Source: Aedoeadaptatus urinae
GTDB taxonomy: Bacteria > Bacillota > Clostridia > Tissierellales > Peptoniphilaceae
Length of the DNA stretch: 64,000 bases
Reading direction: 5' to 3'
Assembly (NCBI RefSeq): GCF_900155585.1
Contig: NZ_LT707416.1
Coordinates: forward strand, 1-64,000
Position numbers and translations under genes: made by a program. This document shows positions 1 through 64,000 of this stretch, piece by piece (position 1 is the stretch's first letter; each line of letters starts with the position of its first letter). A model generated the notes under the pieces. That model searched no databases. It worked only from the letters and a program-made list of their open reading frames with translations, and was not told where the DNA came from.

Positions 1-1700
1 ACTTTGACTTCGAAGACGCCGTCGGGAAGTTTGGTTCCCGGGGTGATTTCTTGGCCGTTGGTGATGAACTTAGCCGTGTAGACGGATTTGTCGACGACGG
101 TTTCGGTACCTGCCGGGATGGCGGGGTTATAGCCGTTGGCTTTGGTGGTTTTTGCATCGGCGACGTTGATGGTCGGTGCGGTGACTTTTTCCCACTTGCT
201 GCCTTTTTTGACGAGGGCGGAGATGACTTGTTGTTCGGTCTTGTCGCCCAGGGTCAGGCTGCCTTTGGCTTTGTCGGCATCGGCGACTTTGAAGGCGACG
301 ATGACGTACTGCGTCTTGTCGACGGTTTTGCCTTCATCGTCTTTGGTCGGAACGTTTTTGTCGTCCGGGTTGGTCGGATCGTCCGGTTTGTCCGGAACGT
401 AAGGAATCACGGTTTCGTTGGAATATTTATCCGTATAAGTCGCATTATAAGTCGCCGTGTCTACGGCAGTCGCATCTGTCGGTACAGCGGGGTTCCATTT
501 ATCGAAGACCTTGCTTGGATCCGGAGTACTTTGAGCGTCTAATGCGACGGGTTTCAGTTTGGCGATTTCCGCTTTTAAGCTTTCGTTGTCATACTTTACG
601 CCGTCTTTGACGTCGATGACTTTGACCTTTTCACCGGAGTCGTTGAAGCGACCGTTCACAGCGGCTGTTTGACCTTCTGCGGGTTGATTGGCATTAAAGG
701 TCAGTCGCTTGTAGCCCTTGGGGACCGGCGGATACTCGCCGTTATCTCTATCGGGGACGAGAACGTCGGGTTCGTACCGCAGGCTGATAGTGGCATTTTT
801 CTTGGGGTCGGGATCGGAAATGGACAAGGTGTATTCCTTGTTGTCGATGGTGACTTTTTCACCATTTACTTTTCCATCTACCTTATAGGCCACGCCGCTT
901 TCTGCTGCATTTAAATCGTCTTCGTCAATTTGTCCCACAGTCTTTTTAAGATCTCGCATATTGACGGTGGCGGATTCTGCCGGTAAGGGCATAGCGACGT
1001 CGGTTAAGTTGTCCGAGGTGATGTTGGGCATGGTGCTGCCTTGAGCGGGCATATTTTCAGCCGCCAAGGGTTTTCCATAGGGATCCACGTACTTCACATC
1101 TACCATGGAGTTGGCCAGCTCCGTCAGATCGATTGTAAAGCTTAACTTTCCCATTTGACCTGTGGACGAACTCGTGGCGAATTGAACTCGGACACTAATA
1201 CCTTGATCATATTCGGTTTCAATGGAGGCATTGCCTACCATGGTTCCATCGGTGGGCCAACCCACGGTAAATTCTTGGGTACCGTCTTTAGTAATGGTCG
1301 CAAAGTCTTGAACGACGTGTTCTTGTCCATCTGAGGTATTCCAACGGGCGGTAATTTTAAATTCACCATTGGGAAGGGCGGACCAGTCAAAGTCATTTGA
1401 CCCTAAACCTGTTGTGTTTACGGTAATTTCGGTGTCCGGATTGCCGGGTGCCTTGACGGGTGCTCCGGCACGGAAAAATCCGGAGCCTCGTTTGGCTTGC
1501 GACTTCACCGCCGTCTTTTTACCTGTTTGCGGTACCGTAAAGTTAAAGATTTCTTTTTTCCCCTTAACCACGCCTTTTAATTCCGTTGTTTGTGCTTTGG
1601 GGGCCAGAGCCGCGCCGGCTGCAAGTACAGCGCTGTCAAAGCTTGTAAACAACATGACAAAAGCAAGGAGCAGGGAAAGCCATCTTTTACTTGTTTTCAT
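1..1700 (-). CDS. Secreted cell-surface protein, modular adhesin type (3' part outside window)
   Basis: The frame is open from an ATG at 1700 to the left edge, so only about the first 565 residues are seen. The N-terminus is a clear Sec signal peptide: MKTSKRW, then a hydrophobic stretch (LSLLLAFVMLF) ending near VLAAGA. After it come beta-rich segments, and from about residue 400 a module of the kind found in surface proteins of anaerobic cocci (PYVPDKPDDPTNPDDKNVP, then YVIVAFKVADADKAKGSLTLG, then a PAIPAGTETVVDKSVYTAKF-type end). An AGGAGG site precedes the start. The gene follows the larger surface protein after 87 bp on the same strand, so the two may be co-transcribed. Anchoring cannot be judged because the C-terminus is missing. 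The adhesin role is inferred from architecture only. Confidence 0.8.
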   Translation of the reverse strand, partial: MKTSKRWLSLLLAFVMLFTSFDSAVLAAGAALAPKAQTTELKGVVKGKKEIFNFTVPQTGKKTAVKSQAKRGSGFFRAGAPVKAPGNPDTEITVNTTGLGSNDFDWSALPNGEFKITARWNTSDGQEHVVQDFATITKDGTQEFTVGWPTDGTMVGNASIETEYDQGISVRVQFATSSSTGQMGKLSFTIDLTELANSMVDVKYVDPYGKPLAAENMPAQGSTMPNITSDNLTDVAMPLPAESATVNMRDLKKTVGQIDEDDLNAAESGVAYKVDGKVNGEKVTIDNKEYTLSISDPDPKKNATISLRYEPDVLVPDRDNGEYPPVPKGYKRLTFNANQPAEGQTAAVNGRFNDSGEKVKVIDVKDGVKYDNESLKAEIAKLKPVALDAQSTPDPSKVFDKWNPAVPTDATAVDTATYNATYTDKYSNETVIPYVPDKPDDPTNPDDKNVPTKDDEGKTVDKTQYVIVAFKVADADKAKGSLTLGDKTEQQVISALVKKGSKWEKVTAPTINVADAKTTKANGYNPAIPAGTETVVDKSVYTAKFITNGQEITPGTKLPDGVFEVK

Positions 1701-1787
1701 GTTTCCTCCTTTCCGGGGGGCCGAAGCCGTCCCGGTTTCCTTTTTTCTTTCTTCTGTTTTTTGCCGATTTCTCTAAACGATGTTTTC

Positions 1788-4700
1788 CTACTTAATGAGG
1801 CATTTGTAGGGGTTGGTGACGTAGGTCTTGACGCCTTGGTCCTGTCCTTCTTGGCAGGTTCCCGAAATAACCAGGACGTCGCCGGATTGCAACTTATAGC
1901 CGTTACCGAAGGATGCTTTCACAAAGGTTCCCTTCGTCGGTACTTTCACTGTAACATCAGCACCTCTATCGGAACCGTCGGCGCCCAGGACCTTAATGGT
2001 CACGTCAGAGTTATCTCTATCGGCGGTCACCTTCATAAATTTTCTGCCTGCCCGTTGGCCTTTAATTTTAACCAATAATTGGTAGGTCTTTTGGTAGTCG
2101 ACCGTCTTTACCGTCTCGTTGCCGAATTCGTCTACTGCGGTAATGGTAATGGTAGGATCTTTTCCTTCATTCACCGCTTGTCTTAAGATGGTGTTCAACA
2201 GATCGGCTTTGATCGTTGTTTCACCTTTGGTAACTTCGTAGTCAAATTCGTTCGTTTCCGTCATGCCTTGGTAGGCTACCTTCACGTGAACTTGGCGGCC
2301 TTCGGGGATTTCCGAAAGAACGGCGGTTAAGTCGATAAAGCGTCTGAATTTTTCATCTGTGGCTTTTGCAGGGTTAATTTCCGGGCCGGCGGCGTCGATC
2401 TTGACGTAGTTTCTGCCCGCTACGTCGGTTCCGCCAATGGCATTATCGCCATCTTTATTGGATGCGGAAGGAAGCATATCCGGTTGCTTGGACACGATGC
2501 GAATGATGTCGTCATTGGTAACACCGTCCAGAGGAATGGTCTTGGTTTGTCCCAAGGTGTCGGTACTTTCCATGGTGGTCTTACCGACGTCAACCCACTT
2601 GTTGTTGGCCTTATCCCACTTTTGTGCCACGTATTCCGTGCCGGGGGTGGGCTTGTTTAAGGTGGGGTTGGGAATGTCGAATTCCACGACGGGTTTGCCG
2701 TCTTGGGCATTGGGCACTTGTTTCATTCGATCCACCGGAGCGGAGGTGCCCTTTTCGTTAATGGTTACACGGCCTTCCGGACCTTCGATGTCTTTGCCGG
2801 CTTTTTCAACCACGTACTTGGCGACAATGTCTTGGCCTGCCTTTCCTGTCAGATTCAGGGTGCTGATAATTAACTTACCTGCATCGTCTCCGATACCTTC
2901 TTTGGCTGTAAGGTCGCCACCGTCATAGCTGCCGTCGGATTGTTTTGCAAGTACGACTTCCGTACCGTCGGCGACGGTGAGCTTAATGGCTTTGATTCCG
3001 GCGTTCTTTTCCGCTTCGCCCCAAGTGAGCTTGGCTTTAGTGTCGGTGTCATAGACATTGCTAAAGGCGGGCTTCGGAATATCCAGCGGCGTGGATGTGT
3101 TCCAAATGGTGTAGCCGGTCACTTCGTCCGTTCCATGACGATCGACGGTTGCAGACTTTCTGGATGTTGCGGAAGTATAGGCGTCAACATCGATGCTGTA
3201 GGCTTGGTTCTTCGCCAAGGGGTCGCCGTAAGGATTGCCTGCGTTTTCGTGTAAGTTCTTGGGCGCATTGGGATCCACCGTGGCGGCGGAGCCTTGCAAA
3301 CGAAGGTAGGTCTTTAAGCCTAAATCGCCCCAGTTGGGTACTTTGAAGTTCTTGTAGGCATCTTCCATACCTGCGGGAACGACTGCCGATACATAGGACA
3401 TCCGTTGGCCTAATTCGTCAAAGCCGGGCAGCTTCCACGTTAAGGTTTGATCCGTGCCGTCCCAATCTTTTAAGCCTGCATCGCCTAAGGGATAGTAGTT
3501 GGCGTTTTGGTGGACGGTCGGTGTACCGTAGTTCGTGACCGCTGTCCGTCTTAAAAGACCGATCTTTGCGGCTTTTTTCTTAGCAACATCAACGTTGTCC
3601 ACGTACTTGCCATACGTACCTTGGGTCAGATCAATGTTCTTATAAGAGGCTACCACATTGATGTCGAAGAAGGGCCGGTAATTGGCGTAGAGGTGAATGT
3701 CCTTACCTTCTTCAATGGCTTTTTTGATTTCCGTGTAGCTCTTGTCAACATCTTGAGGACTTACGGCTACGGAATAGCCATTTGGTATATAATATGTGTT
3801 TTGAAGTTTGTTCAGGTCTTTCAACCATTCGGTTTTTTGCGGAATTCGCTTGGTTCCATTGGCCACAAGGCCTTGGGTAATTTCCCCGATCCGTTCATTG
3901 TTGTTCCCTGCAGCAAATTCAGAAGTAGCATCGTTCGTGTATCTCTTTGTAGTCCAACCTATGAAAGAGTTTTCCGGAATATTAAAGGTCTTGGCCTTGG
4001 TGTCGGTTACTTTATCTATTTCTGCTTGTTCGCCGGTCACGGGCACCTTGGGCAATTGTTTAATAATCAGGTTCCCCTTCATCTTAGACAAGGTGGCGCT
4101 GGAAACGGCGTCCAGAATCTTGTCGGTCTTGTCAATATCGGAAATAACAAGAGGTACCGTTATTGTTGTTTCAGCCTTGGGGTCGGCGGTGTTGTTGGAG
4201 TGAAGGATCAAGTTGATGCCTTCGCCGTAAACGGCATAGACCGTGCGGTTTTTGTCGATGGGCGAGTTGGCGTCAAAGATATAAGCTTCATTTTCGGCAT
4301 TGGCCCAGTCGCCGGTTTCCTTAACAATTTTGTTGACGTCTTTCAGAGCGTTGAATTGTTCGGCTATGCTTTCATCCGCTTTGTCTACTAACTTCACGGT
4401 GGTCCAACCTAAAAGCTTCTTGCCTTGGGGGACGTTGATGTCGTACTTGTCGGGCATTTGTCTTAGCTTGAGCGCTTCTTTTTCAGCCTTGGCAATGGCG
4501 GCATCTTGGTTGTTGATGTCGTAAACTTTGCCGTCGTGATTTAACACGTTTTGGAAAGTTCTCTCGACTTCTTTTCCATCTATTGTTTCTTTTACTTTTA
4601 CTGTTTTTGCATTTTCATTGACTTTGACATTGTCGCCTTCAAAGCCCGATGCTTTATAGTTGGCATTGGCTTGACCTGTTTCAATGTCGACAGCATATTC

Positions 4701-6953
4701 TTTACTTAATGGAGCAATTTTTCCAATAACATCTTTGTTGTCTTTTGATTTTACTCCATTAAGGTCGAAGTTGACTTTTGCCTGTACTTGTTCAACAACT
4801 GCCGGTTTTGATTCTTCTGCAAGAATATCGACATTTGTGTTTGTGAAAAGTAGAGGCATGTCTCTCTTCAGTTCAGGCATTGTAAATGTTCTCGGCGTTG
4901 TGCCGTCTGCTTGATTACCGGGCTTCGTCGTATCGAATTCATAACCTTTTGACTTAACATTGTTTACCACAACGTCTATTCTTGAGTCATCTTTGTTTGA
5001 AGTGTTACCCGGCTTTGCAATAATTGTTTGTACTTTTTGATCAGCCTTAGATTTTCTAATATTTACTTCAGCATTTTCGTAGGCTGTACGACCGGTGATG
5101 TTTTTATCTCCTAAGAAAATTTCATCAACGTCCGGTTTTTGGAATGTTGTTGTAACAGTTCCTGCTGAGTAAGTTCCTTGCCAGTCAAGAACGATTGGGT
5201 TTTTGTCTACTACATAATTAGCTTTATAAAATGTTGGTTCATTCTTGAAGTGCAGGGTTGCTTCTCCACCATCCGGATAGTTACCATATAAATATAGTTC
5301 TGTGCCGGCTTTTAATGTCATAGCCATGCCATTTTGTACAGTGTATTCATAGGCTAAACCCTTGTCTACGTTTAAGAAGTTTGAGCCTAGGAACATTTCA
5401 GTACCCATACCTCTAATTCCAAGACGCATCTCTCTATTACGTGATTTAGCTGAATTTCCAATCAAGCCAGCACCATAAGCAGTCTTAAAGTCAATCTTGA
5501 TTTTATCGCCTGCATTTAGTGTTACGTCTTTTGTTAGTTTAAAGGTGTACTTATATTGTCCTGAAGCATTATCTGTTATTATTGTGGAGTAGAATGGGAA
5601 GTATTGAAGTCCATCATTTCCACCTAACAATTTATCCACTTTATCTGTATCTACATAGTATCTAACTGTCGTACCTTGACCGTTATTTAAAAGTGATTCA
5701 ACCCCATCCAGCCAAGAATCAAGCGGTTGGTTTGTAGTAAGGTTCGTTTTTATACCTGCTTGTGCTTCAGCATCTCTATTGAAATCACTTGCGGCAACTT
5801 GTATGAAACCAAGGTCTGAACCTGGAAGGAAATTGATGTTCTCCTTTAATACTGCAACAGAACCTGTAGATGTAGGTTCTCCATTTGCATCCAGTCTACC
5901 ACTTGTAGGAAGTCCATTGTTTGATGTCGAGAATATATGGGCGATCGTTCCCGAAGCATCTTTCGCCTTTAGCACCTCGAAGAATCTCTTGTCTACCGTT
6001 TGTCTATAGCCAAGCTTTCTTCCGTAAAGTTCATTGTTTGTAATGGCCACCTTGTTATAACGATGTCTTACTTCGATATAGCCCTTTTCCTTGTTATATA
6101 ATACAGAAGATCCTGCAGCTCTAAAAGCTCTATCTGGAGTTACTGACGCACGTATTTCTCTTAAAAGATTTTGTTCGTAGTTATGCTTTAAAGGAACTAT
6201 AGATGAGAAAGTATACGTTGAATAGTTACCTTTACCGGAACCTGCATCAGCGTAGCAAGCAACTTGTTTCTTATCTCTAGCCAACATCCTTATTTGAACT
6301 AAAGGTTCCTTTTTAAAGGAGTCTACACTTTGTCCTTCTTTTAATACTAGGTTTATTGGAACTTCATTAAGGGCAGCTGTAGTGCCTGTATTTCTATTAT
6401 CTGCTATGTTTACTTCTTTTACGTTGACTGAACCGGCATCAGTAATTGTTGTATCACCAAAAGGTGTTATTGCTTTGTAAGCAAGGTCGTCGTGGTACCA
6501 TCCAACATTTGATCCGGCTGACACACCCTTATAGATGCCGGTTTCTGTGTCGTTCCAGTCTACCATATCGTCAAAGCTATCTTCTAACTTCATTTGCATG
6601 ACATGCCAAACACCTGTACCAACCTTGTCAAACTTTCTCATCGTAAGTCTGATTACAGTCCGTCCGTCAGGTCTTATGAAGTAGCCTCCGTAACCTATCA
6701 TTGGGTTTTTCATTGGTTCAGCTAGTGTAGATACTTCACTTAAGTATTGTTTTTCAGCTAGTGGCCAAAAGTTTTTACCCTTTAGGTTTTCTTCTTTCAA
6801 GGTCCAATCGGTGGTTTGGGTGGTTTCCTTCCCCGTCGTCGGATCTTGCGCCTTGAAGGTCTCAGCAAAGGCATTTATGGGCAGGGTCCCGGCGACCATA
6901 ATGGCAGCCAAGAGCCCGGCAGTGATTTGCTTTTGCATCTGCTTAACGTTCAT
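1788..6953 (-). CDS. Very large secreted surface protein with InlB-B-like repeats
   Basis: About 1721 residues. I chose the ATG at 6953 over one 13 codons upstream because a perfect AAAGGAGG lies 6-7 nt before it and the signal peptide (MNVKQMQKQ, a hydrophobic core, then NAFAET) begins there. Residues ~55-800 form a large unrecognised N-terminal region. The middle carries repeat units with GWTT and a closing TVYAVY or HLYANY, as in Listeria/Bacteroides InlB B-repeats. The C-terminal third has Ig-like or fibronectin-like beta modules. It ends in TNPYKCLIK with no LPXTG motif, membrane tail or SLH domain, so its attachment is unclear. Base composition shifts within the gene: ~6790-4560 is AT-rich, while the signal-peptide end and the 3' half are GC-richer. 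The function is probably adhesion or matrix binding, by inference. Confidence 0.85.
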   Translation of the reverse strand: MNVKQMQKQITAGLLAAIMVAGTLPINAFAETFKAQDPTTGKETTQTTDWTLKEENLKGKNFWPLAEKQYLSEVSTLAEPMKNPMIGYGGYFIRPDGRTVIRLTMRKFDKVGTGVWHVMQMKLEDSFDDMVDWNDTETGIYKGVSAGSNVGWYHDDLAYKAITPFGDTTITDAGSVNVKEVNIADNRNTGTTAALNEVPINLVLKEGQSVDSFKKEPLVQIRMLARDKKQVACYADAGSGKGNYSTYTFSSIVPLKHNYEQNLLREIRASVTPDRAFRAAGSSVLYNKEKGYIEVRHRYNKVAITNNELYGRKLGYRQTVDKRFFEVLKAKDASGTIAHIFSTSNNGLPTSGRLDANGEPTSTGSVAVLKENINFLPGSDLGFIQVAASDFNRDAEAQAGIKTNLTTNQPLDSWLDGVESLLNNGQGTTVRYYVDTDKVDKLLGGNDGLQYFPFYSTIITDNASGQYKYTFKLTKDVTLNAGDKIKIDFKTAYGAGLIGNSAKSRNREMRLGIRGMGTEMFLGSNFLNVDKGLAYEYTVQNGMAMTLKAGTELYLYGNYPDGGEATLHFKNEPTFYKANYVVDKNPIVLDWQGTYSAGTVTTTFQKPDVDEIFLGDKNITGRTAYENAEVNIRKSKADQKVQTIIAKPGNTSNKDDSRIDVVVNNVKSKGYEFDTTKPGNQADGTTPRTFTMPELKRDMPLLFTNTNVDILAEESKPAVVEQVQAKVNFDLNGVKSKDNKDVIGKIAPLSKEYAVDIETGQANANYKASGFEGDNVKVNENAKTVKVKETIDGKEVERTFQNVLNHDGKVYDINNQDAAIAKAEKEALKLRQMPDKYDINVPQGKKLLGWTTVKLVDKADESIAEQFNALKDVNKIVKETGDWANAENEAYIFDANSPIDKNRTVYAVYGEGINLILHSNNTADPKAETTITVPLVISDIDKTDKILDAVSSATLSKMKGNLIIKQLPKVPVTGEQAEIDKVTDTKAKTFNIPENSFIGWTTKRYTNDATSEFAAGNNNERIGEITQGLVANGTKRIPQKTEWLKDLNKLQNTYYIPNGYSVAVSPQDVDKSYTEIKKAIEEGKDIHLYANYRPFFDINVVASYKNIDLTQGTYGKYVDNVDVAKKKAAKIGLLRRTAVTNYGTPTVHQNANYYPLGDAGLKDWDGTDQTLTWKLPGFDELGQRMSYVSAVVPAGMEDAYKNFKVPNWGDLGLKTYLRLQGSAATVDPNAPKNLHENAGNPYGDPLAKNQAYSIDVDAYTSATSRKSATVDRHGTDEVTGYTIWNTSTPLDIPKPAFSNVYDTDTKAKLTWGEAEKNAGIKAIKLTVADGTEVVLAKQSDGSYDGGDLTAKEGIGDDAGKLIISTLNLTGKAGQDIVAKYVVEKAGKDIEGPEGRVTINEKGTSAPVDRMKQVPNAQDGKPVVEFDIPNPTLNKPTPGTEYVAQKWDKANNKWVDVGKTTMESTDTLGQTKTIPLDGVTNDDIIRIVSKQPDMLPSASNKDGDNAIGGTDVAGRNYVKIDAAGPEINPAKATDEKFRRFIDLTAVLSEIPEGRQVHVKVAYQGMTETNEFDYEVTKGETTIKADLLNTILRQAVNEGKDPTITITAVDEFGNETVKTVDYQKTYQLLVKIKGQRAGRKFMKVTADRDNSDVTIKVLGADGSDRGADVTVKVPTKGTFVKASFGNGYKLQSGDVLVISGTCQEGQDQGVKTYVTNPYKCLIK

Positions 6954-7075
6954 AGCTTCCTCCTTTAATACATTCTTAGTGACGCCGTACATCTTTTCGT
7001 TGCCAAACGCACTTCCTTTCTTCGTTCCTTACTTAATCGCTTCCTTGCTACATCATCACAGATAGATACATTTTT

Positions 7076-7085
7076 ATTTTATCAC
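7076..7085 (-). promoter_or_regulatory. Probable extended -10 promoter of the large surface protein
   Basis: Read on the minus strand this is GTGATAAAAT, an extended -10 (TG-N-TAAAAT), in an AT-rich intergenic stretch about 115 nt before the start at 6953. No good -35 is seen. The region 6954-7195 holds no gene that I can support. Confidence 0.4.
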
Positions 7086-7195
7086 TACTTCTCTTTTTTA
7101 TCTATGTGAAATGACAGTTATTTCCTATATCTAGAGATTATTTTTTTCTCTTCTAAGATGAAAAGTAAAATGTTTGTGGAATCGCTGTTTTCACA

Positions 7196-7227
7196 CAAAA
7201 AAATCGAGCAAGCGAAATGCTTACTCG
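7196..7227 (-). terminator. Rho-independent terminator after the ProX gene
   Basis: Minus-strand arms CGAGTAAGC and GCTTGCTCG pair over 9 bp (one G-U) with a 5-nt loop, followed by ATTTTTTT. It lies about 60 nt beyond the stop of the ProX-type gene. Confidence 0.8.
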
Positions 7228-7289
7228 GTTAAGTCCAACTTTATGGGGTCACTCTAATGGAACCTGCCCGATTTTTTCTTTTCTTCTCT

Positions 7290-7778
7290 TTAAATGGATA
7301 CGACGTGAACGGGGTTGCCGGCCTCTTCGATAAGTTTAATTAAATCCTCGGCTTTGAGCCACACGGTGGCGGTGTTGTCGTTGGGGTGGATGCCGATGAT
7401 GCCGCCGTTTTTGGTAAATTGTCTGTCCAAATAGAAGTGCACGGCGTGTTCGGCGTCGTTTAAGAGACCGAAGGGGCTCACGGCGCCGGTTTCCAGGTCG
7501 AGTTTTTCTTTCAGGTCCTGTTCTTTTCCGAAGGAGAGGCGGCGGGTGTTGTGTTTTTCTTTAAATTGCTTCAGATCCACGCGCTTGTCGCCGAAGACGG
7601 TGATGAGGTAGTAGTTTTTCTTTTTGTCGTCGCGAACGAAGAGGTTTTTGGCATCGCGGCCCGGGTAGAGGAGGTCCACTTTGCCCAGCTCTTCCATGTT
7701 CATGACGGCTTCGTGTTCGGTGACTTCGTAGGGGATGTTTTTTTCGTCTAAAAAGTTATAAATGTCTTGTTTGTTCAT
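7290..7778 (-). CDS. proX: Prolyl-tRNA editing protein, ProX/YbaK superfamily (Ala-tRNAPro deacylase type)
   Basis: 162 residues, one YbaK/ProRS editing domain covering the whole chain. Free-standing members hydrolyse mischarged Ala-tRNAPro in trans. The family stretch GAVSPFGLLND and the segment YLITVFGDKRVDLKQ are present, as is the IGIHPNDNTATVWLKAEDL end typical of ProXp-ala/PrdX proteins. The start at 7778 has AAAGGAGG just upstream; an in-frame ATG 11 codons earlier lies inside the promoter-like TGGGTATA motif and is unlikely. It is monocistronic and divergent from the alcohol dehydrogenase. A ProRS-like protein that keeps a similar editing domain but lacks catalytic motifs lies 7 kb away. 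Confidence 0.9.
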   Translation of the reverse strand: MNKQDIYNFLDEKNIPYEVTEHEAVMNMEELGKVDLLYPGRDAKNLFVRDDKKKNYYLITVFGDKRVDLKQFKEKHNTRRLSFGKEQDLKEKLDLETGAVSPFGLLNDAEHAVHFYLDRQFTKNGGIIGIHPNDNTATVWLKAEDLIKLIEEAGNPVHVVSI

Positions 7779-7802
7779 GATGTCCTCCTTTGTTTTTTGA
7801 TT

Positions 7803-7869
7803 TATACCCATTCGGCGGCTCCCGTCACGGGTTTATTTTCCGCGTTCGACCGTTCCGCCTTTGGGTATA
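7803..7869. promoter_or_regulatory. Divergent promoter region with inverted TATACCCA / TGGGTATA
   Basis: TATACCCA (7803-7810) and TGGGTATA (7862-7869) form a widely spaced inverted pair. Each runs into an A/T-rich -10-like hexamer: TATAAA toward the ProX gene, and TATAAT (7866-7871) toward the dehydrogenase. The same arrangement recurs between other divergent genes in this window. Whether these are -10 elements with an upstream G-triplet or an operator is not settled. Confidence 0.5.
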
Positions 7870-7905
7870 ATTATAAAAGTAGTTACTTGTATGACAGGAG
7901 GCATT

Positions 7906-9072
7906 ATGGATAATTTTATTTTTTCGGTACCGACGACGATTTTTTTCGGTGATAATCAGGTGCGGGCTTTTGCCGATGCGGTGAAGTCTTACGGGGACAA
8001 GGCTCTGATCGTTTTCGGCGGCGGCTCCGTTAAGAAAAACGGCATTTACGACGAGGTCACCACGGCGCTTCACGCCGCCGGTGTCGATACGGTGGATCAC
8101 GGTGGCATCGAACCGAATCCGCGCGTTGAAAGCGTGCGGGCGGGGATCGACCGTGTCAAAAAGGAAGGGGTGGATGTGATCCTGGCCATAGGCGGCGGCT
8201 CCACCATCGACGCGTCGAAGCTGATAGCAGCGGGGGCGCTGACGCCGGCGGATCCCTGGAAGATCGTCATCGGCGAGGCGAAGGTGACCGACGCTCTGCC
8301 TCTGTGTTCGGTGCTCACCCTGGCGGCCACCGGCTCTGAAATGGATCAGGGATCTGTCATTACGAATCCCGACACGAAGGAAAAGCTTGGTTGGGGCAGC
8401 CCGAAGGTGCTTCCCAAGGCGAGCCTGTTGAACCCGGCCTACACGACGACGGTCAATGCGTATCACACGGCGGCGGGCACGGCGGACATTATGAGCCACA
8501 CCATGGAAAATTATTTTTCCGTGGACGACAGTGCCTATGTTCAGGATTCTATGGCGGAAGGGATTTTAAGAGCTTGCCTCCACGCCGGTCCCGCGGCGAT
8601 AAAAGACGGCGGGGATATAGAGGCTCGGGCCAATTTAATGTGGGCCTCCAGCTGGGCCATTAACGGGCTCCTCCGAAAGGGCAAGGCTCAGGCCTGGAGC
8701 GTGCATCCCATGGAACACGAGCTTTCCGCTTTCTACGACATTACCCACGGGGTAGGTCTTGCGATTTTGACGCCGCGCTGGCTCAGTCACGTGTTAAGCG
8801 CCAAGACCGCGTCGAAGATCGCCCGCTTCGGCCGCCGGGTCTTCGACATTCGTACGGAGGACGATGTGGATGCGGCAAATGAAGCCATCGAGGCGCTCTA
8901 CGATTTCTTCGTAGCCATGGGGATTCCCATGAGTCTGAAGGAAGTGGGCATCGGCGAGGAACATTTGGCGGAAATGGCCAAGGCCTGTGTCGACCACGCC
9001 GGCGGCGTCGTCCGCGGCTTTGTGGATCTACACGAGGACGATGTGCTGGCCATCTACAAGGCTTGTTTATAA
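7906..9072 (+). CDS. Iron-containing alcohol dehydrogenase (NADH-dependent butanol dehydrogenase type)
   Basis: 388 residues, the usual length of group III Fe-ADHs. The N-terminal nucleotide-binding part has LIVFGGGSVKKNG and the signature ILAIGGGSTIDASK. The C-terminal all-helical domain carries the metal-binding histidines in NAYHTAAGTADIMSH and MEHELSAFYDITHGVG. It would interconvert aldehydes and alcohols, for example in butanol or ethanol formation. I start at 7906 because ACAGGAGG precedes it; an upstream ATG in the same frame overlaps the promoter. It is monocistronic with its own terminator. The exact substrate cannot be told from sequence. Confidence 0.92.
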   Translation: MDNFIFSVPTTIFFGDNQVRAFADAVKSYGDKALIVFGGGSVKKNGIYDEVTTALHAAGVDTVDHGGIEPNPRVESVRAGIDRVKKEGVDVILAIGGGSTIDASKLIAAGALTPADPWKIVIGEAKVTDALPLCSVLTLAATGSEMDQGSVITNPDTKEKLGWGSPKVLPKASLLNPAYTTTVNAYHTAAGTADIMSHTMENYFSVDDSAYVQDSMAEGILRACLHAGPAAIKDGGDIEARANLMWASSWAINGLLRKGKAQAWSVHPMEHELSAFYDITHGVGLAILTPRWLSHVLSAKTASKIARFGRRVFDIRTEDDVDAANEAIEALYDFFVAMGIPMSLKEVGIGEEHLAEMAKACVDHAGGVVRGFVDLHEDDVLAIYKACL

Positions 9073-9082
9073 GCAATAAAAG

Positions 9083-9109
9083 AAGCTGCTCGCGAGGGCA
9101 GCTTTTTTT
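9083..9109 (+). terminator. Terminator after the alcohol dehydrogenase
   Basis: AAGCTGC and GCAGCTT arms with an 8-nt loop run directly into seven T residues, 10 nt after the stop codon. Confidence 0.9.
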
Positions 9110-9145
9110 GTTGGGAAAATCACGGTAGGGGCTTCGTTTCTATTT

Positions 9146-9358
9146 TCATTTTTCAAGGGCAGCTTTCAATTCATCCATGGTCCTATAGCCGAGAACATGA
9201 TCGTCGGCGGCGATTCTTCTTCCCTCTTCCATGGCGGAAAAGGTCTCCGGATTCGGTCGATTAAATGTCGAATCGCCGATTTTCGAACAAGTTACATTGC
9301 GCTCGTCGATAGTTGCAGGTGCCTTTATTCTTTCTCGATTCGTCTGTTTCTCCACCAT
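9146..9358 (-). CDS. Orphan RelB/DinJ-like antitoxin fragment
   Basis: 70 residues with a good ribosome site (AAAGGAG) before an ATG at 9358. The C-terminal ~38 residues (PNPETFSAMEEGRRIAADD, then GYRTMDELKAALEK) match the tail of RelB/DinJ-type antitoxins, which ends in E-GERIA-D--GY-D-DEL-AALEK. The N-terminal half does not look like their ribbon-helix-helix DNA-binding part. No toxin gene follows: the next frame downstream is the convergent alcohol dehydrogenase. It is most likely a decayed toxin-antitoxin remnant or a reused toxin-binding tail. The RelB-tail similarity is recalled, not searched. Confidence 0.6.
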   Translation of the reverse strand: MVEKQTNRERIKAPATIDERNVTCSKIGDSTFNRPNPETFSAMEEGRRIAADDHVLGYRTMDELKAALEK

Positions 9359-9409
9359 CTCATCTCCTTTTCTATCAGTATATCACGGCTTTTTCGCTTC
9401 GCCCCACAC

Positions 9410-9438
9410 AAAAACCGCGGCCTTCGCCGCGGCTTTTT
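9410..9438. terminator. Bidirectional terminator at the end of gltX
   Basis: CCGCGGC-CTTC-GCCGCGG hairpin with an A-run on the left and a T-run on the right. On the minus strand it abuts the gltX stop. Confidence 0.85.
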
Positions 9439-10915
9439 ATTTTCTGTAGCTCTTTGCTTTTTCGATGCGTTTTAAGATTTCGTCTTTGCCCAAGAGGTAG
9501 ATGATGTTGGACAGATCCGGGCCGTGGACGTTGCCGGTCATGGCGGCACGGGCGGGCATGTAGAGGTTTTTGCCTTTCACGCCGCTCGCCTTTTGCACTT
9601 GCTTCATGAGCTTGCCCGCTTCTTCAAGGGAGATGGCATCCATCCCTTTCAGAATTTCTTCCAGTCCTTCCAGCACGGCGGGTGCCGATTCGGAATTGAT
9701 TTGCTCCAGGGCGGCATCCTCGGTGACCTCGTAATCGTCGAAGAGGAAGCCGCATTCCTCGGGGACTTGCTCCAGGCGGTCCAGGCCGTCTTGAATGGTT
9801 TCCATTAAAACGCGGTAGCGCTCGGGATTTTTGTCCACGTCGGCTTTCGTAAACAGGCCGGCCTTTTCGATATAGGGCATGGCCATGTCGAGAAGCTCGT
9901 CGGCGGAGAGCTCTTTCATGTAGTGGCTGTTGATCCAGTCCAGCTTCTTGACATCAAATACGCCGCCGGTTCGGGCGATGCGCTTGGTGTCGAAGGCTTG
10001 GATGAGTTCGTCCATGGAGAAGATTTCCTGATTGTCTTCCGGGGACCAGCCCACGAGGGCCAGGTAGTTCACCAGGCCTTCCGGCAGGTAGCCGTGGCCC
10101 TTAAAGTCTTCCACGGACACGTCGCCTTGGCGCTTGGAGAGCTTTTTGTGATCCTTGTTTAAGACGCCGGGCAGGTGAATGTAGGTGGGTACCTCCCATC
10201 CCAAGGCTTGGTACAGGTACACGTGCTTGGGCGTGGAGGGCAGCCACTCTTCCCCGCGGATGATGTGGGTGATGCCCATGAGGTGGTCGTCTACGACGAC
10301 GGCCATGTGGTAGGTGGGGAAGCCGTCGCTTTTCATAAGGACCTGATCGTCCATTTCGTTGGTGTTTATGGTGATCTTGCCCCGGGCTTCGTCCATAAAG
10401 CTGATGTCTTCGTCGTGGGGCAGCTTTAAGCGCACCACGTATTCTTCGCCCTTGGCGATGCGCTCTTTGGCTTCTTCCATGGAAATGGAGCGGCAGAGGC
10501 CGTCGTAGCGAGGCACTTGGCCTTTGATTTTTTGGCCTTCCCGCAAATTGTCCAGCCGCTCCTTGGTGCAGAAGCAGTAGTAGGCGTGGCCCGTTTCCAG
10601 GAGCTGATTCACGTATTTTTTGTAGATGTCCAATCGTTTGGATTGGATATAGGGGCCTCGGTCCCCTTCTTCCACGACCTTGCCGTCCTTCATCATGACG
10701 CCCTCGTCGATTTCAAGGCCCGCCCAGTTCAGGGAGCGGATCAGATTTTCGATGGCGCCTTCTACGAAGCGGGTTCGGTCCGTGTCTTCGATGCGGAGCA
10801 GAAATTTTCCGCCCTTTTGTCTCGCGTATAGGTAGTTATATACGGCGGTTCTCAGGCCGCCGATGTGCAGATACCCCGTGGGTGATGGGGCAAAGCGCAC
10901 CCGTACATTGTCCAT
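9437..10915 (-). CDS. gltX: Glutamyl-tRNA synthetase
   Basis: 492 residues, class I synthetase charging tRNA-Glu in the cytoplasm. The HIGH-type motif is YLHIGGLRTA within RFAPSPTGYLHIGG near the N-terminus, and the KMSKS-type motif is KKLSKRQG in the middle, followed by the helical anticodon-binding domain. The length is normal for the bacterial discriminating/non-discriminating family; which one applies cannot be told. AAGGAGG precedes the start. It lies 9 bp after the PHP phosphatase gene, so the two form an operon. Confidence 0.97.
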   Translation of the reverse strand: MDNVRVRFAPSPTGYLHIGGLRTAVYNYLYARQKGGKFLLRIEDTDRTRFVEGAIENLIRSLNWAGLEIDEGVMMKDGKVVEEGDRGPYIQSKRLDIYKKYVNQLLETGHAYYCFCTKERLDNLREGQKIKGQVPRYDGLCRSISMEEAKERIAKGEEYVVRLKLPHDEDISFMDEARGKITINTNEMDDQVLMKSDGFPTYHMAVVVDDHLMGITHIIRGEEWLPSTPKHVYLYQALGWEVPTYIHLPGVLNKDHKKLSKRQGDVSVEDFKGHGYLPEGLVNYLALVGWSPEDNQEIFSMDELIQAFDTKRIARTGGVFDVKKLDWINSHYMKELSADELLDMAMPYIEKAGLFTKADVDKNPERYRVLMETIQDGLDRLEQVPEECGFLFDDYEVTEDAALEQINSESAPAVLEGLEEILKGMDAISLEEAGKLMKQVQKASGVKGKNLYMPARAAMTGNVHGPDLSNIIYLLGKDEILKRIEKAKSYRK

Positions 10916-10924
10916 ACTTCCTCC

Positions 10925-11644
10925 TTATTTGTCCATTAGGGTAAACGCCTGTAGGATCTTCTCCGTGTCCCAGGTGTTTACGATCAGTTCCTCCGGATAG
11001 TCCATCTCTTCGATCAGCCCGCGGGCCAAATCGAAATGGCCGACGTCTACGTCCATATGGGCGTCGCTTCCCACGATGATTTTCATCTTTTTCTCTTTTC
11101 CCAAAGACAGCAGCTTGAGCAAATTCTCTCTGGCGCCGATCCGCGGCCCGTTGACCTTCAGCGACGAATTATTCACTTCGCAAAACAGATCCCGCTCCAC
11201 GATAAAATCGCTGAGGCGCTCGTAGTCCAGCGGATAGCGGGCATCGTCGGGATGACCGATGATCTGAACGGCCGGATGCTTACAGGCGTTGATGATGGCG
11301 TCGGTGTTGCTTTTTTCATCCAAGGGCGTAAAGCACTGCTTGTGCAGGCTGACGATGGCGTAATCGACCCTCTGCCGGTCCATGTCGATGTCGATGGTGC
11401 CGTCTACGTCGATAATATTGGCTTCGACGCCGCACAAGAGCACGATGCCGTCCAGCACGCGGGGCAGGGCCATGTAGTTGCCGAAGACGGCGTTACTTGC
11501 TACGCCGCGCATGGCTTTGGCGTGGTCGCTGGTGCCCATGATGCGCAGGCCGACGGTCTTTGCGACGGCGATGTTTTCTCTTATGGTCGAATAGGCATGT
11601 CCGGAGGCCACGGTATGCGTGTGTAAATCGATTGATAAATCCAT
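10925..11644 (-). CDS. PHP-domain phosphatase/phosphoesterase, YcdX type
   Basis: 239 residues, a single PHP domain. Metal-binding motifs are visible: DLHTHTVASGHAY at residues 6-18, TSDHAKAM, CGVEANI, IGHPDD, and GSDAHMDVDVGH near the C-terminus. YcdX-like proteins bind a trinuclear metal centre and hydrolyse phosphomonoesters; the physiological substrate is not known. It is first gene of an operon with gltX and has a good GGAGGGAGG site and its own promoter. A second, different PHP protein (HisJ-like) occurs at 20060. Confidence 0.88.
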   Translation of the reverse strand: MDLSIDLHTHTVASGHAYSTIRENIAVAKTVGLRIMGTSDHAKAMRGVASNAVFGNYMALPRVLDGIVLLCGVEANIIDVDGTIDIDMDRQRVDYAIVSLHKQCFTPLDEKSNTDAIINACKHPAVQIIGHPDDARYPLDYERLSDFIVERDLFCEVNNSSLKVNGPRIGARENLLKLLSLGKEKKMKIIVGSDAHMDVDVGHFDLARGLIEEMDYPEELIVNTWDTEKILQAFTLMDK

Positions 11645-11668
11645 ATTGCCTCCCTCCTTAACGTTACT

Positions 11669-11697
11669 ATTATAGCATAGGCTTTTGGAGTGAACAA
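11669..11697 (-). promoter_or_regulatory. Sigma-A-type promoter of the PHP-gltX operon
   Basis: On the minus strand: TTGTTC, 17-bp spacer, TATAAT with an extended TGC before the -10. It lies about 25 nt upstream of the start codon region. Confidence 0.7.
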
Positions 11698-11748
11698 AAA
11701 AGTTATGGGCAATCTATGTCTATCTGCGGCGGCGATATTTTCGGGCAA

Positions 11749-11780
11749 GAAAAAAAGCCCAAGCCCGCAGGCTGAGCTTT
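11749..11780 (-). terminator. Terminator after the SDR gene
   Basis: Minus-strand AGCTCAGCC and GGGCTTGGGCT pair with one bulge and run into a T-run. Confidence 0.75.
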
Positions 11781-11792
11781 CTTTGAAAATTT

Positions 11793-12551
11793 TTAGATGC
11801 CGGTCAATCCGCCGTCGGAAACTAAAATCGTGCCGTTAATATTGGAGGCTTCGTCCGATGCCAAAAAGAGAATGTCTTCGGCGATTTCTTCGGGCATGGC
11901 CAACATTTTATTGACATTGGCGCCCCGTTGAACGACTTCCATGCCTTTTTCGTCCACGTCGCTTAAATTTTGCAGAATTTCCGTTTGGATTCCCGCCGGC
12001 GCCACGGCGTTGCAGCGAATGCCGTCGTTGCCGTACATGGCCGCCGTGTTTCTCACGAGACCGTTAATGGCGTGCTTGGACATGGTGTAGGCGACGCCGG
12101 CCTTGCCGCCGCGATTGCCCGCAATGGACGAGGTAGCGACGATGGCGCCGCCGCCCTTCATCAGGGGAATGGCGGCTTTAAACACTCTGAAATTGCCTTT
12201 AACATTGGTGCTGTAGATGCGGTCGAAGGTTTCCTCGTCGCAGTGGGTCACGGGCTCGAACTTGTCCATGACGCCGGCATTGGCGATTAAAATATCCAGC
12301 TTGTCGTTTTCTTCCTTCACGCGGTCGAAGGCCTTGGCCACATCCTCCGTCTTGCCTACGTCGCAAACCAAGGGAATGACGACGCCGGCATATCCCGCCT
12401 GTTCCACTTCCCTTTGCAGCTCTTCCAGGCGTTCTTTTCTTCTGGCTACGGCATAGACCTTGCCGCCTTGCTTCGCCGCGAGAACGGCGGCCGCCCGCCC
12501 GACACCGGACGATGCACCGGTAATGACTAAGACTTTATTTTCAAATTTCAT
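11793..12551 (-). CDS. Short-chain dehydrogenase/reductase (classical SDR)
   Basis: 252 residues, full-length classical SDR. The glycine-rich cofactor motif TGASSGVG is at residues 11-18, NAG (IANAGV) in the middle, the catalytic Ser in ATSSIAG and the YxxxK pair in YTMSKHAING. The C-terminal DGGLTGI is typical. Basic residues after the second strand (ARRKERL) suggest NADP(H), by family rule. Substrates could be a 3-oxoacyl thioester, a sugar or a hydroxysteroid; sequence alone does not decide. AAAGGAGG precedes the start. It is transcribed alone. Confidence 0.88.
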   Translation of the reverse strand: MKFENKVLVITGASSGVGRAAAVLAAKQGGKVYAVARRKERLEELQREVEQAGYAGVVIPLVCDVGKTEDVAKAFDRVKEENDKLDILIANAGVMDKFEPVTHCDEETFDRIYSTNVKGNFRVFKAAIPLMKGGGAIVATSSIAGNRGGKAGVAYTMSKHAINGLVRNTAAMYGNDGIRCNAVAPAGIQTEILQNLSDVDEKGMEVVQRGANVNKMLAMPEEIAEDILFLASDEASNINGTILVSDGGLTGI

Positions 12552-12680
12552 CTGCTCGCCTCCTTTGTGAAAACAATTCGATTTCTTTCATTATATTGTA
12601 TATACATTTTTTCGTTTTTGCAAGTCTTTTCGTATAATCTCTAATTTAACGAAAAATTTTTTTAGCTCGCTTTCCCGCAC

Positions 12681-12703
12681 AAAAAAAGAAGCCCGAAGGC
12701 TTC
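12681..12703 (-). terminator. Terminator after the SLH-domain protein
   Basis: GAAGCC-TTCG-GGCTTC hairpin on the minus strand followed by seven T residues. Confidence 0.9.
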
Positions 12704-12715
12704 CTTTCTTTTGCT

Positions 12716-14290
12716 CTATTGGGGTTGCCCCGTGGCTTCTAAAATATCGTAGTAGCTCCACATTTTTTTGTTTACGTCTTTAAAGGGATTGCTTCCGTAG
12801 GTATCCAGGAAGGCTTTGTCCGGCGTGCGGCTCAGGGCCTTGTTCAGTGCCGTGCAAACCTCTTGGCGTGTGATTTTCGCCGAGGGAGCGAAGCGCCCCT
12901 TGCCCTTGCCGCTCATCAGTCCCGCTTCCTGAACGGCGCCGATATAGCCCTTGGCCCAGTGATTGGACTTCACGTCGGTAAAGGACGTGCCCGCCGTCGG
13001 CGTCAGATTGGCGTAGGCGGCGAGGATGCGGGCAAATTCCGCCCGTGTAATGGATTGATGGGGCTTGAAGGTGCCGTCCTTGTAGCCGGAAATCAGTCCC
13101 CGCTTTTCCATATAGCCCACGGAGGCGGCGAACCATTGGCTGTCGTCCACGTCTTTAAAGGAGGTGAAGCCGGCCAATTCTTTCTTGCCGCTGGCGACGC
13201 GGGCAAAGACCGCCGAGACCTCCGCCCGGGTCATGGCTTTTTTCGGCAGGAATTTGCCGTTGGGGTAGCCCGAGAAATAGGCGGGCCGCGCCACCTTCAT
13301 GGCTTCGGCCAAGGTGTTTTCCGCACCGGCGATTTCTGTGCCGTCGGCGTTGTCCTTGGCGAGGATAAATTGCCCCGTGGCCACGGCGGCATTGACCTGC
13401 AGCTGCGCCAGCTTTTCTCTTCCGCTCATGTTGACAGAGCTGAGGACGCGCAGGTAGTCGTCGATTTTCGTCTTATTTTGCGCGGTGGCAGACGACGAAT
13501 TCGTCGTCGGGTTCTTTTTCACCACGGCCCGCACTTCGTCTTCCCCGGCCTTGGTCTTAAAGATAAAGGTCAGTTCGCTTCCTTCCGGTTGGGGATTGAT
13601 GACCACGGCGAAGCGGCCGTCTTTTTCGGCGACGGTAGTGCCGATCAAAGTCTTGCCCCGATAGACGCGGACGCCGGCATTGGAGACGGCTTTTCCCGTG
13701 AGAGTATTGTCGCCGGGCTTAATGGGATCCACGGTAAATTTATATCCGGAAGGGGCTGTCCCGGGAGTTTGTCCGGAGGGCACCGCCGGTATGGCCTGTC
13801 CCTTGTCGCTGGTGACATTTTTTTGAATGGAACGGTTCTTGCCCTTATTATCTACCAAGGCGATGACGTAGGACATGGACACGTGGTTCACGTTTTTTAC
13901 GCCCTTTTTAAATTTGCCGCTGAGCTTCAGGGTAAAATTCGGGCGGTTCAGGGCCTTGATATCGGGAATGACCAAAGTCACGATCTCTTGCTTGGAGCTG
14001 TCGGTTTTCGTGGACATAAGACGGTAGTCGTTGTCCGCCAGGTCGCCGACGAAAATGGCTTTGTCGATGTGGATGGTCTTATCCACGCGAAAGGACATGG
14101 AAAATGTCTTTAAATCATTCTTGTAATTGTCCGGCAAAACGACATTTAATTCCATGCCGTAGCCGTCCCCTGCTTTTTGATTGTAGGTCAGGGGAAGATT
14201 CAGTTGAGTTTCAACATCTTTCGCGGCAAAAACCGCCGTGGACGCAAAAATCATTAACAAGGCCAAAAGGGTGCATAGGCTTTTCTTCAT
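12716..14290 (-). CDS. Secreted protein with C-terminal S-layer homology (SLH) domains
   Basis: 524 residues. A signal peptide (MKKSLCTLLALLMIFAS, cleavage near VFAAKD) leads into an N-terminal region of about 150 residues resembling a beta-sandwich, then a proline/glycine-rich linker (PAVPSGQTPGTAPSG) and an Ig-like or carboxypeptidase-regulatory-like module (GKAVSNAGVRVYRGKTLIGTTVAEKDGRFAV is the relevant stretch, about 200-230). Three SLH repeats follow, marked by SGYPNGKFLPKKAMTRAEV, SGYKDGTFKPHQSITRAEF and SGKGKGRFAPSAKITRQEV. SLH domains bind pyruvylated or other secondary wall polymers, so the protein is probably anchored at the cell wall. The role of the N-terminal part is unknown. 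Confidence 0.88.
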   Translation of the reverse strand: MKKSLCTLLALLMIFASTAVFAAKDVETQLNLPLTYNQKAGDGYGMELNVVLPDNYKNDLKTFSMSFRVDKTIHIDKAIFVGDLADNDYRLMSTKTDSSKQEIVTLVIPDIKALNRPNFTLKLSGKFKKGVKNVNHVSMSYVIALVDNKGKNRSIQKNVTSDKGQAIPAVPSGQTPGTAPSGYKFTVDPIKPGDNTLTGKAVSNAGVRVYRGKTLIGTTVAEKDGRFAVVINPQPEGSELTFIFKTKAGEDEVRAVVKKNPTTNSSSATAQNKTKIDDYLRVLSSVNMSGREKLAQLQVNAAVATGQFILAKDNADGTEIAGAENTLAEAMKVARPAYFSGYPNGKFLPKKAMTRAEVSAVFARVASGKKELAGFTSFKDVDDSQWFAASVGYMEKRGLISGYKDGTFKPHQSITRAEFARILAAYANLTPTAGTSFTDVKSNHWAKGYIGAVQEAGLMSGKGKGRFAPSAKITRQEVCTALNKALSRTPDKAFLDTYGSNPFKDVNKKMWSYYDILEATGQPQ

Positions 14291-14375
14291 AGAATCCCTC
14301 CTTATATCTATTATAAACCAAGGAAAGGGCGGACGCCGTTACGATTTTATAACAGATTGGCCATTTCTCGGGAAA

Positions 14376-14401
14376 AGAAAAAACCTCGCTCTCGCGAGGT
14401 C
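14376..14401 (-). terminator. Terminator after the ProRS-like gene
   Basis: ACCTCGC-GAGA-GCGAGGT hairpin on the minus strand, followed by TTTTTTC; it abuts the stop codon of the ProRS-like gene. Confidence 0.88.
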
Positions 14402-14406
14402 TTTTG

Positions 14407-16074
14407 CTATTCGTTTATTAGTTCCACGATGCGGCGAAGGGCATCTTCCGCCGGAAGCTTTTCCATGTCGCCGCCGCGGCGTTTAAATTCCACGACGCCT
14501 TCCGCGGCTTCCTTGCCTACGGTGAGCTGCAGCGGAATGCCTAAAAGGTCGCGGTCTTTAAATTTGACGCCGGCACGCTCGTTGCGGTCGTCGCAGAGGA
14601 CGCCGATGCCTTCATCACGAAGGGCGTTGTAAAGCTTATCGGCCAGGGCCACCTGCTCTTCTTTTTTCACATTGACCACGGTAAGGGCCACGTCGAAGGG
14701 GCCGATGTGAAGGGGGAAGGCCGGTCCGTCGTCGTCCCGATGGTTTTCCAAGAGGGCCGCCAGGAGGGCGCCGGTGCGCCAGGTGGCTCCGCCTATAATA
14801 TAGGGGGCTTCCTTGCCTTCGTCGTTTAAGAAGCGCACGTTCATGGCTTCGGAAAAGGCCGTGGAGGGCTTTCTGATCCGCGCCACTTCAAAGGCCGTGG
14901 TAAATTCGTAGGCATCGCCCGAGGGGGACAGATCCCCTTCGCGCACGTCCAAGAGGTCTTCGGCGATTTCGCCTTCGAAATCCCGGCCGTAGTTGACGTT
15001 TTTTTTATGGTAGTCTTCCTTGTTGGCGCCCACCACCATATTGTCGATAAAGGTGACGGAGCGGTCCACAATGATCCGCGCCTTATCCCCGAGACCCACG
15101 GGCCCGGTAAAACCGGGGAAGGTACCCATTTCCAAAATGGTCTCTTCGTCGAGCATGTCGATTTGATCGGCGTCGACGCCTAAGTATTTTTCGAGCTTCT
15201 TTTGATTCAGATCCCGATCGCCGGGCACGAAGACGAAGACGGGCTCGCCATCGATACGCAGATCCACCGCTTTCGTACAGCGGGCGGGTTCTACGCCGAT
15301 CATGTCGCTTAAATCTTTAATGGTGCGGGCATCGGGGGTGTGAATGTCCTCCGCCTCTTTCGGCTCCTGTCCTTCGGGAACCGGGTAGCGAATGGGAGCT
15401 TCGTCCATTAAAAAGGCCGCAGCTCCGTCCAGGGCCACGCTGTCTTTATAATTATCCGCCGTAGCGTAATAGATGATGTAATCGTCTTGATCCACGACGC
15501 AAAAATCGATGCCCAGGTCGTTCAAAAGCTTTTCCGCCCGGCTCTTCGCTTCGTCAAAAAAGGCCTGTGCCGCCTCTTCGTCGCCGTCGAAGCGCATGCC
15601 GTCCACAACGCGCATGCCGCGCCCGTCGGCGAGGCCCAATCCGGGCTTTTGCACGTCGCTGTAGCGATTGGCTTTTTCGTATAAAAAGAGGGGAAGCTGC
15701 TTGTAGCTCTTCAGCTCTCCGTCGACGAAGGACAGGAAGGCTTCCTCGGATTCCGGCGCCAGTACCGCCTGGCGGTTGGTGCGATCCGCCACCTTATACA
15801 TGGCGCTGCCGTAGCTGTCCCAGCGACCGCTTCGCTCCCACAGGGTGCGGGGTTGAAGGGCGCACAAAGCCACGGGGAGCCCGCCCTCGAAAAATTCATC
15901 CTCTAAACGCTTTTCGATGGCTTCCGACAAAGCCAGGCCATAGGGCAATAGGGAATAGAGCCCGACGCCTACTTCCCGAGCCATGCCGGAGCGAAGCATC
16001 CACTTGTGGGCTTCGGTGCGGGCATCTGCCGGGGCTTCCCGCAGGGTAGGTAAGTAATACTGTGAAAGTTTCAT
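14407..16074 (-). CDS. Prolyl-tRNA synthetase-like protein, catalytic motifs degenerate, editing domain retained
   Basis: 555 residues, collinear with bacterial ProRS (SQYYLPTLREAPADA at the start, ESGRW-like ERSGRWDSYG, SYKQLPL, and the C-terminal anticodon domain with AGVKFKDRDLLGIPLQLTVGK). The class II active site is not conserved. The usual GPTHEE is APESEE (106-111). Motif 2, normally KFRDE-RPR-G, is RYSDVQKPGLG (137-147), losing the ATP-binding Arg. Motif 3, normally GCYGIGVSR, is GGATWRTGALL (428-438), losing its Arg. In contrast the inserted editing (INS) domain, ~225-380, keeps well-conserved segments (FVFVPGDRDLN, VVGANKEDYH, NYGRDF) and a Lys (K268) where the editing Lys is expected. 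It may act as a trans-editing factor rather than a synthetase. It is second in an operon behind an FMN-binding lipoprotein. A pipeline would call it proS. Confidence 0.85.
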   Translation of the reverse strand: MKLSQYYLPTLREAPADARTEAHKWMLRSGMAREVGVGLYSLLPYGLALSEAIEKRLEDEFFEGGLPVALCALQPRTLWERSGRWDSYGSAMYKVADRTNRQAVLAPESEEAFLSFVDGELKSYKQLPLFLYEKANRYSDVQKPGLGLADGRGMRVVDGMRFDGDEEAAQAFFDEAKSRAEKLLNDLGIDFCVVDQDDYIIYYATADNYKDSVALDGAAAFLMDEAPIRYPVPEGQEPKEAEDIHTPDARTIKDLSDMIGVEPARCTKAVDLRIDGEPVFVFVPGDRDLNQKKLEKYLGVDADQIDMLDEETILEMGTFPGFTGPVGLGDKARIIVDRSVTFIDNMVVGANKEDYHKKNVNYGRDFEGEIAEDLLDVREGDLSPSGDAYEFTTAFEVARIRKPSTAFSEAMNVRFLNDEGKEAPYIIGGATWRTGALLAALLENHRDDDGPAFPLHIGPFDVALTVVNVKKEEQVALADKLYNALRDEGIGVLCDDRNERAGVKFKDRDLLGIPLQLTVGKEAAEGVVEFKRRGGDMEKLPAEDALRRIVELINE

Positions 16075-16083
16075 TAAGGCCTC

Positions 16084-16488
16084 CTATTCCGCTTGTCGAA
16101 TGCAATTTCTTACCGCTTCCATAAAGCCGTAGGATGCTTCCGTGGCACCGGAGACCGTATCCACATCCGCCGATTGCTTTCGAAGGACCTCATCCTCCAA
16201 ACGATCGAAGGCATCCTCCGAGACACCGACGTTTTCATTATGTTCGACTACATTGACGCGATCGATAAAGCCGTCACGAACACGCAGCTCCACTTGAATG
16301 TCGCCCTGCATGCCCCGCCCGGCGGAGACATAGCTGCCGTCTTTTAATAAATGTCTGCCCTCTTGCCTCGATTCCACCGCTTGGTTCTGTTTTGCTTCGG
16401 CAACCGGCTCCTCGGCGCTGTAGCTGACGGAAGAGCCGCAGCCGGTGAGCGCGAGACAACAGACCAAACTCACAGCGAGTTTTTTCAA
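16084..16488 (-). CDS. FMN-binding domain lipoprotein
   Basis: 134 residues, starting at a TTG (16488) with AAGGAG 8 nt upstream. The N-terminus is a lipoprotein signal with lipobox LTGC (Cys 17). The rest is one FMN-bind domain: DGSYVSAGRGMQGDIQVELRV, then VVEHNENVGV, and the flavin-attachment-type motif DTVSGATEAS near the C-terminus, where the Thr receives FMN in RnfG/NqrC-like proteins. It would sit on the outer face of the membrane and may take part in extracellular or membrane electron transfer. The flavin is inferred from the motif. It is 9 bp upstream of the ProRS-like gene, an unexplained pairing. Confidence 0.85.
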   Translation of the reverse strand: MKKLAVSLVCCLALTGCGSSVSYSAEEPVAEAKQNQAVESRQEGRHLLKDGSYVSAGRGMQGDIQVELRVRDGFIDRVNVVEHNENVGVSEDAFDRLEDEVLRKQSADVDTVSGATEASYGFMEAVRNCIRQAE

Positions 16489-16585
16489 TGGAAATACTCC
16501 TTATCTATATGAATCAATCAATTATCTGCTATTTCCATTATAACCGATTTTCCACCATATGTGGGGGTGTTCTGTCTTTTAACCA

Positions 16586-17611
16586 CTATTTTTTGTGATT
16601 TAAGTCTACCACGCTTTGTCGCTTAATAATTTCCACGGGCAGGAGAATCATTTCCTCGCCCTTGTCCGGATTTTTCTTGTCCAGCATTTTAAAGAGCTTG
16701 CGAATGGCCACGGCGCCGATATCGTAATAGGGCTCCTTCACCGTGGTGAGCTTGGGACGGTAAATATCCGACAGGGCACTTCCGCCGAAGCCGGCGAAGG
16801 ACATGTCGTCGGGGATGCTCATGCCGTGATCCCGCATGACGTTCATGAGATGGATGGCCATGAGGTCTTGGCTGCAGAAGAGAACGGAGTACTTGCCGCC
16901 TCTCAGCTCTTCCTCGTGTTCCTCAAACAGCTCCAGGGCATCTTTTTCTTCCAGGCCCTCGGAGTAAAGGATGGAGGGCTTCAGCCCCGCCGCCCGCATG
17001 GCGTCGCGGTAGCCGCGAATCTTGTATTTTTCGTTGGTGCGGTCCATGTCCTTTCGCATGGCCACGTAGCCGATGGATTGGTGACCTAAATTGATCAGGT
17101 AGTCGGTCATGTTGTAGGACGCCGCCTTGTTGTTAATGGTCACCGTGGGCGCCTCGTCCACATTGTAGAAGCGATTGATGACGACGCAGGGAATTTTAAA
17201 TTCGTCCAGCTTGTAGAGGAGCTTTTGATTTAAAATTTCCGAAATAATAATGATCCCTTCCACTTGCTTTTGGCTGAAGAGATTGGCAAATTTGATTTCG
17301 ATTTCGGGATCGTCGTAGGACGAGGAGAGGAGAATGTCGTAATTATACATGCGCCCGATTTCTTCCACGCCGCGAAGGACCTGGGAGACGTATTGGTTGC
17401 CGATATCGGAAACGATGACGCCGATAATATTGCTCTTCTTCGTGACCAGACTCCGCGCCACCTCGTTGGGCTTATAGTCCAAGACGCCGATGGCGTGCAG
17501 CACGCGCCGGCGAGCCTCGGGGCTCACGGGCTTGGAGTCGTTAATCACGCGGGAAACCGTGGAAATGGACACGTCCGCCATTTTTGCTACATCTTTAATG
17601 GTCGATGCCAT
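16586..17611 (-). CDS. LacI/GalR-family transcriptional regulator
   Basis: 341 residues. The N-terminal helix-turn-helix and hinge are standard (TIKDVAKMADVSISTVSRVIN, then a NEVARSLV hinge helix at ~53-60). A periplasmic-binding-type effector domain follows (IGVIVSDIGNQYVSQVLRGVE, then SFAGFGGSALSDIYRPKLTTV). It resembles CcpA/RegA in layout, but no HPr-contact residues can be claimed. It lies 9 bp after a lipid kinase gene and appears co-transcribed, with no sugar genes beside it, so its ligand and regulon are not predictable from context. Confidence 0.9.
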   Translation of the reverse strand: MASTIKDVAKMADVSISTVSRVINDSKPVSPEARRRVLHAIGVLDYKPNEVARSLVTKKSNIIGVIVSDIGNQYVSQVLRGVEEIGRMYNYDILLSSSYDDPEIEIKFANLFSQKQVEGIIIISEILNQKLLYKLDEFKIPCVVINRFYNVDEAPTVTINNKAASYNMTDYLINLGHQSIGYVAMRKDMDRTNEKYKIRGYRDAMRAAGLKPSILYSEGLEEKDALELFEEHEEELRGGKYSVLFCSQDLMAIHLMNVMRDHGMSIPDDMSFAGFGGSALSDIYRPKLTTVKEPYYDIGAVAIRKLFKMLDKKNPDKGEEMILLPVEIIKRQSVVDLNHKK

Positions 17612-17620
17612 AAAATCCTC

Positions 17621-18508
17621 CTATTTTGTAATGAGTTGAACGGCGCCCGGCACCACTTCAATGGTTTGTGGCAGGCAGGGACCCTTTTCGCCGTCAATGT
17701 CCACGTGCATGGCTTTGTCTGCACGCAGCGTAATCTTTTTTCCGTGGCGATAAATGAAATGATCGTGATCGAGATGCTTTCCCATGCCGATGGTGCGAAA
17801 CAGCTCAAAGACCTTGGCCATGCTCATCTCTTCGATGACCGTCAGCTCCAGCAGGCCGTCTCTGACATCGGCTTCGGGAGAGATTTTCGCAAAGCCGCCG
17901 ACGCTGTTGGAATTGGATACCATGACCATCATCGCCTTCGTGTCGATATGCTCGCCGTCGCAATCGATGTGGACGTCGAAGCCGTTTTTTAAAAAATCCT
18001 TCTCGCGAAACATGCGAAAGCCCTCGGCGTAATAGGCAAGCCTGCCCACGGCGGATTTCGCCTCGTCGGGAACGCTGTAGCCGATTTCGGAAAAGGCGCC
18101 GACGGCACAGACGTTAATAAAGGCACTGTCGCCGCAAAGGCCGATGTCCACTGCGCTCTTCTTCCCGTAAACCACCATGGTATAAAAGTCGTAGGGATCC
18201 TTGGGGATGCCCATGGACTCGGCAAAGTCGTTGACCGTGCCCGCCGGGTAAATGGCCAGAGGCGTTTCTCTTTTTGCATCGTAAAGCCCGGAGACCACCT
18301 CGTTGAGTGTGCCGTCGCCGCCCATGGAGATGATGCAGTCCTCCCCGTCGTCGGTGGCGGCAAAGGCCCGTGCATCTCCCGCTTTTTGCGTAAAGTTAAG
18401 TAATACGGATGTGCCCTTTGAGGAAAAGGGAACGATGAGCTTTTTTATGATCTCCACGGCCCCTTCCCTGCCGCTGGAAGGATTGGCGATGATCTTAATC
18501 TTTTTCAT
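17621..18508 (-). CDS. Diacylglycerol/sphingosine-type lipid kinase (YegS/DgkB family)
   Basis: 295 residues, typical length. The nucleotide-binding signature SMGGDGTLNEVVSGL lies near residues 61-75, preceded by ANPSSGREGA at the N-terminus and followed by YPAGTVNDFAESMGIP. A beta-sandwich C-terminal half includes VSNSNSVGGF and HVDIDGEKG. The family phosphorylates diacylglycerol, recycling it to phosphatidate at the membrane in Gram-positives. GGAGG precedes the ATG. It is first gene of a two-gene operon with the LacI-type regulator. Confidence 0.9.
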   Translation of the reverse strand: MKKIKIIANPSSGREGAVEIIKKLIVPFSSKGTSVLLNFTQKAGDARAFAATDDGEDCIISMGGDGTLNEVVSGLYDAKRETPLAIYPAGTVNDFAESMGIPKDPYDFYTMVVYGKKSAVDIGLCGDSAFINVCAVGAFSEIGYSVPDEAKSAVGRLAYYAEGFRMFREKDFLKNGFDVHIDCDGEHIDTKAMMVMVSNSNSVGGFAKISPEADVRDGLLELTVIEEMSMAKVFELFRTIGMGKHLDHDHFIYRHGKKITLRADKAMHVDIDGEKGPCLPQTIEVVPGAVQLITK

Positions 18509-18852
18509 TAACTACCTCCGTCTCCTTATTATACGCCATGGCGAACGATACCACAAAGAGGAAATCAAATTTTTAACACAAAACGCCTTCGGAAAATTTT
18601 TCCGGGAAAACAGGTGGCGGAAGACAGAGCGAAGGATGCTCGACGCGTTTTTTCTCCTTCTCGCCCGATTTCCTCCGCGGCAAAGGGTAATGATCGGGAA
18701 AATAAAATGGATTTTCCCGAAACGGTGTTTTTCAAAATAATCGGCAAGCGTTTGTTTTTTTCTCGCCCGGCAATGTTTAAGGTACGCTTTTTTACACGGC
18801 TTTTATTTTTTTCTAACGACCTTCATTTATACTTGAGGCGTCGTTTCGGGCA
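18509..18852. other. Intergenic stretch with a perfect 10-bp inverted repeat
   Basis: No gene is supported here. The one clear structure is TCGGGAAAAT (18694-18703) and ATTTTCCCGA (18711-18720), a perfect inverted repeat with a 7-nt loop; a short palindrome around 18592-18606 (CGGAAAATTTTTCCG) also occurs. Neither is followed by a proper T-run. They could be transcript structures or protein sites. Confidence 0.4.
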
Positions 18853-18879
18853 ATAAAAAAAGCGGCCGAAGCCGCTTCT
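18853..18879 (-). terminator. Terminator after the DUF948-like gene
   Basis: AAGCGGC-TTCG-GCCGCTT on the minus strand followed by TTTTT, just past the stop at 18891. Confidence 0.88.
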
Positions 18880-18890
18880 TTCGTTTTCTG

Positions 18891-19385
18891 TTACCGCGTG
18901 CTCAATACATCCCGCAAAGCCTCCAGCACCTCGCGCATAATGTAGAAGTAATCTACGACATTGTTGGCGTTGAAAGAAATGGTCTTTGCCGTGTCCGAAA
19001 TGGAATCGGATACCACATCGGCGGTGTTTTTTAATTTTAAGGACGTTTGGTCCACGGTGCGCGCCACGCTGTCGACGGTGCCTGTGACATCGCCTACCGT
19101 TGCCGCAATCTTTTCTACCTCCGGCTTTACCACTTCTACCATTTCCGTGGCTTCGGTGGTCAGACGCGATGCGTTGGACGAGATAATGGTGACATTATCC
19201 GTAATCGTCGGAAGCTTTTGCATGGTATCGTCGATGACGGCTTCGTGGGCCTCCAATTTTGTCTTGACGACCTTTAAAATGCCGGCGACGTTTTTCAGGG
19301 TGATCATTAAAAAGACCAGTGCCCCGATTCCCGCAAGATAAAGTAAAAAGCGCAAGAGGTCGTGTAAATTAATCATGGTGTCCAT
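18891..19385 (-). CDS. Membrane-anchored coiled-coil protein, DUF948-like
   Basis: 164 residues. One N-terminal membrane segment (LLRFLLYLAGIGALVFLMITL, split by the 9-29 region) is followed by a long Ala/Thr/Val heptad-rich helix with repeated T-D-V motifs (VVKPEVEKIAATVGDVTGTVDS). This matches the layout of DUF948/YoxC-type envelope proteins in Firmicutes. It lies 15 bp after the YtxH-type gene and the two are commonly neighbours. The role is unknown; an envelope or stress function is inferred from family company only. Confidence 0.7.
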   Translation of the reverse strand: MDTMINLHDLLRFLLYLAGIGALVFLMITLKNVAGILKVVKTKLEAHEAVIDDTMQKLPTITDNVTIISSNASRLTTEATEMVEVVKPEVEKIAATVGDVTGTVDSVARTVDQTSLKLKNTADVVSDSISDTAKTISFNANNVVDYFYIMREVLEALRDVLSTR

Positions 19386-19400
19386 TGTGACCTCCGTGCT

Positions 19401-19961
19401 CTACTTGTTTTTCTTTTCGTCTTTTACTACCTTTTCGGATTTCTTTTCGGCATCCTTTGCTGCTTTAGCGATCTTGTCGGCACTGTCTTCCACTTGATTC
19501 TTTGCCTCTTTCGCTTGATCCTTGGCTTCTTCGCCTACTTCCTTGGCGGCGTCTCCGATGGCCTTGGCGGAATCCTTTAATTCGGCCTTCACATTGGTGC
19601 CTTCTTCGCGGACGATTTCACCGATGGCTTTGGCCTTGGCTTTTGCGATTTCCGCATCGTCGCGAACCTCGTCGGCCTTAATGGCGGCGCGAAGTTTTAA
19701 GTCGTCATAGGTATCTTGAACAGCTTGTTGTGCTTCATAGGCGCGGACGGATAATTCGTCTGCCGTGTCTAATGCCACGTCCTTGGCGTTTTCTGCCAAT
19801 TCTCTGGATCGATCGGCGATATCCTCGCGGGTCTTTTTGCCGCTTTGAGGAGCAAATAAAAGACCGGCTGCGGCACCGACGAAGGCACCTAAGGCAAATT
19901 TACGAGCCCGTTCTTCTCTTAAATAGCGTTCGCGTTCTCTTCTTCCAAAATCAAATATCAT
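19401..19961 (-). CDS. YtxH-domain protein, envelope stress type
   Basis: 186 residues from the ATG at 19961, which has GGAGG six nt upstream; a TTG two codons earlier is too close to that site. The N-terminal part has the YtxH signature: short hydrophobic GAFVGAAAGLLFAPQSGKKTR (residues ~25-45, shown to 21 residues only in outline). The rest is a long, highly charged Ala/Lys/Glu amphipathic helix (KDSAKAIGDAAKEVGEEAKD) like LEA-type proteins. YtxH proteins accumulate under general stress in Bacillus. It is first gene of the operon with the DUF948-like protein. Confidence 0.78.
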   Translation of the reverse strand: MIFDFGRRERERYLREERARKFALGAFVGAAAGLLFAPQSGKKTREDIADRSRELAENAKDVALDTADELSVRAYEAQQAVQDTYDDLKLRAAIKADEVRDDAEIAKAKAKAIGEIVREEGTNVKAELKDSAKAIGDAAKEVGEEAKDQAKEAKNQVEDSADKIAKAAKDAEKKSEKVVKDEKKNK

Positions 19962-20059
19962 AGTCAACCTCCAAAATATAAGTTACTATTGTACATGTAC
20001 CCAAGCTTTGAAAAAATATGCATTATTCATTAAAATTCTCATTCGGAAAGGAGAATCCC

Positions 20060-20857
20060 TTGCTCATCGATTCACACAGCCACACCCGCTTTTCCTTCGA
20101 CTCCAATGCCGACTGCGAGGAAAATATTCTCGCGGCCGTCGATGCCGGCCTCGACGGCCTGGCCTTTACGGATCACATCGACCGGGTGGACGGCCCCTTG
20201 GACAATACCTTCGACTTCGACGAGTACTTCCTGACCCTTCTTCCCTTAAAGGCGCGCTACAAAAATAAAATCCGACTGCTCCTCGGCGCGGAAATGGGCT
20301 TTAATTTAAAGAAAAATGATTGGATCGAGGATGCCATGACCGACGATCGCTTCGATTTTTTTATCGGCTCCCTCCACACCTTAGACGATAAGGACGTGGC
20401 CTCCGCCATGAGAAACAGCGCCGGGGATTTACGCTCCTATTATAAGGCCTATTACGACGCCATGGTGGCCGCCGTGGAAAACACATCGGGCTTCCACGTC
20501 TTGGGCCACGTGGATTACTTGGACCGCTACGTGCCGGACAAATCCGCCATTCCGCCCTTTGCCTTTTACCGGGATCAGGTGGCGGCGGTGCTGGAATTTT
20601 TAATTCGGCGGGATTTGGTTTTGGAATACAACACGGCGGGCAAGTACAAGGGCCTGAGCTACGGCAATCCGAAAAAAGAAATCCTCGCCCTTTACAGAGA
20701 TCTCGGAGGAAAAAACATCTGCCTCTCCTCCGACGCCCACAGGTCGGAGCACATCGGCCGGGATTTTTCGTCGGCGAAGGATTATTTGCTGAGTCTTGGC
20801 TTTACCCACATCCGTTATTTTGAAAAGAAGGTGCCCACGGACGCGCCCCTGGCGTAA
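20060..20857 (+). CDS. PHP-domain histidinol-phosphatase-like protein (HisJ type)
   Basis: 265 residues from a TTG at 20060 that has AAGGAG six nt before it; this places IDSHSHTRFSFDS at the very N-terminus as in other HisJ proteins. Further PHP metal motifs are FTDHIDRVDG, LGAEMGF, GSLHTLDD, LGHVDYLDRY and LSSDAHRSEHIG. HisJ hydrolyses L-histidinol phosphate, but with no his genes nearby another phosphoester substrate is equally possible. Terminated at 20981-21003. Confidence 0.85.
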   Translation: MLIDSHSHTRFSFDSNADCEENILAAVDAGLDGLAFTDHIDRVDGPLDNTFDFDEYFLTLLPLKARYKNKIRLLLGAEMGFNLKKNDWIEDAMTDDRFDFFIGSLHTLDDKDVASAMRNSAGDLRSYYKAYYDAMVAAVENTSGFHVLGHVDYLDRYVPDKSAIPPFAFYRDQVAAVLEFLIRRDLVLEYNTAGKYKGLSYGNPKKEILALYRDLGGKNICLSSDAHRSEHIGRDFSSAKDYLLSLGFTHIRYFEKKVPTDAPLA

Positions 20858-20980
20858 TTTAATTTCCTTTTTACAAAAGGACAACGCCGGAAAAACATTG
20901 GGGCCCTATACTGATGATGGAAATAGGAAGGGACTTGCGATCCCGTTCAGTTTTCATTTCTTACTCCCTTATATAAAAAG

Positions 20981-21003
20981 GCGGCGCCCGGCGTCGCTTT
21001 TTT
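20981..21003 (+). terminator. Terminator after the HisJ-like gene
   Basis: GCGGCG and CGTCGC arms (one G-U pair) with a short loop, followed by TTTTTT. Confidence 0.75.
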
Positions 21004-21149
21004 ATTTGCAAAACTCGGCGATTAAATATACAATCTACTTTCGGAACACTCTACCTTTTTAAAGTAAGAACGGGTATACTGTTAGTAATGACGACTATAT
21101 GAATTTAAAAACGGCATTGTCGTTTCCTTGACCGCAATGAGGAGGTAAT

Positions 21150-23066
21150 ATGACAAGCATCGCGTACCGATTACTCGAAAGCCATTTATTGGAGGGTGAG
21201 CTCCGCGCCGGAGAAGAGATCAAAATAAAAATAGATCAGACCCTGACCCAGGACTCCACGGGCACCATGGTGTACTTGCAGTTGGAAGCCATGGACATCG
21301 ACGCCATTCAAACGGAGCTTTCCGTGGCTTACATAGACCACAATATGCTGCAAACGGGCTTTGAAAATCCCGACGACCACGAATTTATTCAATCGGCGGC
21401 GGCCAAATACGGCCTGGTCTTCTCCAAGCCCGGCGGCGGCATCTGCCACCAGGTGCAGCTGGAGCAATTCGCCGCACCGGGCAAGACCTTGGTGGGCAGC
21501 GACTCCCACACCCCCACGGCGGGTGGGCTTGGCGCTCTCGCCATCGGCGCCGGCGGCTTGGACGTGGCCGTGGCCATGGCAAGCGGCTTCTACTTCCTGA
21601 AGGTGCCCAAGGTGCTGAACGTACGCCTCAGCGGCAAGCTAAAGCCCGGCGTCAACGCCAAGGACGTGATCCTCGCCATCCTAGGTAAAAAGACCGTCAA
21701 GGGCGGCACGGGCTACATCGTGGAATATTCCGGCGACGGCGTCAAGAATCTTTCCGTCACGGACCGGGCCACCATTTGCAATATGGGGGCGGAGCTGGGC
21801 GCCACCACCTCCGTCTTCCCCTCCGACGAGGTGACCCGGGCCTTTTTGAAGCGCCACGGCCGCGAGGAGGTTTTCGTGCCCCTCGCCGCCACGGAGGATG
21901 CGGCCTACGACGAAGTATTGGACATCAATCTTTCCGACATCGAGCCCGCCGTAGCCAAGCCCCACCTGCCCGATCAATACGAAAGGGTAAGGGACCTGGG
22001 CAAGGTCAAGGTGGATCAGGTGGCTATCGGCAGCTGCACCAATTCCTCCTACACGGACATGATGAAGGTGGCTCAGATCTTAAAGGGCAAGAAGGTTCAC
22101 GAGGACGTGAGCCTGGTTATCTCCCCCGGCAGCGCCACTATATTGGAGGCCCTGTCGAAAAACGGCGCCCTGGCCATTATGATCGAAGCCGGCGCCCGCA
22201 TTTTGGAAAGCGCCTGCGGCCCCTGTATCGGCATGGGGCAGGCACCTAAATCCGGCGCCGTGAGCCTGCGCTCCTTTAACAGAAACTTTAAGGGCAGAAG
22301 CGGCACGAAGGATGCGAGGATTTATCTCGCCGGTCCCGAAACCTGCGCCGCATCCGCCATCGCCGGCTACATTACCACCCCCGATGAGGTCACGGCGGTG
22401 GAAGAGCCCGATCGCTACGAGCACGCCACCAATTACCTGATCTATCCCAAGGAAAAATCTCAGCGGCCGAAGGATGTGAAGATGGGCCCGAATATTAAGC
22501 CCTTCCCCATCGCCCGTCCCTTGGAGGATGCCTTTGAAAAAACCATTCTCCTCAAGGCCTCGGACAATGTAACCACCGACGACATCTGCCCCTCTACGGC
22601 AAAGCTCTTGCCCTACCGGAGCAACATCCCCGAGCTTTCCAAGCACGCCTTCTCCACCCTAGTGGACGACTTTAAGGACCGTGCGGAAAAGCACGACGGC
22701 GGCATCGTCGTCGGCGGCGACAACTACGGCCAAGGCTCCAGCCGGGAGCACGCGGCCCTCTTGCCCCTGTACCTGGGCGTAAAGGCCATCGTGGCGAAAA
22801 GCTTCGCCCGCATCCACCGCTCCAATTTAATCAATATGGGCATTCTTCCCCTGGTCTTTAAAAATCCCGCCGATTACGATAAATTAGTCGAAGGCGAAAC
22901 TATCGCCATGAAGGATTTAAAGGCCTCCGTGGAAAGCGGCCGCTTCATTATGAAGGCGGGAGACGACGATATTGAGCTCGTCGGCGACTTCAGCGAGCGT
23001 GAAAGGGCCATGCTGCTGGAAGGCGGCTATTTGAACTACACGAAGAACAGGAGGGCCGCGAAATGA
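21150..23066 (+). CDS. acn: Aconitate hydratase
   Basis: 638 residues, the compact aconitase type common in Clostridia. It isomerises citrate to isocitrate. The three [4Fe-4S] ligands are in GSCTNSS (one Cys) and CGPCIGMG (two Cys) in the middle; GSDSHTPTAGGLG near residue 115 and the swivel-domain motif GDNYGQGSSREHAALLP near 525 are also present. GAGGAGG precedes the ATG. It overlaps the next gene by 4 bp (ATGA) and opens an operon with isocitrate dehydrogenase and citrate synthase. Confidence 0.95.
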   Translation: MTSIAYRLLESHLLEGELRAGEEIKIKIDQTLTQDSTGTMVYLQLEAMDIDAIQTELSVAYIDHNMLQTGFENPDDHEFIQSAAAKYGLVFSKPGGGICHQVQLEQFAAPGKTLVGSDSHTPTAGGLGALAIGAGGLDVAVAMASGFYFLKVPKVLNVRLSGKLKPGVNAKDVILAILGKKTVKGGTGYIVEYSGDGVKNLSVTDRATICNMGAELGATTSVFPSDEVTRAFLKRHGREEVFVPLAATEDAAYDEVLDINLSDIEPAVAKPHLPDQYERVRDLGKVKVDQVAIGSCTNSSYTDMMKVAQILKGKKVHEDVSLVISPGSATILEALSKNGALAIMIEAGARILESACGPCIGMGQAPKSGAVSLRSFNRNFKGRSGTKDARIYLAGPETCAASAIAGYITTPDEVTAVEEPDRYEHATNYLIYPKEKSQRPKDVKMGPNIKPFPIARPLEDAFEKTILLKASDNVTTDDICPSTAKLLPYRSNIPELSKHAFSTLVDDFKDRAEKHDGGIVVGGDNYGQGSSREHAALLPLYLGVKAIVAKSFARIHRSNLINMGILPLVFKNPADYDKLVEGETIAMKDLKASVESGRFIMKAGDDDIELVGDFSERERAMLLEGGYLNYTKNRRAAK

Positions 23067-24052
23067 AAACCGTGACGCTTATTCCCGGCGACGGCATCGG
23101 CCCGGAAATCGCCGAGGCGGTCAAGCAGGTCTTCGAGGCCATGAAGGTCCCGGTGAGCTTCGAAGAGGTGAACGCGGGCAAGGCGGTCTTTGAAAGAGAA
23201 GGCACCTATCTCCCCGACGCCCTCTTCGAATCCCTGGAGAAAAATAAAATCGCCTTAAAAGGCCCCATTACCACTCCCATCGGCCACGGCTTCAGGAGCC
23301 TGAATGTGGAGCTTCGAAAAAAATACGATCTCTACCAAAACATTCGCCCCATCAAGCCTGCGGCGAATCTGCCCATGAGGTTCGACGACGTGGACATGGT
23401 TCTCTTCCGGGAGAACACGGAGGATCTCTACGCCGGCGTGGAGGAAGTGATCTCAGAAAACGAGGCCCACTCCATTAAAATCATTACCCGGGACAAATCG
23501 GAGCGGATCATCCGAGCGGCCTTCGACTACGCCGAGGCCAATAAACGCCGATCCGTGGCCGTGGTGACCAAGGCCAATATTATGAAGGCCACGGACGGTT
23601 TGTTTTTAGACGTGGCCCGGGAGGTGGCCAAGGACTATTCCGTGCCCATGAAGGAAATCCTCGTGGACAATATGGCCATGCAGATGGTCATGAATCCGGC
23701 GCAGTTCGATGTTATCGTCACGGAAAACCTTTACGGCGACATCCTCTCCGATTTAGGCGCCGGCCTCATCGGCGGCCTGGGCATGATTCCCGGCGTGAAC
23801 AAGGGCAGGGACATGGCCATTTACGAATCCGTCCACGGCTCGGCCCCGGACATTCAGGGCAAGGGCATCGCTAATCCCACGGCCATGCTTTTAAGCGCCT
23901 GTCTCATGCTCGACGACATAGGCGAAGGCGAATCGGCTGAAAAAATTCGCCGCGCCATTTACGACGTCCTGTCCGATCCCGAGACGCGCACGGCGGATCT
24001 CGGCGGCAAGCTAAGTACCGAGGCGTATGTGCACGCCCTAATAGAAAGATAG
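23063..24052 (+). CDS. icd: Isocitrate dehydrogenase, NAD-type isocitrate/isopropylmalate dehydrogenase family
   Basis: 329 residues. Motifs: LIPGDGIGPE at the N-terminus, the substrate-binding stretch LRKKYDLYQNIRP near residue 90, metal site ENLYGDILSDLGAGL, and ESVHGSAPDIQGKGIANPTA before the C-terminus. Length and sequence fit the homoisocitrate/isocitrate branch; the neighbours acn and citrate synthase decide for isocitrate. It yields 2-oxoglutarate, most likely for glutamate synthesis. Translationally coupled to acn; followed by citrate synthase after 10 bp. Confidence 0.93.
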   Translation: MKTVTLIPGDGIGPEIAEAVKQVFEAMKVPVSFEEVNAGKAVFEREGTYLPDALFESLEKNKIALKGPITTPIGHGFRSLNVELRKKYDLYQNIRPIKPAANLPMRFDDVDMVLFRENTEDLYAGVEEVISENEAHSIKIITRDKSERIIRAAFDYAEANKRRSVAVVTKANIMKATDGLFLDVAREVAKDYSVPMKEILVDNMAMQMVMNPAQFDVIVTENLYGDILSDLGAGLIGGLGMIPGVNKGRDMAIYESVHGSAPDIQGKGIANPTAMLLSACLMLDDIGEGESAEKIRRAIYDVLSDPETRTADLGGKLSTEAYVHALIER

Positions 24053-24062
24053 TAGGTGTGAG

Positions 24063-25421
24063 ATGCTTAATCAAAAAATGGATCCCCGCTTAGACGACTT
24101 GGCGGAAATAATCTCGAAGCGGGATACGATCAATCGCGAGCTCTATGCCAAGTACAATGTGAAGCACGGCTTGCGCGACTCCGACGGCACCGGCGTGCTC
24201 GTCGGCATTACCCGCATCGGCTACGTCACCGGTTACGAAAAAATCGACGGCAAAAAAATTCCCATCGAAGGGGATCTCCTCTACCGCGGCTACTCCGTGA
24301 AGGACATGGTAAAGGATTTTAAGGAAACCAATCGCTTCGGCTACGAGGAAATCGCCTATACCCTGCTCTTCGGCAACCTGCCCTCGAAAAAGGATTTGAA
24401 TTTCTTTAAGGGCCTTTTGCGGGAAGAGCGCAATCTGCCGAAAAATTACTTAGAGGACACGATTCTAAAGGTACCGGGCCGCGACGTCATGAACAAAATG
24501 ATGCGCTCCACCCTGTGCCTCTATTCCTACGACGCGGATCCCGACGGCACCTCCACGGCCAATGTGCTTCGCCAAAGCGTGAGCCTTCTCGCCAAGACGC
24601 CGCTGATTATGGCCTACAACTACCAAGCCAAGAAGCACTACATCGACGGGGACAGTTTGGTCATCCACTACCCGGACAGCGACATGTCCACGGCGGAAAT
24701 GATTCTATCCTTGATCCGAAAAAATTCCGACTACACCGACGCCGAGGCCAAGATTTTAGACCTGATGCTCGTGCTTCACGCGGAACACGGGGGCGGGAAC
24801 AACTCCACCTTCGCCACCCACGTTGTCTCCTCCTCGGGCACGGATACGTACAGCGCCATCGTCACGGCCCTGGGCTCTTTGAAGGGGCCTCGCCACGGGG
24901 GCGCCAATCTCATGTGCTCCGCCATGCTGGACGATATCGCATCCAATGTGCGGGACATTCACAATGAAAACGATATCGAAGATTACCTGCGCCGGATTTT
25001 AGGCGGCCATGCCTTCGACGAAAAGGGCCTGATCTACGGGATCGGTCACGCCGTCTATACCTTAAGCGACCCGCGGGCGGAGCTCTTAAAGGAACAGGCC
25101 AAGGCTCTCGCCGAAGAAAAGGGCTACAGCGATCAATACAATTTCATTCGCCTTGTGGAAGACATCGGCGGACGACTCCTTCAAGAGCGAAACGGCACCA
25201 GCTATCCCCTCACCGCCAATATCGACCTGTACTCGGGCCTGGTGTATCAAATGCTGGGCATCCCCCGGGATCTCTACACCCCCCTCTTCGCCACGGCGCG
25301 CATGGCGGGCTGGTGTGCCCACCGCTTGGAGCAGGTCCAAGACAAGAAGATCATTCGCCCGGCCTACGTCCACTTAAACTCCAGAAAAAAATACCTGTCC
25401 ATGGGCGACAGAAGTCAATAA
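24063..25421 (+). CDS. gltA: Citrate synthase
   Basis: 452 residues. Catalytic His and substrate motifs are visible: GPRHGGANLMCSAM, YGIGHAVYTLSDPR with the second His, and the Asp/Arg part ANIDLYSGLVYQMLGIP. A longer N-terminal region than minimal synthases matches the form seen in Clostridia. It condenses oxaloacetate with acetyl-CoA. Third gene of the acn-icd-gltA operon, together converting oxaloacetate and acetyl-CoA to 2-oxoglutarate; no 2-oxoglutarate dehydrogenase is in the window. Its ribosome site (AGGTGTGAG) is weak. Confidence 0.95.
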   Translation: MLNQKMDPRLDDLAEIISKRDTINRELYAKYNVKHGLRDSDGTGVLVGITRIGYVTGYEKIDGKKIPIEGDLLYRGYSVKDMVKDFKETNRFGYEEIAYTLLFGNLPSKKDLNFFKGLLREERNLPKNYLEDTILKVPGRDVMNKMMRSTLCLYSYDADPDGTSTANVLRQSVSLLAKTPLIMAYNYQAKKHYIDGDSLVIHYPDSDMSTAEMILSLIRKNSDYTDAEAKILDLMLVLHAEHGGGNNSTFATHVVSSSGTDTYSAIVTALGSLKGPRHGGANLMCSAMLDDIASNVRDIHNENDIEDYLRRILGGHAFDEKGLIYGIGHAVYTLSDPRAELLKEQAKALAEEKGYSDQYNFIRLVEDIGGRLLQERNGTSYPLTANIDLYSGLVYQMLGIPRDLYTPLFATARMAGWCAHRLEQVQDKKIIRPAYVHLNSRKKYLSMGDRSQ

Positions 25422-25427
25422 ACCCTT

Positions 25428-25454
25428 CCCCTCGCAAAGGCGAGGGGATTTTTT
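25428..25454 (+). terminator. Terminator of the acn-icd-gltA operon
   Basis: CCCCTCGC and GCGAGGGG arms, 4-nt loop, followed by ATTTTTT, right after the citrate synthase stop. Confidence 0.93.
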
Positions 25455-25500
25455 CGCGCAAAATAAAAATCAAAGTTTATATGAGCCGGCAATAATTTTA

Positions 25501-25529
25501 TAGACAAAGGGAGCTTCCGAGCATAGAAT
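25501..25529 (+). promoter_or_regulatory. Sigma-A-type promoter of the ABC exporter operon
   Basis: TAGACA (25501-25506), 17-bp spacer, TAGAAT (25524-25529); each hexamer is one mismatch from consensus. It lies 38 nt upstream of the ABC gene start. Confidence 0.65.
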
Positions 25530-25533
25530 AAAC

Positions 25534-25550
25534 TTGATAAATAATATCAA
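25534..25550. promoter_or_regulatory. Candidate operator TTGATA-N5-TATCAA at the exporter start site
   Basis: A perfect 6-bp inverted repeat with 5-nt spacer immediately after the -10, overlapping the expected transcription start, as expected for a repressor site (GntR/YtrA- or MarR-like regulators often control such ABC pairs). No regulator gene is adjacent. Confidence 0.45.
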
Positions 25551-25566
25551 TCAAAAGGAGGCTCCT

Positions 25567-26262
25567 ATGATTACCATCGACCATTTACATAAAAGCTACG
25601 GCACGAAAGATCAACGGCTCCACGTTTTAAAGGACGTCAGCTTTACCTTGCCCGACGGATGCATGGCATGTCTCTTGGGCCCTTCCGGCTCGGGGAAGTC
25701 CACCTTGCTGAATATTTTAGGCGGCATCGAAACCATGGATGAGGGCGACATTACCGTGGCGGGCAATCACCTGGCGCCGATGAATAAAAAAGAGCTGGAG
25801 CGCTACCGCAGAAAGCAGCTGGGCTTCGTCTTTCAATTTTATAATCTGGTGGAAAATTTAACCGTTCGGGAAAATATTCTGACCGGCGCCTACCTTTCCG
25901 ACGATCCCCTGGATGTGGACGCCTTAGCCGAGGAGCTGGGCATCGACGATCAGCTACATAAGTTTCCCTCGGAAATTTCCGGCGGCCAGGCCCAACGGGT
26001 GTCCATCGCCCGTGCCATGGCGAAAAAGCCCTCCCTCTTTATTTGCGACGAGCCCACCGGCGCCTTGGACTACGAAAGCGCCAAGGCCGTCTTGCATTTA
26101 ATCGAGGATCTGAATCGAAAGTACAGAACCACGGTGATTATCGCCACCCACAACGAGGCCATCGCCTCTATGTGCGGAGTGGTTCTCCGCCTTCACGACG
26201 GCGCCTTGAAGTCCTATGAAGAAAATAAACACATCCTCTCCGCCGAGGAGGTGCAATGGTAA
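25567..26262 (+). CDS. ABC transporter ATP-binding protein (MacB/LolD type)
   Basis: 231 residues from the ATG at 25567, which follows AAAGGAGG; an upstream ATG in frame lies in the operator region. Walker A GPSGSGKST, Q-loop FVFQFYNLVENL, signature SGGQAQRVSIARA and Walker B LFICDEPTGALD are all present. It energises the FtsX-type permease whose gene overlaps its stop codon. Such pairs act in mechanotransmission or export of peptides and lipoproteins, or antibiotic resistance; substrate unknown. Confidence 0.93.
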   Translation: MITIDHLHKSYGTKDQRLHVLKDVSFTLPDGCMACLLGPSGSGKSTLLNILGGIETMDEGDITVAGNHLAPMNKKELERYRRKQLGFVFQFYNLVENLTVRENILTGAYLSDDPLDVDALAEELGIDDQLHKFPSEISGGQAQRVSIARAMAKKPSLFICDEPTGALDYESAKAVLHLIEDLNRKYRTTVIIATHNEAIASMCGVVLRLHDGALKSYEENKHILSAEEVQW

Positions 26263-28523
26263 TGAAAAACCCCATTCATCGACGAATACCTCGGCTGTTT
26301 TTTAAAAAGCCCGGCACCTATTTGCCTCTGTTTTTCATCTCACTTCTCACCGTGGCATTCATCTCGTCCTTTTTCATCAGCCAAAATTCCATTAAGCCCA
26401 TTTATTACCGGGGCCTTCGGGAAAACAAGGTGGAGGACGGTCAATTTCTTATGGCGGATCCTTTAACAAAAGAGGCGAAGGAGGCCATAGAGAAAAGGGA
26501 TTTGGATCTCGCGGAAAATTTTTACAAGGACGTCAGCTTCCGCATCCCCGGCGATGACGATTCCCGGGGAAAAATACTTCGTACCTTCGTCAATCGGGAC
26601 AAGATCAATACCGCCGCCATTCACGCCGGCCGTCTGCCGGAAAAGAAAAATGAGGTGGCCATCGCAGCCAACTTGGCCAAAGCGAGCGAGCTTAAGGTCG
26701 GCGACCGGCTCATCCTCGACGGCGACGATTATGTGATTACGGCCCTGGTGACCACGCCGGATTACTCCACCATTTTAAAAACCCAAGGAGATCTGGCCAT
26801 GGACACGAAGCATTTTTCCGTGGCCTTCGTGACGAAAGAGGCCTTCGATTCCCTGAAGGAAAAAACTAATTACCTCTACGCCTACAGAAATCACACTCGC
26901 CTGTCGGAGGATGCGGCGCGAGACAAATTCGAAGACATTCTCTCCGATGCACAAAGCTCGGGTCCCCTTCTCGGCGCCACCACCACTTACGACAATCGCT
27001 GCATCCAATACTTTATCGACGACATGGGCGGCGATGTACCGATGATGGTGATCACCATGGTGCTTCTGTTTATTTCCCTGGGCTTTATCAGCGCCCTGCA
27101 AACCCGAGGTCTGTTGCGGGAAGAGGCGCCGGTGATCGGTACCCTCCTTTCCATGGGCTACGAGACGAAAGCCCTGATACGCCACTACAGCCTGGTCCCC
27201 ACCTGCCTCACGATTTTCGCCGGGGTGGCGGGCAATATAATCGCCTATGTGAAGGGCTACGAGCTGTACGCCGGCCTTTACTATACCTCCTATAACCTGC
27301 CGCCCTTTGTGCCCGTTCTTTCGCTGAAGGCCTTCGCCATCACCACCCTAATTCCCTTGGGCATCGTATGGCTTGTCAACCGCCTGCTTCTTATGCGCTA
27401 CTTCCGCCTGTCGCCGCTCCGCTTTTTGCGGCGGGAATTTTACCACAAAAAAAGAAAGAGCGCACCGTCTCTGGAGGGCCTTTCCCTTTTGCGCGCCGCC
27501 CGTCTGCGGATCCTGGGGGAAAACCGATTAAATATTCTCGCCCTTTTCTTCGGCATGTTCGTGGGCAATGTACTCCTTCTCTTCTCCATGGCCATGGGCC
27601 CCATGTTCGACGACTACGCGGACTCGATCAAGCGGGACATGAAGTACAGCTACACCTACATGGTGAAGGCGCCGGATCCCGACGTTGACGCCGACAAGGG
27701 CCTGAGCCTTACTATGGATTACAAAAAGGACGGCGAAAAAAGTGATCTGAATCTGCTTGGCCCGGACAAGAATACGGCCTACGACAAGGATCTGCCCACG
27801 ACCATGAAGGCCGACGAGGTGGTGATCTCTACAGGCCTCGCCAAACGGGACGACCTAAAAATCGGCGACACCATCGAAGTAAAACTTCCCGGCAAAAAGG
27901 AATACAGGAAATTAAAAATCGCCGCCGTAGCCTACGACATTCATTCCGTCCAGGCCCTAATGCCCATGGAGGCACTGAATAAATTTATCGACAAGGACGC
28001 AGGGAATTTCAATCTCTATTGGTCTCAAAAGCCCCTGCATGTGGACGACGACCGACTTCTTACCACCATCGACCGCGCAAAGATCGGCGATTACCTGGAG
28101 GCCTTTTTAGAAAATTTCGACAGTGCCCTGCTTACCACCCGTATTTTGGCCATAGTTTTCTATTTCACTCTGGTCTATACCGTAAGCAAGCTGATTTTGG
28201 AAAAATCTCAAAAGGATATTTGCTACCTGAAAATTTTCGGCTACGGAGACGGGGAAGTGGCATCCGTCTATCTCTTGGGCTTAGGTGTCGCCGTGGCGCT
28301 TTTTTATCCCCTGAGCCTGCCTCTCTTTGATCCTCTGGTGCGCTACCTCTTCGCCCTGTCCGTATCGAAGCTTTCCGTCTACATGGAGCCCCACTTCGCC
28401 GCCAAGAGCTATGTTGCGATCTACGCCTTGGACCTCGCCGTCTTTGCCGCGGCTCAGGCATTGGGACGCAGGAAGATTAAGGGCTTGAATATGGTGGAAG
28501 AATTGAAAAAAGTCAGCGGCTAA
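26256..28523 (+). CDS. FtsX/MacB-type ABC transporter permease
   Basis: 755 residues. One membrane segment near the N-terminus (YLPLFFISLLTVAFISSFF), a large extracytoplasmic domain (~residues 45-255), then a group of three segments (~255-375), a second external domain (~430-620) and a final group near 620-750, giving the duplicated FtsX-domain layout of large Gram-positive permeases. Translationally coupled: its start ATG (26256) overlaps the ATPase stop, with AGGAGG 4 nt before; a second ATG at 26262 is equally possible. Transport direction is probably outward, by family. Confidence 0.88.
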   Translation: MVMKNPIHRRIPRLFFKKPGTYLPLFFISLLTVAFISSFFISQNSIKPIYYRGLRENKVEDGQFLMADPLTKEAKEAIEKRDLDLAENFYKDVSFRIPGDDDSRGKILRTFVNRDKINTAAIHAGRLPEKKNEVAIAANLAKASELKVGDRLILDGDDYVITALVTTPDYSTILKTQGDLAMDTKHFSVAFVTKEAFDSLKEKTNYLYAYRNHTRLSEDAARDKFEDILSDAQSSGPLLGATTTYDNRCIQYFIDDMGGDVPMMVITMVLLFISLGFISALQTRGLLREEAPVIGTLLSMGYETKALIRHYSLVPTCLTIFAGVAGNIIAYVKGYELYAGLYYTSYNLPPFVPVLSLKAFAITTLIPLGIVWLVNRLLLMRYFRLSPLRFLRREFYHKKRKSAPSLEGLSLLRAARLRILGENRLNILALFFGMFVGNVLLLFSMAMGPMFDDYADSIKRDMKYSYTYMVKAPDPDVDADKGLSLTMDYKKDGEKSDLNLLGPDKNTAYDKDLPTTMKADEVVISTGLAKRDDLKIGDTIEVKLPGKKEYRKLKIAAVAYDIHSVQALMPMEALNKFIDKDAGNFNLYWSQKPLHVDDDRLLTTIDRAKIGDYLEAFLENFDSALLTTRILAIVFYFTLVYTVSKLILEKSQKDICYLKIFGYGDGEVASVYLLGLGVAVALFYPLSLPLFDPLVRYLFALSVSKLSVYMEPHFAAKSYVAIYALDLAVFAAAQALGRRKIKGLNMVEELKKVSG

Positions 28524-28538
28524 AGAGTGGTCCCCTGT

Positions 28539-28567
28539 TTGACTTTGCCCGATGAATTGATTATAAT
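28539..28567 (+). promoter_or_regulatory. Strong sigma-A-type promoter of ahpC-ahpF
   Basis: TTGACT (28539-28544), 17-bp spacer, TATAAT (28562-28567). It lies about 50 nt before the ahpC start. Confidence 0.88.
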
Positions 28568-28575
28568 TATCATTA
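28561..28575. promoter_or_regulatory. PerR/Fur-type box over the ahpC -10
   Basis: TTATAATTATCATTA matches the Bacillus PerR box consensus (TTATAAT-N-ATTATAA) at 12 of 14 defined positions and overlaps the -10 and start site. ahpC is a classic PerR target, so peroxide-responsive repression is the natural reading; a Fur-type regulator is an alternative. Confidence 0.7.
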
Positions 28576-28617
28576 GTAGGATGCAGTTTGATTTTTAGGA
28601 AATATAAGGAGAAAATT

Positions 28618-29187
28618 ATGGCTTTAATAGGAAAAACATTACCCGAGTTTAAACTCGACGCTTATAATCCGGCGAAGGACGAATTCGTAACGGTGTCCAA
28701 CGAAGACTTGAAGGGCTCTTACACCGTTCTAATCTTCTACCCCGCCGACTTTACCTTTGTTTGCCCCACGGAGCTCGAAGATATGCAGGAATCTTACGAC
28801 GAATTAAAATCCCTGGGCGCCGAAGTGTATTCGGTTTCCGTGGACACCCACTTCGTTCACAAGGCATGGCACGATCATTCCGAAGCCATCGGCAAGATCA
28901 AATACACCATGATCGGCGATTCCAATAAAGAATTGACCGGAGAACTCGGCCTCCTCGACGATTCGGGCAAGGCTCATCGCGCCACCCTGGTCATCGATCC
29001 GGACAATGTGATTCAAACCATTGAAATCAACGCCGACGGCATCGGCAGAAAAGCCAATGTCAATATTAACAAGGTCAAGGCAGCCAAATACGTCGCCGAA
29101 CACCCGGGCGAAGCTTGCCCCGCCAAGTGGGAAAGCGAAGCGGACGCCACCCTTACGCCGGGTCTGGACCTGGTAGGTAAAATCTAA
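28618..29187 (+). CDS. ahpC: Alkyl hydroperoxide reductase, peroxiredoxin subunit
   Basis: 189 residues, typical 2-Cys peroxiredoxin. Peroxidatic Cys in [14 protein letters not shown] (Cys49) and resolving Cys in GEACPAKW (Cys167). It reduces hydroperoxides and is recycled by AhpF, encoded 1 bp downstream. Start at 28618 because AAGGAG precedes it. Under the PerR-like box. Confidence 0.97.
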
Positions 29188-29188
29188 T

Positions 29189-30724
29189 ATGTTAGATACA
29201 AATCTAAAAAACCAGTTGGCCCAATACTTTGACCTCTTGAAAACGGAGGTCACTATTGGGCTTTCTGCTCATCATGACGACGAAAATTGCAAAAAGGTTC
29301 GGGCTTTTGTCGAAGAAGTGGCGGCCTTGTCGGACAAGATCATCTTGGTGGAGAAGGAACTGAGCTACAGCCCTTCCTTCGAAATTAAGGGAAGCTTCGA
29401 TCACGGCCGGATCGTCTTCGCCGGCCTTCCCTTGGGCCACGAGTTCGCCTCCTTCGCCCTGGCCATGCTCCAGGCAGGCGGCGTGGCACCGAAAATAGAC
29501 GACGCCGACAAGAAGCGAATCCAAGGCCTGGCGCCGGCGGATTTCGAAACCGTCGTGTCCCTTTCTTGCCACAACTGCCCCGACGTGGTTCAGGCCTTAA
29601 ACATTATGGCCATCCTCAATCCGAAGGTCAACCACACCATGATCGACGGCGGCAGCTTCCAAGACCTGGCCGAATCCAGAGACGTTCTCGCCGTGCCCGC
29701 CATTTTTAAGGACGGAGACTTTTTCGAAGGGGGCAAGCAATCCCTTTCGAGCCTCTTGACGAAGCTGGGCAGCAAGGTAGACAAGGGCGAATTTAAGGAC
29801 AAGCCCCTCTTCGATACCCTGATCGTCGGCGGCGGCCCGGCAGCGGCTACAGCCGCCATCTACGCCGCGAGAAAGGGCATTAAAACCGGCCTCGTCGCCG
29901 GAGAGTTCGGCGGCCAGGTGAAAGAAACCCTGGCCATCGAAAATATTCCCGGCTTTAAATACACGGAAGGCCCCGACTTTATGGACCAAATGCAGGCCCA
30001 GGTCGCATCCTTGGATGTGGACATCATGACCGGCGTCCTCGCCGAAGGCATGGAAGCCCCGGGCGACAAGGTGGAAGTCAGCTTGGATAACGGCGCCAAG
30101 CTTTTTGCCAAGACCCTGATCATTGCCACCGGCGCCCGCTGGCGACTCATCGGCATTCCCGGCGAAACGGAATTCAGAAACAAAGGCGTCGCCTATTGTA
30201 CCCACTGTGACGGTCCCCTCTACAAGGGGAAAAATGTGGCCGTCATCGGCGGCGGCAACTCCGGCATCGAGGCGGCCATCGACCTCGCCGGCCTCGCCAA
30301 GCACGTCACCGTCTTGGAATTTTTACCGGACCTCAAGGCGGACGACGCCCTGCTGAAGAAATTAAAGACCCTTTCCAATGTAAAGGTCATTACCAATGCT
30401 CAAACCACGGGCCTTTACGGCGACGGCAAGGTGGAAAAGCTCGCCTACACGGACAGGATCAGCGGAGATGAAGCGGAGATCGCCATTTCCGGCTGCTTTA
30501 TCCAAGTGGGTCTGGTGCCCAATACGGAGTGGTTGAAGGATTCGGGCATCGAGCTTTCCGACAGAGGCGAAATCCTCACGGCAGGAGACGGATCGACCAA
30601 TTTGGAAAGAATTTTCGCCGCAGGCGACGTTTCGGACACCCTCTTTAAGCAAATCGTCATCGCCGCCGGAAGCGGCGCCACCGCCGCCCTCGGCGCCTAC
30701 AACTACCTTATGGTCAATGAGTAA
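29189..30724 (+). CDS. ahpF: Alkyl hydroperoxide reductase, flavoprotein subunit
   Basis: 511 residues, the full AhpF length. The N-terminal double thioredoxin-fold domain has its CxxC as SCHNCPDV (Cys127/Cys130). The C-terminal thioredoxin-reductase part has the FAD motif LIVGGGPAAATAAIYAARKG, the redox-active CTHCDG (~336-339), the NAD(P)H motif AVIGGGNSGIEAAIDLAG and the FAD end motif IFAAGDVSDT. It passes electrons from NADH to AhpC. Essentially no spacing from ahpC. Confidence 0.96.
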   Translation: MLDTNLKNQLAQYFDLLKTEVTIGLSAHHDDENCKKVRAFVEEVAALSDKIILVEKELSYSPSFEIKGSFDHGRIVFAGLPLGHEFASFALAMLQAGGVAPKIDDADKKRIQGLAPADFETVVSLSCHNCPDVVQALNIMAILNPKVNHTMIDGGSFQDLAESRDVLAVPAIFKDGDFFEGGKQSLSSLLTKLGSKVDKGEFKDKPLFDTLIVGGGPAAATAAIYAARKGIKTGLVAGEFGGQVKETLAIENIPGFKYTEGPDFMDQMQAQVASLDVDIMTGVLAEGMEAPGDKVEVSLDNGAKLFAKTLIIATGARWRLIGIPGETEFRNKGVAYCTHCDGPLYKGKNVAVIGGGNSGIEAAIDLAGLAKHVTVLEFLPDLKADDALLKKLKTLSNVKVITNAQTTGLYGDGKVEKLAYTDRISGDEAEIAISGCFIQVGLVPNTEWLKDSGIELSDRGEILTAGDGSTNLERIFAAGDVSDTLFKQIVIAAGSGATAALGAYNYLMVNE

Positions 30725-30733
30725 AATAGAAAA

Positions 30734-30802
30734 GGTTCTATATTAACCATTGGAGAGCTCGGTGAAAGCCGGGCTCCTTTTTTTGTGCGCTTTCGCATGA
30801 AA
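30734..30802 (+). repeat. Hairpin repeat element, copy 1
   Basis: About 68 bp sharing most positions with 55134-55201. It starts GGTTCTATATTAACCAT, then a hairpin GAGCTCGG / CCGGGCTC with loop TGAAAG, a T-run, and GTGCGCTTT(C)GCATGAAA. Differences between the copies inside the stem preserve pairing. The T-run makes it a working terminator for ahpCF. The GGTTCTAT-TYAA start resembles what I recall of ISL3-family insertion sequence ends, so a remnant or MITE is possible. Confidence 0.65.
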
Positions 30803-30867
30803 CTATCCATTGAGGACTTACTCCCCATGTGGAAGTAATCACTCATCTTAAAAAATAATATTTAAAT

Positions 30868-30910
30868 AAGACTTTAAGGGCTTGACATGACTCCTAAAGT
30901 CTTATTTTTA
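30868..30910 (+). terminator. Long hairpin AAGACTTTA(A)GG ... CCTAAAGTCTT
   Basis: Arms 30868-30879 and 30893-30903 pair over 11 bp with one bulge and are followed by ATTTTTATT. It lies in the AT-rich patch with no gene directly before it; it may be a leftover terminator of a lost gene. The rest of 30803-31006 shows no gene. Confidence 0.55.
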
Positions 30911-31006
30911 TTATTAATTATATTTTTGGATATCTTAGTTTAAGTCAGATCCATAATATTGCGTAAAATTTACTAGCACAATATTTTGGGCTTGACTAAT
31001 TGATAG

Positions 31007-31015
31007 TGATATAAT
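31007..31015 (+). promoter_or_regulatory. Extended -10 promoter of the VanZ-like gene
   Basis: TGATATAAT is a perfect extended -10, 30 nt before the start codon. A TTGACT at 30992 is too close (12 bp) to serve as a normal -35. Confidence 0.5.
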
Positions 31016-31044
31016 GTTTTCATAAAATAGAGGAGGATATCTGA

Positions 31045-31683
31045 ATGGATTGGGATTTTGTTTTTAGTCACGCAATAAGTGGCTATATACCTACTGTTTT
31101 AATATTAACATTATATTTTATAGTCTTAAAAATATATGGAAACAATCAATATAAAGAACGTATAATTTTGACTTTTGTATTTTCATTTTATCTTGTTGGA
31201 GTTTTAACTACAACTGGTATTTGCTTGAAACCTAATTATTCTCCGACATTTTCGTTCATACCATTTATAGATATGATTAGAGGCCCCAAAGATACAATTT
31301 TAAATATAATTTTGTTTCTTCCTTTAGGATTTTTCCTACCTCTACTTTATAAGGAATATAATTGTTTATCTAAAGTTTTACTCATTGGATTTTTATTTTC
31401 ATTGTCCATAGAAGTTATTCAAATGTTTGGTTTTGGAAGAACAGATGTAAATGATTTAATTACAAATACAGTTGGATCAGGTTTAGGATACGGTGTATAC
31501 AAATTATTTAATGGATTTATTTCTAATTCACTAATTAAAAAATCCAAAGCAAAGTTTAAATATAGCTATTATGAACCCATAATTCTATGGGTAATCATTA
31601 TACTAATTATGCTAACTATTCAGATTTACATCTATAACATCTTTTTCGCAATTAATATAAATGGTGAAATTCATAAATGGTGA
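31045..31683 (+). CDS. VanZ-like membrane protein
   Basis: 212 residues with five hydrophobic segments. The VanZ core is clear: FIPFIDMIRGPKDTILNIIL, LPLGFFLPLLYKEY, FSLSIEVIQMFGFGRTDVND and a LITNTVGSGLGYG end. VanZ confers low-level teicoplanin resistance in Enterococcus; most VanZ-like proteins have unknown roles in envelope glycolipid handling. AGAGGAGG precedes the ATG. The gene is far more AT-rich than the backbone, which suggests recent transfer. Resistance should not be assumed. Confidence 0.88.
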   Translation: MDWDFVFSHAISGYIPTVLILTLYFIVLKIYGNNQYKERIILTFVFSFYLVGVLTTTGICLKPNYSPTFSFIPFIDMIRGPKDTILNIILFLPLGFFLPLLYKEYNCLSKVLLIGFLFSLSIEVIQMFGFGRTDVNDLITNTVGSGLGYGVYKLFNGFISNSLIKKSKAKFKYSYYEPIILWVIIILIMLTIQIYIYNIFFAININGEIHKW

Positions 31684-31771
31684 TATTTTATTTTTATGGT
31701 AGGTTGTAAAATTAATTCACTATGAAAAATCAAAAAAGAAAATAGTAAAAAATAATGAAGTAATCTGTCTA

Positions 31772-32287
31772 ATGCTAATAGTAGGCATTGTTTGGTATTT
31801 TTCATTATTTATGTATAATGATAACATCAACAAACGATTTGAAAGTTATAAGCCGCTAATGTTTAAAGTTGAGGACTTTGAAGGGCTGATTTGTACAAAG
31901 TATGAATTTCCTTCAGATAAAGATCAAATGCTCACTGGCTCACTATATAGTGTAGGAGATAATCAGAAAAGGATCATTATTATCGCACATGGTTTTGGCG
32001 ACGGTGGTCATAATTCATATTTGGATTGTATAAACTATTTTGTCCATAATGGATACTATGTATTTACTTATGACGCTACTGGCAATGACGAAAGCGAGGG
32101 CGGAGGATTTCTACAAGGAGTGATTGATTTAGATTATGCTTTATCATTTGTTGAAGATAGCGGAAACTTCCAAAATTTACCGATTGGTTTGTTTGAATAT
32201 AGTTGGGGTGCTTATGGTGATTGCAGTGTTCTTACATATCATGGAGAGTTAAAGCCTTTTTCTCCTCGCAGCCGATTCGCCCCATGA
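31772..32287 (+). pseudogene. Truncated alpha/beta hydrolase (secreted esterase type)
   Basis: The frame encodes a membrane anchor (LMLIVGIVWYFSLFMYN), then the first half of an alpha/beta hydrolase: IIIIAHGFGDGGHNSYLD (oxyanion region) and a nucleophile elbow reading FEYSWGAYG where G-x-S-x-G is expected, so the first Gly is Glu. The protein stops about 15 residues later, where the sequence changes to GC-normal DNA, losing the Asp and His of the triad. Upstream, an ATG at 31722 meets a stop after 7 codons while the neighbouring frame continues (KSKKKIVKNNEVICLM), which suggests a one-base shift in an A-run. No ribosome site precedes either start. I read it as decayed. Confidence 0.75.
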
Positions 32288-32312
32288 AAAAAAGCCCCCG
32301 CAGGGGCTTTTT
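32287..32312. terminator. Bidirectional terminator AGCCCC-CGCA-GGGGCT
   Basis: Six-base arms flanked by an A-run on the left and T-run on the right. On the minus strand it terminates the pyrF-pyrE-DUF1232 operon. Confidence 0.85.
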
Positions 32313-32334
32313 CCTTCGTCTCTTGCTTAAAAAT

Positions 32335-32838
32335 CTATTCGTCGTAGTCGATGACCTGATAGCCTTCGAGATCCGGCGCCTCTTCCATGGTCGCTCCGTA
32401 GGTTTCCTCTCCGTAAAGATCGGAAGCCTCTTCATATAAATCGGAGCCGGCGGCCATGGGCCCTTCCTCGCCGCGCCAGGCTTCGTAGGCCTTGATCTCT
32501 CCGTCGAGCTTCTTAAACACATACATTAACACGCCCACGTCGTCGGCAAAGCCCAGGCCAAAGAGAAAATCCGGCAGCAGATCCATGGGATTCACCAGAT
32601 ACATGAGCCCGGCCACGATGAGAAAGAGGTTTCGTTTCTTCAGACCCCGGTAGCGCCCGGTGACCGTATCCTTCGCCAGCTTCCACAGGAGCAGGCCCTC
32701 TCTTCGCACCACGGCCAATTTGCCCTCGCCCTTTAAAAGGGAGAAGCTTTCCTTGGCGAGCTTTTCCATGCGCTCGGGATCGGAGACGATTTTCCTCGCC
32801 CTGGGCAGGTACTTAAACAGGATTTTGGCCCAATTCAT
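32335..32838 (-). CDS. DUF1232 (YkvA-type) membrane protein
   Basis: 167 residues. The DUF1232 motif is clear: NLFLIVAGLMYLVNPMDLLP followed by DFLFGLGFADDVGVL, residues ~88-122, with one or two short hydrophobic segments. The C-terminus is an acidic, Tyr-rich tail of about 40 residues (EEASDLYGEETYGATMEEAP). The function of DUF1232 proteins is unknown. Its ATG overlaps the pyrE stop (TAATG), so it is translated with the pyrimidine genes. Confidence 0.82.
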   Translation of the reverse strand: MNWAKILFKYLPRARKIVSDPERMEKLAKESFSLLKGEGKLAVVRREGLLLWKLAKDTVTGRYRGLKKRNLFLIVAGLMYLVNPMDLLPDFLFGLGFADDVGVLMYVFKKLDGEIKAYEAWRGEEGPMAAGSDLYEEASDLYGEETYGATMEEAPDLEGYQVIDYDE

Positions 32839-33464
32839 TATTTATACCAGCTTTCGTCGTAGGGATCCTTGCGCCACTGATTGAGGCGGTTTTTTTCCTC
32901 TTCGCTTAAATCGCCGCGAGCCACGGCCACCTCCGCCAGCTCGGGGAAGGTGGCGAGGGAGGCGTGCTTAAAGCCCGAGGCTGCGAAATTTTCTTCCGCC
33001 GCCTTCAACTCGTAGCTGAAAATGGAAATAATGCCAACGACCTCCAGGCCTTCCGCCTCGCAGGCCTTGGCTGCGTCGATGGAGCTGCCGCCGGTGGAGA
33101 AGAGATCCTCCACCACCACGACCTTCTCCCCTTCCTTAAAGGCCCCTTCGATTCGCTTGTTCTTGCCGTGGTCCTTGGCCTTGGAACGAATGAAGCCCGA
33201 GGGCATATCCAGTATCCATGAAATGTACGAGGCGTGGGGAATGCCCGCCGTTGCCGTACCGAGGACGGCCTGAGCTTCGGGGAATTCACGCTTCACCAAA
33301 TCCGCCAGGGCCTCCTCGATCACCTTGCGCGCTTCGGGATAGGAAAGGATGAGGCGGTTGTCGCAGTAGATGGGGCTCTTGATCCCCGAGGCCCAGGTAA
33401 AGGGGGCGTTAGGGGACAGGCTTACGGCGCCGATGTCCAATAAATAGTCGCAGACGGCTTTCAT
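32838..33464 (-). CDS. pyrE: Orotate phosphoribosyltransferase
   Basis: 208 residues. It joins orotate to PRPP to give OMP. N-terminal substrate motif FTWASGIKSPIYCDNR, and the PRPP-binding motif VVVVEDLFSTGGSSIDA. Coupled to pyrF through an ATGA overlap; AGGAGG precedes the ATG. The rest of the pyrimidine pathway is not in the window and no PyrR-type attenuator is seen. Confidence 0.96.
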   Translation of the reverse strand: MKAVCDYLLDIGAVSLSPNAPFTWASGIKSPIYCDNRLILSYPEARKVIEEALADLVKREFPEAQAVLGTATAGIPHASYISWILDMPSGFIRSKAKDHGKNKRIEGAFKEGEKVVVVEDLFSTGGSSIDAAKACEAEGLEVVGIISIFSYELKAAEENFAASGFKHASLATFPELAEVAVARGDLSEEEKNRLNQWRKDPYDESWYK

Positions 33465-34174
33465 TGCGTACCTCCTAAAAATTCTTCTTTAATGGTCTTG
33501 TATGCAGCCACGGGATCCGCAGCCCGTGTAATGGGACGGCCCACGACGATATAATCCACGCCGATCTCCCGCGCCTGTGCCGGGGTGACGACCCGCTTTT
33601 GATCGCCGACGCTTTCCCCCGCCGGTCGAATCCCGGGGCATACGAGGGGGAAGGCTTGGCGAATGTGTTCCCTTAAATACTCGCCTTCCATGGCCGAGGA
33701 GACGATGCCGTCGGCACCGCCTTGAAGGGCCAGGTAGGCCAGATGATGAACCGTATCCTCCGACGTGCGATTTTCACCTAAGAGGGCGTCCTTTCTGCCG
33801 GCGTCGGAAAAGGACGTCAAGACCGTCACCGCCAAAAGAATAGGCGCATGGTCCATGTCCTTCACCGCTTCCCGGGCCCGCATAAACATTTCGCTGCCCC
33901 CCGATGCGTGGAGGGTGAGCATATCCACTCCCAAGCCCTTGAGGGAACGCACGGCTCCCGCCACGGTATTGGGAATGTCGTGAAGCTTCAAGTCCAAAAA
34001 GACCTTGTAGCCCTCCGCCTTCAGCTCCCGCACAAAGTCGGGCCCCGTGGCGTAAAACAATTCCATACCCACCTTCACGAAGGGCTTTTCTTTTTCCCCG
34101 TCGAAGCGCGCCAAAAATTCCTTGGCCACAGCCTTCGACGGAAAATCCAAGGCGACGATAACGTCTCTGTCCAT
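33461..34174 (-). CDS. pyrF: Orotidine 5'-phosphate decarboxylase
   Basis: 237 residues from the ATG at 34174, which has GGAG six nt upstream and places DRDVIVALDFPSK at the N-terminus. The catalytic Lys/Asp group is FLDLKLHDIPNTV; phosphate-binding parts are LHASGG and IVVGRPITRAADP. Group 1 (short) OMPDC. It makes UMP from OMP. First gene of pyrF-pyrE-DUF1232; a GGTATATACTA-type promoter element lies at 34221-34231 on the same strand. Confidence 0.95.
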   Translation of the reverse strand: MDRDVIVALDFPSKAVAKEFLARFDGEKEKPFVKVGMELFYATGPDFVRELKAEGYKVFLDLKLHDIPNTVAGAVRSLKGLGVDMLTLHASGGSEMFMRAREAVKDMDHAPILLAVTVLTSFSDAGRKDALLGENRTSEDTVHHLAYLALQGGADGIVSSAMEGEYLREHIRQAFPLVCPGIRPAGESVGDQKRVVTPAQAREIGVDYIVVGRPITRAADPVAAYKTIKEEFLGGTQ

Positions 34175-34351
34175 AATTTTCTCCATTCTAATCATTCCCG
34201 GCTAGTTGTTCTCTGTCAATTAGTATATACCGAAACCGAGGTTTGGAAAACCGAGAAAATTCAGAGAAAAAAACCGTCGCCTCTCGCCGATAAAATTTTA
34301 AAAATTTCCGCGCTTCCCTTTAAATTTTCCCCTTTTTTCGCAAAAAACAAT

Positions 34352-34357
34352 TATAAT
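34352..34357 (+). promoter_or_regulatory. Candidate -10 (TATAAT) of the cysteine desulfidase gene
   Basis: TATAAT lies 32 nt before the start codon in an AT-rich stretch; no good -35 is seen. The region 34196-34388 contains nothing else that I can support. Confidence 0.4.
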
Positions 34358-34388
34358 AAAAGCAACTGAAGAAAGAGAGGGGACAGTC

Positions 34389-35654
34389 ATGAATTATAAG
34401 GATTGTTTGAAAAGAGAAATGAAGGTGGCCTTCGGCTGCACGGAGCCCATCGCATTGGCCTACGCCGCCGCCAAGGCTCGGGAGGTGTTGGGGTGTGAGC
34501 CTGAAAATATTCAGGTCGAGCTTTCCGGCAATATGGTTAAAAATGCCAACAGCGTCTACGTTCCGGGCACCGAAGGGCGAAAGGGCATCGCCATTTCCAT
34601 CGCCGCCGGCGCCCTTTTAGGCGATCCGTCCAAGGAGCTGGAGGTCTTGGCCGATATCGACAAGGAGGGGCTTTCGGCCTGCGATAAATATATTCGTGAG
34701 GGCCGCATCCACGTGTCACTGAAAAAAAACGTGGCCAATCTCTACATCGACGTCACGGCCTACGCCGGCGATTCCTACGCCAAGGTCGTCATCGCGGACG
34801 GGCACACCAATATCATTCTTATAGAGAAGGATCATAAGGTGCTCTTTGAAAAAAGCGAAGACGAGGAAGAGGAGCTGCTCGAAGCTTTCACCTTCGACGA
34901 CATTTACGATTACGCCAAAACCGCGGATCTAAAAGAGTTCGAAGCCCTTTTGGATCAGGAGATCGAATACAATACCGCCATCGCCAAGGAGGGCATCGAC
35001 AATCTCTGGGGCTCCGGCATCGGCCGACTGGTTCTTGACGCCCACCCCGACGATCTGCGGGAGAGAATCGTCGCCTACACCGCCGCCGGCAGCGACGCCC
35101 GCATGTCCGGTGCGGAAAACCCGGTGGTCATCAATTCCGGATCGGGCAATCAGGGCATTTCTATTTCCGTGCCCCTCATCCTCTATGCCGAGGATAAAAA
35201 GCTGCCTCGCGAAACGCTGCTCAGGGGACTCTTATTTTCCAATCTCTTAGGCCTCTACCAAAAGAAAAACAGCGGCAAGCTTTCCGCCTTCTGCGGCGCA
35301 GTCTCCGCATCCTCCGCCGCCGCTTGCGGCATCGCCTTTATGAAGGGCGACGACAAAGAAGTCATCAAAGAAACCCTGGCCAACGCCCTGGCCGTCAACG
35401 GCGGCATTCTCTGCGACGGTGCCAAGGCCTCCTGTGCCATGAAAATCGCCTCCAGCCTGCGCAACGGCTTTTTGGCCTACGACCAGGCTGTGGCCGGCCG
35501 CTCCTTTAACGCCAACGACGGCGTCGTGAAGGAGGATATCGACGAGACCTTGGAGGTCATGGGCAATATCGCCCGCTACGGCATGAAACAAACCGACGAG
35601 GTCATTTTAAACGAGGTCCTGGGCAATCGGGAATATATACAAGAATTCGAATAA
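34389..35654 (+). CDS. L-cysteine desulfidase / CyuA-type Fe-S lyase (UPF0597, YhaM family)
   Basis: 421 residues, full family length. CyuA proteins degrade L-cysteine (or serine) to pyruvate, ammonia and sulfide using a labile [4Fe-4S] cluster. Conserved cysteines appear in AFGCTEPIALAYA at the N-terminus, AFCGAVSASSAAACG in the middle and ILCDGAKASCAMK later; NSGSGNQGIS is also typical. GAGAGGGGA precedes the ATG. Monocistronic. It fits an amino-acid-fermenting anaerobe. Confidence 0.9.
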   Translation: MNYKDCLKREMKVAFGCTEPIALAYAAAKAREVLGCEPENIQVELSGNMVKNANSVYVPGTEGRKGIAISIAAGALLGDPSKELEVLADIDKEGLSACDKYIREGRIHVSLKKNVANLYIDVTAYAGDSYAKVVIADGHTNIILIEKDHKVLFEKSEDEEEELLEAFTFDDIYDYAKTADLKEFEALLDQEIEYNTAIAKEGIDNLWGSGIGRLVLDAHPDDLRERIVAYTAAGSDARMSGAENPVVINSGSGNQGISISVPLILYAEDKKLPRETLLRGLLFSNLLGLYQKKNSGKLSAFCGAVSASSAAACGIAFMKGDDKEVIKETLANALAVNGGILCDGAKASCAMKIASSLRNGFLAYDQAVAGRSFNANDGVVKEDIDETLEVMGNIARYGMKQTDEVILNEVLGNREYIQEFE

Positions 35655-35661
35655 AGCAATC

Positions 35662-35696
35662 AAAAAGGCTATGAGAAAAAACTCATAGCCTTTTTT
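35662..35696. terminator. Bidirectional terminator between the desulfidase and mrp genes
   Basis: GGCTATGAG and CTCATAGCC arms pair perfectly over 9 bp, flanked by five A residues on the left and six T residues on the right. Confidence 0.93.
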
Positions 35697-35712
35697 GCGC
35701 CTCGAGGGCTTC

Positions 35713-36489
35713 TTATTTGAATTTTTCGATTTCATCCACGATATGGGCCAAGGTATCCACCTCGTAATCCTCGATGCGACCGGCATCGGCACATTCCGCC
35801 AGTTTGGGATCGATGGGCAGGGCGCCTAAATAGGGGATGCCTTTTTCCTCGGCGACGGCGGCGGTTTTGCTCACGCCGAAAATATCGTAGCGCACGCCGG
35901 TGTCCGGGGCGATAAAGTACTGCATGTTTTCCACAATGCCGATGACGGGCAGGCCCATCATCTTCGCCATTTTAATGGCCTTTTCCACGATCATGGACAC
36001 CAGATCCTGTGGCGAGGTGACGATGACGATGCCGTCCACCGTCATGGTTTGAAAGACGGTGAGGGCCACGTCGCCGGTGCCCGGGGGCATGTCGATAAAG
36101 AGGTAATCTTTCTTGCCCCAGTTCACATCGCTCCAAAAGGTGGTGAGCATATTGCCCACCACCGGCGCCCGCCACAGCACGGGATCCGTGGGGCTTTCCA
36201 AAATGGAGTTGACACTCATGAGATCGATGCCCGTGGATGTCCTTAAGGGACGGATGCCCTTTTCCGTTTGAAAGACCTCACCGTCGGTGCCGAAAATTTT
36301 CGGAATGGAGGGGCCCAAGATGTCCGCATCCAAGACGCCGACTTCTTTGTTCCGGCGCTTCATTTCCGATGCCAAGAGGCCCGTGACCATGGATTTACCT
36401 ACGCCGCCCTTGCCGCTTAGGACGGCGATGGTCTTGCCGATGGATGAATTGGCGTTTAGGGGTTTTTTTAATGATTGTTTCTTTTCCAT
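35713..36489 (-). CDS. Mrp/ApbC-type P-loop ATPase lacking the Cys pair
   Basis: 258 residues. The deviant Walker A AVLSGKGGVGKSMVT, DADILGPSIPK and YLFIDMPPGTGDVALT place it in the Mrp/NBP35 group of Fe-S cluster carriers. The C-terminal CPxCG that holds the bridging cluster, normally ENMSYF-CPHCG, reads ENMQYFIAPDTGVRYDIFG here, with both cysteines gone. The N-terminal DUF59 domain is also absent, as in many Firmicutes. It may use another cluster site or have a different task. Four bp after the MTH1187-like gene; its ribosome site is weak. Confidence 0.88.
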   Translation of the reverse strand: MEKKQSLKKPLNANSSIGKTIAVLSGKGGVGKSMVTGLLASEMKRRNKEVGVLDADILGPSIPKIFGTDGEVFQTEKGIRPLRTSTGIDLMSVNSILESPTDPVLWRAPVVGNMLTTFWSDVNWGKKDYLFIDMPPGTGDVALTVFQTMTVDGIVIVTSPQDLVSMIVEKAIKMAKMMGLPVIGIVENMQYFIAPDTGVRYDIFGVSKTAAVAEEKGIPYLGALPIDPKLAECADAGRIEDYEVDTLAHIVDEIEKFK

Positions 36490-36493
36490 AGGG

Positions 36494-36796
36494 CTACACT
36501 AATTTCGACATAACGGAGTTGACTTTTTGATCCAGGCTCGCCTTTTTGTCCCGGCGATCGTCGATTTTTACCACGGAATAGACCCGTTCCGCGCCGGCTT
36601 CAAAGACGGCTTCCTGCATCTTCCGCACGCAGGCGAAGAGCTCGTCGATGTCCCCTTCCAGGACGGTGCCCATGGGATTGAGGCGAATTTCCACCTTGTC
36701 GTTTTCTTTGACCGCATCGTATGCCGCCGCCACGTAGGGGCTGCAGGATGTCTTTTGGGTTCCGATGGGAACCAGAGTTAATTCTACTACTGCCAT
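36494..36796 (-). CDS. MTH1187/YkoF-like thiamine-binding family protein
   Basis: 100 residues, single ferredoxin-like domain. The family start AVVELTLVPIGTQKTSCSPYVA and the segment RLNPMGTVLEGDIDELF are clear. Members bind thiamine or related compounds as oligomers; the physiological role is unresolved. It directly precedes mrp on the same strand (4 bp) with AGGAGG before its start. Confidence 0.85.
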   Translation of the reverse strand: MAVVELTLVPIGTQKTSCSPYVAAAYDAVKENDKVEIRLNPMGTVLEGDIDELFACVRKMQEAVFEAGAERVYSVVKIDDRRDKKASLDQKVNSVMSKLV

Positions 36797-36812
36797 GATG
36801 ACCTCCTATTGT

Positions 36813-37856
36813 CTATTTCTTTAAAAATTTAATGATATCCCCGATGACGAACTCGCTTGCCTCTTCGTGAAGCAGGTCGTGTTTCATGTGGGGATAGATT
36901 TTGTTTTCATACTCTTCATACCCTAATTTATAAAAAGTTTTCGCCGTATCGGCCAAGCCCTTCGCCCCGCCGGTTAAGGGATCCTCCGTGCCGTTTAAGA
37001 CCAACACCTTCAGCCCGGGATTTTTTACGGCATAGCGGCGGTAGTCCTTCAAGCGGGCGGCGCTGTCCCAAATGGCCATGGCACCGCCGTTCAGGTAGTC
37101 GTTCACCAATTTGTCGTCGGCTCCAAAGACCCGCAGAAATTCGGGATTGTTGCTGATCGTATCCAGTGCCGCCTTGGTCTTCGAATCCATGAGGCGGACC
37201 AGAGCGCCCCGCTTCTTCGGCGTGGTATAGAAGCTTTCCAAATTGCCGAAAAACAGTCCCACATGGGCTGAGGGCGGGTAGCACACCACGCCGGTAAGGA
37301 TGAGCTTGTCGATGATATCGTCGTGGGCCATGATGTAGTTTCTCGCGATTAAGGAGCCGAAGGAGTGGCCGAACATGGCCAGGGGGAGATCCGGAAAGCG
37401 GCTCTTAAAAAAGAGGGACAAGGCGTATTGATCCGCCACGACATCGTCGATGGATGAGATATAGGCCCGGGGATGCTTTACGGTGACGGAATCGCCGTGG
37501 CCCCGGTTGTCCGAGAGGAGCACGGTGTAGCCCGCCCGCGCCAGGCGGTGGGCAAAGGCCTTGTAATAGCCCTTGTGCTCCTGCGCCCCGTGGACGATTT
37601 GCACGAGACCCACGGGCTCTTGTGCCTTGATGATGGTAAAGGCCAGGGGCATGCCGTCGATAGGCGATTTATAGACGCCGCTCACGACGCCGTCGTCGTC
37701 GCCGTAAATCGCCGCCCGGTGTTCGCAACCCATCGCCTCCCACAGGGCCAGGGTGCGTGCCGTTCTTCTTTCCCGGGCCCGGGCCGCCAGCTGAGGCATA
37801 ATCGATGCCCCGCAAATCAGTCCCGCGACGGGTGCCCATTCAGAACGCTTTTTCAT
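36813..37856 (-). CDS. Alpha/beta hydrolase, monoacylglycerol lipase / serine aminopeptidase type
   Basis: 347 residues from the ATG at 37856 that follows AAGGAGG. A hydrophobic N-terminal stretch (VAGLICGASIMPQLAAR) may anchor or export it. The hydrolase domain has the oxyanion region VQIVHGAQEHKGYY, the nucleophile elbow MFGHSFGSLIARN, the acid in LVLNGTEDPLTG and the His in YPHMKHDLLHE. It probably cleaves small lipid esters (lysophospholipase/MGL). Lies 24 bp after the M18 aminopeptidase gene. Confidence 0.87.
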   Translation of the reverse strand: MKKRSEWAPVAGLICGASIMPQLAARARERRTARTLALWEAMGCEHRAAIYGDDDGVVSGVYKSPIDGMPLAFTIIKAQEPVGLVQIVHGAQEHKGYYKAFAHRLARAGYTVLLSDNRGHGDSVTVKHPRAYISSIDDVVADQYALSLFFKSRFPDLPLAMFGHSFGSLIARNYIMAHDDIIDKLILTGVVCYPPSAHVGLFFGNLESFYTTPKKRGALVRLMDSKTKAALDTISNNPEFLRVFGADDKLVNDYLNGGAMAIWDSAARLKDYRRYAVKNPGLKVLVLNGTEDPLTGGAKGLADTAKTFYKLGYEEYENKIYPHMKHDLLHEEASEFVIGDIIKFLKK

Positions 37857-37880
37857 AAGAACCTCCTTGATTCTCATCCA

Positions 37881-39143
37881 TTAAAAATTCTCTGCCTTAA
37901 AAAATGCCGCCATGGCGTCGTAAAAATCCCTCACGTCGTCCACGTGAACCACCTCCCGCGCCCCGTGCATGGCCCAGGTGGGGATGCCGATGTCGATGGC
38001 CTCCATGTCCACGTGGCGCAGGCTCAAGGGCCCGATGGTGGAGCCGCCCCGCTGGCCGTGGGGATTGGCGAAAAGTTGTACCTTAAGCCCGGCCTCCTTC
38101 ATCATGCGCTTAAAGCGGGCGCTGCTGTGGCCCTGGGTGGCGTAGCTGCGGCTCGCGGAAAGTTTTACGGCGACGCCACCGCCCAGGACGGGGGATGCGG
38201 AAGGATTGGCCGCATCACGATAGTTCGGGTGATCGCCGTGGGCCATGTCGCAGGAGAGCAAAAAGCTCCGGGCCAAAATGCGGTAGTAGGCCTCTTCCCC
38301 TAAGTCGCCGACCATGCGTCGCAGGGTGTTGCCGAAAAAGCTGCTGTCGCCGCCGCTTTGGGTCAAGCTCCCGATCTCTTCCTGATCGGCGAGATAGACT
38401 ACCTGAGTCAGATCGTTCTTCTCCTCGTCGAAAAGGGCCATGACCGCGGGATAGGCCGTGGCCAGATTGTCCAGCCGCGGCGCAGAGAGCCACTTCTTAT
38501 CTACGCCGATAAAGTCGGATTCGCCGGCGGGATAAAAATAGAGATCGTAATCTAAAATACTATCGGCCTCCACGTCGGCAAGGGCGGCGAGATCTCTTAT
38601 AAAGCCGCCGCCGTCCCATGCCTTCGATGCCAATGGCACCAGATCCTTTCCCGCCTTAAAGACGTAGCCCGTGTTTACTTCCTTGTGCAGATGAGGCGCC
38701 AGATGGGGAATCGTCGCCACGGCATCCCGAAAGTCCACGGGAATACTTTCCACGCCCGTCTTGCCGTCTGCGATGACTCTGCCGGCAAGAGACAGGGGCC
38801 GGTCGAACCAATCGGCATTGATGATGGCGCCGTAGGGCTCCACATCCATCCTCACGCAGTCCTTTTCCCCGCGAATGCCGCCGGGGATCAGGCGCAAAGC
38901 CGGGCTGTCCGTGTGGCTGATCACCGTGCGAAAAGCCATGGTCTCGGGATCTCTCTTCCCGAGAGAAAAGAGAAGGATCGCCCCGTCTTCATTGACGAGG
39001 TAATACTTGCCCCCTTCTTCCAAATGCCAAGCCTCTTCCTTTTCCAGGCGGATAAAACCCGCCGCCATCATTTTTATATGCTCCGCCACCTGGTAGGAGG
39101 TGGGGCTCATGTCCACAAAGGATTTCAAATCGTTAATATCCAT
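37881..39143 (-). CDS. M18 family aminopeptidase
   Basis: 420 residues from the ATG at 39143 (AAAGGAG upstream). M18 zinc peptidases remove N-terminal acidic or neutral residues. Metal and catalytic motifs: VISHTDSPALRL, YLADQEEIGSLTQSG, LSCDMAHGDHPNY and a C-terminal VPTWAMHGAREVVH-like stretch (IPTWAMHGAREVVHVDD). It would work in the cytoplasm on peptides taken up for fermentation. Opens an operon with the hydrolase. Confidence 0.93.
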   Translation of the reverse strand: MDINDLKSFVDMSPTSYQVAEHIKMMAAGFIRLEKEEAWHLEEGGKYYLVNEDGAILLFSLGKRDPETMAFRTVISHTDSPALRLIPGGIRGEKDCVRMDVEPYGAIINADWFDRPLSLAGRVIADGKTGVESIPVDFRDAVATIPHLAPHLHKEVNTGYVFKAGKDLVPLASKAWDGGGFIRDLAALADVEADSILDYDLYFYPAGESDFIGVDKKWLSAPRLDNLATAYPAVMALFDEEKNDLTQVVYLADQEEIGSLTQSGGDSSFFGNTLRRMVGDLGEEAYYRILARSFLLSCDMAHGDHPNYRDAANPSASPVLGGGVAVKLSASRSYATQGHSSARFKRMMKEAGLKVQLFANPHGQRGGSTIGPLSLRHVDMEAIDIGIPTWAMHGAREVVHVDDVRDFYDAMAAFFKAENF

Positions 39144-39247
39144 AATCGCTCCTTTCCCTCTTCTAAGTATAACAGAATTGAGTTCTTCTCCTGTATGATT
39201 CTTACCCGTCGGGGTATATACTATTAGCAAAGGAGGAATGAATTTTT

Positions 39248-40597
39248 ATGGATTCCGTTGGGCAGGTTCTGCCTGAATTACTACTTATTATCTTACTCAC
39301 GGCGATTAACGTTTTTTTTACCGCCACTGAAATCGCCATGGTCTCCGCCAATGGGGAGCAGCTTCGCAATTTGGCGGAGGAAGGCGACAGGCGTGCGCAA
39401 AAAATTTTAGACTTGACGAAAAATCAGGCCCGCTTTCTTTCCACCATCCAAACGGGCACGACTTTAGCGAGCTTTTTTGCCGCCGCCATTGGGGCAAGGG
39501 CCTTTGCGCCCCTCCTGGCCCCGCGACTGGCCGAGACCGGCATCGGTTTTTCCGACACCCTGGCCTTTGTTTTGGTGATCTTGATTCTTTCCTACATCAG
39601 CCTGGTCTTCGGCGTCCTCGTGCCCAAGCGCACGGCCCTTCAAAAGGCGGACAAGACGGCGCTGAAAAACGCCGGCGCCGCATCGCTTTTTTCCAAGCTC
39701 ATGACGCCTTACGTGAAGCTCCTCGCCCTGTCCACGACCCTGGTCTTAAAGGCCACGGGCAATTACTCCAAGGACGTGGAAAAAAATATCAGCGAAGAAG
39801 AAATCAAAAGCTACCTCCGCGTCGGCCAACAGCACGGGGTCATTAACGCATCCGGCGAAGTCATGATGGTGAACATCATGGACTTCGACGACAAGCTGGC
39901 CTACGAGATCATGACGCCCCGCACCTCCCTGTATATGTTGGACTACGACGAGTTCGATGCGGCAAAGATTCGGGAAATGCTTGAATCCGGCTACAGCCGC
40001 GTCCCCGTCTATCGGGACAGTCCGGACAATATCGTGGGCACCATTTACATTAAAGACCTCTTCGTGGAATACGCCAAGCGCAGCTACCGCTCCATCGACA
40101 TCGACGAGGTCATGAAGGAACCCTACTTCGTTCCCGAAACGAAAAACATCGACCGCCTTCTGCAGGAACTTCAGTCCACAAAAAATTACCTGGCGATTTT
40201 AATCGACGAGTACGGCGGCCTGTCGGGCATGGTCACCATCGAAGACATTGTGGAAGAAATCGTCGGCGAAATCGAAGACGAGTACGACGAGGACTTGAAG
40301 CAAATTTTAAAAATCAACGACTACACCTACGTGGCTGACGGCATGACGGAGCTGGATACCATTAACGAAAAGCTGAATTTGGATCTTGAAAGCGAAAACC
40401 ACGAGACCATTTCCGGCCTTACCATCGAGCTTCTGGGCTTTATCCCCGAAGCCGGCGACACGAAGAAGCACAAGGTCCTTTACGACAGTTCCGTGAAGCT
40501 CACCACCTTGGGGATCACGGACAAGCGCATCGCCCGGGTGGAAATTCAGCTCTTGGATTTAAAACCGGAGAAGGCGGAAAAGGCGGAAAGCAAATAA
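39248..40597 (+). CDS. CNNM/CorC-type membrane protein (DUF21-CBS-CBS-CorC_HlyC)
   Basis: 449 residues. The N-terminal DUF21 has three or four membrane segments (LLLIILLTAINVFFTATEIAM; LAFVLVILILSYISLVFGVLV-type). Two CBS domains follow (EIMTPRTSLYMLDYD; MVTIEDIVEEIVGEIEDEYD), and a C-terminal CorC_HlyC domain (YVADGMTELDTINEKL). Called haemolysin in databases, the family is linked to Mg2+ or divalent metal efflux. AAAGGAGG precedes the start; upstream GGGTATATACTAT at 39212 is a probable promoter. Followed by the SLH-CAP gene after 14 bp. Confidence 0.92.
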   Translation: MDSVGQVLPELLLIILLTAINVFFTATEIAMVSANGEQLRNLAEEGDRRAQKILDLTKNQARFLSTIQTGTTLASFFAAAIGARAFAPLLAPRLAETGIGFSDTLAFVLVILILSYISLVFGVLVPKRTALQKADKTALKNAGAASLFSKLMTPYVKLLALSTTLVLKATGNYSKDVEKNISEEEIKSYLRVGQQHGVINASGEVMMVNIMDFDDKLAYEIMTPRTSLYMLDYDEFDAAKIREMLESGYSRVPVYRDSPDNIVGTIYIKDLFVEYAKRSYRSIDIDEVMKEPYFVPETKNIDRLLQELQSTKNYLAILIDEYGGLSGMVTIEDIVEEIVGEIEDEYDEDLKQILKINDYTYVADGMTELDTINEKLNLDLESENHETISGLTIELLGFIPEAGDTKKHKVLYDSSVKLTTLGITDKRIARVEIQLLDLKPEKAEKAESK

Positions 40598-40611
40598 AAA
40601 AGGAGGCGCAG

Positions 40612-41763
40612 ATGAAGAAAAATAAATACGCGGCTCTGCTTTTAGCGGCCCTCGTCGCTGCGCCTGAGTTTTGCTTTGCCGAAAACGCTCCTTCGCCCAA
40701 TGAATTAAAGCCTGCGGAAAAAATTCAAATGCTGCGGGCGGAGGGCCTCGTCGTCGGCGACGAAACCGGCGACTTGGCCCTCACAAAGCCCATTACGCGA
40801 GCCCAGTTCGCCAAAATCGTCGCCTGTGCCTTGGGTATCAAGGCCGAGGCGGAGGCCCTGAATCAAGCTCCCTCGCCCTTTAAGGACGTGCCGGAGGACC
40901 ATTGGGCCAAGGGCTACATCCGCGCCCTCACCGTGCATGAGGATGCGAGGCCTGTCCCTCTGCTCCGCGGCTACGAGGACGGCAGCTTCCGCCCCGATCG
41001 CTCCGTAACCGGTGCCGAGGCGTCGAAGGTCGCCACCCTCCTCGCGGACGACAGCCTTACCGCCGAGGAGGCGGCCCTCTTCTCATGGCCCGACAGCTGG
41101 ATCTACCGCGCCATGGCCTTCTCCCTTCCCGTGGCCGACGAGCCCTTTAATGCCCCCGCCACCCGGGAAGCTGTCTTTCTCACGCTCTACGACATCCTCT
41201 ACGCCAAGCCCGCCTTTAATACGGACATGAGCCGCTTTTTCTACCTGGCCGACGGGCTCAATCGCCGCAGCACCTTTGACCACGTGGCCTTTCAGATGGC
41301 TTTTCTGAAACGACTGAATGCCGAGCGCAGAAGGTATCGCGTGCGCCCCCTGACCTTAAATAAGAGCATGGAGGCAGGCGCCTACACCCGGGCCAAGGAG
41401 CTGGCCCTTTACGGCAATATGCGCGTGAACGGCAAGCGCCACGTGCGCCCGAACGGTGAAGCCTACTACACCGCCTACAGCTATCTGAACAAAAGGAATC
41501 CGGCCTTTTTCGTCGGAGAAAATCTCATCCAATTCCCCTTAAAGAAAAAGGGCTACAGCAACAGCCAAAGCCTCGCTATCGATCCCGAGGCCCTGGCGGA
41601 GGAATGCTTTAAGGCCTGGTCCTTGAGCCCGGGCCACCGAGACAATATGCTCTCGCCTATCTACAAAAATATGAACATACAGGTTTACGCCGGCCCCGTC
41701 CTTCGCTACGAGGACAGCTCCGACGAGGGCATCCTCATCGGAGCCTTGGGGCTGAGCAGGTAA
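40612..41763 (+). CDS. Secreted SLH-CAP (SCP/PR-1) domain protein
   Basis: 383 residues. A signal peptide (MKKNKYAALLLAALVAAPEF, cleavage near CFAEN) is followed by two SLH repeats (DLALTKPITRAQFAK, FKDVPEDHWAKGYIRAL; RGYEDGSFRPDRSVTGAEASK). The C-terminal half is a CAP domain starting LNAERRRYRVRPLTLN, with HVRPNGEAYYTAYS, GENLIQF and SPGHRDNMLSPIYKNMN. CAP proteins in bacteria are secreted, of uncertain function. SLH would tether it to the wall. Co-transcribed with the CorC-type gene; AGGAGG before the start. Confidence 0.9.
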   Translation: MKKNKYAALLLAALVAAPEFCFAENAPSPNELKPAEKIQMLRAEGLVVGDETGDLALTKPITRAQFAKIVACALGIKAEAEALNQAPSPFKDVPEDHWAKGYIRALTVHEDARPVPLLRGYEDGSFRPDRSVTGAEASKVATLLADDSLTAEEAALFSWPDSWIYRAMAFSLPVADEPFNAPATREAVFLTLYDILYAKPAFNTDMSRFFYLADGLNRRSTFDHVAFQMAFLKRLNAERRRYRVRPLTLNKSMEAGAYTRAKELALYGNMRVNGKRHVRPNGEAYYTAYSYLNKRNPAFFVGENLIQFPLKKKGYSNSQSLAIDPEALAEECFKAWSLSPGHRDNMLSPIYKNMNIQVYAGPVLRYEDSSDEGILIGALGLSR

Positions 41764-41792
41764 CATCCATCGGAGATCCCGATGGATGTTTT
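41762..41792 (+). terminator. Terminator after the SLH-CAP gene
   Basis: ACATCCATCGG and CCGATGGATGT arms (11 bp), followed by TTTT. Confidence 0.88.
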
Positions 41793-41814
41793 ACTTCCCG
41801 TCAAAATTGCGTAC

Positions 41815-41848
41815 AAAAAAAGAGCGTGGAGAAATCCACACTCTTTTT
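41815..41848 (-). terminator. Terminator after cstA
   Basis: AAGAGTGTGGA-TTTC-TCCACGCTCTT on the minus strand followed by TTTTT; immediately past the cstA stop. Confidence 0.9.
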
Positions 41849-41853
41849 AAGCT

Positions 41854-43299
41854 TTATGCATTGACAATATCTTGTTGCTTGCTGCCTTCTTTGGAAACGA
41901 CATAGCCGTAGATCAATGCAGCTGCAATGCCGATGACATTGGCTGCCATATAGGGCAGGCGGAAGCCGATCTTTGCGCCGAAAATGTAAGACGTAATGAT
42001 GTAGACATAGAACATTCCCGGAATCAAGGAGATCAGATAAGCTCTGCCGTGGCGTTTCAGGTAGATGGCGATCATGGCAAAGGCAAAGACTGCGATGGTT
42101 TGGTTTGCCCATGCAAAGTATTGCCATAAGACGTTGAAGCCGCTGGGGCTGAGTTTTGCGAAGATCAAGATGATCAACACGCCGATGAAGATACCGATGG
42201 AGAGGCTCAAACGGTTCTTCATGGATTTTTGAGAAATGTGCAGGTGGTCGGCGATCATAAGACGTGCCGAACGCAGAGCCGTATCGCCGGAAGTGATGGG
42301 GAGCACGATAATGCCGATGATGGCGATTAAGCCGCCGATGGTTCCCAGCATATCGTTGGCCACGAGGCCGATGACGGCGGGTTTGCCGATGAGGCCGGCG
42401 TCGATGCCTTTATTGTAGATGCCCATGGCGGCAGCAGCCCAGATCATGGCGATGAAGCCTTCAAGAATCATCATGTCGTAGAAGACGAAGCGGCCTTCTT
42501 TTTCACTCTTGACGGAGCGACCGATTAAGGTTGCTTGTGTGGAGTGGAAGCCCGAGACGATACCGCAGGCGACGGTAACGAAGAATACGGGAAGAAGGGG
42601 CGTGCCTTGGGGATGAACGCCGGTGATGTTGCTCATGGTCAGGTTATCCAACTGATAGCCCTTGCCGAAGAGGCCGAAGAAAATACCTACTGCCGACAGA
42701 AGCAAGATGCAGCCGAAAATCGGGTAGACGCGGCCGATGATCTTGTCGATGGGGAACAGCGTCGCGATAATATAGTATGCGAAAATGCAGCCATAGACGA
42801 TCCATACCACGGGGTTCGAGGCGACGGTATCTTGGTGAAGAACATTGGCCACGATTAAGTCTCCGGGGGTGTAAATAAATACGGCCCCGACTAAAATCAT
42901 AAGCACGATGACGAAAATGTTGTACACGGCGTACACCTTGCCGCCTAAATTACGTTTAATAAGGGCAGGCATTTGTTCACCCTTCGAGCGAATGGAAATC
43001 ATCCCGCTCATGTAGTCGTGTACTGCACCGCCTAAGACGCAGCCGATGGGAATTAAAATAAATGCTAAAGGTCCGAACAAAATCCCTTGGATGGGCCCTA
43101 AAATCGGTCCCGTACCGGCAATGTTCAATAACTCGATCAGTGCGTTTTTCTTCTTGTCCATGGGGACGTAGTCCACGCCGTCTTGATTTGCGATGGCGGG
43201 CGTTTCTCTGTCGTCCGGTTGGAAGACTTTCTCGGCGAATCGGCCATAGACGAAGCCGCCGATGATTAACATGGCGAGGCCGATGAGAAATGTAGTCAT
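41854..43299 (-). CDS. cstA: CstA-family carbon starvation/pyruvate or peptide transporter
   Basis: 481 residues with about 13 hydrophobic segments, shorter than E. coli CstA/BtsT (~700) but matching the compact form in Clostridia. Family motifs are GTGPILGPIQGILFGPLAF, GAVHDYMSGMISIRSKG, and SGFHSTQATLIGRSVKSE followed by TSGDTALRSARLMIAD. Relatives take up pyruvate or peptides across the membrane. AGGAGG precedes the ATG and a sigma-A promoter lies 66-94 nt upstream. Confidence 0.92.
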   Translation of the reverse strand: MTTFLIGLAMLIIGGFVYGRFAEKVFQPDDRETPAIANQDGVDYVPMDKKKNALIELLNIAGTGPILGPIQGILFGPLAFILIPIGCVLGGAVHDYMSGMISIRSKGEQMPALIKRNLGGKVYAVYNIFVIVLMILVGAVFIYTPGDLIVANVLHQDTVASNPVVWIVYGCIFAYYIIATLFPIDKIIGRVYPIFGCILLLSAVGIFFGLFGKGYQLDNLTMSNITGVHPQGTPLLPVFFVTVACGIVSGFHSTQATLIGRSVKSEKEGRFVFYDMMILEGFIAMIWAAAAMGIYNKGIDAGLIGKPAVIGLVANDMLGTIGGLIAIIGIIVLPITSGDTALRSARLMIADHLHISQKSMKNRLSLSIGIFIGVLIILIFAKLSPSGFNVLWQYFAWANQTIAVFAFAMIAIYLKRHGRAYLISLIPGMFYVYIITSYIFGAKIGFRLPYMAANVIGIAAALIYGYVVSKEGSKQQDIVNA

Positions 43300-43365
43300 A
43301 AAATACCTCCTAATAAAATTTTTTTGAAAACCATAATCTAAGGTTTATCAAAGTTCTACTTAACT

Positions 43366-43393
43366 ATTATACTGCCTACATAAGGATTCGCAA
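43366..43393 (-). promoter_or_regulatory. Promoter of cstA
   Basis: On the minus strand: TTGCGA (43388-43393), 16-bp spacer, TATAAT (43366-43371). Confidence 0.65.
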
Positions 43394-43477
43394 TAGGAAA
43401 TTGAAAGAAATCGACCCGGTTTTAAATTTAATACAGTATTTTGTCCTGTTATATAAATTTATTTAAGCTCAGTGGGA

Positions 43478-43588
43478 CCTCTGCTGAAGACACCTTATTT
43501 ATAAGAACCGAATGGGACATTTGCGCCCCTCTCCGGATCAAAACAAACCGCAAAGCAGAGGACGCAAAAAAAGCATTCGGTTTATAAA
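43478..43588. other. Structured intergenic element with interleaved (pseudoknot-type) inverted repeats
   Basis: Three pairings occur: CCTCTGCT (43478-43485) with AGCAGAGG (43554-43561); TTTATA-AG-AACCGAATG (43498-43514) with CATTCGGTTTATAAA (43574-43588), 15 bp with a 2-nt bulge; and TTTGCG (43520-43525) with CGCAAA (43549-43554). The first two interleave (A-B-A'-B'), the order of a pseudoknot or of mutually exclusive folds. It lies upstream of the cstA promoter and not in its leader. A small RNA or recombination-site remnant is possible; no known RNA family was recognised. Confidence 0.45.
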
Positions 43589-43617
43589 AAAAGAGCCCTT
43601 CGCTACAGAAAGAAGAA

Positions 43618-43775
43618 TTGAAATTCGCCCCTCATCTCCATTCGCCGCCGACAATCTTTTCATCTTTATTTTACAAAAAGCTTAAAATCTCGTCCTCCAC
43701 TTTCTATTTCCCTTTCTTCCCCTTTTTATCCCGTTCTCATTTTCATCGCCCTCCCATTTTCATTTTTGCTTTCCG
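43618..43775. other. Pyrimidine-rich strand next to the DnaA-box array
   Basis: The plus strand is overwhelmingly T and C, especially 43694-43775, with runs such as CCCTTTCTTCCCCTTTTTATC. An open frame through it encodes only low-complexity Phe/Ser/Pro and is not a gene. It flanks the DnaA boxes on the left. Confidence 0.5.
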
Positions 43776-43878
43776 GCATCCACATTTTCTTCACAGTATG
43801 CACAGAGCTATCCACACCACCTCCCCCTTATTCACGGCTTTTACGAAGTTATCCACCTTATCCACAGTCTTATGCACG
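43776..43878 (+). promoter_or_regulatory. Array of DnaA-box-like 9-mers, all in one orientation
   Basis: Boxes (consensus TTATNCACA) start at 43776 GCATCCACA, 43787 TTCTTCACA, 43796 GTATGCACA, 43808 CTATCCACA, 43828 TTATTCACG, 43849 TTATCCACC, 43858 TTATCCACA (perfect) and 43870 TTATGCACG. Two more occur outside, at 43959 TTATGCACT and 43993 TCATTCACA. Start-to-start spacings are 11, 9, 12, 20, 21, 9 and 12 bp, close to whole helical turns. No dnaA or dnaN is in the window and gene direction does not switch here, so a DnaA-titration or secondary origin-like site is more likely than oriC. The rest of 43300-44012 has no supported gene. Confidence 0.65.
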
Positions 43879-44012
43879 TTTTCCTGAAGCTTGCTCCGGA
43901 CTGTGAGCGAATATCTAAGTTTCGTCTATTTCACGGCATTTGCCAACCTTTTGCCTTTTTATGCACTCTCTCCCTTTCTTGTCCCCTCATTCTCATTCAC
44001 AACTTTACATGG

Positions 44013-44046
44013 AAAAAACAAAAGCCGCAGCTTTCTCGCTGCGGCA
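44013..44046 (-). terminator. Terminator of the tsaE-tsaB-rimI-tsaD operon
   Basis: GCCGCAGC-GAGAAA-GCTGCGGC on the minus strand, then TTTTGTTTTTT. Confidence 0.92.
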
Positions 44047-44062
44047 AATACGTGTTTATTTT

Positions 44063-45058
44063 TTATTCCAGGCCCAGATTCGGATCGGCATAGACCTCGC
44101 ACTCTTCGCCTTTCAGATGGCTGTAGTAGCCCACAGAGGCGATCATGGCGGCATTATCGGTGCAGAGCACGGGGTCTGGGTAGTAAATGGCTACGCCCTC
44201 TCTCTCGCCTCTGCCTTCCATGGCGGCTCTTAAGGCGGAGTTAGCGCTGACCCCGCCTGCCAGGACGATGGTCTTCTCGCCCAGCGCCTTCGCCAGGCGG
44301 AAGGATTTTTCCACGAGGACGTCGATGACGGCGGCCTGAAAGGAAGCGGCCATGTCCGCCACGCGAATTTCCTCGCCCCTTTGCTTGGCCTGATTCAATT
44401 CGTTTAAGACGGCGGTCTTGAGGCCGGAAAAGCTGAAGTCGTAGCTGTCCGGCTCCAGCATGACTCGGGGCAGGTCGTAGGTCTCCTTCCCTTCCTTGGC
44501 CAGCTTGTCGATAACGGGCCCGCCGGGATAGCCGATGCCCATGGCTCTCGCCACCTTGTCGAAGGCCTCGCCGGCGGCATCGTCCCTCGTCTTACCGTAG
44601 AGGGTGAAGTCCACGTAGTCGGTGACGTGAATCAAATAGCTGTGGCCCCCGGAGACGATGAGCCCGACGAAGGGAGGCTCCAGCTCCCTATGAGTCAGGT
44701 AGTTGGCGCAGATGTGGCCCCGAATGTGGTTCACGCCCACAAAGGGCTTGTCATTTGCAAGAGCCAGCCCCCTGGCAGCCGTAAGCCCCACGAGAAGGGC
44801 GCCGATAAGTCCCGGGCCCCGGGTGGCACAGATAAGATCCACATCATCCATGGTGACGCCCGCCTCTTCCAAGGCCAAGTCCAGCATGGGCAAGATGGCG
44901 GAGACGTGCTTGCGGGATGCGATCTCCGGCACCACGCCGCCGAAGAGCCGGTGTATTTCGATTTGTGACGAAATCATATTGGACAAAATTTCTCTGCCGT
45001 CTCGTACCACGGCGACAGAGGTTTCGTCGCAGGACGATTCCACGCCCAGTGTCAGCAT
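44063..45058 (-). CDS. tsaD: tRNA N6-adenosine threonylcarbamoyltransferase
   Basis: 331 residues. TsaD transfers the threonylcarbamoyl group to A37 of ANN-decoding tRNAs with TsaB and TsaE. N-terminal ESSCDETS, the metal-binding VNHIRGH (His111, His115), VSGGHSYLI and the C-terminal GGVSANSALR with CTDNAAMIA are present. Last gene of the operon, 1 bp after rimI. Confidence 0.97.
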   Translation of the reverse strand: MLTLGVESSCDETSVAVVRDGREILSNMISSQIEIHRLFGGVVPEIASRKHVSAILPMLDLALEEAGVTMDDVDLICATRGPGLIGALLVGLTAARGLALANDKPFVGVNHIRGHICANYLTHRELEPPFVGLIVSGGHSYLIHVTDYVDFTLYGKTRDDAAGEAFDKVARAMGIGYPGGPVIDKLAKEGKETYDLPRVMLEPDSYDFSFSGLKTAVLNELNQAKQRGEEIRVADMAASFQAAVIDVLVEKSFRLAKALGEKTIVLAGGVSANSALRAAMEGRGEREGVAIYYPDPVLCTDNAAMIASVGYYSHLKGEECEVYADPNLGLE

Positions 45059-45059
45059 A

Positions 45060-45503
45060 TTACCACCTCTTCCAATAAATCAGCCCGTCGCGCTTCACGT
45101 GGGCGTAGTAATTTTTTCGAACGCCTTCCAATTGAAAGCCCAAGGATTCGTAGAGATTAATGGCGGGGACATTGTCGTCTCTTACTTCCAGTGTGGCGGC
45201 CCGCATGCCCTTGTCGTAGACGGCGAAAAGGTAATGGTTCATCATGTAGCGGCCGTAGCCGTTGCCGCGAAATTCGCCGCCCACGGCCACATTGCCGATA
45301 TGGGCCTGATCCCCCAAAAGCCACGCCCCCACGTAGCCGATGACCACGTCCAAGTATAGGAGCACCTCGTAATAGGTGAGGGGGCTTTTCAGCTCCCGCT
45401 CCCAGCTGTCTCGGGACCAGGGGGCGGCGAAGCTTTCCTCTTCGATGGCCATGATGTCGTCTAAATCATCAAGCGTCACTTCCCGCGTCGAGAGATTCTC
45501 CAT
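45060..45503 (-). CDS. rimI: Ribosomal protein S18 alanine N-acetyltransferase type GNAT
   Basis: 147 residues from the ATG at 45503, which follows AGGAGGAAAC. GNAT fold: acetyl-CoA site VAVGGEFRGNGYGRYMM, and the C-terminal NVPAINLYESLGFQLEGVRKNYY typical of RimI. Its 5' end overlaps tsaB by 35 bp. The position between tsaB and tsaD is the standard Firmicute arrangement; the S18 substrate is by family. Confidence 0.93.
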   Translation of the reverse strand: MENLSTREVTLDDLDDIMAIEEESFAAPWSRDSWERELKSPLTYYEVLLYLDVVIGYVGAWLLGDQAHIGNVAVGGEFRGNGYGRYMMNHYLFAVYDKGMRAATLEVRDDNVPAINLYESLGFQLEGVRKNYYAHVKRDGLIYWKRW

Positions 45504-46179
45504 GTTTCCTCCTGTATTCTCGCATGGCCTGAGTGGGCCGTAGGTAATTGGGCTCCAGGGCGTAGGGATTGGACGGACCTTCCGCCTCAAACTGCGCCGC
45601 ACCCTCCAAGGCGATGGCGGCCGCCGACACCCGGGAGAGGTGATCGGGATAGAGAATAAAATCCTCCCGCGCAGAGAATGCCTCCCGGTACTTCTTTAAG
45701 CCGTCGCCGATTAAAACGGCACCCTTCGGCGCCTCTTCAATCATGGATGCCACGGCATAGGCGTCGTCTTTTTTCAGGCGCAACAATTCGCCGCCCTTTT
45801 TTTCAAAGACGCCGGCATAGACCCGCTCCCTTCTCGCATCGAAGAGGGGAATCACTACGCCGTCCGTGGCCACCTCCCGAGCCAGGGCCTTTAAGGTGGA
45901 GACCCCGACGACGGGAATGTTTAAGCTGCGGGCAAAAACTTTGGCCAGCACCACGGAAATCCTCAGCCCCGTAAAGGAGCCGGGGCCCACGCCGGCGGCG
46001 ATGAGGTCCAAATCCTCCATGGCCCAATCCGCCCGATCCAACATGTTTTGAATCATATTGATAAGCCCTTCCGAGTGGCTCGCCATGCTGTTGACCGAGG
46101 CTTCCGCCACGACCTTCTCGTCCTCCACCAGGGCGCAGGTGGTTTCCATGGTCGCCGTGTCAAAGGCGAGAATTTTCAT
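45469..46179 (-). CDS. tsaB: tRNA threonylcarbamoyladenosine biosynthesis protein TsaB
   Basis: 236 residues from the ATG at 46179 (AGGAGG upstream), giving the usual start KILAFDTATMETTCALVE. GVGPGSFTGLRI is the family hallmark; FDARRERVYAGVF also matches. It is a catalytically inactive ASKHA partner of TsaD. It overlaps tsaE by 20 bp and rimI by 35 bp, so translation of the operon is tightly coupled. Confidence 0.95.
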   Translation of the reverse strand: MKILAFDTATMETTCALVEDEKVVAEASVNSMASHSEGLINMIQNMLDRADWAMEDLDLIAAGVGPGSFTGLRISVVLAKVFARSLNIPVVGVSTLKALAREVATDGVVIPLFDARRERVYAGVFEKKGGELLRLKKDDAYAVASMIEEAPKGAVLIGDGLKKYREAFSAREDFILYPDHLSRVSAAAIALEGAAQFEAEGPSNPYALEPNYLRPTQAMREYRRKHGESLDAGSDA

Positions 46180-46624
46180 AAGTCGCCACCTCCTCTTCAA
46201 GTTCCCTGCCCCGGGAGCCGAAGCCCGTGGCCGTGACTTCCCTGGTGTTTTCGTCGACGCGCTTAAATTCCAGCTGCAACACGTCATCGGGCAAGCTGTC
46301 TTCGATAATGTTCGCCCATTCCACGGCACAGACGGCGCCGGAATCCAGGAGATCCTCGCCCCCCATGTCGAAAAATTCGTCCTCGTCTTTCAAACGATAG
46401 ACGTCGAAATGGTAAAGGGGCAGATCCCCCTCGTATATATTTAAAATGGCGAAGGTGGCGCTGGTCACGTCGCCGGTGAGGCCCATGCCCTTGGCCAGAG
46501 CCTTGACAAAGGTGGTCTTCCCCGTGCCTAAATCGCCGATAAGAGCCAGGACGTCGTAGGCCTTTAGCTTTTCGCCTAAATAGAGACCGAAGGCTTCGGT
46601 TTCTGCAGTGCTTTTCAGTATCAT
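46160..46624 (-). CDS. tsaE: tRNA threonylcarbamoyladenosine biosynthesis ATPase TsaE
   Basis: 154 residues. Walker A GDLGTGKTTF (residues 30-40), SATFAILNIYEGDLPLYHFD and VCAVEWANII are characteristic. First gene of the operon; AGGAGG precedes the ATG, and a TATAAT -10 lies at 46643-46648 on the same strand. Confidence 0.95.
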   Translation of the reverse strand: MILKSTAETEAFGLYLGEKLKAYDVLALIGDLGTGKTTFVKALAKGMGLTGDVTSATFAILNIYEGDLPLYHFDVYRLKDEDEFFDMGGEDLLDSGAVCAVEWANIIEDSLPDDVLQLEFKRVDENTREVTATGFGSRGRELEEEVATYENSRL

Positions 46625-46642
46625 AGCTTCCTCCTAACTCTT

Positions 46643-46648
46643 ATTATA
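46643..46648 (-). promoter_or_regulatory. Candidate -10 of the tsaE operon
   Basis: TATAAT on the minus strand, 19 nt before the tsaE ATG; no clear -35. Confidence 0.4.
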
Positions 46649-46680
46649 GTCAAACACAGCGCCGGAGAAAAGCGAACATA

Positions 46681-46708
46681 AAAAAAGACCTTGCCGAAGC
46701 AAGGTCTC
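46681..46708 (-). terminator. Terminator after htrA
   Basis: GACCTTGC-TTCG-GCAAGGTC on the minus strand followed by TTTTTT, overlapping nothing and 5 nt past the htrA stop. Confidence 0.93.
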
Positions 46709-46712
46709 TCCC

Positions 46713-47927
46713 CTAATCATTTAAGCCCGGAATCAGTCGGCGCAGGCCGCTTTGTTCTTCACCGACCGCGGGGACTCGGTAGTCCGTAAAGGTAAGCTTC
46801 AGAGTTTCCTTCTTGCCGTTTCTGGATACCACCACGTCCACGGCATCGCCGGCCTTGTACTTATAGAGTTCGCGGCGCAGTTGGCTCATGCTTTGGATGT
46901 CCGCATCGCCCATTTTCAGAATAATGTCGTTGACCTGAAGGCCCGCAGCAGCCGCAGGGGATCCCGCTTCCACGCCGCCGACGATGACGCCCTTGCCGCC
47001 GGTGCCCAAATCGTAGCCGCTTCGTTCCACGGCGCTGACGGTGTAGCCGCTCATGCCCAGGGCCACGGATTTAAAGTCGCCGGTCTTCATGACCTGTTCC
47101 ACAATGGGCTTCGCCGTGTTAATGGGAATGGAAAAGCCCAAGCCTTCCGCCGAAGAGATCTTCACGGAGTTAATGCCGATGACCTGCCCTTCACTGTTTA
47201 AGAGAGGTCCGCCGGAATTGCCCGCGTTAATGGAGGCGTCGGTTTGAATCAAGCCGTCCATGTAATTGCCCTGCACCTCGCCGATGTTTCGGTTCAGACC
47301 GGAAATGACCCCGGAGGTGACGGAGCGTTGAAAGTCCAGACCCAGGGGATTGCCGATGGCCACGGCGGTTTCGCCGATATTAATGCCGTCGCTGTCCCCC
47401 ATGGGCAGGGGCGTCAGGCCCTTCTTCGCGATCTTTACCAGACCCAAATCCAAGGTCTCGTCGGACCAAACCACCTTGCCGTCGGCTTCCGTTTGATCGT
47501 TTAAGAGCACCTTGACCTTGTTGCCCTTGGCGCCCACCACGTGGGCGTTGGAGAGGATATAGCCGTCTTCCGAAATAATAAAGCCGCTGCCGCTGCCTTG
47601 AACGGCCATGGGGCCCATTAGGGTGTTTTTCGTCGTGGAGGTGGTAATGCCCACCACCGAAGGCATGGCCCGTTGCGCCACGCTTTCTACGACGCCGGCC
47701 TCGTGCTTACGGGTCGTATCGGCGGGCAGCTGAGCTTGAGGCGCCTGAGCGCCTGCTACGGACTGCGTGGGCATGTATTTATAGGTGACGACGCTTCCCA
47801 CCACGCCGCCGATTAAGGAAAAAATCAGCGCCCACAGGATGAGAAAGCCGCCGCGGCGTTTCTTCTTCGGCCCGTAGTAATAGGTCACTGGCCGATTGTC
47901 TTGATCATATGGTCTATTCGGTTCCAT
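46713..47927 (-). CDS. htrA: HtrA/DegP-type serine protease with PDZ domain
   Basis: 404 residues. Cytoplasmic N-terminal tail rich in Pro/Tyr, one membrane segment (~27-48), then a trypsin-like protease with triad His129 (ILSNAHVV), Asp160 (ETLDLGLVK) and Ser238 (NAGNSGGPL). One PDZ domain (~300-390; GVEAGSPAAAAGLQVNDIIL). Surface protein quality control. Upstream, TATACCCA at 47976-47983 gives a minus-strand TATAGT -10. Divergent from the nitroreductase gene. Confidence 0.95.
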   Translation of the reverse strand: MEPNRPYDQDNRPVTYYYGPKKKRRGGFLILWALIFSLIGGVVGSVVTYKYMPTQSVAGAQAPQAQLPADTTRKHEAGVVESVAQRAMPSVVGITTSTTKNTLMGPMAVQGSGSGFIISEDGYILSNAHVVGAKGNKVKVLLNDQTEADGKVVWSDETLDLGLVKIAKKGLTPLPMGDSDGINIGETAVAIGNPLGLDFQRSVTSGVISGLNRNIGEVQGNYMDGLIQTDASINAGNSGGPLLNSEGQVIGINSVKISSAEGLGFSIPINTAKPIVEQVMKTGDFKSVALGMSGYTVSAVERSGYDLGTGGKGVIVGGVEAGSPAAAAGLQVNDIILKMGDADIQSMSQLRRELYKYKAGDAVDVVVSRNGKKETLKLTFTDYRVPAVGEEQSGLRRLIPGLND

Positions 47928-47975
47928 AGCTTTCCTTTCTATCGAAACAAATTATTTTCATCTGCTAAATCAAAC

Positions 47976-48033
47976 TATACCCATCGAATTTGAACTTCTT
48001 GTGAAACCTTTACAAAGATATTTATTGGGTATA
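47976..48033. promoter_or_regulatory. Divergent promoter region with inverted TATACCCA / TGGGTATA
   Basis: TATACCCA (47976-47983) faces htrA; TGGGTATA (48026-48033) faces the nitroreductase gene. TTTACA at 48009-48014 could be the plus-strand -35. Same layout as at 7803-7869 and 53076-53096. Confidence 0.5.
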
Positions 48034-48067
48034 AATAAGAAAGATACAAATGCCAAAGGAGGTTTTT

Positions 48068-48592
48068 ATGGATTTTAAAGATATGGTGAAAAAAAGACGG
48101 TCGATTCGAAAATACAAGGCCGGAGAAAAAATGGACGATGAGACGCTAACGGAAGTGTTGACCTACGCCTCCATGGGTCCCAGTAAGGGCAATACCCACC
48201 CGGTGGAATTTCTCGTCGTGGAGGATGAGGAAAAGAAAAAGGCCCTGGCGAGCCTAAAGCCCTTCGGCACCAAGTACCTGGCCGATGCGCCTCAGATCAT
48301 CGTGGTCATAGGCAACGACACGGAAGAGCCCACCTGGATCGAAGAGGCCACCATCGCCTCCGCCTATTTGGGGCTGTTGCTCCACGCCGAGGGCTACGCC
48401 TCGAGCTGGATCAATATTCGCAAGCAAACCGATTCTAAAGGCAATGACTCCGAGGAGCTCGTCAAGGAGCTTTTCGGCATTCCGAAAAGCTACGGCATCC
48501 TGTGCCTAATTCCCTTCGGTATCGCCGACGAGCGGGTGCCGGCGCGGAAGTATTTCGATATTTCGTCCAAGGTCCACAAGGACAGCTATTAA
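48068..48592 (+). CDS. Nitroreductase-family flavoprotein
   Basis: 174 residues from the ATG at 48068, which follows AAAGGAGG. FMN-binding motif KKRRSIRKYKAG at the N-terminus, YASMGPSKGNTHPVEFLVV, and the C-terminal GIADERVPARKYFD. It reduces nitro compounds, quinones or flavins with NAD(P)H; a precise substrate cannot be given. Monocistronic. Confidence 0.9.
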   Translation: MDFKDMVKKRRSIRKYKAGEKMDDETLTEVLTYASMGPSKGNTHPVEFLVVEDEEKKKALASLKPFGTKYLADAPQIIVVIGNDTEEPTWIEEATIASAYLGLLLHAEGYASSWINIRKQTDSKGNDSEELVKELFGIPKSYGILCLIPFGIADERVPARKYFDISSKVHKDSY

Positions 48593-48600
48593 ATAGAAAA

Positions 48601-48636
48601 CGGCCGGGAGGCGATTGCCCTCCGGCCGCTTTTTTA
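48601..48636 (+). terminator. Terminator after the nitroreductase gene
   Basis: CGGCCGG-GAGGC ... GCCCTC-CGGCCG arms, then CTTTTTT. Its end overlaps the xpt stop region, so it may also serve xpt in the other direction. Confidence 0.85.
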
Positions 48637-49221
48637 ATGCCCCTCTTTAAAGGTAATGCACTGCTTGTCCGAGTCGATGGCTTCGATGCGCACGATGGAA
48701 TAGACGTCGAGGCCCACCTCCTCCAGCCGCTCGCGCCCCGGCTGAAAGGATTTCTCCACGCAGATGCCGATCCCCGCCACGGTGGCGCCGGCCTGCTTCA
48801 CGATGTCCACGAGGCCCAGGGAAGCTTCCCCGTTGGCGAGAAAGTCGTCGATGATCAGGACGGAATCCTCCGCCTTTAAATAGGACTTGTTCACCACCAC
48901 CTTGGAGGAGGTGTTTTTCGTGTAGGAAAAAATGTCCGTCACGTAGACGTCCTCCTCCTTCAAGGTGGAGGGCCGCGCCTTTTTGGCAAAGAGCATGGGC
49001 ACGCCGAAATGAGCCGCCACCATAATGGCCGGCGCGATTCCCGATGCCTCCACGGTAAGCACCTTCGTCACCCTTCGGTCCTTAAAGTAATCGTAAAACT
49101 CCCCTTCGATCTCCTTCATCACCGTGGGATCGATCTGATGATTGAGAAAGGAGTCGATCTTCAACACATTTCCCGGGTAGATGACGCCCTCGTTTTTAAT
49201 TCGTTCTTTTAAGTAACCCAT
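48634..49221 (-). CDS. xpt: Xanthine phosphoribosyltransferase
   Basis: 195 residues from the ATG at 49221 (AAAGGAGGAGCC before it). N-terminal LKERIKNEGVIYPGNVLKIDSFLNHQ-type start is typical; PRPP motif SVLIIDDFLANGEASLG; substrate part VEASGIAP. It salvages xanthine to XMP. Only about 110 nt separate it from the preceding gene and no purine riboswitch is visible. Confidence 0.94.
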   Translation of the reverse strand: MGYLKERIKNEGVIYPGNVLKIDSFLNHQIDPTVMKEIEGEFYDYFKDRRVTKVLTVEASGIAPAIMVAAHFGVPMLFAKKARPSTLKEEDVYVTDIFSYTKNTSSKVVVNKSYLKAEDSVLIIDDFLANGEASLGLVDIVKQAGATVAGIGICVEKSFQPGRERLEEVGLDVYSIVRIEAIDSDKQCITFKEGH

Positions 49222-49295
49222 GGCTCCTCCTTTATTTCTAATAAACAGTGTAACACAAATAATGGGGGGATTACGCCGCGGCACTTTACTTTTCC

Positions 49296-49328
49296 AAAAA
49301 AAAATCGAAGGCCGAAGCCTCCGATCTT
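49296..49328 (-). terminator. Terminator of the thl-crt-hbd operon
   Basis: ATCGGAGGC-TTCG-GCCTTCGAT on the minus strand followed by TTTTTTTTT. Confidence 0.92.
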
Positions 49329-49335
49329 TTCTCTT

Positions 49336-50178
49336 TTATTTGTCGTATTTGTAGAAGCCTTCGCCGGTCTTGCGACCCAGCTTGCCGCCGCGAACCATCT
49401 TCCGAAGAAGAACGTGAGCGCGGTATTTGCCGTCGTGGTAATCGTTGTAAAGAACGTCCATAATGGCGAGGCAAACGTCCAAGCCGATTAAGTCAGCCAG
49501 TGCCAAGGGGCCCATGGGGTGGTTGGCACCCAGCTTCATGGCGGTGTCCACATCTTCTACGGATGCGACGCCGTCGGCGACGATGCCGATGCCTTCGTTG
49601 ATCATGGGGATCAGGATGCGGTTAACGACGAAGCCCGGAGCTTCTTCTACTTCAACGGGGGTCTTGCCGATTTCCTTCGCCAGCTCGATGACGACCTTCT
49701 TCGTTTCTTCGTCGGTGTTCAAGCCGCAGATAACTTCGACTAATTTCATCGCGGGAACCGGATTAAAGAAGTGCATGCCGATGACCTTGCCGGGGCGTTT
49801 CGTGGCGGCGGCGATGTCGGTGATGCTCAAGGACGAGGTGTTGGATGCGAGAATGGTTTTTGCGTCGCAGGTTTCGCAGAGCTCCGTAAAGATGGCTTTT
49901 TTGATCTTCGGATTTTCCGTAGCGGCTTCGACGATTAAATCGCAGTCCTTTAAATCCTTAATGTCTTCCGTGGTGGAAATGCGAGCGAAGGCTGCCTTGG
50001 CATCCGCTTCTTCCATGCGGCCTTTTTCCACATTGCGGTTATAGCCTTTTTCGATTTTTTTCTTTGCGCCTTCGAGGGCTTCGGGAATAATATCTCGAAT
50101 AACGACGTCGTGATGAAGAGCCATCGTTTGAGCAATGCCGCTTCCCATGGTACCGGAACCGATTACACCAATTTTCAT
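49336..50178 (-). CDS. hbd: 3-hydroxybutyryl-CoA dehydrogenase
   Basis: 280 residues from the ATG at 50178 (AAAGGAGG upstream). NAD-binding IGVIGSGTMGSGIAQTMA at the N-terminus; catalytic His in GMHFFNPVPAMKLVEV; ANHPMGPLALADLIGLD in the C-terminal domain. Reduces acetoacetyl-CoA to 3-hydroxybutyryl-CoA in butyrate formation, or the reverse. Third gene of the operon. Confidence 0.96.
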   Translation of the reverse strand: MKIGVIGSGTMGSGIAQTMALHHDVVIRDIIPEALEGAKKKIEKGYNRNVEKGRMEEADAKAAFARISTTEDIKDLKDCDLIVEAATENPKIKKAIFTELCETCDAKTILASNTSSLSITDIAAATKRPGKVIGMHFFNPVPAMKLVEVICGLNTDEETKKVVIELAKEIGKTPVEVEEAPGFVVNRILIPMINEGIGIVADGVASVEDVDTAMKLGANHPMGPLALADLIGLDVCLAIMDVLYNDYHDGKYRAHVLLRKMVRGGKLGRKTGEGFYKYDK

Positions 50179-50217
50179 TTTAATTCCTCCTTTTAGGAAC
50201 TGTCTCAAGAATTACCT

Positions 50218-50997
50218 TTATTCTCCCTTAAATTCAGGTTTGCGTTTTTCCAAGAAAGCCTTCATGCCTTCCTTTTGATCGGCTGTGGCGAAGCACAGAC
50301 CGAATGCGGATTTTTCGATATCCATACCGGTGTGGATGTCGGCTTGAATGCCGTCCACGATAGCGGCCTTGGAGTAGCTGACGGCAATGGTGCCGTTGGA
50401 TGCGATGGTGCGTGCCATTTTCATAGCGGCTTCATCTAATTCTTCTGCGGGAACGACGGCGTTGACCAGGCCGATTTCATAGGCGCGGTCAGCCTTAATG
50501 TTTCTGGCCGTGTAGATCATTTCTTTGGCGATGCCGATGCCTACCGTGCGGGACAGGCGTTGGGTGCCGCCGAAGCCCGGCGTAATGCCCAGGCCTACTT
50601 CAGGTTGACCGAAGACGGCTTTTTCCGATGCGATACGAATGTCGCATGCCATGGACAGTTCGCAGCCGCCGCCTAAGGCGAAGCCGTTGACTGCGGCGAT
50701 GACGGGCTTGGACAGGTGTTCGATCAGCATAAAGGTATCCATGCCCAATTTAGCGAAGCTGTGCGCTTCGGCTGCGGAGAGGGGCGCCATTTCAGAAATG
50801 TCGGCGCCGGCGACGAAGGCTTTGCCTTCGCCGGTGATGATGACGACCTTGACTTCGTTATCATCTTCCAACGCGAGGAAGCACTCTCTTAACTCTGTTA
50901 ACAATTCCGTGTTCAGGGCGTTTAAGCTCTTGGGTTTGTTAATGGTGATTTTAGCAATGCCTTCGGCCTTATCAACGATTAAAAACTTAAAATCCAT
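50218..50997 (-). CDS. crt: Enoyl-CoA hydratase / crotonase
   Basis: 259 residues from the ATG at 50997. Oxyanion hole and catalytic Glu in KAFVAGADISEMAP and ALGGGCELSMACDIRIAS, with QPEVGLGITPGFGGTQRL supplying the second Glu region. Converts 3-hydroxybutyryl-CoA to crotonyl-CoA. Its ribosome site (GGGGGAAAGAG) is weaker than its neighbours'. Second gene of the operon; no butyryl-CoA dehydrogenase or Etf genes follow in the window. Confidence 0.95.
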   Translation of the reverse strand: MDFKFLIVDKAEGIAKITINKPKSLNALNTELLTELRECFLALEDDNEVKVVIITGEGKAFVAGADISEMAPLSAAEAHSFAKLGMDTFMLIEHLSKPVIAAVNGFALGGGCELSMACDIRIASEKAVFGQPEVGLGITPGFGGTQRLSRTVGIGIAKEMIYTARNIKADRAYEIGLVNAVVPAEELDEAAMKMARTIASNGTIAVSYSKAAIVDGIQADIHTGMDIEKSAFGLCFATADQKEGMKAFLEKRKPEFKGE

Positions 50998-51023
50998 TAT
51001 CTCTTTCCCCCAATCGTGCACAA

Positions 51024-52205
51024 TTAGCGTTCAACGGTAACGGCCGTGCCTTGGCCGCCGCCGATACATAAGGTGGCGAGACCTTTTTTCGCATCTCTCT
51101 TAGCCATTTCATAGAGCAAGGTGACGAGAATCCGTGCGCCGGATGCGCCTACCGGGTGACCGATGGCGATGGCGCCGCCGTTGACATTGACCTTATCCAT
51201 ATCCAAGCCCAGGGTCTTGACGACGGCACAGGCTTGTGCGGCAAAGGCTTCATTAGCTTCGACGAGATCCAATTCGCCGAATTCCCAGCCGGCTTTTTCC
51301 ATGGCTTTTCTCGAGGAAGGAATGGGGCCCGTACCCATAACCTTGGGATCGACGCCTGCGGATGCGTAGCTGACTATCGTAGCCAGAGGCTTAACGCCTA
51401 ATTCCTTTGCTTTTTCTTCGCTCATGACGACGAGCATGGCGGCGCCGTCGTTAATGCCCGATGCGTTGGCTGCGGTGACCGTACCGCCGTCTTTTTTGAA
51501 GACCGGCTTCAGTCCGCTGATGCTTTCGACGGTAACGCCGTCGCGAATGTATTCGTCTTCGTCTACGACGGTGACTTTGCCCTTGCGTCCGTGGATTTCT
51601 ACGGGGACGATTTCGTCTTTAAAGCGGCCTTCGGCGCGGGCCTTCGATGCCCGTTGTTGGCTGCCTGCTGCCAATTCGTCTTGATCGGCGCGGGAGACAT
51701 CGTATTCTTCAGCGACGTTTTCTGCGGTCATACCCATGTGGTAGCCGTTAAATGCGTCCCACAGTGCGTCGTTAATCATGGAGTCGACAAAGGCCTTGTC
51801 GTTCATCCGAGCACCCCAACGCGCTTCTCTTACGAGGAAGGGAGCGCCGGACATGGATTCCGTACCGCCGGCGAGAACGACATCGGCATCGCCTGCTTTA
51901 ATGATTTGTGCGGCCAAGGAAACGGCGCGAAGACCGGAACCGCAAACTTTATTGATGGTCATGGCGGGGACGCCTACGGGGCATCCGGCGTGAATGACGA
52001 TTTGACGAGCGACGTTTTGTCCCAAGCCTGCTTGCAACACGTTACCGATAATGGCTTCGTCAATATCTTCCGGTTTAATGCCGGCGCGGGCGATGGCTTC
52101 CTTGGCGGCGACGACGCCCAGGTCCACGGCGCTGACACTTTTGTAAGCACCGCCGAAGGAACCGACGGGCGTTCTGACCGCACTGGCAATGACGATATTT
52201 TTCAT
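51024..52205 (-). CDS. thl: Acetyl-CoA acetyltransferase (thiolase)
   Basis: 393 residues, biosynthetic thiolase length. Acylated Cys88 in [11 protein letters not shown], His350 in [10 protein letters not shown] and Cys380 in [10 protein letters not shown]. Condenses two acetyl-CoA to acetoacetyl-CoA. First gene of thl-crt-hbd, behind a structured leader of about 150 nt. Confidence 0.97.
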
Positions 52206-52355
52206 AAATGAATCCTCCTCACAGGTTCATAATTTACGGTGCACGTCTTTGAACGGGGCCTTAGCTCCCGTGCATCGCAGTGACAACCGACTGTGTCGGC
52301 GAGATAATCTCTTTCCATCGTTACCCCGAGGTACAATTACTTACACCCCTTGATA
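52206..52355 (-). promoter_or_regulatory. Structured 5' leader of the thl-crt-hbd operon, no known family recognised
   Basis: From the promoter at 52362-52390 the transcript has ~150 nt before the thiolase ATG. It contains a hairpin CCGAC-ACA-GTCGG (52287-52299), a short GAGAT/ATCTC hairpin (52301-52311), and a larger stem-loop TGCACG/CGTGCA (52240-52245 with 52269-52274) enclosing a GGG/CCC pairing. The GTGAGGAGG ribosome site follows. Such organisation suggests a riboswitch or protein-binding leader, but no T-box, TPP, SAM, cobalamin or glycine signature is seen. Confidence 0.5.
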
Positions 52356-52361
52356 GTAAAT

Positions 52362-52390
52362 ATTTTAACAATACGGGAATGCATTTTCAA
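52362..52390 (-). promoter_or_regulatory. Sigma-A-type promoter of thl-crt-hbd
   Basis: On the minus strand: TTGAAA (52385-52390), 17-bp spacer, TAAAAT (52362-52367). It lies back-to-back with the tRNA promoter, 3 bp between the -35 boxes. Confidence 0.75.
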
Positions 52391-52393
52391 GCC

Positions 52394-52422
52394 TTGACAG
52401 AAATTTTTTTCAGACGTAAAAT
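52394..52422 (+). promoter_or_regulatory. Promoter of the tRNA-Gly gene
   Basis: TTGACA (52394-52399), 17-bp spacer, TAAAAT (52417-52422), 12 nt before the tRNA 5' end. Confidence 0.85.
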
Positions 52423-52434
52423 GAGTTTACTTAT

Positions 52435-52508
52435 GCGGGTGTAGCTCAGTGGCAGAGCCTCGGCTTCCCAAGCCGATCGCGAGGGTTCGATTCCCTTCAC
52501 CCGCTCCA
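52435..52508 (+). tRNA. tRNA-Gly, anticodon CCC
   Basis: Acceptor arms GCGGGTG and CACCCGC, D-arm GCTC/GAGC, anticodon stem TCGGC/GCCGA with loop TTCCCAA (anticodon CCC, reads GGG), T-arm GAGGG-TTCGATT-CCCTT, and an encoded CCA end. 74 nt including CCA. It has its own promoter and terminator. Confidence 0.97.
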
Positions 52509-52528
52509 CGGCCTTTGGCCGTTTTTTT
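52509..52528 (+). terminator. Terminator after the tRNA gene
   Basis: CGGCC-TTT-GGCCG followed by seven T residues. Confidence 0.92.
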
Positions 52529-52535
52529 GTTGCAA

Positions 52536-53051
52536 TTAAGCGGGAAAGTGCATGAGAGAATAGACGGGCACGCCTATTTTTTCCCTGCCGTTTAAGCCGT
52601 CCAGCTCGATTAAAACCAAACAGCCCACCACATCGGCACCGGCTGCTTCACAAATTTCCACCGCCGCTTTCCCCGTGCCGCCGGTGGCCAAGAGATCGTC
52701 GACGATCAAAACCTTTTCCCCGGGTGCCACGGCGTCGATGTGCATTTCCACCTTGTCGGAGCCGTATTCCAAATCATATTCTGCGGACAGCGTGGCTGCG
52801 GGAAGCTTCCCCGGCTTTCGAACGGGCACAAAGCCCACCCCCAGGTCGTAGGCCAAGGGCGCGCCCAGTAAAAAGCCCCGGGCTTCGATGGCCACGACCT
52901 TGTCTATGCTCTCATCCTTTACCAGCTCCTTTAGGGCGTCGATGCAGGCGCGGAAGGCCTCGCCGTCTTTTAAAAGGGTGGTAATGTCGCGAAAGATAAT
53001 CCCTTCCTTGGGATAGTCTTTCAAGCTTCTGATTTTTTCTTTTAAATCCAT
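52536..53051 (-). CDS. apt: Adenine phosphoribosyltransferase
   Basis: 171 residues from the ATG at 53051 with GAGAGG upstream, giving MDLKEKIRSLKDYPKEGIIF at the N-terminus as in the family. PRPP motif VLIVDDLLATGGTGKA, and FVPVRKPGKLP. Converts adenine to AMP. Divergent from fbp across a very short shared promoter region. Confidence 0.95.
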   Translation of the reverse strand: MDLKEKIRSLKDYPKEGIIFRDITTLLKDGEAFRACIDALKELVKDESIDKVVAIEARGFLLGAPLAYDLGVGFVPVRKPGKLPAATLSAEYDLEYGSDKVEMHIDAVAPGEKVLIVDDLLATGGTGKAAVEICEAAGADVVGCLVLIELDGLNGREKIGVPVYSLMHFPA

Positions 53052-53075
53052 GGTCGCCTCTCTTTCTTCATCGTT

Positions 53076-53096
53076 TATACCCAAAAAGTGGGTATA
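53076..53096. promoter_or_regulatory. Inverted TATACCCA-AAAAG-TGGGTATA between apt and fbp
   Basis: A perfect 8-bp inverted repeat with a 5-nt spacer, centred between divergent apt (start 53051) and fbp (start 53117). Each arm ends in a -10-like TATAAA or TATAGA for one of the genes, so the two -10 regions lie nose to tail and one polymerase or regulator should exclude the other. Confidence 0.6.
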
Positions 53097-53116
53097 GAAC
53101 AACTAAGGAGGAGCTC

Positions 53117-55078
53117 ATGGACCAATTATCCCGATTAGAAAAAAATTACTACCGCCTCTTGGCCGAAAAGTACCCGTCCCGGGACCGCGCTTTGGCCGAG
53201 GCGCTTTTATTGGAAAGCGGCCTGAATCTGCCGAAGCCCACGGAGCATTTCGTCAGCGATTTACACGGCGAGTACCGCGCTTTTACCCACGTGCTTCGAA
53301 ACGCATCGGGGGTTTTGCGCCGCTACATCGACGAATTATTTCCCGATAAAAACGAGGCCGATCGAAAGCGGCTGGCCACCATTCTCTACTATCCGGAGGA
53401 AAAGCTAAAGCTGCTGAAGGAAACCATGGCCCCCGACGCTTACGACGCTCTGCTGAAAAATACCTTGGCGGATTTAATCGTGGTGGCAAAGCGGGTGGCG
53501 GCGAAGTACGACCACAGTCAGGTGGAGGCCACCTTTCCCGAGGACAGGAGAAAAATTTTAAATCTGCTGCTTTTGGAAGAGGCGGGCCTGCGCCACAAGG
53601 CGAATTACGTCAAAACCCTCCACGAAAAAATCGTGGCTTACGGCGAAGGGGAGGTCTATATTAAGGACCTGGCCGATCTTTCCGTGCGCTACGCCGTCAA
53701 AACCCTACACGTCTTAGGCGACATTTACGACCGGGGGGAAGAGGCGGAAAAAATCATGGACCTGCTCATGGCCCTGCCGAAGGTGGACATTCAGTGGGGC
53801 AATCACGACATCGCCTGGATCGGCGCCTGCACGGGGAACTTTGCTTTAGCCGCCAATGTGATCCGCATCGCTCTGCGCTACAATGTGGCCCACACCATCG
53901 AGGACGGCTACGGCATCAATCTCATGCCCCTGGTGCCCTACGCGGAAAAATACGAAGCGTCGGCGCCCTTTTATCCGAAAAATCCCGATCCCGATCCGTC
54001 GCGAAACGAAAGTCTCGCCAAGCTGCACAAGGCCATGGCCGTCCTGCAGTTTAAGGCGGAGGGCCAGCTTATCGCCGCCCATCCGGAGTACGGTATGGAC
54101 TCCATGCGCCTATTGCACCGCATCGATTTCGAAACGAAGACCGTGGAGGTCGACGGCAAGAGCTATCCCCTTCTCGACGCCGACTTTCCCACGGTGGATC
54201 CCTCAGATCCCTACGCCTACACGGCGGAGGAAAAAGACGTGGTGGCCCGGCTTACGGAAAGCTTTACTTCCTGCGAGCGGTTGAAAAAACATATTCGCTT
54301 TATGGTCGAATCGGGGAGCATGTATTTAATTCGAAACGACAATCTCCTCTTCCACGGTTGTTTGCCTACAGGCGAAGAGGGCAGCTTCGCCCCCACCGAC
54401 GTCTTGGGCGCGCCCCTGGCCGGGCGAGAGCTCTTCGATGCCTTCGACCGCGTGGTTCGTGACAGCTTCTTCGCCCGAGGCGAGAAGCAGAGGGAGGCCT
54501 CGGACATGCTTTTTTACCTCTGGTGCGGCAAGGGCTCGCCCCTTTTCGGAAAGGAGCGCATCACCACCTTTGAGCGCTACTTTATCGAGGACCCCGTCAC
54601 TCATATCGAGGAAAAAAATCCCTACTACCGCCTGCGGGAAGAATCCGCCTTTGCGGAAAAAATCCTTCGCGCCTTCGGCATCGACGAGGCCCGGGGAAAG
54701 ATCATTAACGGCCACACGCCGGTGAAACGAAACACCGGCGAGGACCCGGTGAAGGCGGATGGAAAGGTCCTGGTTATCGACGGCGGCTTTGCCCACGCCT
54801 ATCGAAAGACCACGGGAACGGCGGGCTACACCCTGATCTCCAATTCCTATGGCGTGCTCCTCGCCACCCACAGTCCCATGAAGGACGAGGAGAAGCGCAT
54901 CTCAGACGACATCGACATCACCTCCTCCTTGGCCTTTGTTGCGGAATACGACCGACGGCGTCTGGTGCGAGACACCGACGGCGGCAAGCGGGCGGAGGCG
55001 GCCATTAAAGAGCTCACCACCCTGGCGGCTCTCTACGAAAAGGGCGAGATCAAGGAAAGAAAAAAAGGGCGAGGATAG
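53117..55078 (+). CDS. fbp: Fructose-1,6-bisphosphatase class III
   Basis: 653 residues, the Firmicute-type class III enzyme with a calcineurin-like metallophosphatase core. Metal motifs: VSDLHGEYRAF near residue 47, GDIYDRGEEAEK and WGNHDIAWIG near 205-235, and the later NGHTPVKRNTGEDP. It catalyses the gluconeogenic step from fructose 1,6-bisphosphate. AAGGAGG precedes the ATG. Monocistronic. Confidence 0.95.
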   Translation: MDQLSRLEKNYYRLLAEKYPSRDRALAEALLLESGLNLPKPTEHFVSDLHGEYRAFTHVLRNASGVLRRYIDELFPDKNEADRKRLATILYYPEEKLKLLKETMAPDAYDALLKNTLADLIVVAKRVAAKYDHSQVEATFPEDRRKILNLLLLEEAGLRHKANYVKTLHEKIVAYGEGEVYIKDLADLSVRYAVKTLHVLGDIYDRGEEAEKIMDLLMALPKVDIQWGNHDIAWIGACTGNFALAANVIRIALRYNVAHTIEDGYGINLMPLVPYAEKYEASAPFYPKNPDPDPSRNESLAKLHKAMAVLQFKAEGQLIAAHPEYGMDSMRLLHRIDFETKTVEVDGKSYPLLDADFPTVDPSDPYAYTAEEKDVVARLTESFTSCERLKKHIRFMVESGSMYLIRNDNLLFHGCLPTGEEGSFAPTDVLGAPLAGRELFDAFDRVVRDSFFARGEKQREASDMLFYLWCGKGSPLFGKERITTFERYFIEDPVTHIEEKNPYYRLREESAFAEKILRAFGIDEARGKIINGHTPVKRNTGEDPVKADGKVLVIDGGFAHAYRKTTGTAGYTLISNSYGVLLATHSPMKDEEKRISDDIDITSSLAFVAEYDRRRLVRDTDGGKRAEAAIKELTTLAALYEKGEIKERKKGRG

Positions 55079-55105
55079 CATCCCCGCACCATTTAAAAAA
55101 CATCC

Positions 55106-55121
55106 GCCGAAAATTTTCGGC
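55106..55121. other. Perfect 16-bp palindrome GCCGAAAATTTTCGGC
   Basis: It lies 28 nt after the fbp stop. No T-run follows on the plus strand. It could be a transcript hairpin or a protein site; it is not part of the repeat copy at 30734. Confidence 0.5.
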
Positions 55122-55133
55122 ACAAAAAAATTC

Positions 55134-55201
55134 GGTTCTATGTCAACCATAGGGGAGTCTGGTGAAAATCAGGCTCCTTTTTGTTGTGCGCTTTGCATGA
55201 A
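55134..55201 (+). repeat. Hairpin repeat element, copy 2
   Basis: Second copy of the element at 30734-30802: GGTTCTATGTCAACCAT, hairpin GGAGTCTG / CAGGCTCC with loop GTGAAAAT, TTTTT, then GTGCGCTTTGCATGAAA. Stem differences from copy 1 are compensated. Both copies lie just after a plus-strand gene (ahpF, fbp). Confidence 0.65.
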
Positions 55202-55236
55202 AAAACCCCTCCATCCGATTTGGATGTGGGGGTTTA
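55201..55236. terminator. Terminator after the MFS gene (bidirectional)
   Basis: AACCCC-TC-CATCC / GGATG-TG-GGGGTT hairpin flanked by A-run and T-run; on the minus strand it lies 13 nt past the MFS stop. Confidence 0.82.
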
Positions 55237-55248
55237 TTTCAGCAAAAA

Positions 55249-56556
55249 TCAATTAAAGTGGCGAACGGAAAAGGGAATTTTTCTACGCTGTGACGGATTT
55301 TTTTCCGGTGCTTTCGTCTTCGAAAAGGCCAATCCGATCAACACAATGGCTGCGAGGACCAGCACGACGGCCAACAGGAAGGGCTTGCCATAGCCTCCGG
55401 TGAGGCTGCGGAAAACCTCAATAAGGGTTACGCCCAAGGACGAGGCCACGGTGGTAACGAGGACGACATAGGAATAAATTTCGCCGTAATTTCTGTTGCC
55501 GAAAACACCTCGAACAATTAACGGGAGAAACATGGTGGTCGTCGGAACGATGAAGCCGAAAAGAATGGCGCCCAGACTATTGAGCAAGGGATTAGCGCCG
55601 GCAAAGTATAAGAGGACAAAGCCGGCCCCGACGATGGTTAGAACGAGGCATGTAATTTTAGAGATGCCGAAGCGATCGCAAGCACTGCCTAAAACAAATT
55701 TACTCAATGTATTCGTCAACATGACATAGGAGATCATCGAGGCTCCGAAGACAGGGCTTAAGCCCACCGACGGCGCGTAGGACGGCATATGATAGGTAAA
55801 GCAAGTTAAAATCATCATAAGGGCCGCTGCCAATAAGACGTAATAAAATTTCGCGGAACGAAGGGCTTGAGATTTGGTCATTCCCGTCAGTTCTTCATTT
55901 TTTTCGGATGGGACATCGGCCGTTTCCTTTTCCTCTATGTAGCCGTAAGGATGAAGGTTCATCTCTTTCGGGCTTTTTTTAATGAGGAATAAAGCGGGCA
56001 AGACGCCGAGAACAAATACTAAAAGGGCATATAAGAGGTAGGCGCTTCGCCAGCCGAATTGAGCGATGCAAGCTGCGCCCAAGGGGCTTAAGATCATGCC
56101 GCCGATTCCGGAAAAGCCGAGGGCAATTCCCAAGGCAAAGGCCATTTTTTCTTTAAACCAATTGCCGATTAAGATAGGGGTTAAGACGTAAAACACGACG
56201 CTTGCCCCCACCCCGGCCAGAACAAAGGCAAGGGCCATGGTAGTCAGTCCTTGGGCACGAGACATAAGGACCAAGGAAAGGGCCATGAGGGCAAAACTTC
56301 CTCCTGCCAAGAGATTGACTTTTTTTCTTTGGATGAGCTTGACGGCCAAGGGGCTCAAAAAACCGGTGACTAACCCGGAAAGGGTGGCCGTGGCAAGGGT
56401 AAAGGAGCTTTTCGCCACGCCGAGACTTTCAGATACCGGTGTCATAAAAATCCCCATACAGCTACCGAATATACTGATTCCGGCAACACTCATCAAACAA
56501 CAGGCAATTAAAATAATCCAGGCATAATGAATTTTTTTCGGCATACTCTTTTCCAT
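55249..56556 (-). CDS. MFS transporter, oxalate/formate antiporter (OFA)-like
   Basis: 435 residues from the ATG at 56556 (AAAGGAAACAGCC before it). Twelve hydrophobic segments; first segment YAWIILIACCLMSVAGISIF and a central loop rich in Lys/Glu (~195-225) are typical of the OFA/monocarboxylate group. Third gene of an operon with the flavoenzyme and BaiE-like protein, so it probably moves their substrate or product, a role like BaiG in bile-acid operons. Substrate unknown. Confidence 0.87.
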   Translation of the reverse strand: MEKSMPKKIHYAWIILIACCLMSVAGISIFGSCMGIFMTPVSESLGVAKSSFTLATATLSGLVTGFLSPLAVKLIQRKKVNLLAGGSFALMALSLVLMSRAQGLTTMALAFVLAGVGASVVFYVLTPILIGNWFKEKMAFALGIALGFSGIGGMILSPLGAACIAQFGWRSAYLLYALLVFVLGVLPALFLIKKSPKEMNLHPYGYIEEKETADVPSEKNEELTGMTKSQALRSAKFYYVLLAAALMMILTCFTYHMPSYAPSVGLSPVFGASMISYVMLTNTLSKFVLGSACDRFGISKITCLVLTIVGAGFVLLYFAGANPLLNSLGAILFGFIVPTTTMFLPLIVRGVFGNRNYGEIYSYVVLVTTVASSLGVTLIEVFRSLTGGYGKPFLLAVVLVLAAIVLIGLAFSKTKAPEKNPSQRRKIPFSVRHFN

Positions 56557-56569
56557 GGCTGTTTCCTTT

Positions 56570-58507
56570 CTAATCCAGGGCATAGGCGGCATCGAAGCCG
56601 TCTCGCATGGCTTGGCCGATGCGGCCGGTGGTGGCGACGGCACTTCCGATGACGCGGACGTTTTCGAAATTGTCTTGAATCTTTTGGATTTTCTCGTTAT
56701 TGGGGCGGACGCCTAAGGAAAGGATGACGGCATCGGCTTCCAAATCAAAGACTTTTCCCGTGTTTAAATCTTCCAAAGTGACTGATTTTTCTTGAATCGA
56801 TTGAAGTGCACAAGACGTGTTGAGGACTACATTTTTTTCCTTTAAGTGGTCCAGTTCCGGCTTAATGTAGGTGGGAAGGACGCCGATGCCGATGGCTTTT
56901 TGCATTTCCACAACTTGGACTTCATTATCCTCTGCCAGGAAAGAAGCCACATCCAGTCCCGATAAACCGCCGCCGATGACGACGATTTTCTTCCCGGAAA
57001 GTGTAATCTCTTGATCTAAAATTTGTCCTACGGTGTAAATGTGATCGGATTCGATGCCGGGAATTTTTTTAGGAATAACCGGATCCGCACCTGTGGCGAC
57101 GAAGACGGCGTAGGGATTTAAAGACTTGATCTCGTCGACCGTCGGCCCATGATTTAAATGGATTTCAACACCGTACTTGTCGCATTCTCTTTTCAAAACC
57201 TCGGGCAATTGGTGGGTCCAATCTTTCATAGGCGGTTGGCCTGCCAAGAAGGTATCGCCCCCTAAATGGTCTTTTTGTTCGAATAAAGTGACTTTAAAGC
57301 CCCGTTGACCTAAAACAGAGGCGGCTTCCATACCGGCGACGCCACCGCCGATAACAACCACTTGCCGTCCTTGGCCGTCGATTTTTAAAGGCGCAAGTTC
57401 AGATTCCCTGCCGGTCTTCGGATTGACGGCGCAGGAGACAACTTTGAACTTACTTTCACAGTCGGCGCAATACAGACATGAAATGCAGTGATGTATGAGA
57501 TCTTCTTCGCCTGCCATGGCTTTTTTGCACCAATAAGGATCTGCCAGAGACTGTCTCGCCAAGCCGACGAAGTCGCTGACGCCTTCTTCGAGAAGGGATT
57601 CTGCAAATTCCGGTGTTTTAATGGTGTTTACGGCAATCACGGGAATCTGAACAGCGGCTTTAATGGTTTTTGCCAAGTGCTTCTTCCATCCTTGGCCGTA
57701 AAAAACCGGTTCGATGACGGGCTTTTCGGCGCCGAAGGTGGAGTTGGAAATGTTTAGCGCATCGGCTCCGGCCGCTTCGAGGAGCTTCGCCGTGATGACG
57801 GCATCGTCCAAGGTGGTGCCTCCCTCGACAAAATCCGAGCCGTTAAAGCGGACACTGACGGGAAAATCCTTACCACATTTTTCCTTAATGCCGCGGATGA
57901 TTTCGCAAATGACGCGGGCGCGATTTTCGTGGCTTCCACCGTAGGCATCCTCGCGGCGGTTTAAGTGAGGGCTTAAGAAGGTAGAGAGAAGGTAAATGTG
58001 GGCGGCGTGGATTTCAACCCCGTCCGCTTCTCCGAGCTGTGCATAAACAGCTCCCTGAACGAATCGATCGATCAAGGTTTGAATTTCCTCTACGGTCATG
58101 GCCCGCACCCGACGTCCGTCAGGGGTGGTGGATTCCGAAGGACCGATGGGATCTTTTCCATTCAGCAAGAGAGGATTGGCTCCCTGTCCTGCATGGGCGA
58201 GCTGGGCGAAAAACTTGGCGCCGTGGCGATGAACGACTCTGGCGATCTTTTGAACGGACAAAGCGGAATTTAAATCCAGCATGGTCAACTGGCTTGGTGC
58301 CGCGCGACCGGTTTCAAAGTCGATGTTGGCGTATTCTGCGATAATCAGGCCGATGCCGCCCTTTGCTCTTTCTTCATAATATTTCACCAAGGCGTCGTCG
58401 ACTCGACCGTAAGAATCCGCTAAAAGCGTCAGCATGCCGGGCATAACGACGCGATTTCTAATCTCTACCTTGCCGATTTTGCCTCTTGAAAATAAATGGG
58501 AATACAT
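56570..58507 (-). CDS. NADH:flavin oxidoreductase, 2,4-dienoyl-CoA reductase / BaiCD-BaiH type
   Basis: 645 residues, the full OYE-FeS-FAD architecture. N-terminal TIM barrel (SHLFSRGKIGKVEIRNRVVM; FAQLAHAGQGANP; GVEIHAAHIYLLSTFLSPHLN with the catalytic region). A [4Fe-4S] motif CISCLYCADC plus a later Cys near residues 340-360. The C-terminal part has two dinucleotide folds (VVVIGGGVAGMEAASVLGQ; IVVIGGGLSGLDVASFL). The family reduces enoyl-type double bonds: dienoyl-CoA, 2-enoates, or 3-oxo-steroid intermediates of bile acids. Middle gene of the bai-like operon. Confidence 0.92.
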   Translation of the reverse strand: MYSHLFSRGKIGKVEIRNRVVMPGMLTLLADSYGRVDDALVKYYEERAKGGIGLIIAEYANIDFETGRAAPSQLTMLDLNSALSVQKIARVVHRHGAKFFAQLAHAGQGANPLLLNGKDPIGPSESTTPDGRRVRAMTVEEIQTLIDRFVQGAVYAQLGEADGVEIHAAHIYLLSTFLSPHLNRREDAYGGSHENRARVICEIIRGIKEKCGKDFPVSVRFNGSDFVEGGTTLDDAVITAKLLEAAGADALNISNSTFGAEKPVIEPVFYGQGWKKHLAKTIKAAVQIPVIAVNTIKTPEFAESLLEEGVSDFVGLARQSLADPYWCKKAMAGEEDLIHHCISCLYCADCESKFKVVSCAVNPKTGRESELAPLKIDGQGRQVVVIGGGVAGMEAASVLGQRGFKVTLFEQKDHLGGDTFLAGQPPMKDWTHQLPEVLKRECDKYGVEIHLNHGPTVDEIKSLNPYAVFVATGADPVIPKKIPGIESDHIYTVGQILDQEITLSGKKIVVIGGGLSGLDVASFLAEDNEVQVVEMQKAIGIGVLPTYIKPELDHLKEKNVVLNTSCALQSIQEKSVTLEDLNTGKVFDLEADAVILSLGVRPNNEKIQKIQDNFENVRVIGSAVATTGRIGQAMRDGFDAAYALD

Positions 58508-58516
58508 AAGTACCTC

Positions 58517-58990
58517 CTAGTCGTTTATATCGTCGAAAATCACGCGGTAACGATGAATCTTGCTGGTCTTAACCTTCCAGCAACCGTCGATCTTTTCGAA
58601 TGTGTCTGCGTAGTAGCCGTAGCCTGTGAATGCGGCAAAGCCGTGAGTAATGACTTTGTCTTCGAAGGGGAAATAGGCTTTTGCCGTCGTTTCCGATGTA
58701 AGTTCAATTTCAGGAATATGTCCCATATGGGCACTTTGCGTTGTCGCGCCCATAAGTTTTTTCGAGTTGCTGATAATTTGCTCACAAGATCTCGAGGGTT
58801 CCGACTTTTCAGGAATGTCCGGATGCTGTCCCTTAAGGGGGTCTCGGGTAGAGTCGGAAAGGTCAAACACGATGTCATCTGCAAATACGGTTCTTAAGAG
58901 ATCGAAATTTTTGGTGTCGATGGCTCGCCAGTACCTTGCTTTACATTGCTTGATTTCCTCGATTGCAAGTAACTTTTCAACTTGATCCAT
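58517..58990 (-). CDS. SnoaL/NTF2-like dehydratase, BaiE-like
   Basis: 157 residues. Layout and motifs match bile acid 7-alpha-dehydratase BaiE: KARYWRAIDTK holds Tyr20 and Asp25 (BaiE Tyr30/Asp35), SAHMGHIPEIELTSE holds the catalytic-type His (88-91), and YADTFEKIDGCWKVKTSKIHR matches the C-terminal strand. Identity to BaiE is recalled and partial, so other small-molecule dehydratases or isomerases of the fold remain possible. First gene of the operon (AAAGGAGG before ATG); divergent from the PucR-type regulator. Confidence 0.78.
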   Translation of the reverse strand: MDQVEKLLAIEEIKQCKARYWRAIDTKNFDLLRTVFADDIVFDLSDSTRDPLKGQHPDIPEKSEPSRSCEQIISNSKKLMGATTQSAHMGHIPEIELTSETTAKAYFPFEDKVITHGFAAFTGYGYYADTFEKIDGCWKVKTSKIHRYRVIFDDIND

Positions 58991-59093
58991 AATGATCCTC
59001 CTTTTAATCGTTTGATTTATAACAAATCTTTGGTGCCTTTAGTATACGGTGGCGACGGGAAGGGCAACAATGGACGTACCGGACAAAAAAAGC

Positions 59094-59122
59094 TTGACCA
59101 TTTGTGCAAAATGCACCAAAAT
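59094..59122 (+). promoter_or_regulatory. Promoter and operator-like palindrome of the PucR-type regulator
   Basis: TTGACC (59094-59099), 17-bp spacer and CAAAAT (59117-59122). Between them lies GTGCA-AAA-TGCAC (59104-59116), extended to TTTGTGCA / TGCACCAAA, a good operator candidate. It sits in the 162-bp region shared with the divergent bai-like operon. Confidence 0.55.
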
Positions 59123-59152
59123 AAAAGGACGCTATGATGGGAGGTGCTTCTT

Positions 59153-60673
59153 ATGTACTTTAGCGAACTTATTGATATTTTAAAAAACCATTTTTCCCTT
59201 CAGGACTTGGCCATGGAAGAGGCCCCAGCGATTCGCGAGGTGCGCCTTTTGGATGGCAGTGAAGAGAGCTACAGGGAGGATGTTCTTTATTTTGCTTATG
59301 ATTTCGGCGACAATCCGCCCCTTCAGGGCTTTCTTTTCGGCGATGCAAAAATCAAGGGGGAGGTGCATTGCTTCCTTCGATTTCCGGAGGACCGGATTTT
59401 TTCCGTCTATAATATGGCGCAGCAAATACTTCGCGAAAAAGAAGTGCCGGATTTGTATCTGGAATTTAAAGACTTGGCGTATCAGGCGAAGGACTTTGAA
59501 AGCTTTATCAATGCCCTTGCCCTGCGCTTAGATAATCCCTTGATTCTCATCGATGCCGATTACCGCGTCGTCGCAAGCTCCAATTGCCCGCCGGTGAAAG
59601 AAGATCTTTGGGCTCGAATCGTTCGGCGAGGCTACTGCTTGTATCCCTTAATCAAGGCAAGTGAAGCCTCCCCCTCCTTCCGGCTGGGGCAACGAAGCAG
59701 AGAAGCGTACCTCGGGGAGATTTGTCAGCATACGCCCAGTCCGAAGATTTACAGCAAGATTTTTTTCAACGGCCGGTACTGGGGCGCCATCATCCTTATC
59801 GAAGAATCTTCCCCGCTTTCCGCGGTGCATTATGAAAATCTGCCGAAAATCAGCCGGCTTTTAGAAGAAATTTTGCCTCGGCTCCTTCCCGCCGCGTCGC
59901 CGGAGGGGCGTCCTGTGGATCAGGCATTTTATCGTCTCTTGGTAGGGGCGCATCCCGAAGATCTGGCCCATTCAAACGAATTACTTGCAAAAGGAGAGAT
60001 CCACCGAATAGCCGTTTTAAAGGCGCGTGGAAAAGATGAAAAAATAGCGCCGCCTATGGCAAAGATTCGTCGGTACTTTCCTACCGCTCCCGTGGCCGAG
60101 CTCCAAAACCAAGCCGTTCTCTTTCTTTCCTATGCCAAAGAAAAATCTTCCTTCCCTCAAATATTGAAAAGGTTGGAGGATCTGGCATCGGAACAACAGT
60201 TGATTGTCGGCCTCAGCCATGGGTTTGAGGATTTAAACCGAGTATCCGACTATTTTCGGCAAGGGCAAATGGCTTTAGAAACGCCAACCCCCGAGCCGGT
60301 CAACTCCTACGATCAAGTCTTTTTTCTAGCCCTGTTACAAGAATTTCAACGACGAAGCGAGAAGGATTTTTCCTGGGGAAACTACCTTCACCCGAGCTTA
60401 GAAATTCTCCTGGATTACGATAAAAAAAACCAAAGCCAACTTTACCGCACCCTCGAGGTTTACTTAGAGTCGGAAGCGTCCGTCCAAAAAACAGCCAAGC
60501 GGCTTTACCTCCATCGAAACACGGTCACTTATCGCCTTCGTCGCATTACAGAGCTTTGTCAGATCGATTTAAGCAACAGTCAAACGCGCTTTCTGCTCAG
60601 TGTTTCTTTCCAAATCAGGTCCTACATTCATCAAGGCCTTTTAAATCGGGAAATTGAACCGCAGACAAACTAA
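59153..60673 (+). CDS. PucR/CdaR-family transcriptional regulator
   Basis: 506 residues from the ATG at 59153, with GGGAGG 8 nt upstream (a GTG three codons earlier overlaps that site). The C-terminal PucR HTH is clear: YLESEASVQKTAKRLYLHRN followed by TVTYRLRRITELCQIDL. The N-terminal half includes a region like the PucR/GGDEF-like CdaR domain; no membrane segment. Relatives respond to purines, sugar acids or amines. Its divergent position makes it the probable regulator of the BaiE-like operon. Convergent hairpin CCCCC/GGGGG at 60677-60703 follows it. Confidence 0.87.
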   Translation: MYFSELIDILKNHFSLQDLAMEEAPAIREVRLLDGSEESYREDVLYFAYDFGDNPPLQGFLFGDAKIKGEVHCFLRFPEDRIFSVYNMAQQILREKEVPDLYLEFKDLAYQAKDFESFINALALRLDNPLILIDADYRVVASSNCPPVKEDLWARIVRRGYCLYPLIKASEASPSFRLGQRSREAYLGEICQHTPSPKIYSKIFFNGRYWGAIILIEESSPLSAVHYENLPKISRLLEEILPRLLPAASPEGRPVDQAFYRLLVGAHPEDLAHSNELLAKGEIHRIAVLKARGKDEKIAPPMAKIRRYFPTAPVAELQNQAVLFLSYAKEKSSFPQILKRLEDLASEQQLIVGLSHGFEDLNRVSDYFRQGQMALETPTPEPVNSYDQVFFLALLQEFQRRSEKDFSWGNYLHPSLEILLDYDKKNQSQLYRTLEVYLESEASVQKTAKRLYLHRNTVTYRLRRITELCQIDLSNSQTRFLLSVSFQIRSYIHQGLLNREIEPQTN

Positions 60674-60823
60674 AACCCCCGACCGATTCAATCAGGGGGA
60701 GGACAAAAGGATTGCCGCGGGCTTTATGAGGGCGCTTTTTTCAGGTCCACGTGCTTGCGCCGCATCGACGCGTATTGTGGTGATTTAATTTTAGGTATGA
60801 AAAACAAGTGCTTTCTTTTTGCA

Positions 60824-60860
60824 CAAAAAAATTCCCCCGCCACATGGCGAGGGAGTTTTT
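60824..60860 (-). terminator. Terminator after the ferritin gene
   Basis: CTCCCTCGCC-ATGT-GGCGGGGGA on the minus strand, then ATTTTTTT. The preceding 60704-60823 stretch shows no gene. Confidence 0.88.
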
Positions 60861-60866
60861 ATTTGC

Positions 60867-61349
60867 TTATCTTTGGCCCAATTCGTGGTCGAAGATATAG
60901 AGGCCGTTCCAGGATTCGTTAATGCGTTCGAGGCGTTCGACGATGCTGCGGAAGGTGTCTTCTTCTTCTCTTTGTTCTTCGATAAATTTATTCAAGAATT
61001 GTTGGGTGTTGAGGCAGCCCACTTCAATGGCATCCTTATAAATGGCCTTGATCCGACGGGTGACCTCTTGTTCGTGTTCGTAAGCGGCACGGAAGGTGTC
61101 GGTGAAGTTGCCGAATTCCTTCGGCGGCTTCGGAATGGCTTCGTATTCCGGTACGCAGTCTGTTTCTTGCAGGAAGTCATAGAAATCCTTGGCGTGTTCC
61201 AATTCTTCCTTCGCTTGATGCACGAAGAAGTGATCGAAACCGGACATGCCTTGTGCGTCCATGTAGCTTGCCATGGCCATGTAGAGATAGGCCGATTCCA
61301 TTTCAAAGTTTAATTGTTCGTTCAGCTTCTTGCTTAATTCGTTGGACAT
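60867..61349 (-). CDS. ftnA: Ferritin, non-haem FtnA type
   Basis: 160 residues. Four-helix ferritin with the ferroxidase ligands in LNEQLNFEMESAYLYMAMASY and AKEELEHAKDFYDF, then FIEEQREEEDTFRSI. Stores iron and removes Fe(II) under oxygen stress. GGGAGG precedes the ATG; 23 bp after the small unknown gene, probably the same transcript. Confidence 0.95.
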   Translation of the reverse strand: MSNELSKKLNEQLNFEMESAYLYMAMASYMDAQGMSGFDHFFVHQAKEELEHAKDFYDFLQETDCVPEYEAIPKPPKEFGNFTDTFRAAYEHEQEVTRRIKAIYKDAIEVGCLNTQQFLNKFIEEQREEEDTFRSIVERLERINESWNGLYIFDHELGQR

Positions 61350-61372
61350 ACTTTTCCTCCCGGTCTTTCAAA

Positions 61373-61636
61373 TTAAAAATACGGTTCATATACGCCATAC
61401 ACCGGCACGCCCTTTTCCACGAGCAGCGCCAGAACAACGGGGATTTCGTCGACTTCCAATCTGAGACGGATGCCGTTATAGCGAAAGAGGCAGCGCCCGG
61501 CGTAAGGGCTTTCGGGACGATTTAAAAGGTCCATTACCTCGCCGATGTGCGCGTCCATATCGCCGATTTGAAAAAATATATTTCGAATACCGGCACTCTC
61601 TTTATTGATTGTTTTAATTAAAAGTGTATCGTGCAT
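61373..61636 (-). CDS. Conserved-looking small protein, unknown function
   Basis: 87 residues, not recognised. No signal peptide or membrane segment. It alternates predicted beta strands and helices (DTLLIKTINKESAGIRNIFF; RYNGIRLRLEVDEIPVVLAL), suggesting a small alpha/beta fold such as a regulatory domain. A GGGGGG stretch serves as ribosome site. Upstream on the same strand are GGGTATATACC (promoter-like, 61666-61676) and a hairpin CCGAAC-TCT-GTTCGG (61649-61663) in the leader. Followed closely by ferritin, so an iron or stress link is possible but unproved. Confidence 0.6.
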   Translation of the reverse strand: MHDTLLIKTINKESAGIRNIFFQIGDMDAHIGEVMDLLNRPESPYAGRCLFRYNGIRLRLEVDEIPVVLALLVEKGVPVYGVYEPYF

Positions 61637-61689
61637 GAACCCAACCCCCCGAACTCTGTTCGGTAGGTATATACCCGTGAGCTTTTGTT

Positions 61690-63654
61690 TTAATCAGCGG
61701 TCTCGATGCGAATGTTGTCGATTTCCGTAAGGCTCTTGGCGGTGATTTCCACGCGGCGCAGGTCCCTGATGGAAAAGGCGGGATTCGCCTCGGCCATGGC
61801 TTCTCTCGAAAGGCGCACGGTCTCCAAGGATCGCTTGTACTCCCAGCTTTTCGCCGCGTACTGCCATTTCAAGAGCCCGGTCTCCAGGGCGGCATGAAGG
61901 TTGTTTTTGTCGGGATGAAATTCCACGGCCTCCCCGGCGGCATCGATCAGCTTCACCCTCACGTCGGCTCGGCCTCTTTTCGCCGCCACGTCCATGGCGA
62001 AGTCGCCCTCCGCTCCCTTCTCCGCGGAAAGGCTGAGGGTGCCGAAGAGTCGCGCTACGTGATTGTTGCCGCCCCGATCCGAGGGGACGAAGGCCCCCTC
62101 CTCATAGGTGCTTGCCCCGGTAAAGTCAAGGGATGCACCCTCGGCGCTGGCCGTGGTCAGATCGCTGTCTTCTTCGAAATCGGCGAGGACATAGCTTTCG
62201 GGCTCCGTGGCCAAGACGACACCCGCCTCCGGCACATAGGCTTTAAAATCGTCGAAGATCGCCCGGTCTTTTACAAAGGCGTAGGCCGCCACCTCCAAAT
62301 AGCGCTGCTGGTCCTCTTTGCGGAGCACATTGCCCGTGTCCAGGGCCAAAGCCTCCAGCCCTTCCCGGTCCAGCCGGCCCCAGTTGGAATTAAATTGGCT
62401 GTGATTGGCGTAATCCACCATGAGCTGGCCCCGCCAGGCGCGGGCACGCATGTATTGATCCATGCCCTCCAAGGAAGCCACGTCCTGATCCCATGCCCCG
62501 GTGACGAGGAAGTAGGGCACGTCCAAAGCCACGGGACGGTCCCCGGGCTTGTACTGGCTGTCTGTGGGCGCCACGGCCAAGACTCCGGCCACGTTGAGGG
62601 TCTTCGTCGCCTCTCCCGTGTCGGGATTGTAGGGGAGCTTCGCGAAGGAGGCCGCAATGGCCGCCGCCTCGCCGCCCCGGCTGTGGCCGCCGAAGTAGAT
62701 TCTATCGGCATCGATGCGCTCCTTCAGCCTCGGATCCTCCGCCACCTTCACGGCGTGATCCAAGAGGCTCAGCGCCCTGGCGTCGTTTTCGCCGGAAAGG
62801 CCCTTGCCCAAATAGGCGTTAAAGTGGGACTGCTCCACGGACTGAAAGGCCACGCCCCGGGCGGCCAGGTAGCGGCCCAAATACTCGTAGCCTCCCCTAT
62901 TGTCTTCGATCATATTGTGATTGCCGTGAACGAAGACCACCAGAGGCGCATGCTTGACCCCCACGGGCAGATAGAGATCTCCCTCGTAGGGCACGTGGTC
63001 GGGGGTGTAGCCGAAAAACATTTCCCGCAAACGGTCTTGCCGCTTGGGCAGACTCATGTAGCGGCTGTAGCTTTCCTCGCCGAAGTCGTAGGCCTTCTTC
63101 GGGCCGTATGTAATTTTTTCCACCTTGTAAGAAGGGGGGATTTCTTTTTGCGCTGCGGCGAAATCCTTCCGGGTCTTGGGCCCCGGCCAGGCGCAGAGAA
63201 AGATCAGTCCCGCCATGAGCAGGGCGCCGAGGACGGTGCCCATGGGGAAGATTTTTCGCGCTCCGATTCCCAGGGCGAAGAGCCAAATCACCGCCACCAC
63301 CGCCGCCGTGGCCCCGTAGGTGTATGCGTCGGAGGAGGGACCTAGTGACGATGTGGATAGGATCACGTCGTTTACCATATAGGCCAGGAGGCCGAGCATG
63401 ATGAGCTCCGTGGCCGCCGGTGTCAGGACGGGGCGGGCCCACTTTCCGACGACAAAGAGAAGGGCCGTCAGGGCACAAAAATAGATCCCCCACAGGGCCG
63501 CATCGGCCAAAAGGTGGGGAATCTTTGCTTGAAAGTAAAAGCCGGGAAAGGCGTCCAGCAAAAAGAGCGCAAGAAAGGCAGCGAGCCACACCAGTCGCCC
63601 GCCGTTAAAGAGGCCGCTATTCAGCTTCTTCCATACTTGCTTCACTTGCTTCAT
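61690..63654 (-). CDS. Membrane-anchored alpha/beta hydrolase (chlorophyllase/PAF-acetylhydrolase-like)
   Basis: 654 residues from the ATG at 63654. The N-terminus has four or five membrane segments (~20-170), then an external alpha/beta hydrolase domain with FVHGNHNMIEDNRGG (oxyanion region), the nucleophile elbow FGGHSRGGEAAAIAA, the acid near LVTGAWDQDVASL and a His in VDYANHSQFNSNWG. A C-terminal beta-rich domain (~510-654) resembles a carbohydrate-binding module. It probably acts on esters outside the cell; substrate unknown. Its start lies inside the end of ricT (38 bp overlap). Confidence 0.8.
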   Translation of the reverse strand: MKQVKQVWKKLNSGLFNGGRLVWLAAFLALFLLDAFPGFYFQAKIPHLLADAALWGIYFCALTALLFVVGKWARPVLTPAATELIMLGLLAYMVNDVILSTSSLGPSSDAYTYGATAAVVAVIWLFALGIGARKIFPMGTVLGALLMAGLIFLCAWPGPKTRKDFAAAQKEIPPSYKVEKITYGPKKAYDFGEESYSRYMSLPKRQDRLREMFFGYTPDHVPYEGDLYLPVGVKHAPLVVFVHGNHNMIEDNRGGYEYLGRYLAARGVAFQSVEQSHFNAYLGKGLSGENDARALSLLDHAVKVAEDPRLKERIDADRIYFGGHSRGGEAAAIAASFAKLPYNPDTGEATKTLNVAGVLAVAPTDSQYKPGDRPVALDVPYFLVTGAWDQDVASLEGMDQYMRARAWRGQLMVDYANHSQFNSNWGRLDREGLEALALDTGNVLRKEDQQRYLEVAAYAFVKDRAIFDDFKAYVPEAGVVLATEPESYVLADFEEDSDLTTASAEGASLDFTGASTYEEGAFVPSDRGGNNHVARLFGTLSLSAEKGAEGDFAMDVAAKRGRADVRVKLIDAAGEAVEFHPDKNNLHAALETGLLKWQYAAKSWEYKRSLETVRLSREAMAEANPAFSIRDLRRVEITAKSLTEIDNIRIETAD

Positions 63655-64000
63655 GGGGGCACCCCTTTCCGTGACAGGGCTTTCTCGAAACCTCCGATGC
63701 GGAAACGACGACGAACTCCACGCCGTCATCGGTTTCGATCTTCACCTTCACCAAGGCACGCAAGGTGTCGGTGCCGACGACCACGCCTTGGCCCTCGGAG
63801 GTATAGACCGTGCGACCAACGCGGGGCAGAATCTTTAAATTCTCCTCGTAGCCGTCCTGCTCGTAGCGCAGACAGCACAGGAGCCTGCCGCAGACGCCGC
63901 TGATGGCGTCGGGATTCAGGGAAAGGCCCTGATCCTTGGCCATGTTAATGGACACCGGGGCAAAGTCGCCGAGGAAGGTGGTGCAGCAGCATTCCCTGCC
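63617..64000 (-). CDS. ricT: RicT (YaaT, PSP1 domain), N-terminal part outside window
   Basis: The frame is open to the right edge; the visible 127 residues are the C-terminal part. GRECCCTTFLGDFAPVSINM and SGVCGRLLCCLRYE are the RicT hallmarks with the cysteines that hold Fe-S clusters in the RicA-RicF-RicT complex. This complex adjusts RNase Y activity, competence, sporulation and biofilm in Bacillus. After residue ~95 the tail is short and His/Glu rich (CHGKGCPHEASEASMEEAE). Confidence 0.93.
   Translation of the reverse strand, partial: GRECCCTTFLGDFAPVSINMAKDQGLSLNPDAISGVCGRLLCCLRYEQDGYEENLKILPRVGRTVYTSEGQGVVVGTDTLRALVKVKIETDDGVEFVVVSASEVSRKPCHGKGCPHEASEASMEEAE

Follow-up and report, generated by a model that had tools for sequence, protein, structure and literature searches.

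The genome of Aedoeadaptatus urinae encodes a full-length bacterial-type (family II) prolyl-tRNA synthetase (ProRS)-like protein which has lost most of the key residues of its aminoacylation core, but retains the INS editing domain and the anticodon-binding domain (ABD). We consider it likely that this protein is an editing-only ProRS that clears Ala-tRNA(Pro) in trans, although both the activity and the substrate are inferred, the latter from the INS family. The gene lies in the window, by which we mean the whole stretch of DNA that was analysed (64,000 nucleotides, positions 1 to 64,000 of contig NZ_LT707416.1). The relevant features are as follows, residues being those of the window protein.

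14407..16074 (-): full-length family II ProRS-like gene with degenerate aminoacylation core; 555 aa, ATG start
15742..15759 (-): TXE-loop position, residues 106-111; APESEE in place of GPT(H/A)EE
15616..15663 (-): motif 2 position, residues 138-153; R139S, E141V, R143K, R150D
14923..15357 (-): INS editing domain, residues 240-384; PF04073 at 246-361
14767..14793 (-): motif 3 position, residues 428-436; GGATWRTGA, catalytic Arg436 replaced by Ala
14410..14718 (-): ABD, residues 453-555; PF03129 at 462-551
7290..7811 (-): ProXp-ala-like single-domain protein, possible redundant editor; 5vxb ProXp-ala match 5.1e-21

Residue losses in the core and retention of INS and ABD

The window protein is homologous over its full length to family II ProRS, with the domain order core, INS, core and ABD. 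It matches the solved bacterial ProRS 2j3l (1.1e-99, query residues 1-544) and scores 328.7 bits against TIGR00409, over the cut-off of 306.7; against the PRK09194 equivalog (NF006625) it reaches 426.7 bits, under the stricter cut-off of 558, and does not meet that criterion. The Pfam families tRNA_edit (246-361) and HGTP_anticodon (462-551) are recognised, with a weaker match to the class II core. An AlphaFold2 model is confident throughout (pLDDT 92.9, pTM 0.88) and superposes on 2j3l with Z 47.0 and rmsd 3.1 over 553 aligned residues. This prediction, made from an alignment that contains canonical ProRS, indicates that the scaffold can be kept and says nothing on function.

We counted eight key positions, T108, E110, R139, E141, R143, R150, R152 and R436 (window numbering, to which one is added around motif 2 to give that of Enterococcus faecalis ProRS), which we take to have the catalytic roles of the TXE loop, motif 2 and motif 3. 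The reference set comprised 46 canonical Tissierellales ProRS (L021-L042, L096, L100-L115, L117, L119, L120 and L050-L053, where L denotes a locus and G, below, a genome). It omits L099 (split), L118, L124, L146, the non-Tissierellales L054-L095, fragments and 430-aa forms; L116 was left out on account of 9% contamination in its genome and a partial family I match under the cut-off. All eight residues are present in 45 of the 46 canonical proteins, the remaining one being without R152. The window protein has only two, E110 in the TXE loop and R152, and the proteins of the genus keep two or three. T108, E141, R143, R150 and R436 are replaced in all eight genus genomes, with V or I at 141, D at 150 and A or S at 436, and S109, E110 and E111 are invariant across the genus at the old TXE loop. 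No conserved Arg that might substitute for that of motif 3 was seen in the sequences of the eight genomes (position 433 is R in six, and H and D in the other two); model side chains were not compared.

Relative to the columns invariant among the 46 canonical proteins, the window protein keeps 57/108 in the core, 22/22 in INS and 21/24 in the ABD. Two divergent canonical controls keep 74/108 and 72/108 in the core, with 16/22 and 17/22 in INS. The degeneracy of the window gene is real and not the result of a sequencing slip, because the degenerate motifs recur in 8/8 genus genomes and dN/dS is 0.086-0.211. Aminoacylation has probably been lost with these residues, but this is an inference made without proline-activation data.

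The INS active-site residues K268, H356, G321, G324, P325, G349 and N351 are found in the window protein and in all 19 degenerate proteins considered below. K268 and H356 correspond to E. faecalis K279 and H366 (numbers hand-counted from the alignment), and in E. coli the K279A substitution renders ProRS defective in editing (PMC3973320). On average 99% of INS invariants are kept in the genus and 88% in the 11 other degenerate proteins. Within the ABD, D495 and R497 are kept in 19/19 degenerate proteins and D496, G502, K504 and G512 in 18/19, while four proteins of family f3 retain only 12-13 of the 24 invariants. Das et al. reported that INS of E. coli cannot recognise tRNA(Pro) by itself, requires the ABD to read G35/G36 and tolerates changes in the acceptor stem (PMC3973320), and complete ProRS is cited as capable of trans editing (PMC4787780). 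Since INS takes its specificity from the ABD, an editor derived from ProRS is predicted to keep the ABD and its spacing, which matches what we observe.

An earlier note, prepared from the sequence alone, had described the full-length collinearity with bacterial ProRS, the motifs APESEE, YSDVQKPG and GGATWRTGA and the INS readings K268, FVFVPGDRDLN, VVGANKEDYH and NYGRDF. All of these held, the motifs lying at residues 106-111, 138-145 and 428-436 and the 2j3l match extending over nearly the whole length. Its statement that all class II catalytic motifs are lost was too strong, given that two of the eight key positions remain. The substitutions, whose fixation in a clade it had proposed as a check, are fixed in all eight genus genomes; its proposed refutation, that arginines are supplied from shifted positions, has been partly tested, at the level of sequence only.

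A second ProRS and the descent of the window gene

The window genome (4 contigs, 99.25% complete) also encodes a family I (archaeal/eukaryote-type) ProRS at G000:C2:178186-179589, which scores 618.7-619.1 bits with TIGR00408 (cut-off 437) and has intact TXE (RPTSE) and motif 3 (SWGISTR) sequences, so that the separate archaeal-type synthetase predicted by the earlier note is indeed present. Its best solved relative is 1h4q, taken to be the Thermus thermophilus ProRS from the name of the sister entry 1h4s. No PF04073 match was obtained in this protein; absence of INS was tested in this way in the window genome only and is inferred elsewhere from family match and length. Motif 2 of family I was read by eye, likewise in the window genome alone, a too-narrow pattern having matched 1/28 loci.

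Four proteins of the window genome belong to PF04073, namely the window protein, the ProX encoded at 7290 and two further single-domain proteins. The single-domain proteins resemble ProXp-ala, the putative trans-editor 2cx5 (ProXp-x) and YbaK, the YbaK-like protein being over the TIGR00011 cut-off. An intact ProXp-ala gene occurs in 6/8 genus genomes; none was found in G007 and only a remnant in G006 (L236, G006 C12:3500-7500). The degenerate ProRS is thus more constant in the genus than ProXp-ala (8/8 versus 6/8), and the ProX that the earlier note had proposed as a partner, while matching ProXp-ala structures, is not an obligatory one. Intact ProXp-ala should do the same job, so that editing looks redundant in six of the eight species, and this redundancy is unexplained.

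In three Aedoeadaptatus genomes a typA/BipA-like GTPase gene (named by eye) directly precedes the ProXp-x-like gene (L001:19-1896, on C3 of the window genome; L233 in G003; L235 in G007). The frame lengths had suggested a TypA-ProXp-x fusion, which was rejected as these are two adjacent genes; the pair could conceivably form a translation-quality operon. Elsewhere in the window, 1788-6992 (-) is a 1734-aa open reading frame, probably for a surface protein, with a signal-like N-terminus by eye.

The possibility of a tRNA identity switch, in which an archaeal-type acceptor end would leave INS as the sole usable editor, was not supported. A tRNA(Pro) pattern was matched in 27/29 genomes. The 30 loci scanned gave tRNA(Pro) at 27, with 35 genes, all having C1, G72 and A73; none was obtained at L205, L208 and L212, and within the genus G004 and G007 are therefore uncovered. 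Although the synthetase is of archaeal type, every genus tRNA(Pro) that was read has retained the bacterial C1, G72 and A73. The UGG and CGG genes lie about 100 bases apart in the window genome (L213, C4:738306-738430) and in five other genus genomes.

All eight Aedoeadaptatus genomes examined carry both the degenerate family II and the family I ProRS. The genus belongs to the Peptoniphilaceae, Tissierellales, in the NCBI taxonomy, and the relatives comprise A. pacaensis (94% identical to the window protein), A. coli, A. coxii, A. ivorii, two records named Peptoniphilus and one MAG, the seven proteins being 58-94% identical to the window protein; an open frame of about 555 aa is kept in all eight. 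In each of the three relatives examined (G013, G008 and G015) a canonical proS lies between neighbours shared with the window gene (neighbour names other than proS were assigned by eye). The agreement is complete in G013, which has the window's series gltX, PHP, SLH protein, proS, FMN-binding lipoprotein, LacI regulator and diacylglycerol-kinase-like gene. In G008 it extends from gltX as far as the lipoprotein, LacI being found 8 kb off at the edge of the contig piece. In G015 it runs from the SLH protein as far as the kinase-like gene, and neither gltX nor PHP was found within the 20 kb examined. Because a canonical proS occupies this locus in three relatives, the window gene is very probably the old housekeeping proS decayed in place, rather than an import or a spare copy. 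Horizontal arrival of the degenerate gene is disfavoured by gene order; the tree agrees with only moderate support, in that the genus is monophyletic (support 100) and groups with L021, L022 and L024 with support of 75.

Branch lengths were refitted for each domain on the IQ-TREE topology and divided by the mean length of a canonical terminal branch. These are lengths and not rates, and it is the contrast between domains that counts. On the genus stem the core reaches 10.65, against 1.52 in INS and 1.02 in the ABD. The core is also the longest of the three domains in 11/11 other degenerate terminal branches, for which core/INS/ABD values are 10.2/2.3/2.1 (L121), 4.4/0.9/1.0 (L097), 18.1/2.2/3.2 (L098), 1.9/1.3/1.5 (L125), 6.5/1.5/3.6 (L126), 8.7/3.3/7.4 (L127), 3.5/0.5/0.8 (L140), 7.6/2.0/1.2 (L138), 9.8/2.8/2.1 (L137), 10.6/2.9/5.2 (L141) and 4.3/2.4/2.0 (L142); INS and ABD are lengthened too in some of these lineages, for example L127 and L141. 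Whole-gene dN/dS for five pairs of genus species is 0.095, 0.211, 0.172, 0.185 and 0.086. In the core, values of 0.086-0.239 within the genus show that constraint persists; as this exceeds the needs of a bare linker, it is possible that the core binds something.

Degenerate ProRS in other lineages

Among 249 Tissierellales genomes, family I is over its cut-off in 49 and family II over 558 bits in 196. Sequences were read for low-scoring or co-occurring cases only and the other genomes were judged by best score; a degenerate copy accompanied by a canonical one, or a copy with few changes, would thus have escaped notice. Degenerate INS-bearing ProRS was found in 19 genomes, the eight of the genus and 11 further. 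Fifteen belong to the order (the genus, G118, G057, G040, G062, G063, G065 and G066) and four to a sample of the class (n=393; G360, G317, G592 and G298). An INS-less ProRS accompanies the degenerate protein in 19/19, of family I in 18 and of family II in one. Family I is over cut-off in 14 of the 15 order genomes and three of the four from the class sample; G066 has a family I C-terminal end (profile 422-475) at a contig end, just before the degenerate gene, and G298, without family I over cut-off, has a 430-aa family II ProRS that lacks INS and whose motifs are canonical. Within the order, family I is over cut-off in 14/15 degenerate genomes as against 5/196 with family II over cut-off (Fisher p 7e-17, the genomes not being independent). 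The degenerate gene is directly 3' of family I on the same strand in G062, G063 and G065, and the two are divergent in G040 and G057, about 0.5 and 1.9 kb apart respectively.

K268 and H356 are retained in 19/19 degenerate proteins, whereas the key residues left in the various lineages range from 0 to 5 of 8, in differing sets. The degenerate proteins fall in five places in the tree: the genus (support 100); L097, beside L118 (support 99); a cluster of L098, four f3 proteins, two f36 proteins and L137 (support 98); L142, with the canonical L124 and L146 (support 100); and L121, of unsure placement (support 72). From this we infer at least four origins, although long branches may have drawn some of the proteins together. 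L097, with 5/8 key residues present and residues ~67-101 missing, is the least certain of the set to be dead. L118, from a genome that has family I (G210), carries R139I, R150K and E110D together with changes in six other core invariants, and may represent an early stage of the same decay.

Family I does not always coincide with a degenerate family II protein. Five genomes (G037, G072, G196, G170 and G268) combine it with a family II protein having 8/8 key residues, and G210 with one having 5/8; family II is over or near the cut-off in these six. In a further 30 genomes of the order family I is present but family II was not found (24 from family f19 plus six others, several incomplete). It follows from both sets that the editing-only outcome is not forced. 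These f19 genomes (for example L196), in which family I is over cut-off and family II was not found, represent the alternative outcome of the takeover.

Several low-scoring candidates proved not to be degenerate. The f68 genomes G348, G387, G403, G451, G508, G550 and G590 have INS-less 430-aa forms with canonical motifs, the family II protein of G268 is canonical, and G046, G074, G129, G247, G553, G570 and G586 have split or contig-end pieces, canonical in motif where read. ProRS of about 430 aa without INS and with canonical catalytic motifs are represented in family f68 by L148-L154, L160-L161 and L163-L165.

Proposed function, alternatives and known systems

In the scheme that we favour, the window gene would have started as the housekeeping proS of the lineage, and an INS-less archaeal-type (family I) ProRS would then have taken over the charging of tRNA(Pro). 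The displaced enzyme would have lost proline activation and been retained as an editing-only factor, in which the ABD would select tRNA(Pro), INS would hydrolyse in trans the Ala-tRNA(Pro) made by family I ProRS, and the dead core would serve as a scaffold keeping the two in register. The reason for keeping the full length would be the dependence of INS on the ABD for its tRNA specificity. The order of these events is inferred, as is the deacylase activity. The trans-editing role put forward in the earlier note is supported through its genomic predictions, deacylation and the loss of proline activation remaining inferences. A bolder reading, which we also think likely, is that editing-only ProRS form an unrecognised, recurrent class of multi-domain trans-editors in the Clostridia with at least four origins, such that proS, once displaced by an INS-less enzyme, has repeatedly decayed to encode an Ala-tRNA(Pro) deacylase specific for tRNA(Pro), in some cases sharing an operon with its successor.

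Of the alternatives, the least easily dismissed is that the protein acts as a regulator or scaffold which, through its ABD and core, binds tRNA(Pro) or family I ProRS and so senses or regulates charging, any INS activity being incidental. Purifying selection on the core, the invariance of S109, E110 and E111 in the genus and the possibility that ProXp-ala renders editing redundant all speak for it. We nevertheless regard it as unlikely, since INS is the best-kept part (22/22 in the window protein, with its Lys and His in every degenerate protein) and a regulator needs no intact hydrolytic pocket. It is still less probable that the gene is a decaying pseudogene or a transitional relic of gene replacement without present function. 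The 30 order genomes that have family I but yielded no family II, and the early-stage appearance of L118 in G210, speak for such a fate; the low dN/dS, the frame open in all eight genus genomes and genus-stem lengths for INS and ABD of only 1.5 and 1.0 canonical branches speak against it. Equally improbable is that the active site has been rewired, the protein being a still-active altered ProRS or an enzyme that activates another amino acid. In favour, the model retains the fold (553 residues aligned with 2j3l), and E110 and R152 remain; against this, E141, R150 and R436 are replaced throughout the genus, and the retention of different residues in different lineages suggests loss over one new chemistry.

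The editing-only ProRS that we propose has its closest analogue in archaeal ThrRS-ed, which is likewise derived from a synthetase and has an editing (hydrolytic) domain and an anticodon-binding domain (PMC11295145). ThrRS-ed is a trans-editing factor that acts beside a separate synthetase. The window protein meets the corresponding criteria, namely a degenerate synthetic site, retention of INS and ABD and a separate synthetase without editing domain in the same genome. It scores 14 bits against NF011500 (Ser-tRNA(Thr) hydrolase; cut-off 362), over residues 441-520 only, and is thus an analogue of ThrRS-ed and not a member. ThrRS-ed differs in being archaeal, derived from ThrRS and directed at Ser-tRNA(Thr), whereas the window protein is a bacterial ProRS that retains the whole degenerate core, and, unlike ThrRS-ed, it arose from the ancestral gene in place, with parallels in several lineages. 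ProXp-ala, YbaK, ProXp-x and ProXp-ST have the homologous INS fold and conserved Lys, and Ala-tRNA(Pro), the presumed substrate of the window protein, is that of ProXp-ala. According to a 2024 review, the INS superfamily consists of single-domain proteins apart from INS itself, and recognition by ProXp-ala is through the acceptor stem (PMC11295145); the window protein, multi-domain at 555 aa and with its own ABD, does not meet the single-domain criterion of these trans-editing proteins.

Two further systems are comparable in part. Apo-ThrRS T1 is a full-length synthetase that acts solely in trans editing for a second synthetase (PMC4787780). Its host is Anabaena. There, however, an enzyme that is otherwise active takes on this role through a switch dependent on zinc, in contrast to loss by mutation in the window protein. 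Streptomyces ProRSx is a second, diverged bacterial-type ProRS beside the housekeeping one (PMC9437257), but it has catalytic activity, with an unusual tRNA as the one it charges, whereas the window protein is without most catalytic residues. We found no report of an editing-only ProRS in the open-access PMC literature searched, judged by titles and the beginnings of abstracts. The editing-only idea is already known from archaeal ThrRS-ed, and it is the ProRS version that is unreported in that literature.

As the window protein passes TIGR00409, it could be annotated as an active proline--tRNA ligase, and such annotation would mislead lists of essential genes and drug-target work. If our reading is correct, the protein adds a multi-domain, anticodon-reading trans-editor to INS proteins otherwise described as single-domain (PMC11295145), and provides a natural test of the view that the tRNA specificity of INS comes from the ABD. 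The early-looking G210, the middle stage in Aedoeadaptatus and the late f3 gene pairs would offer successive stages for comparison, and would illustrate that proofreading can outlive its parent synthetase.
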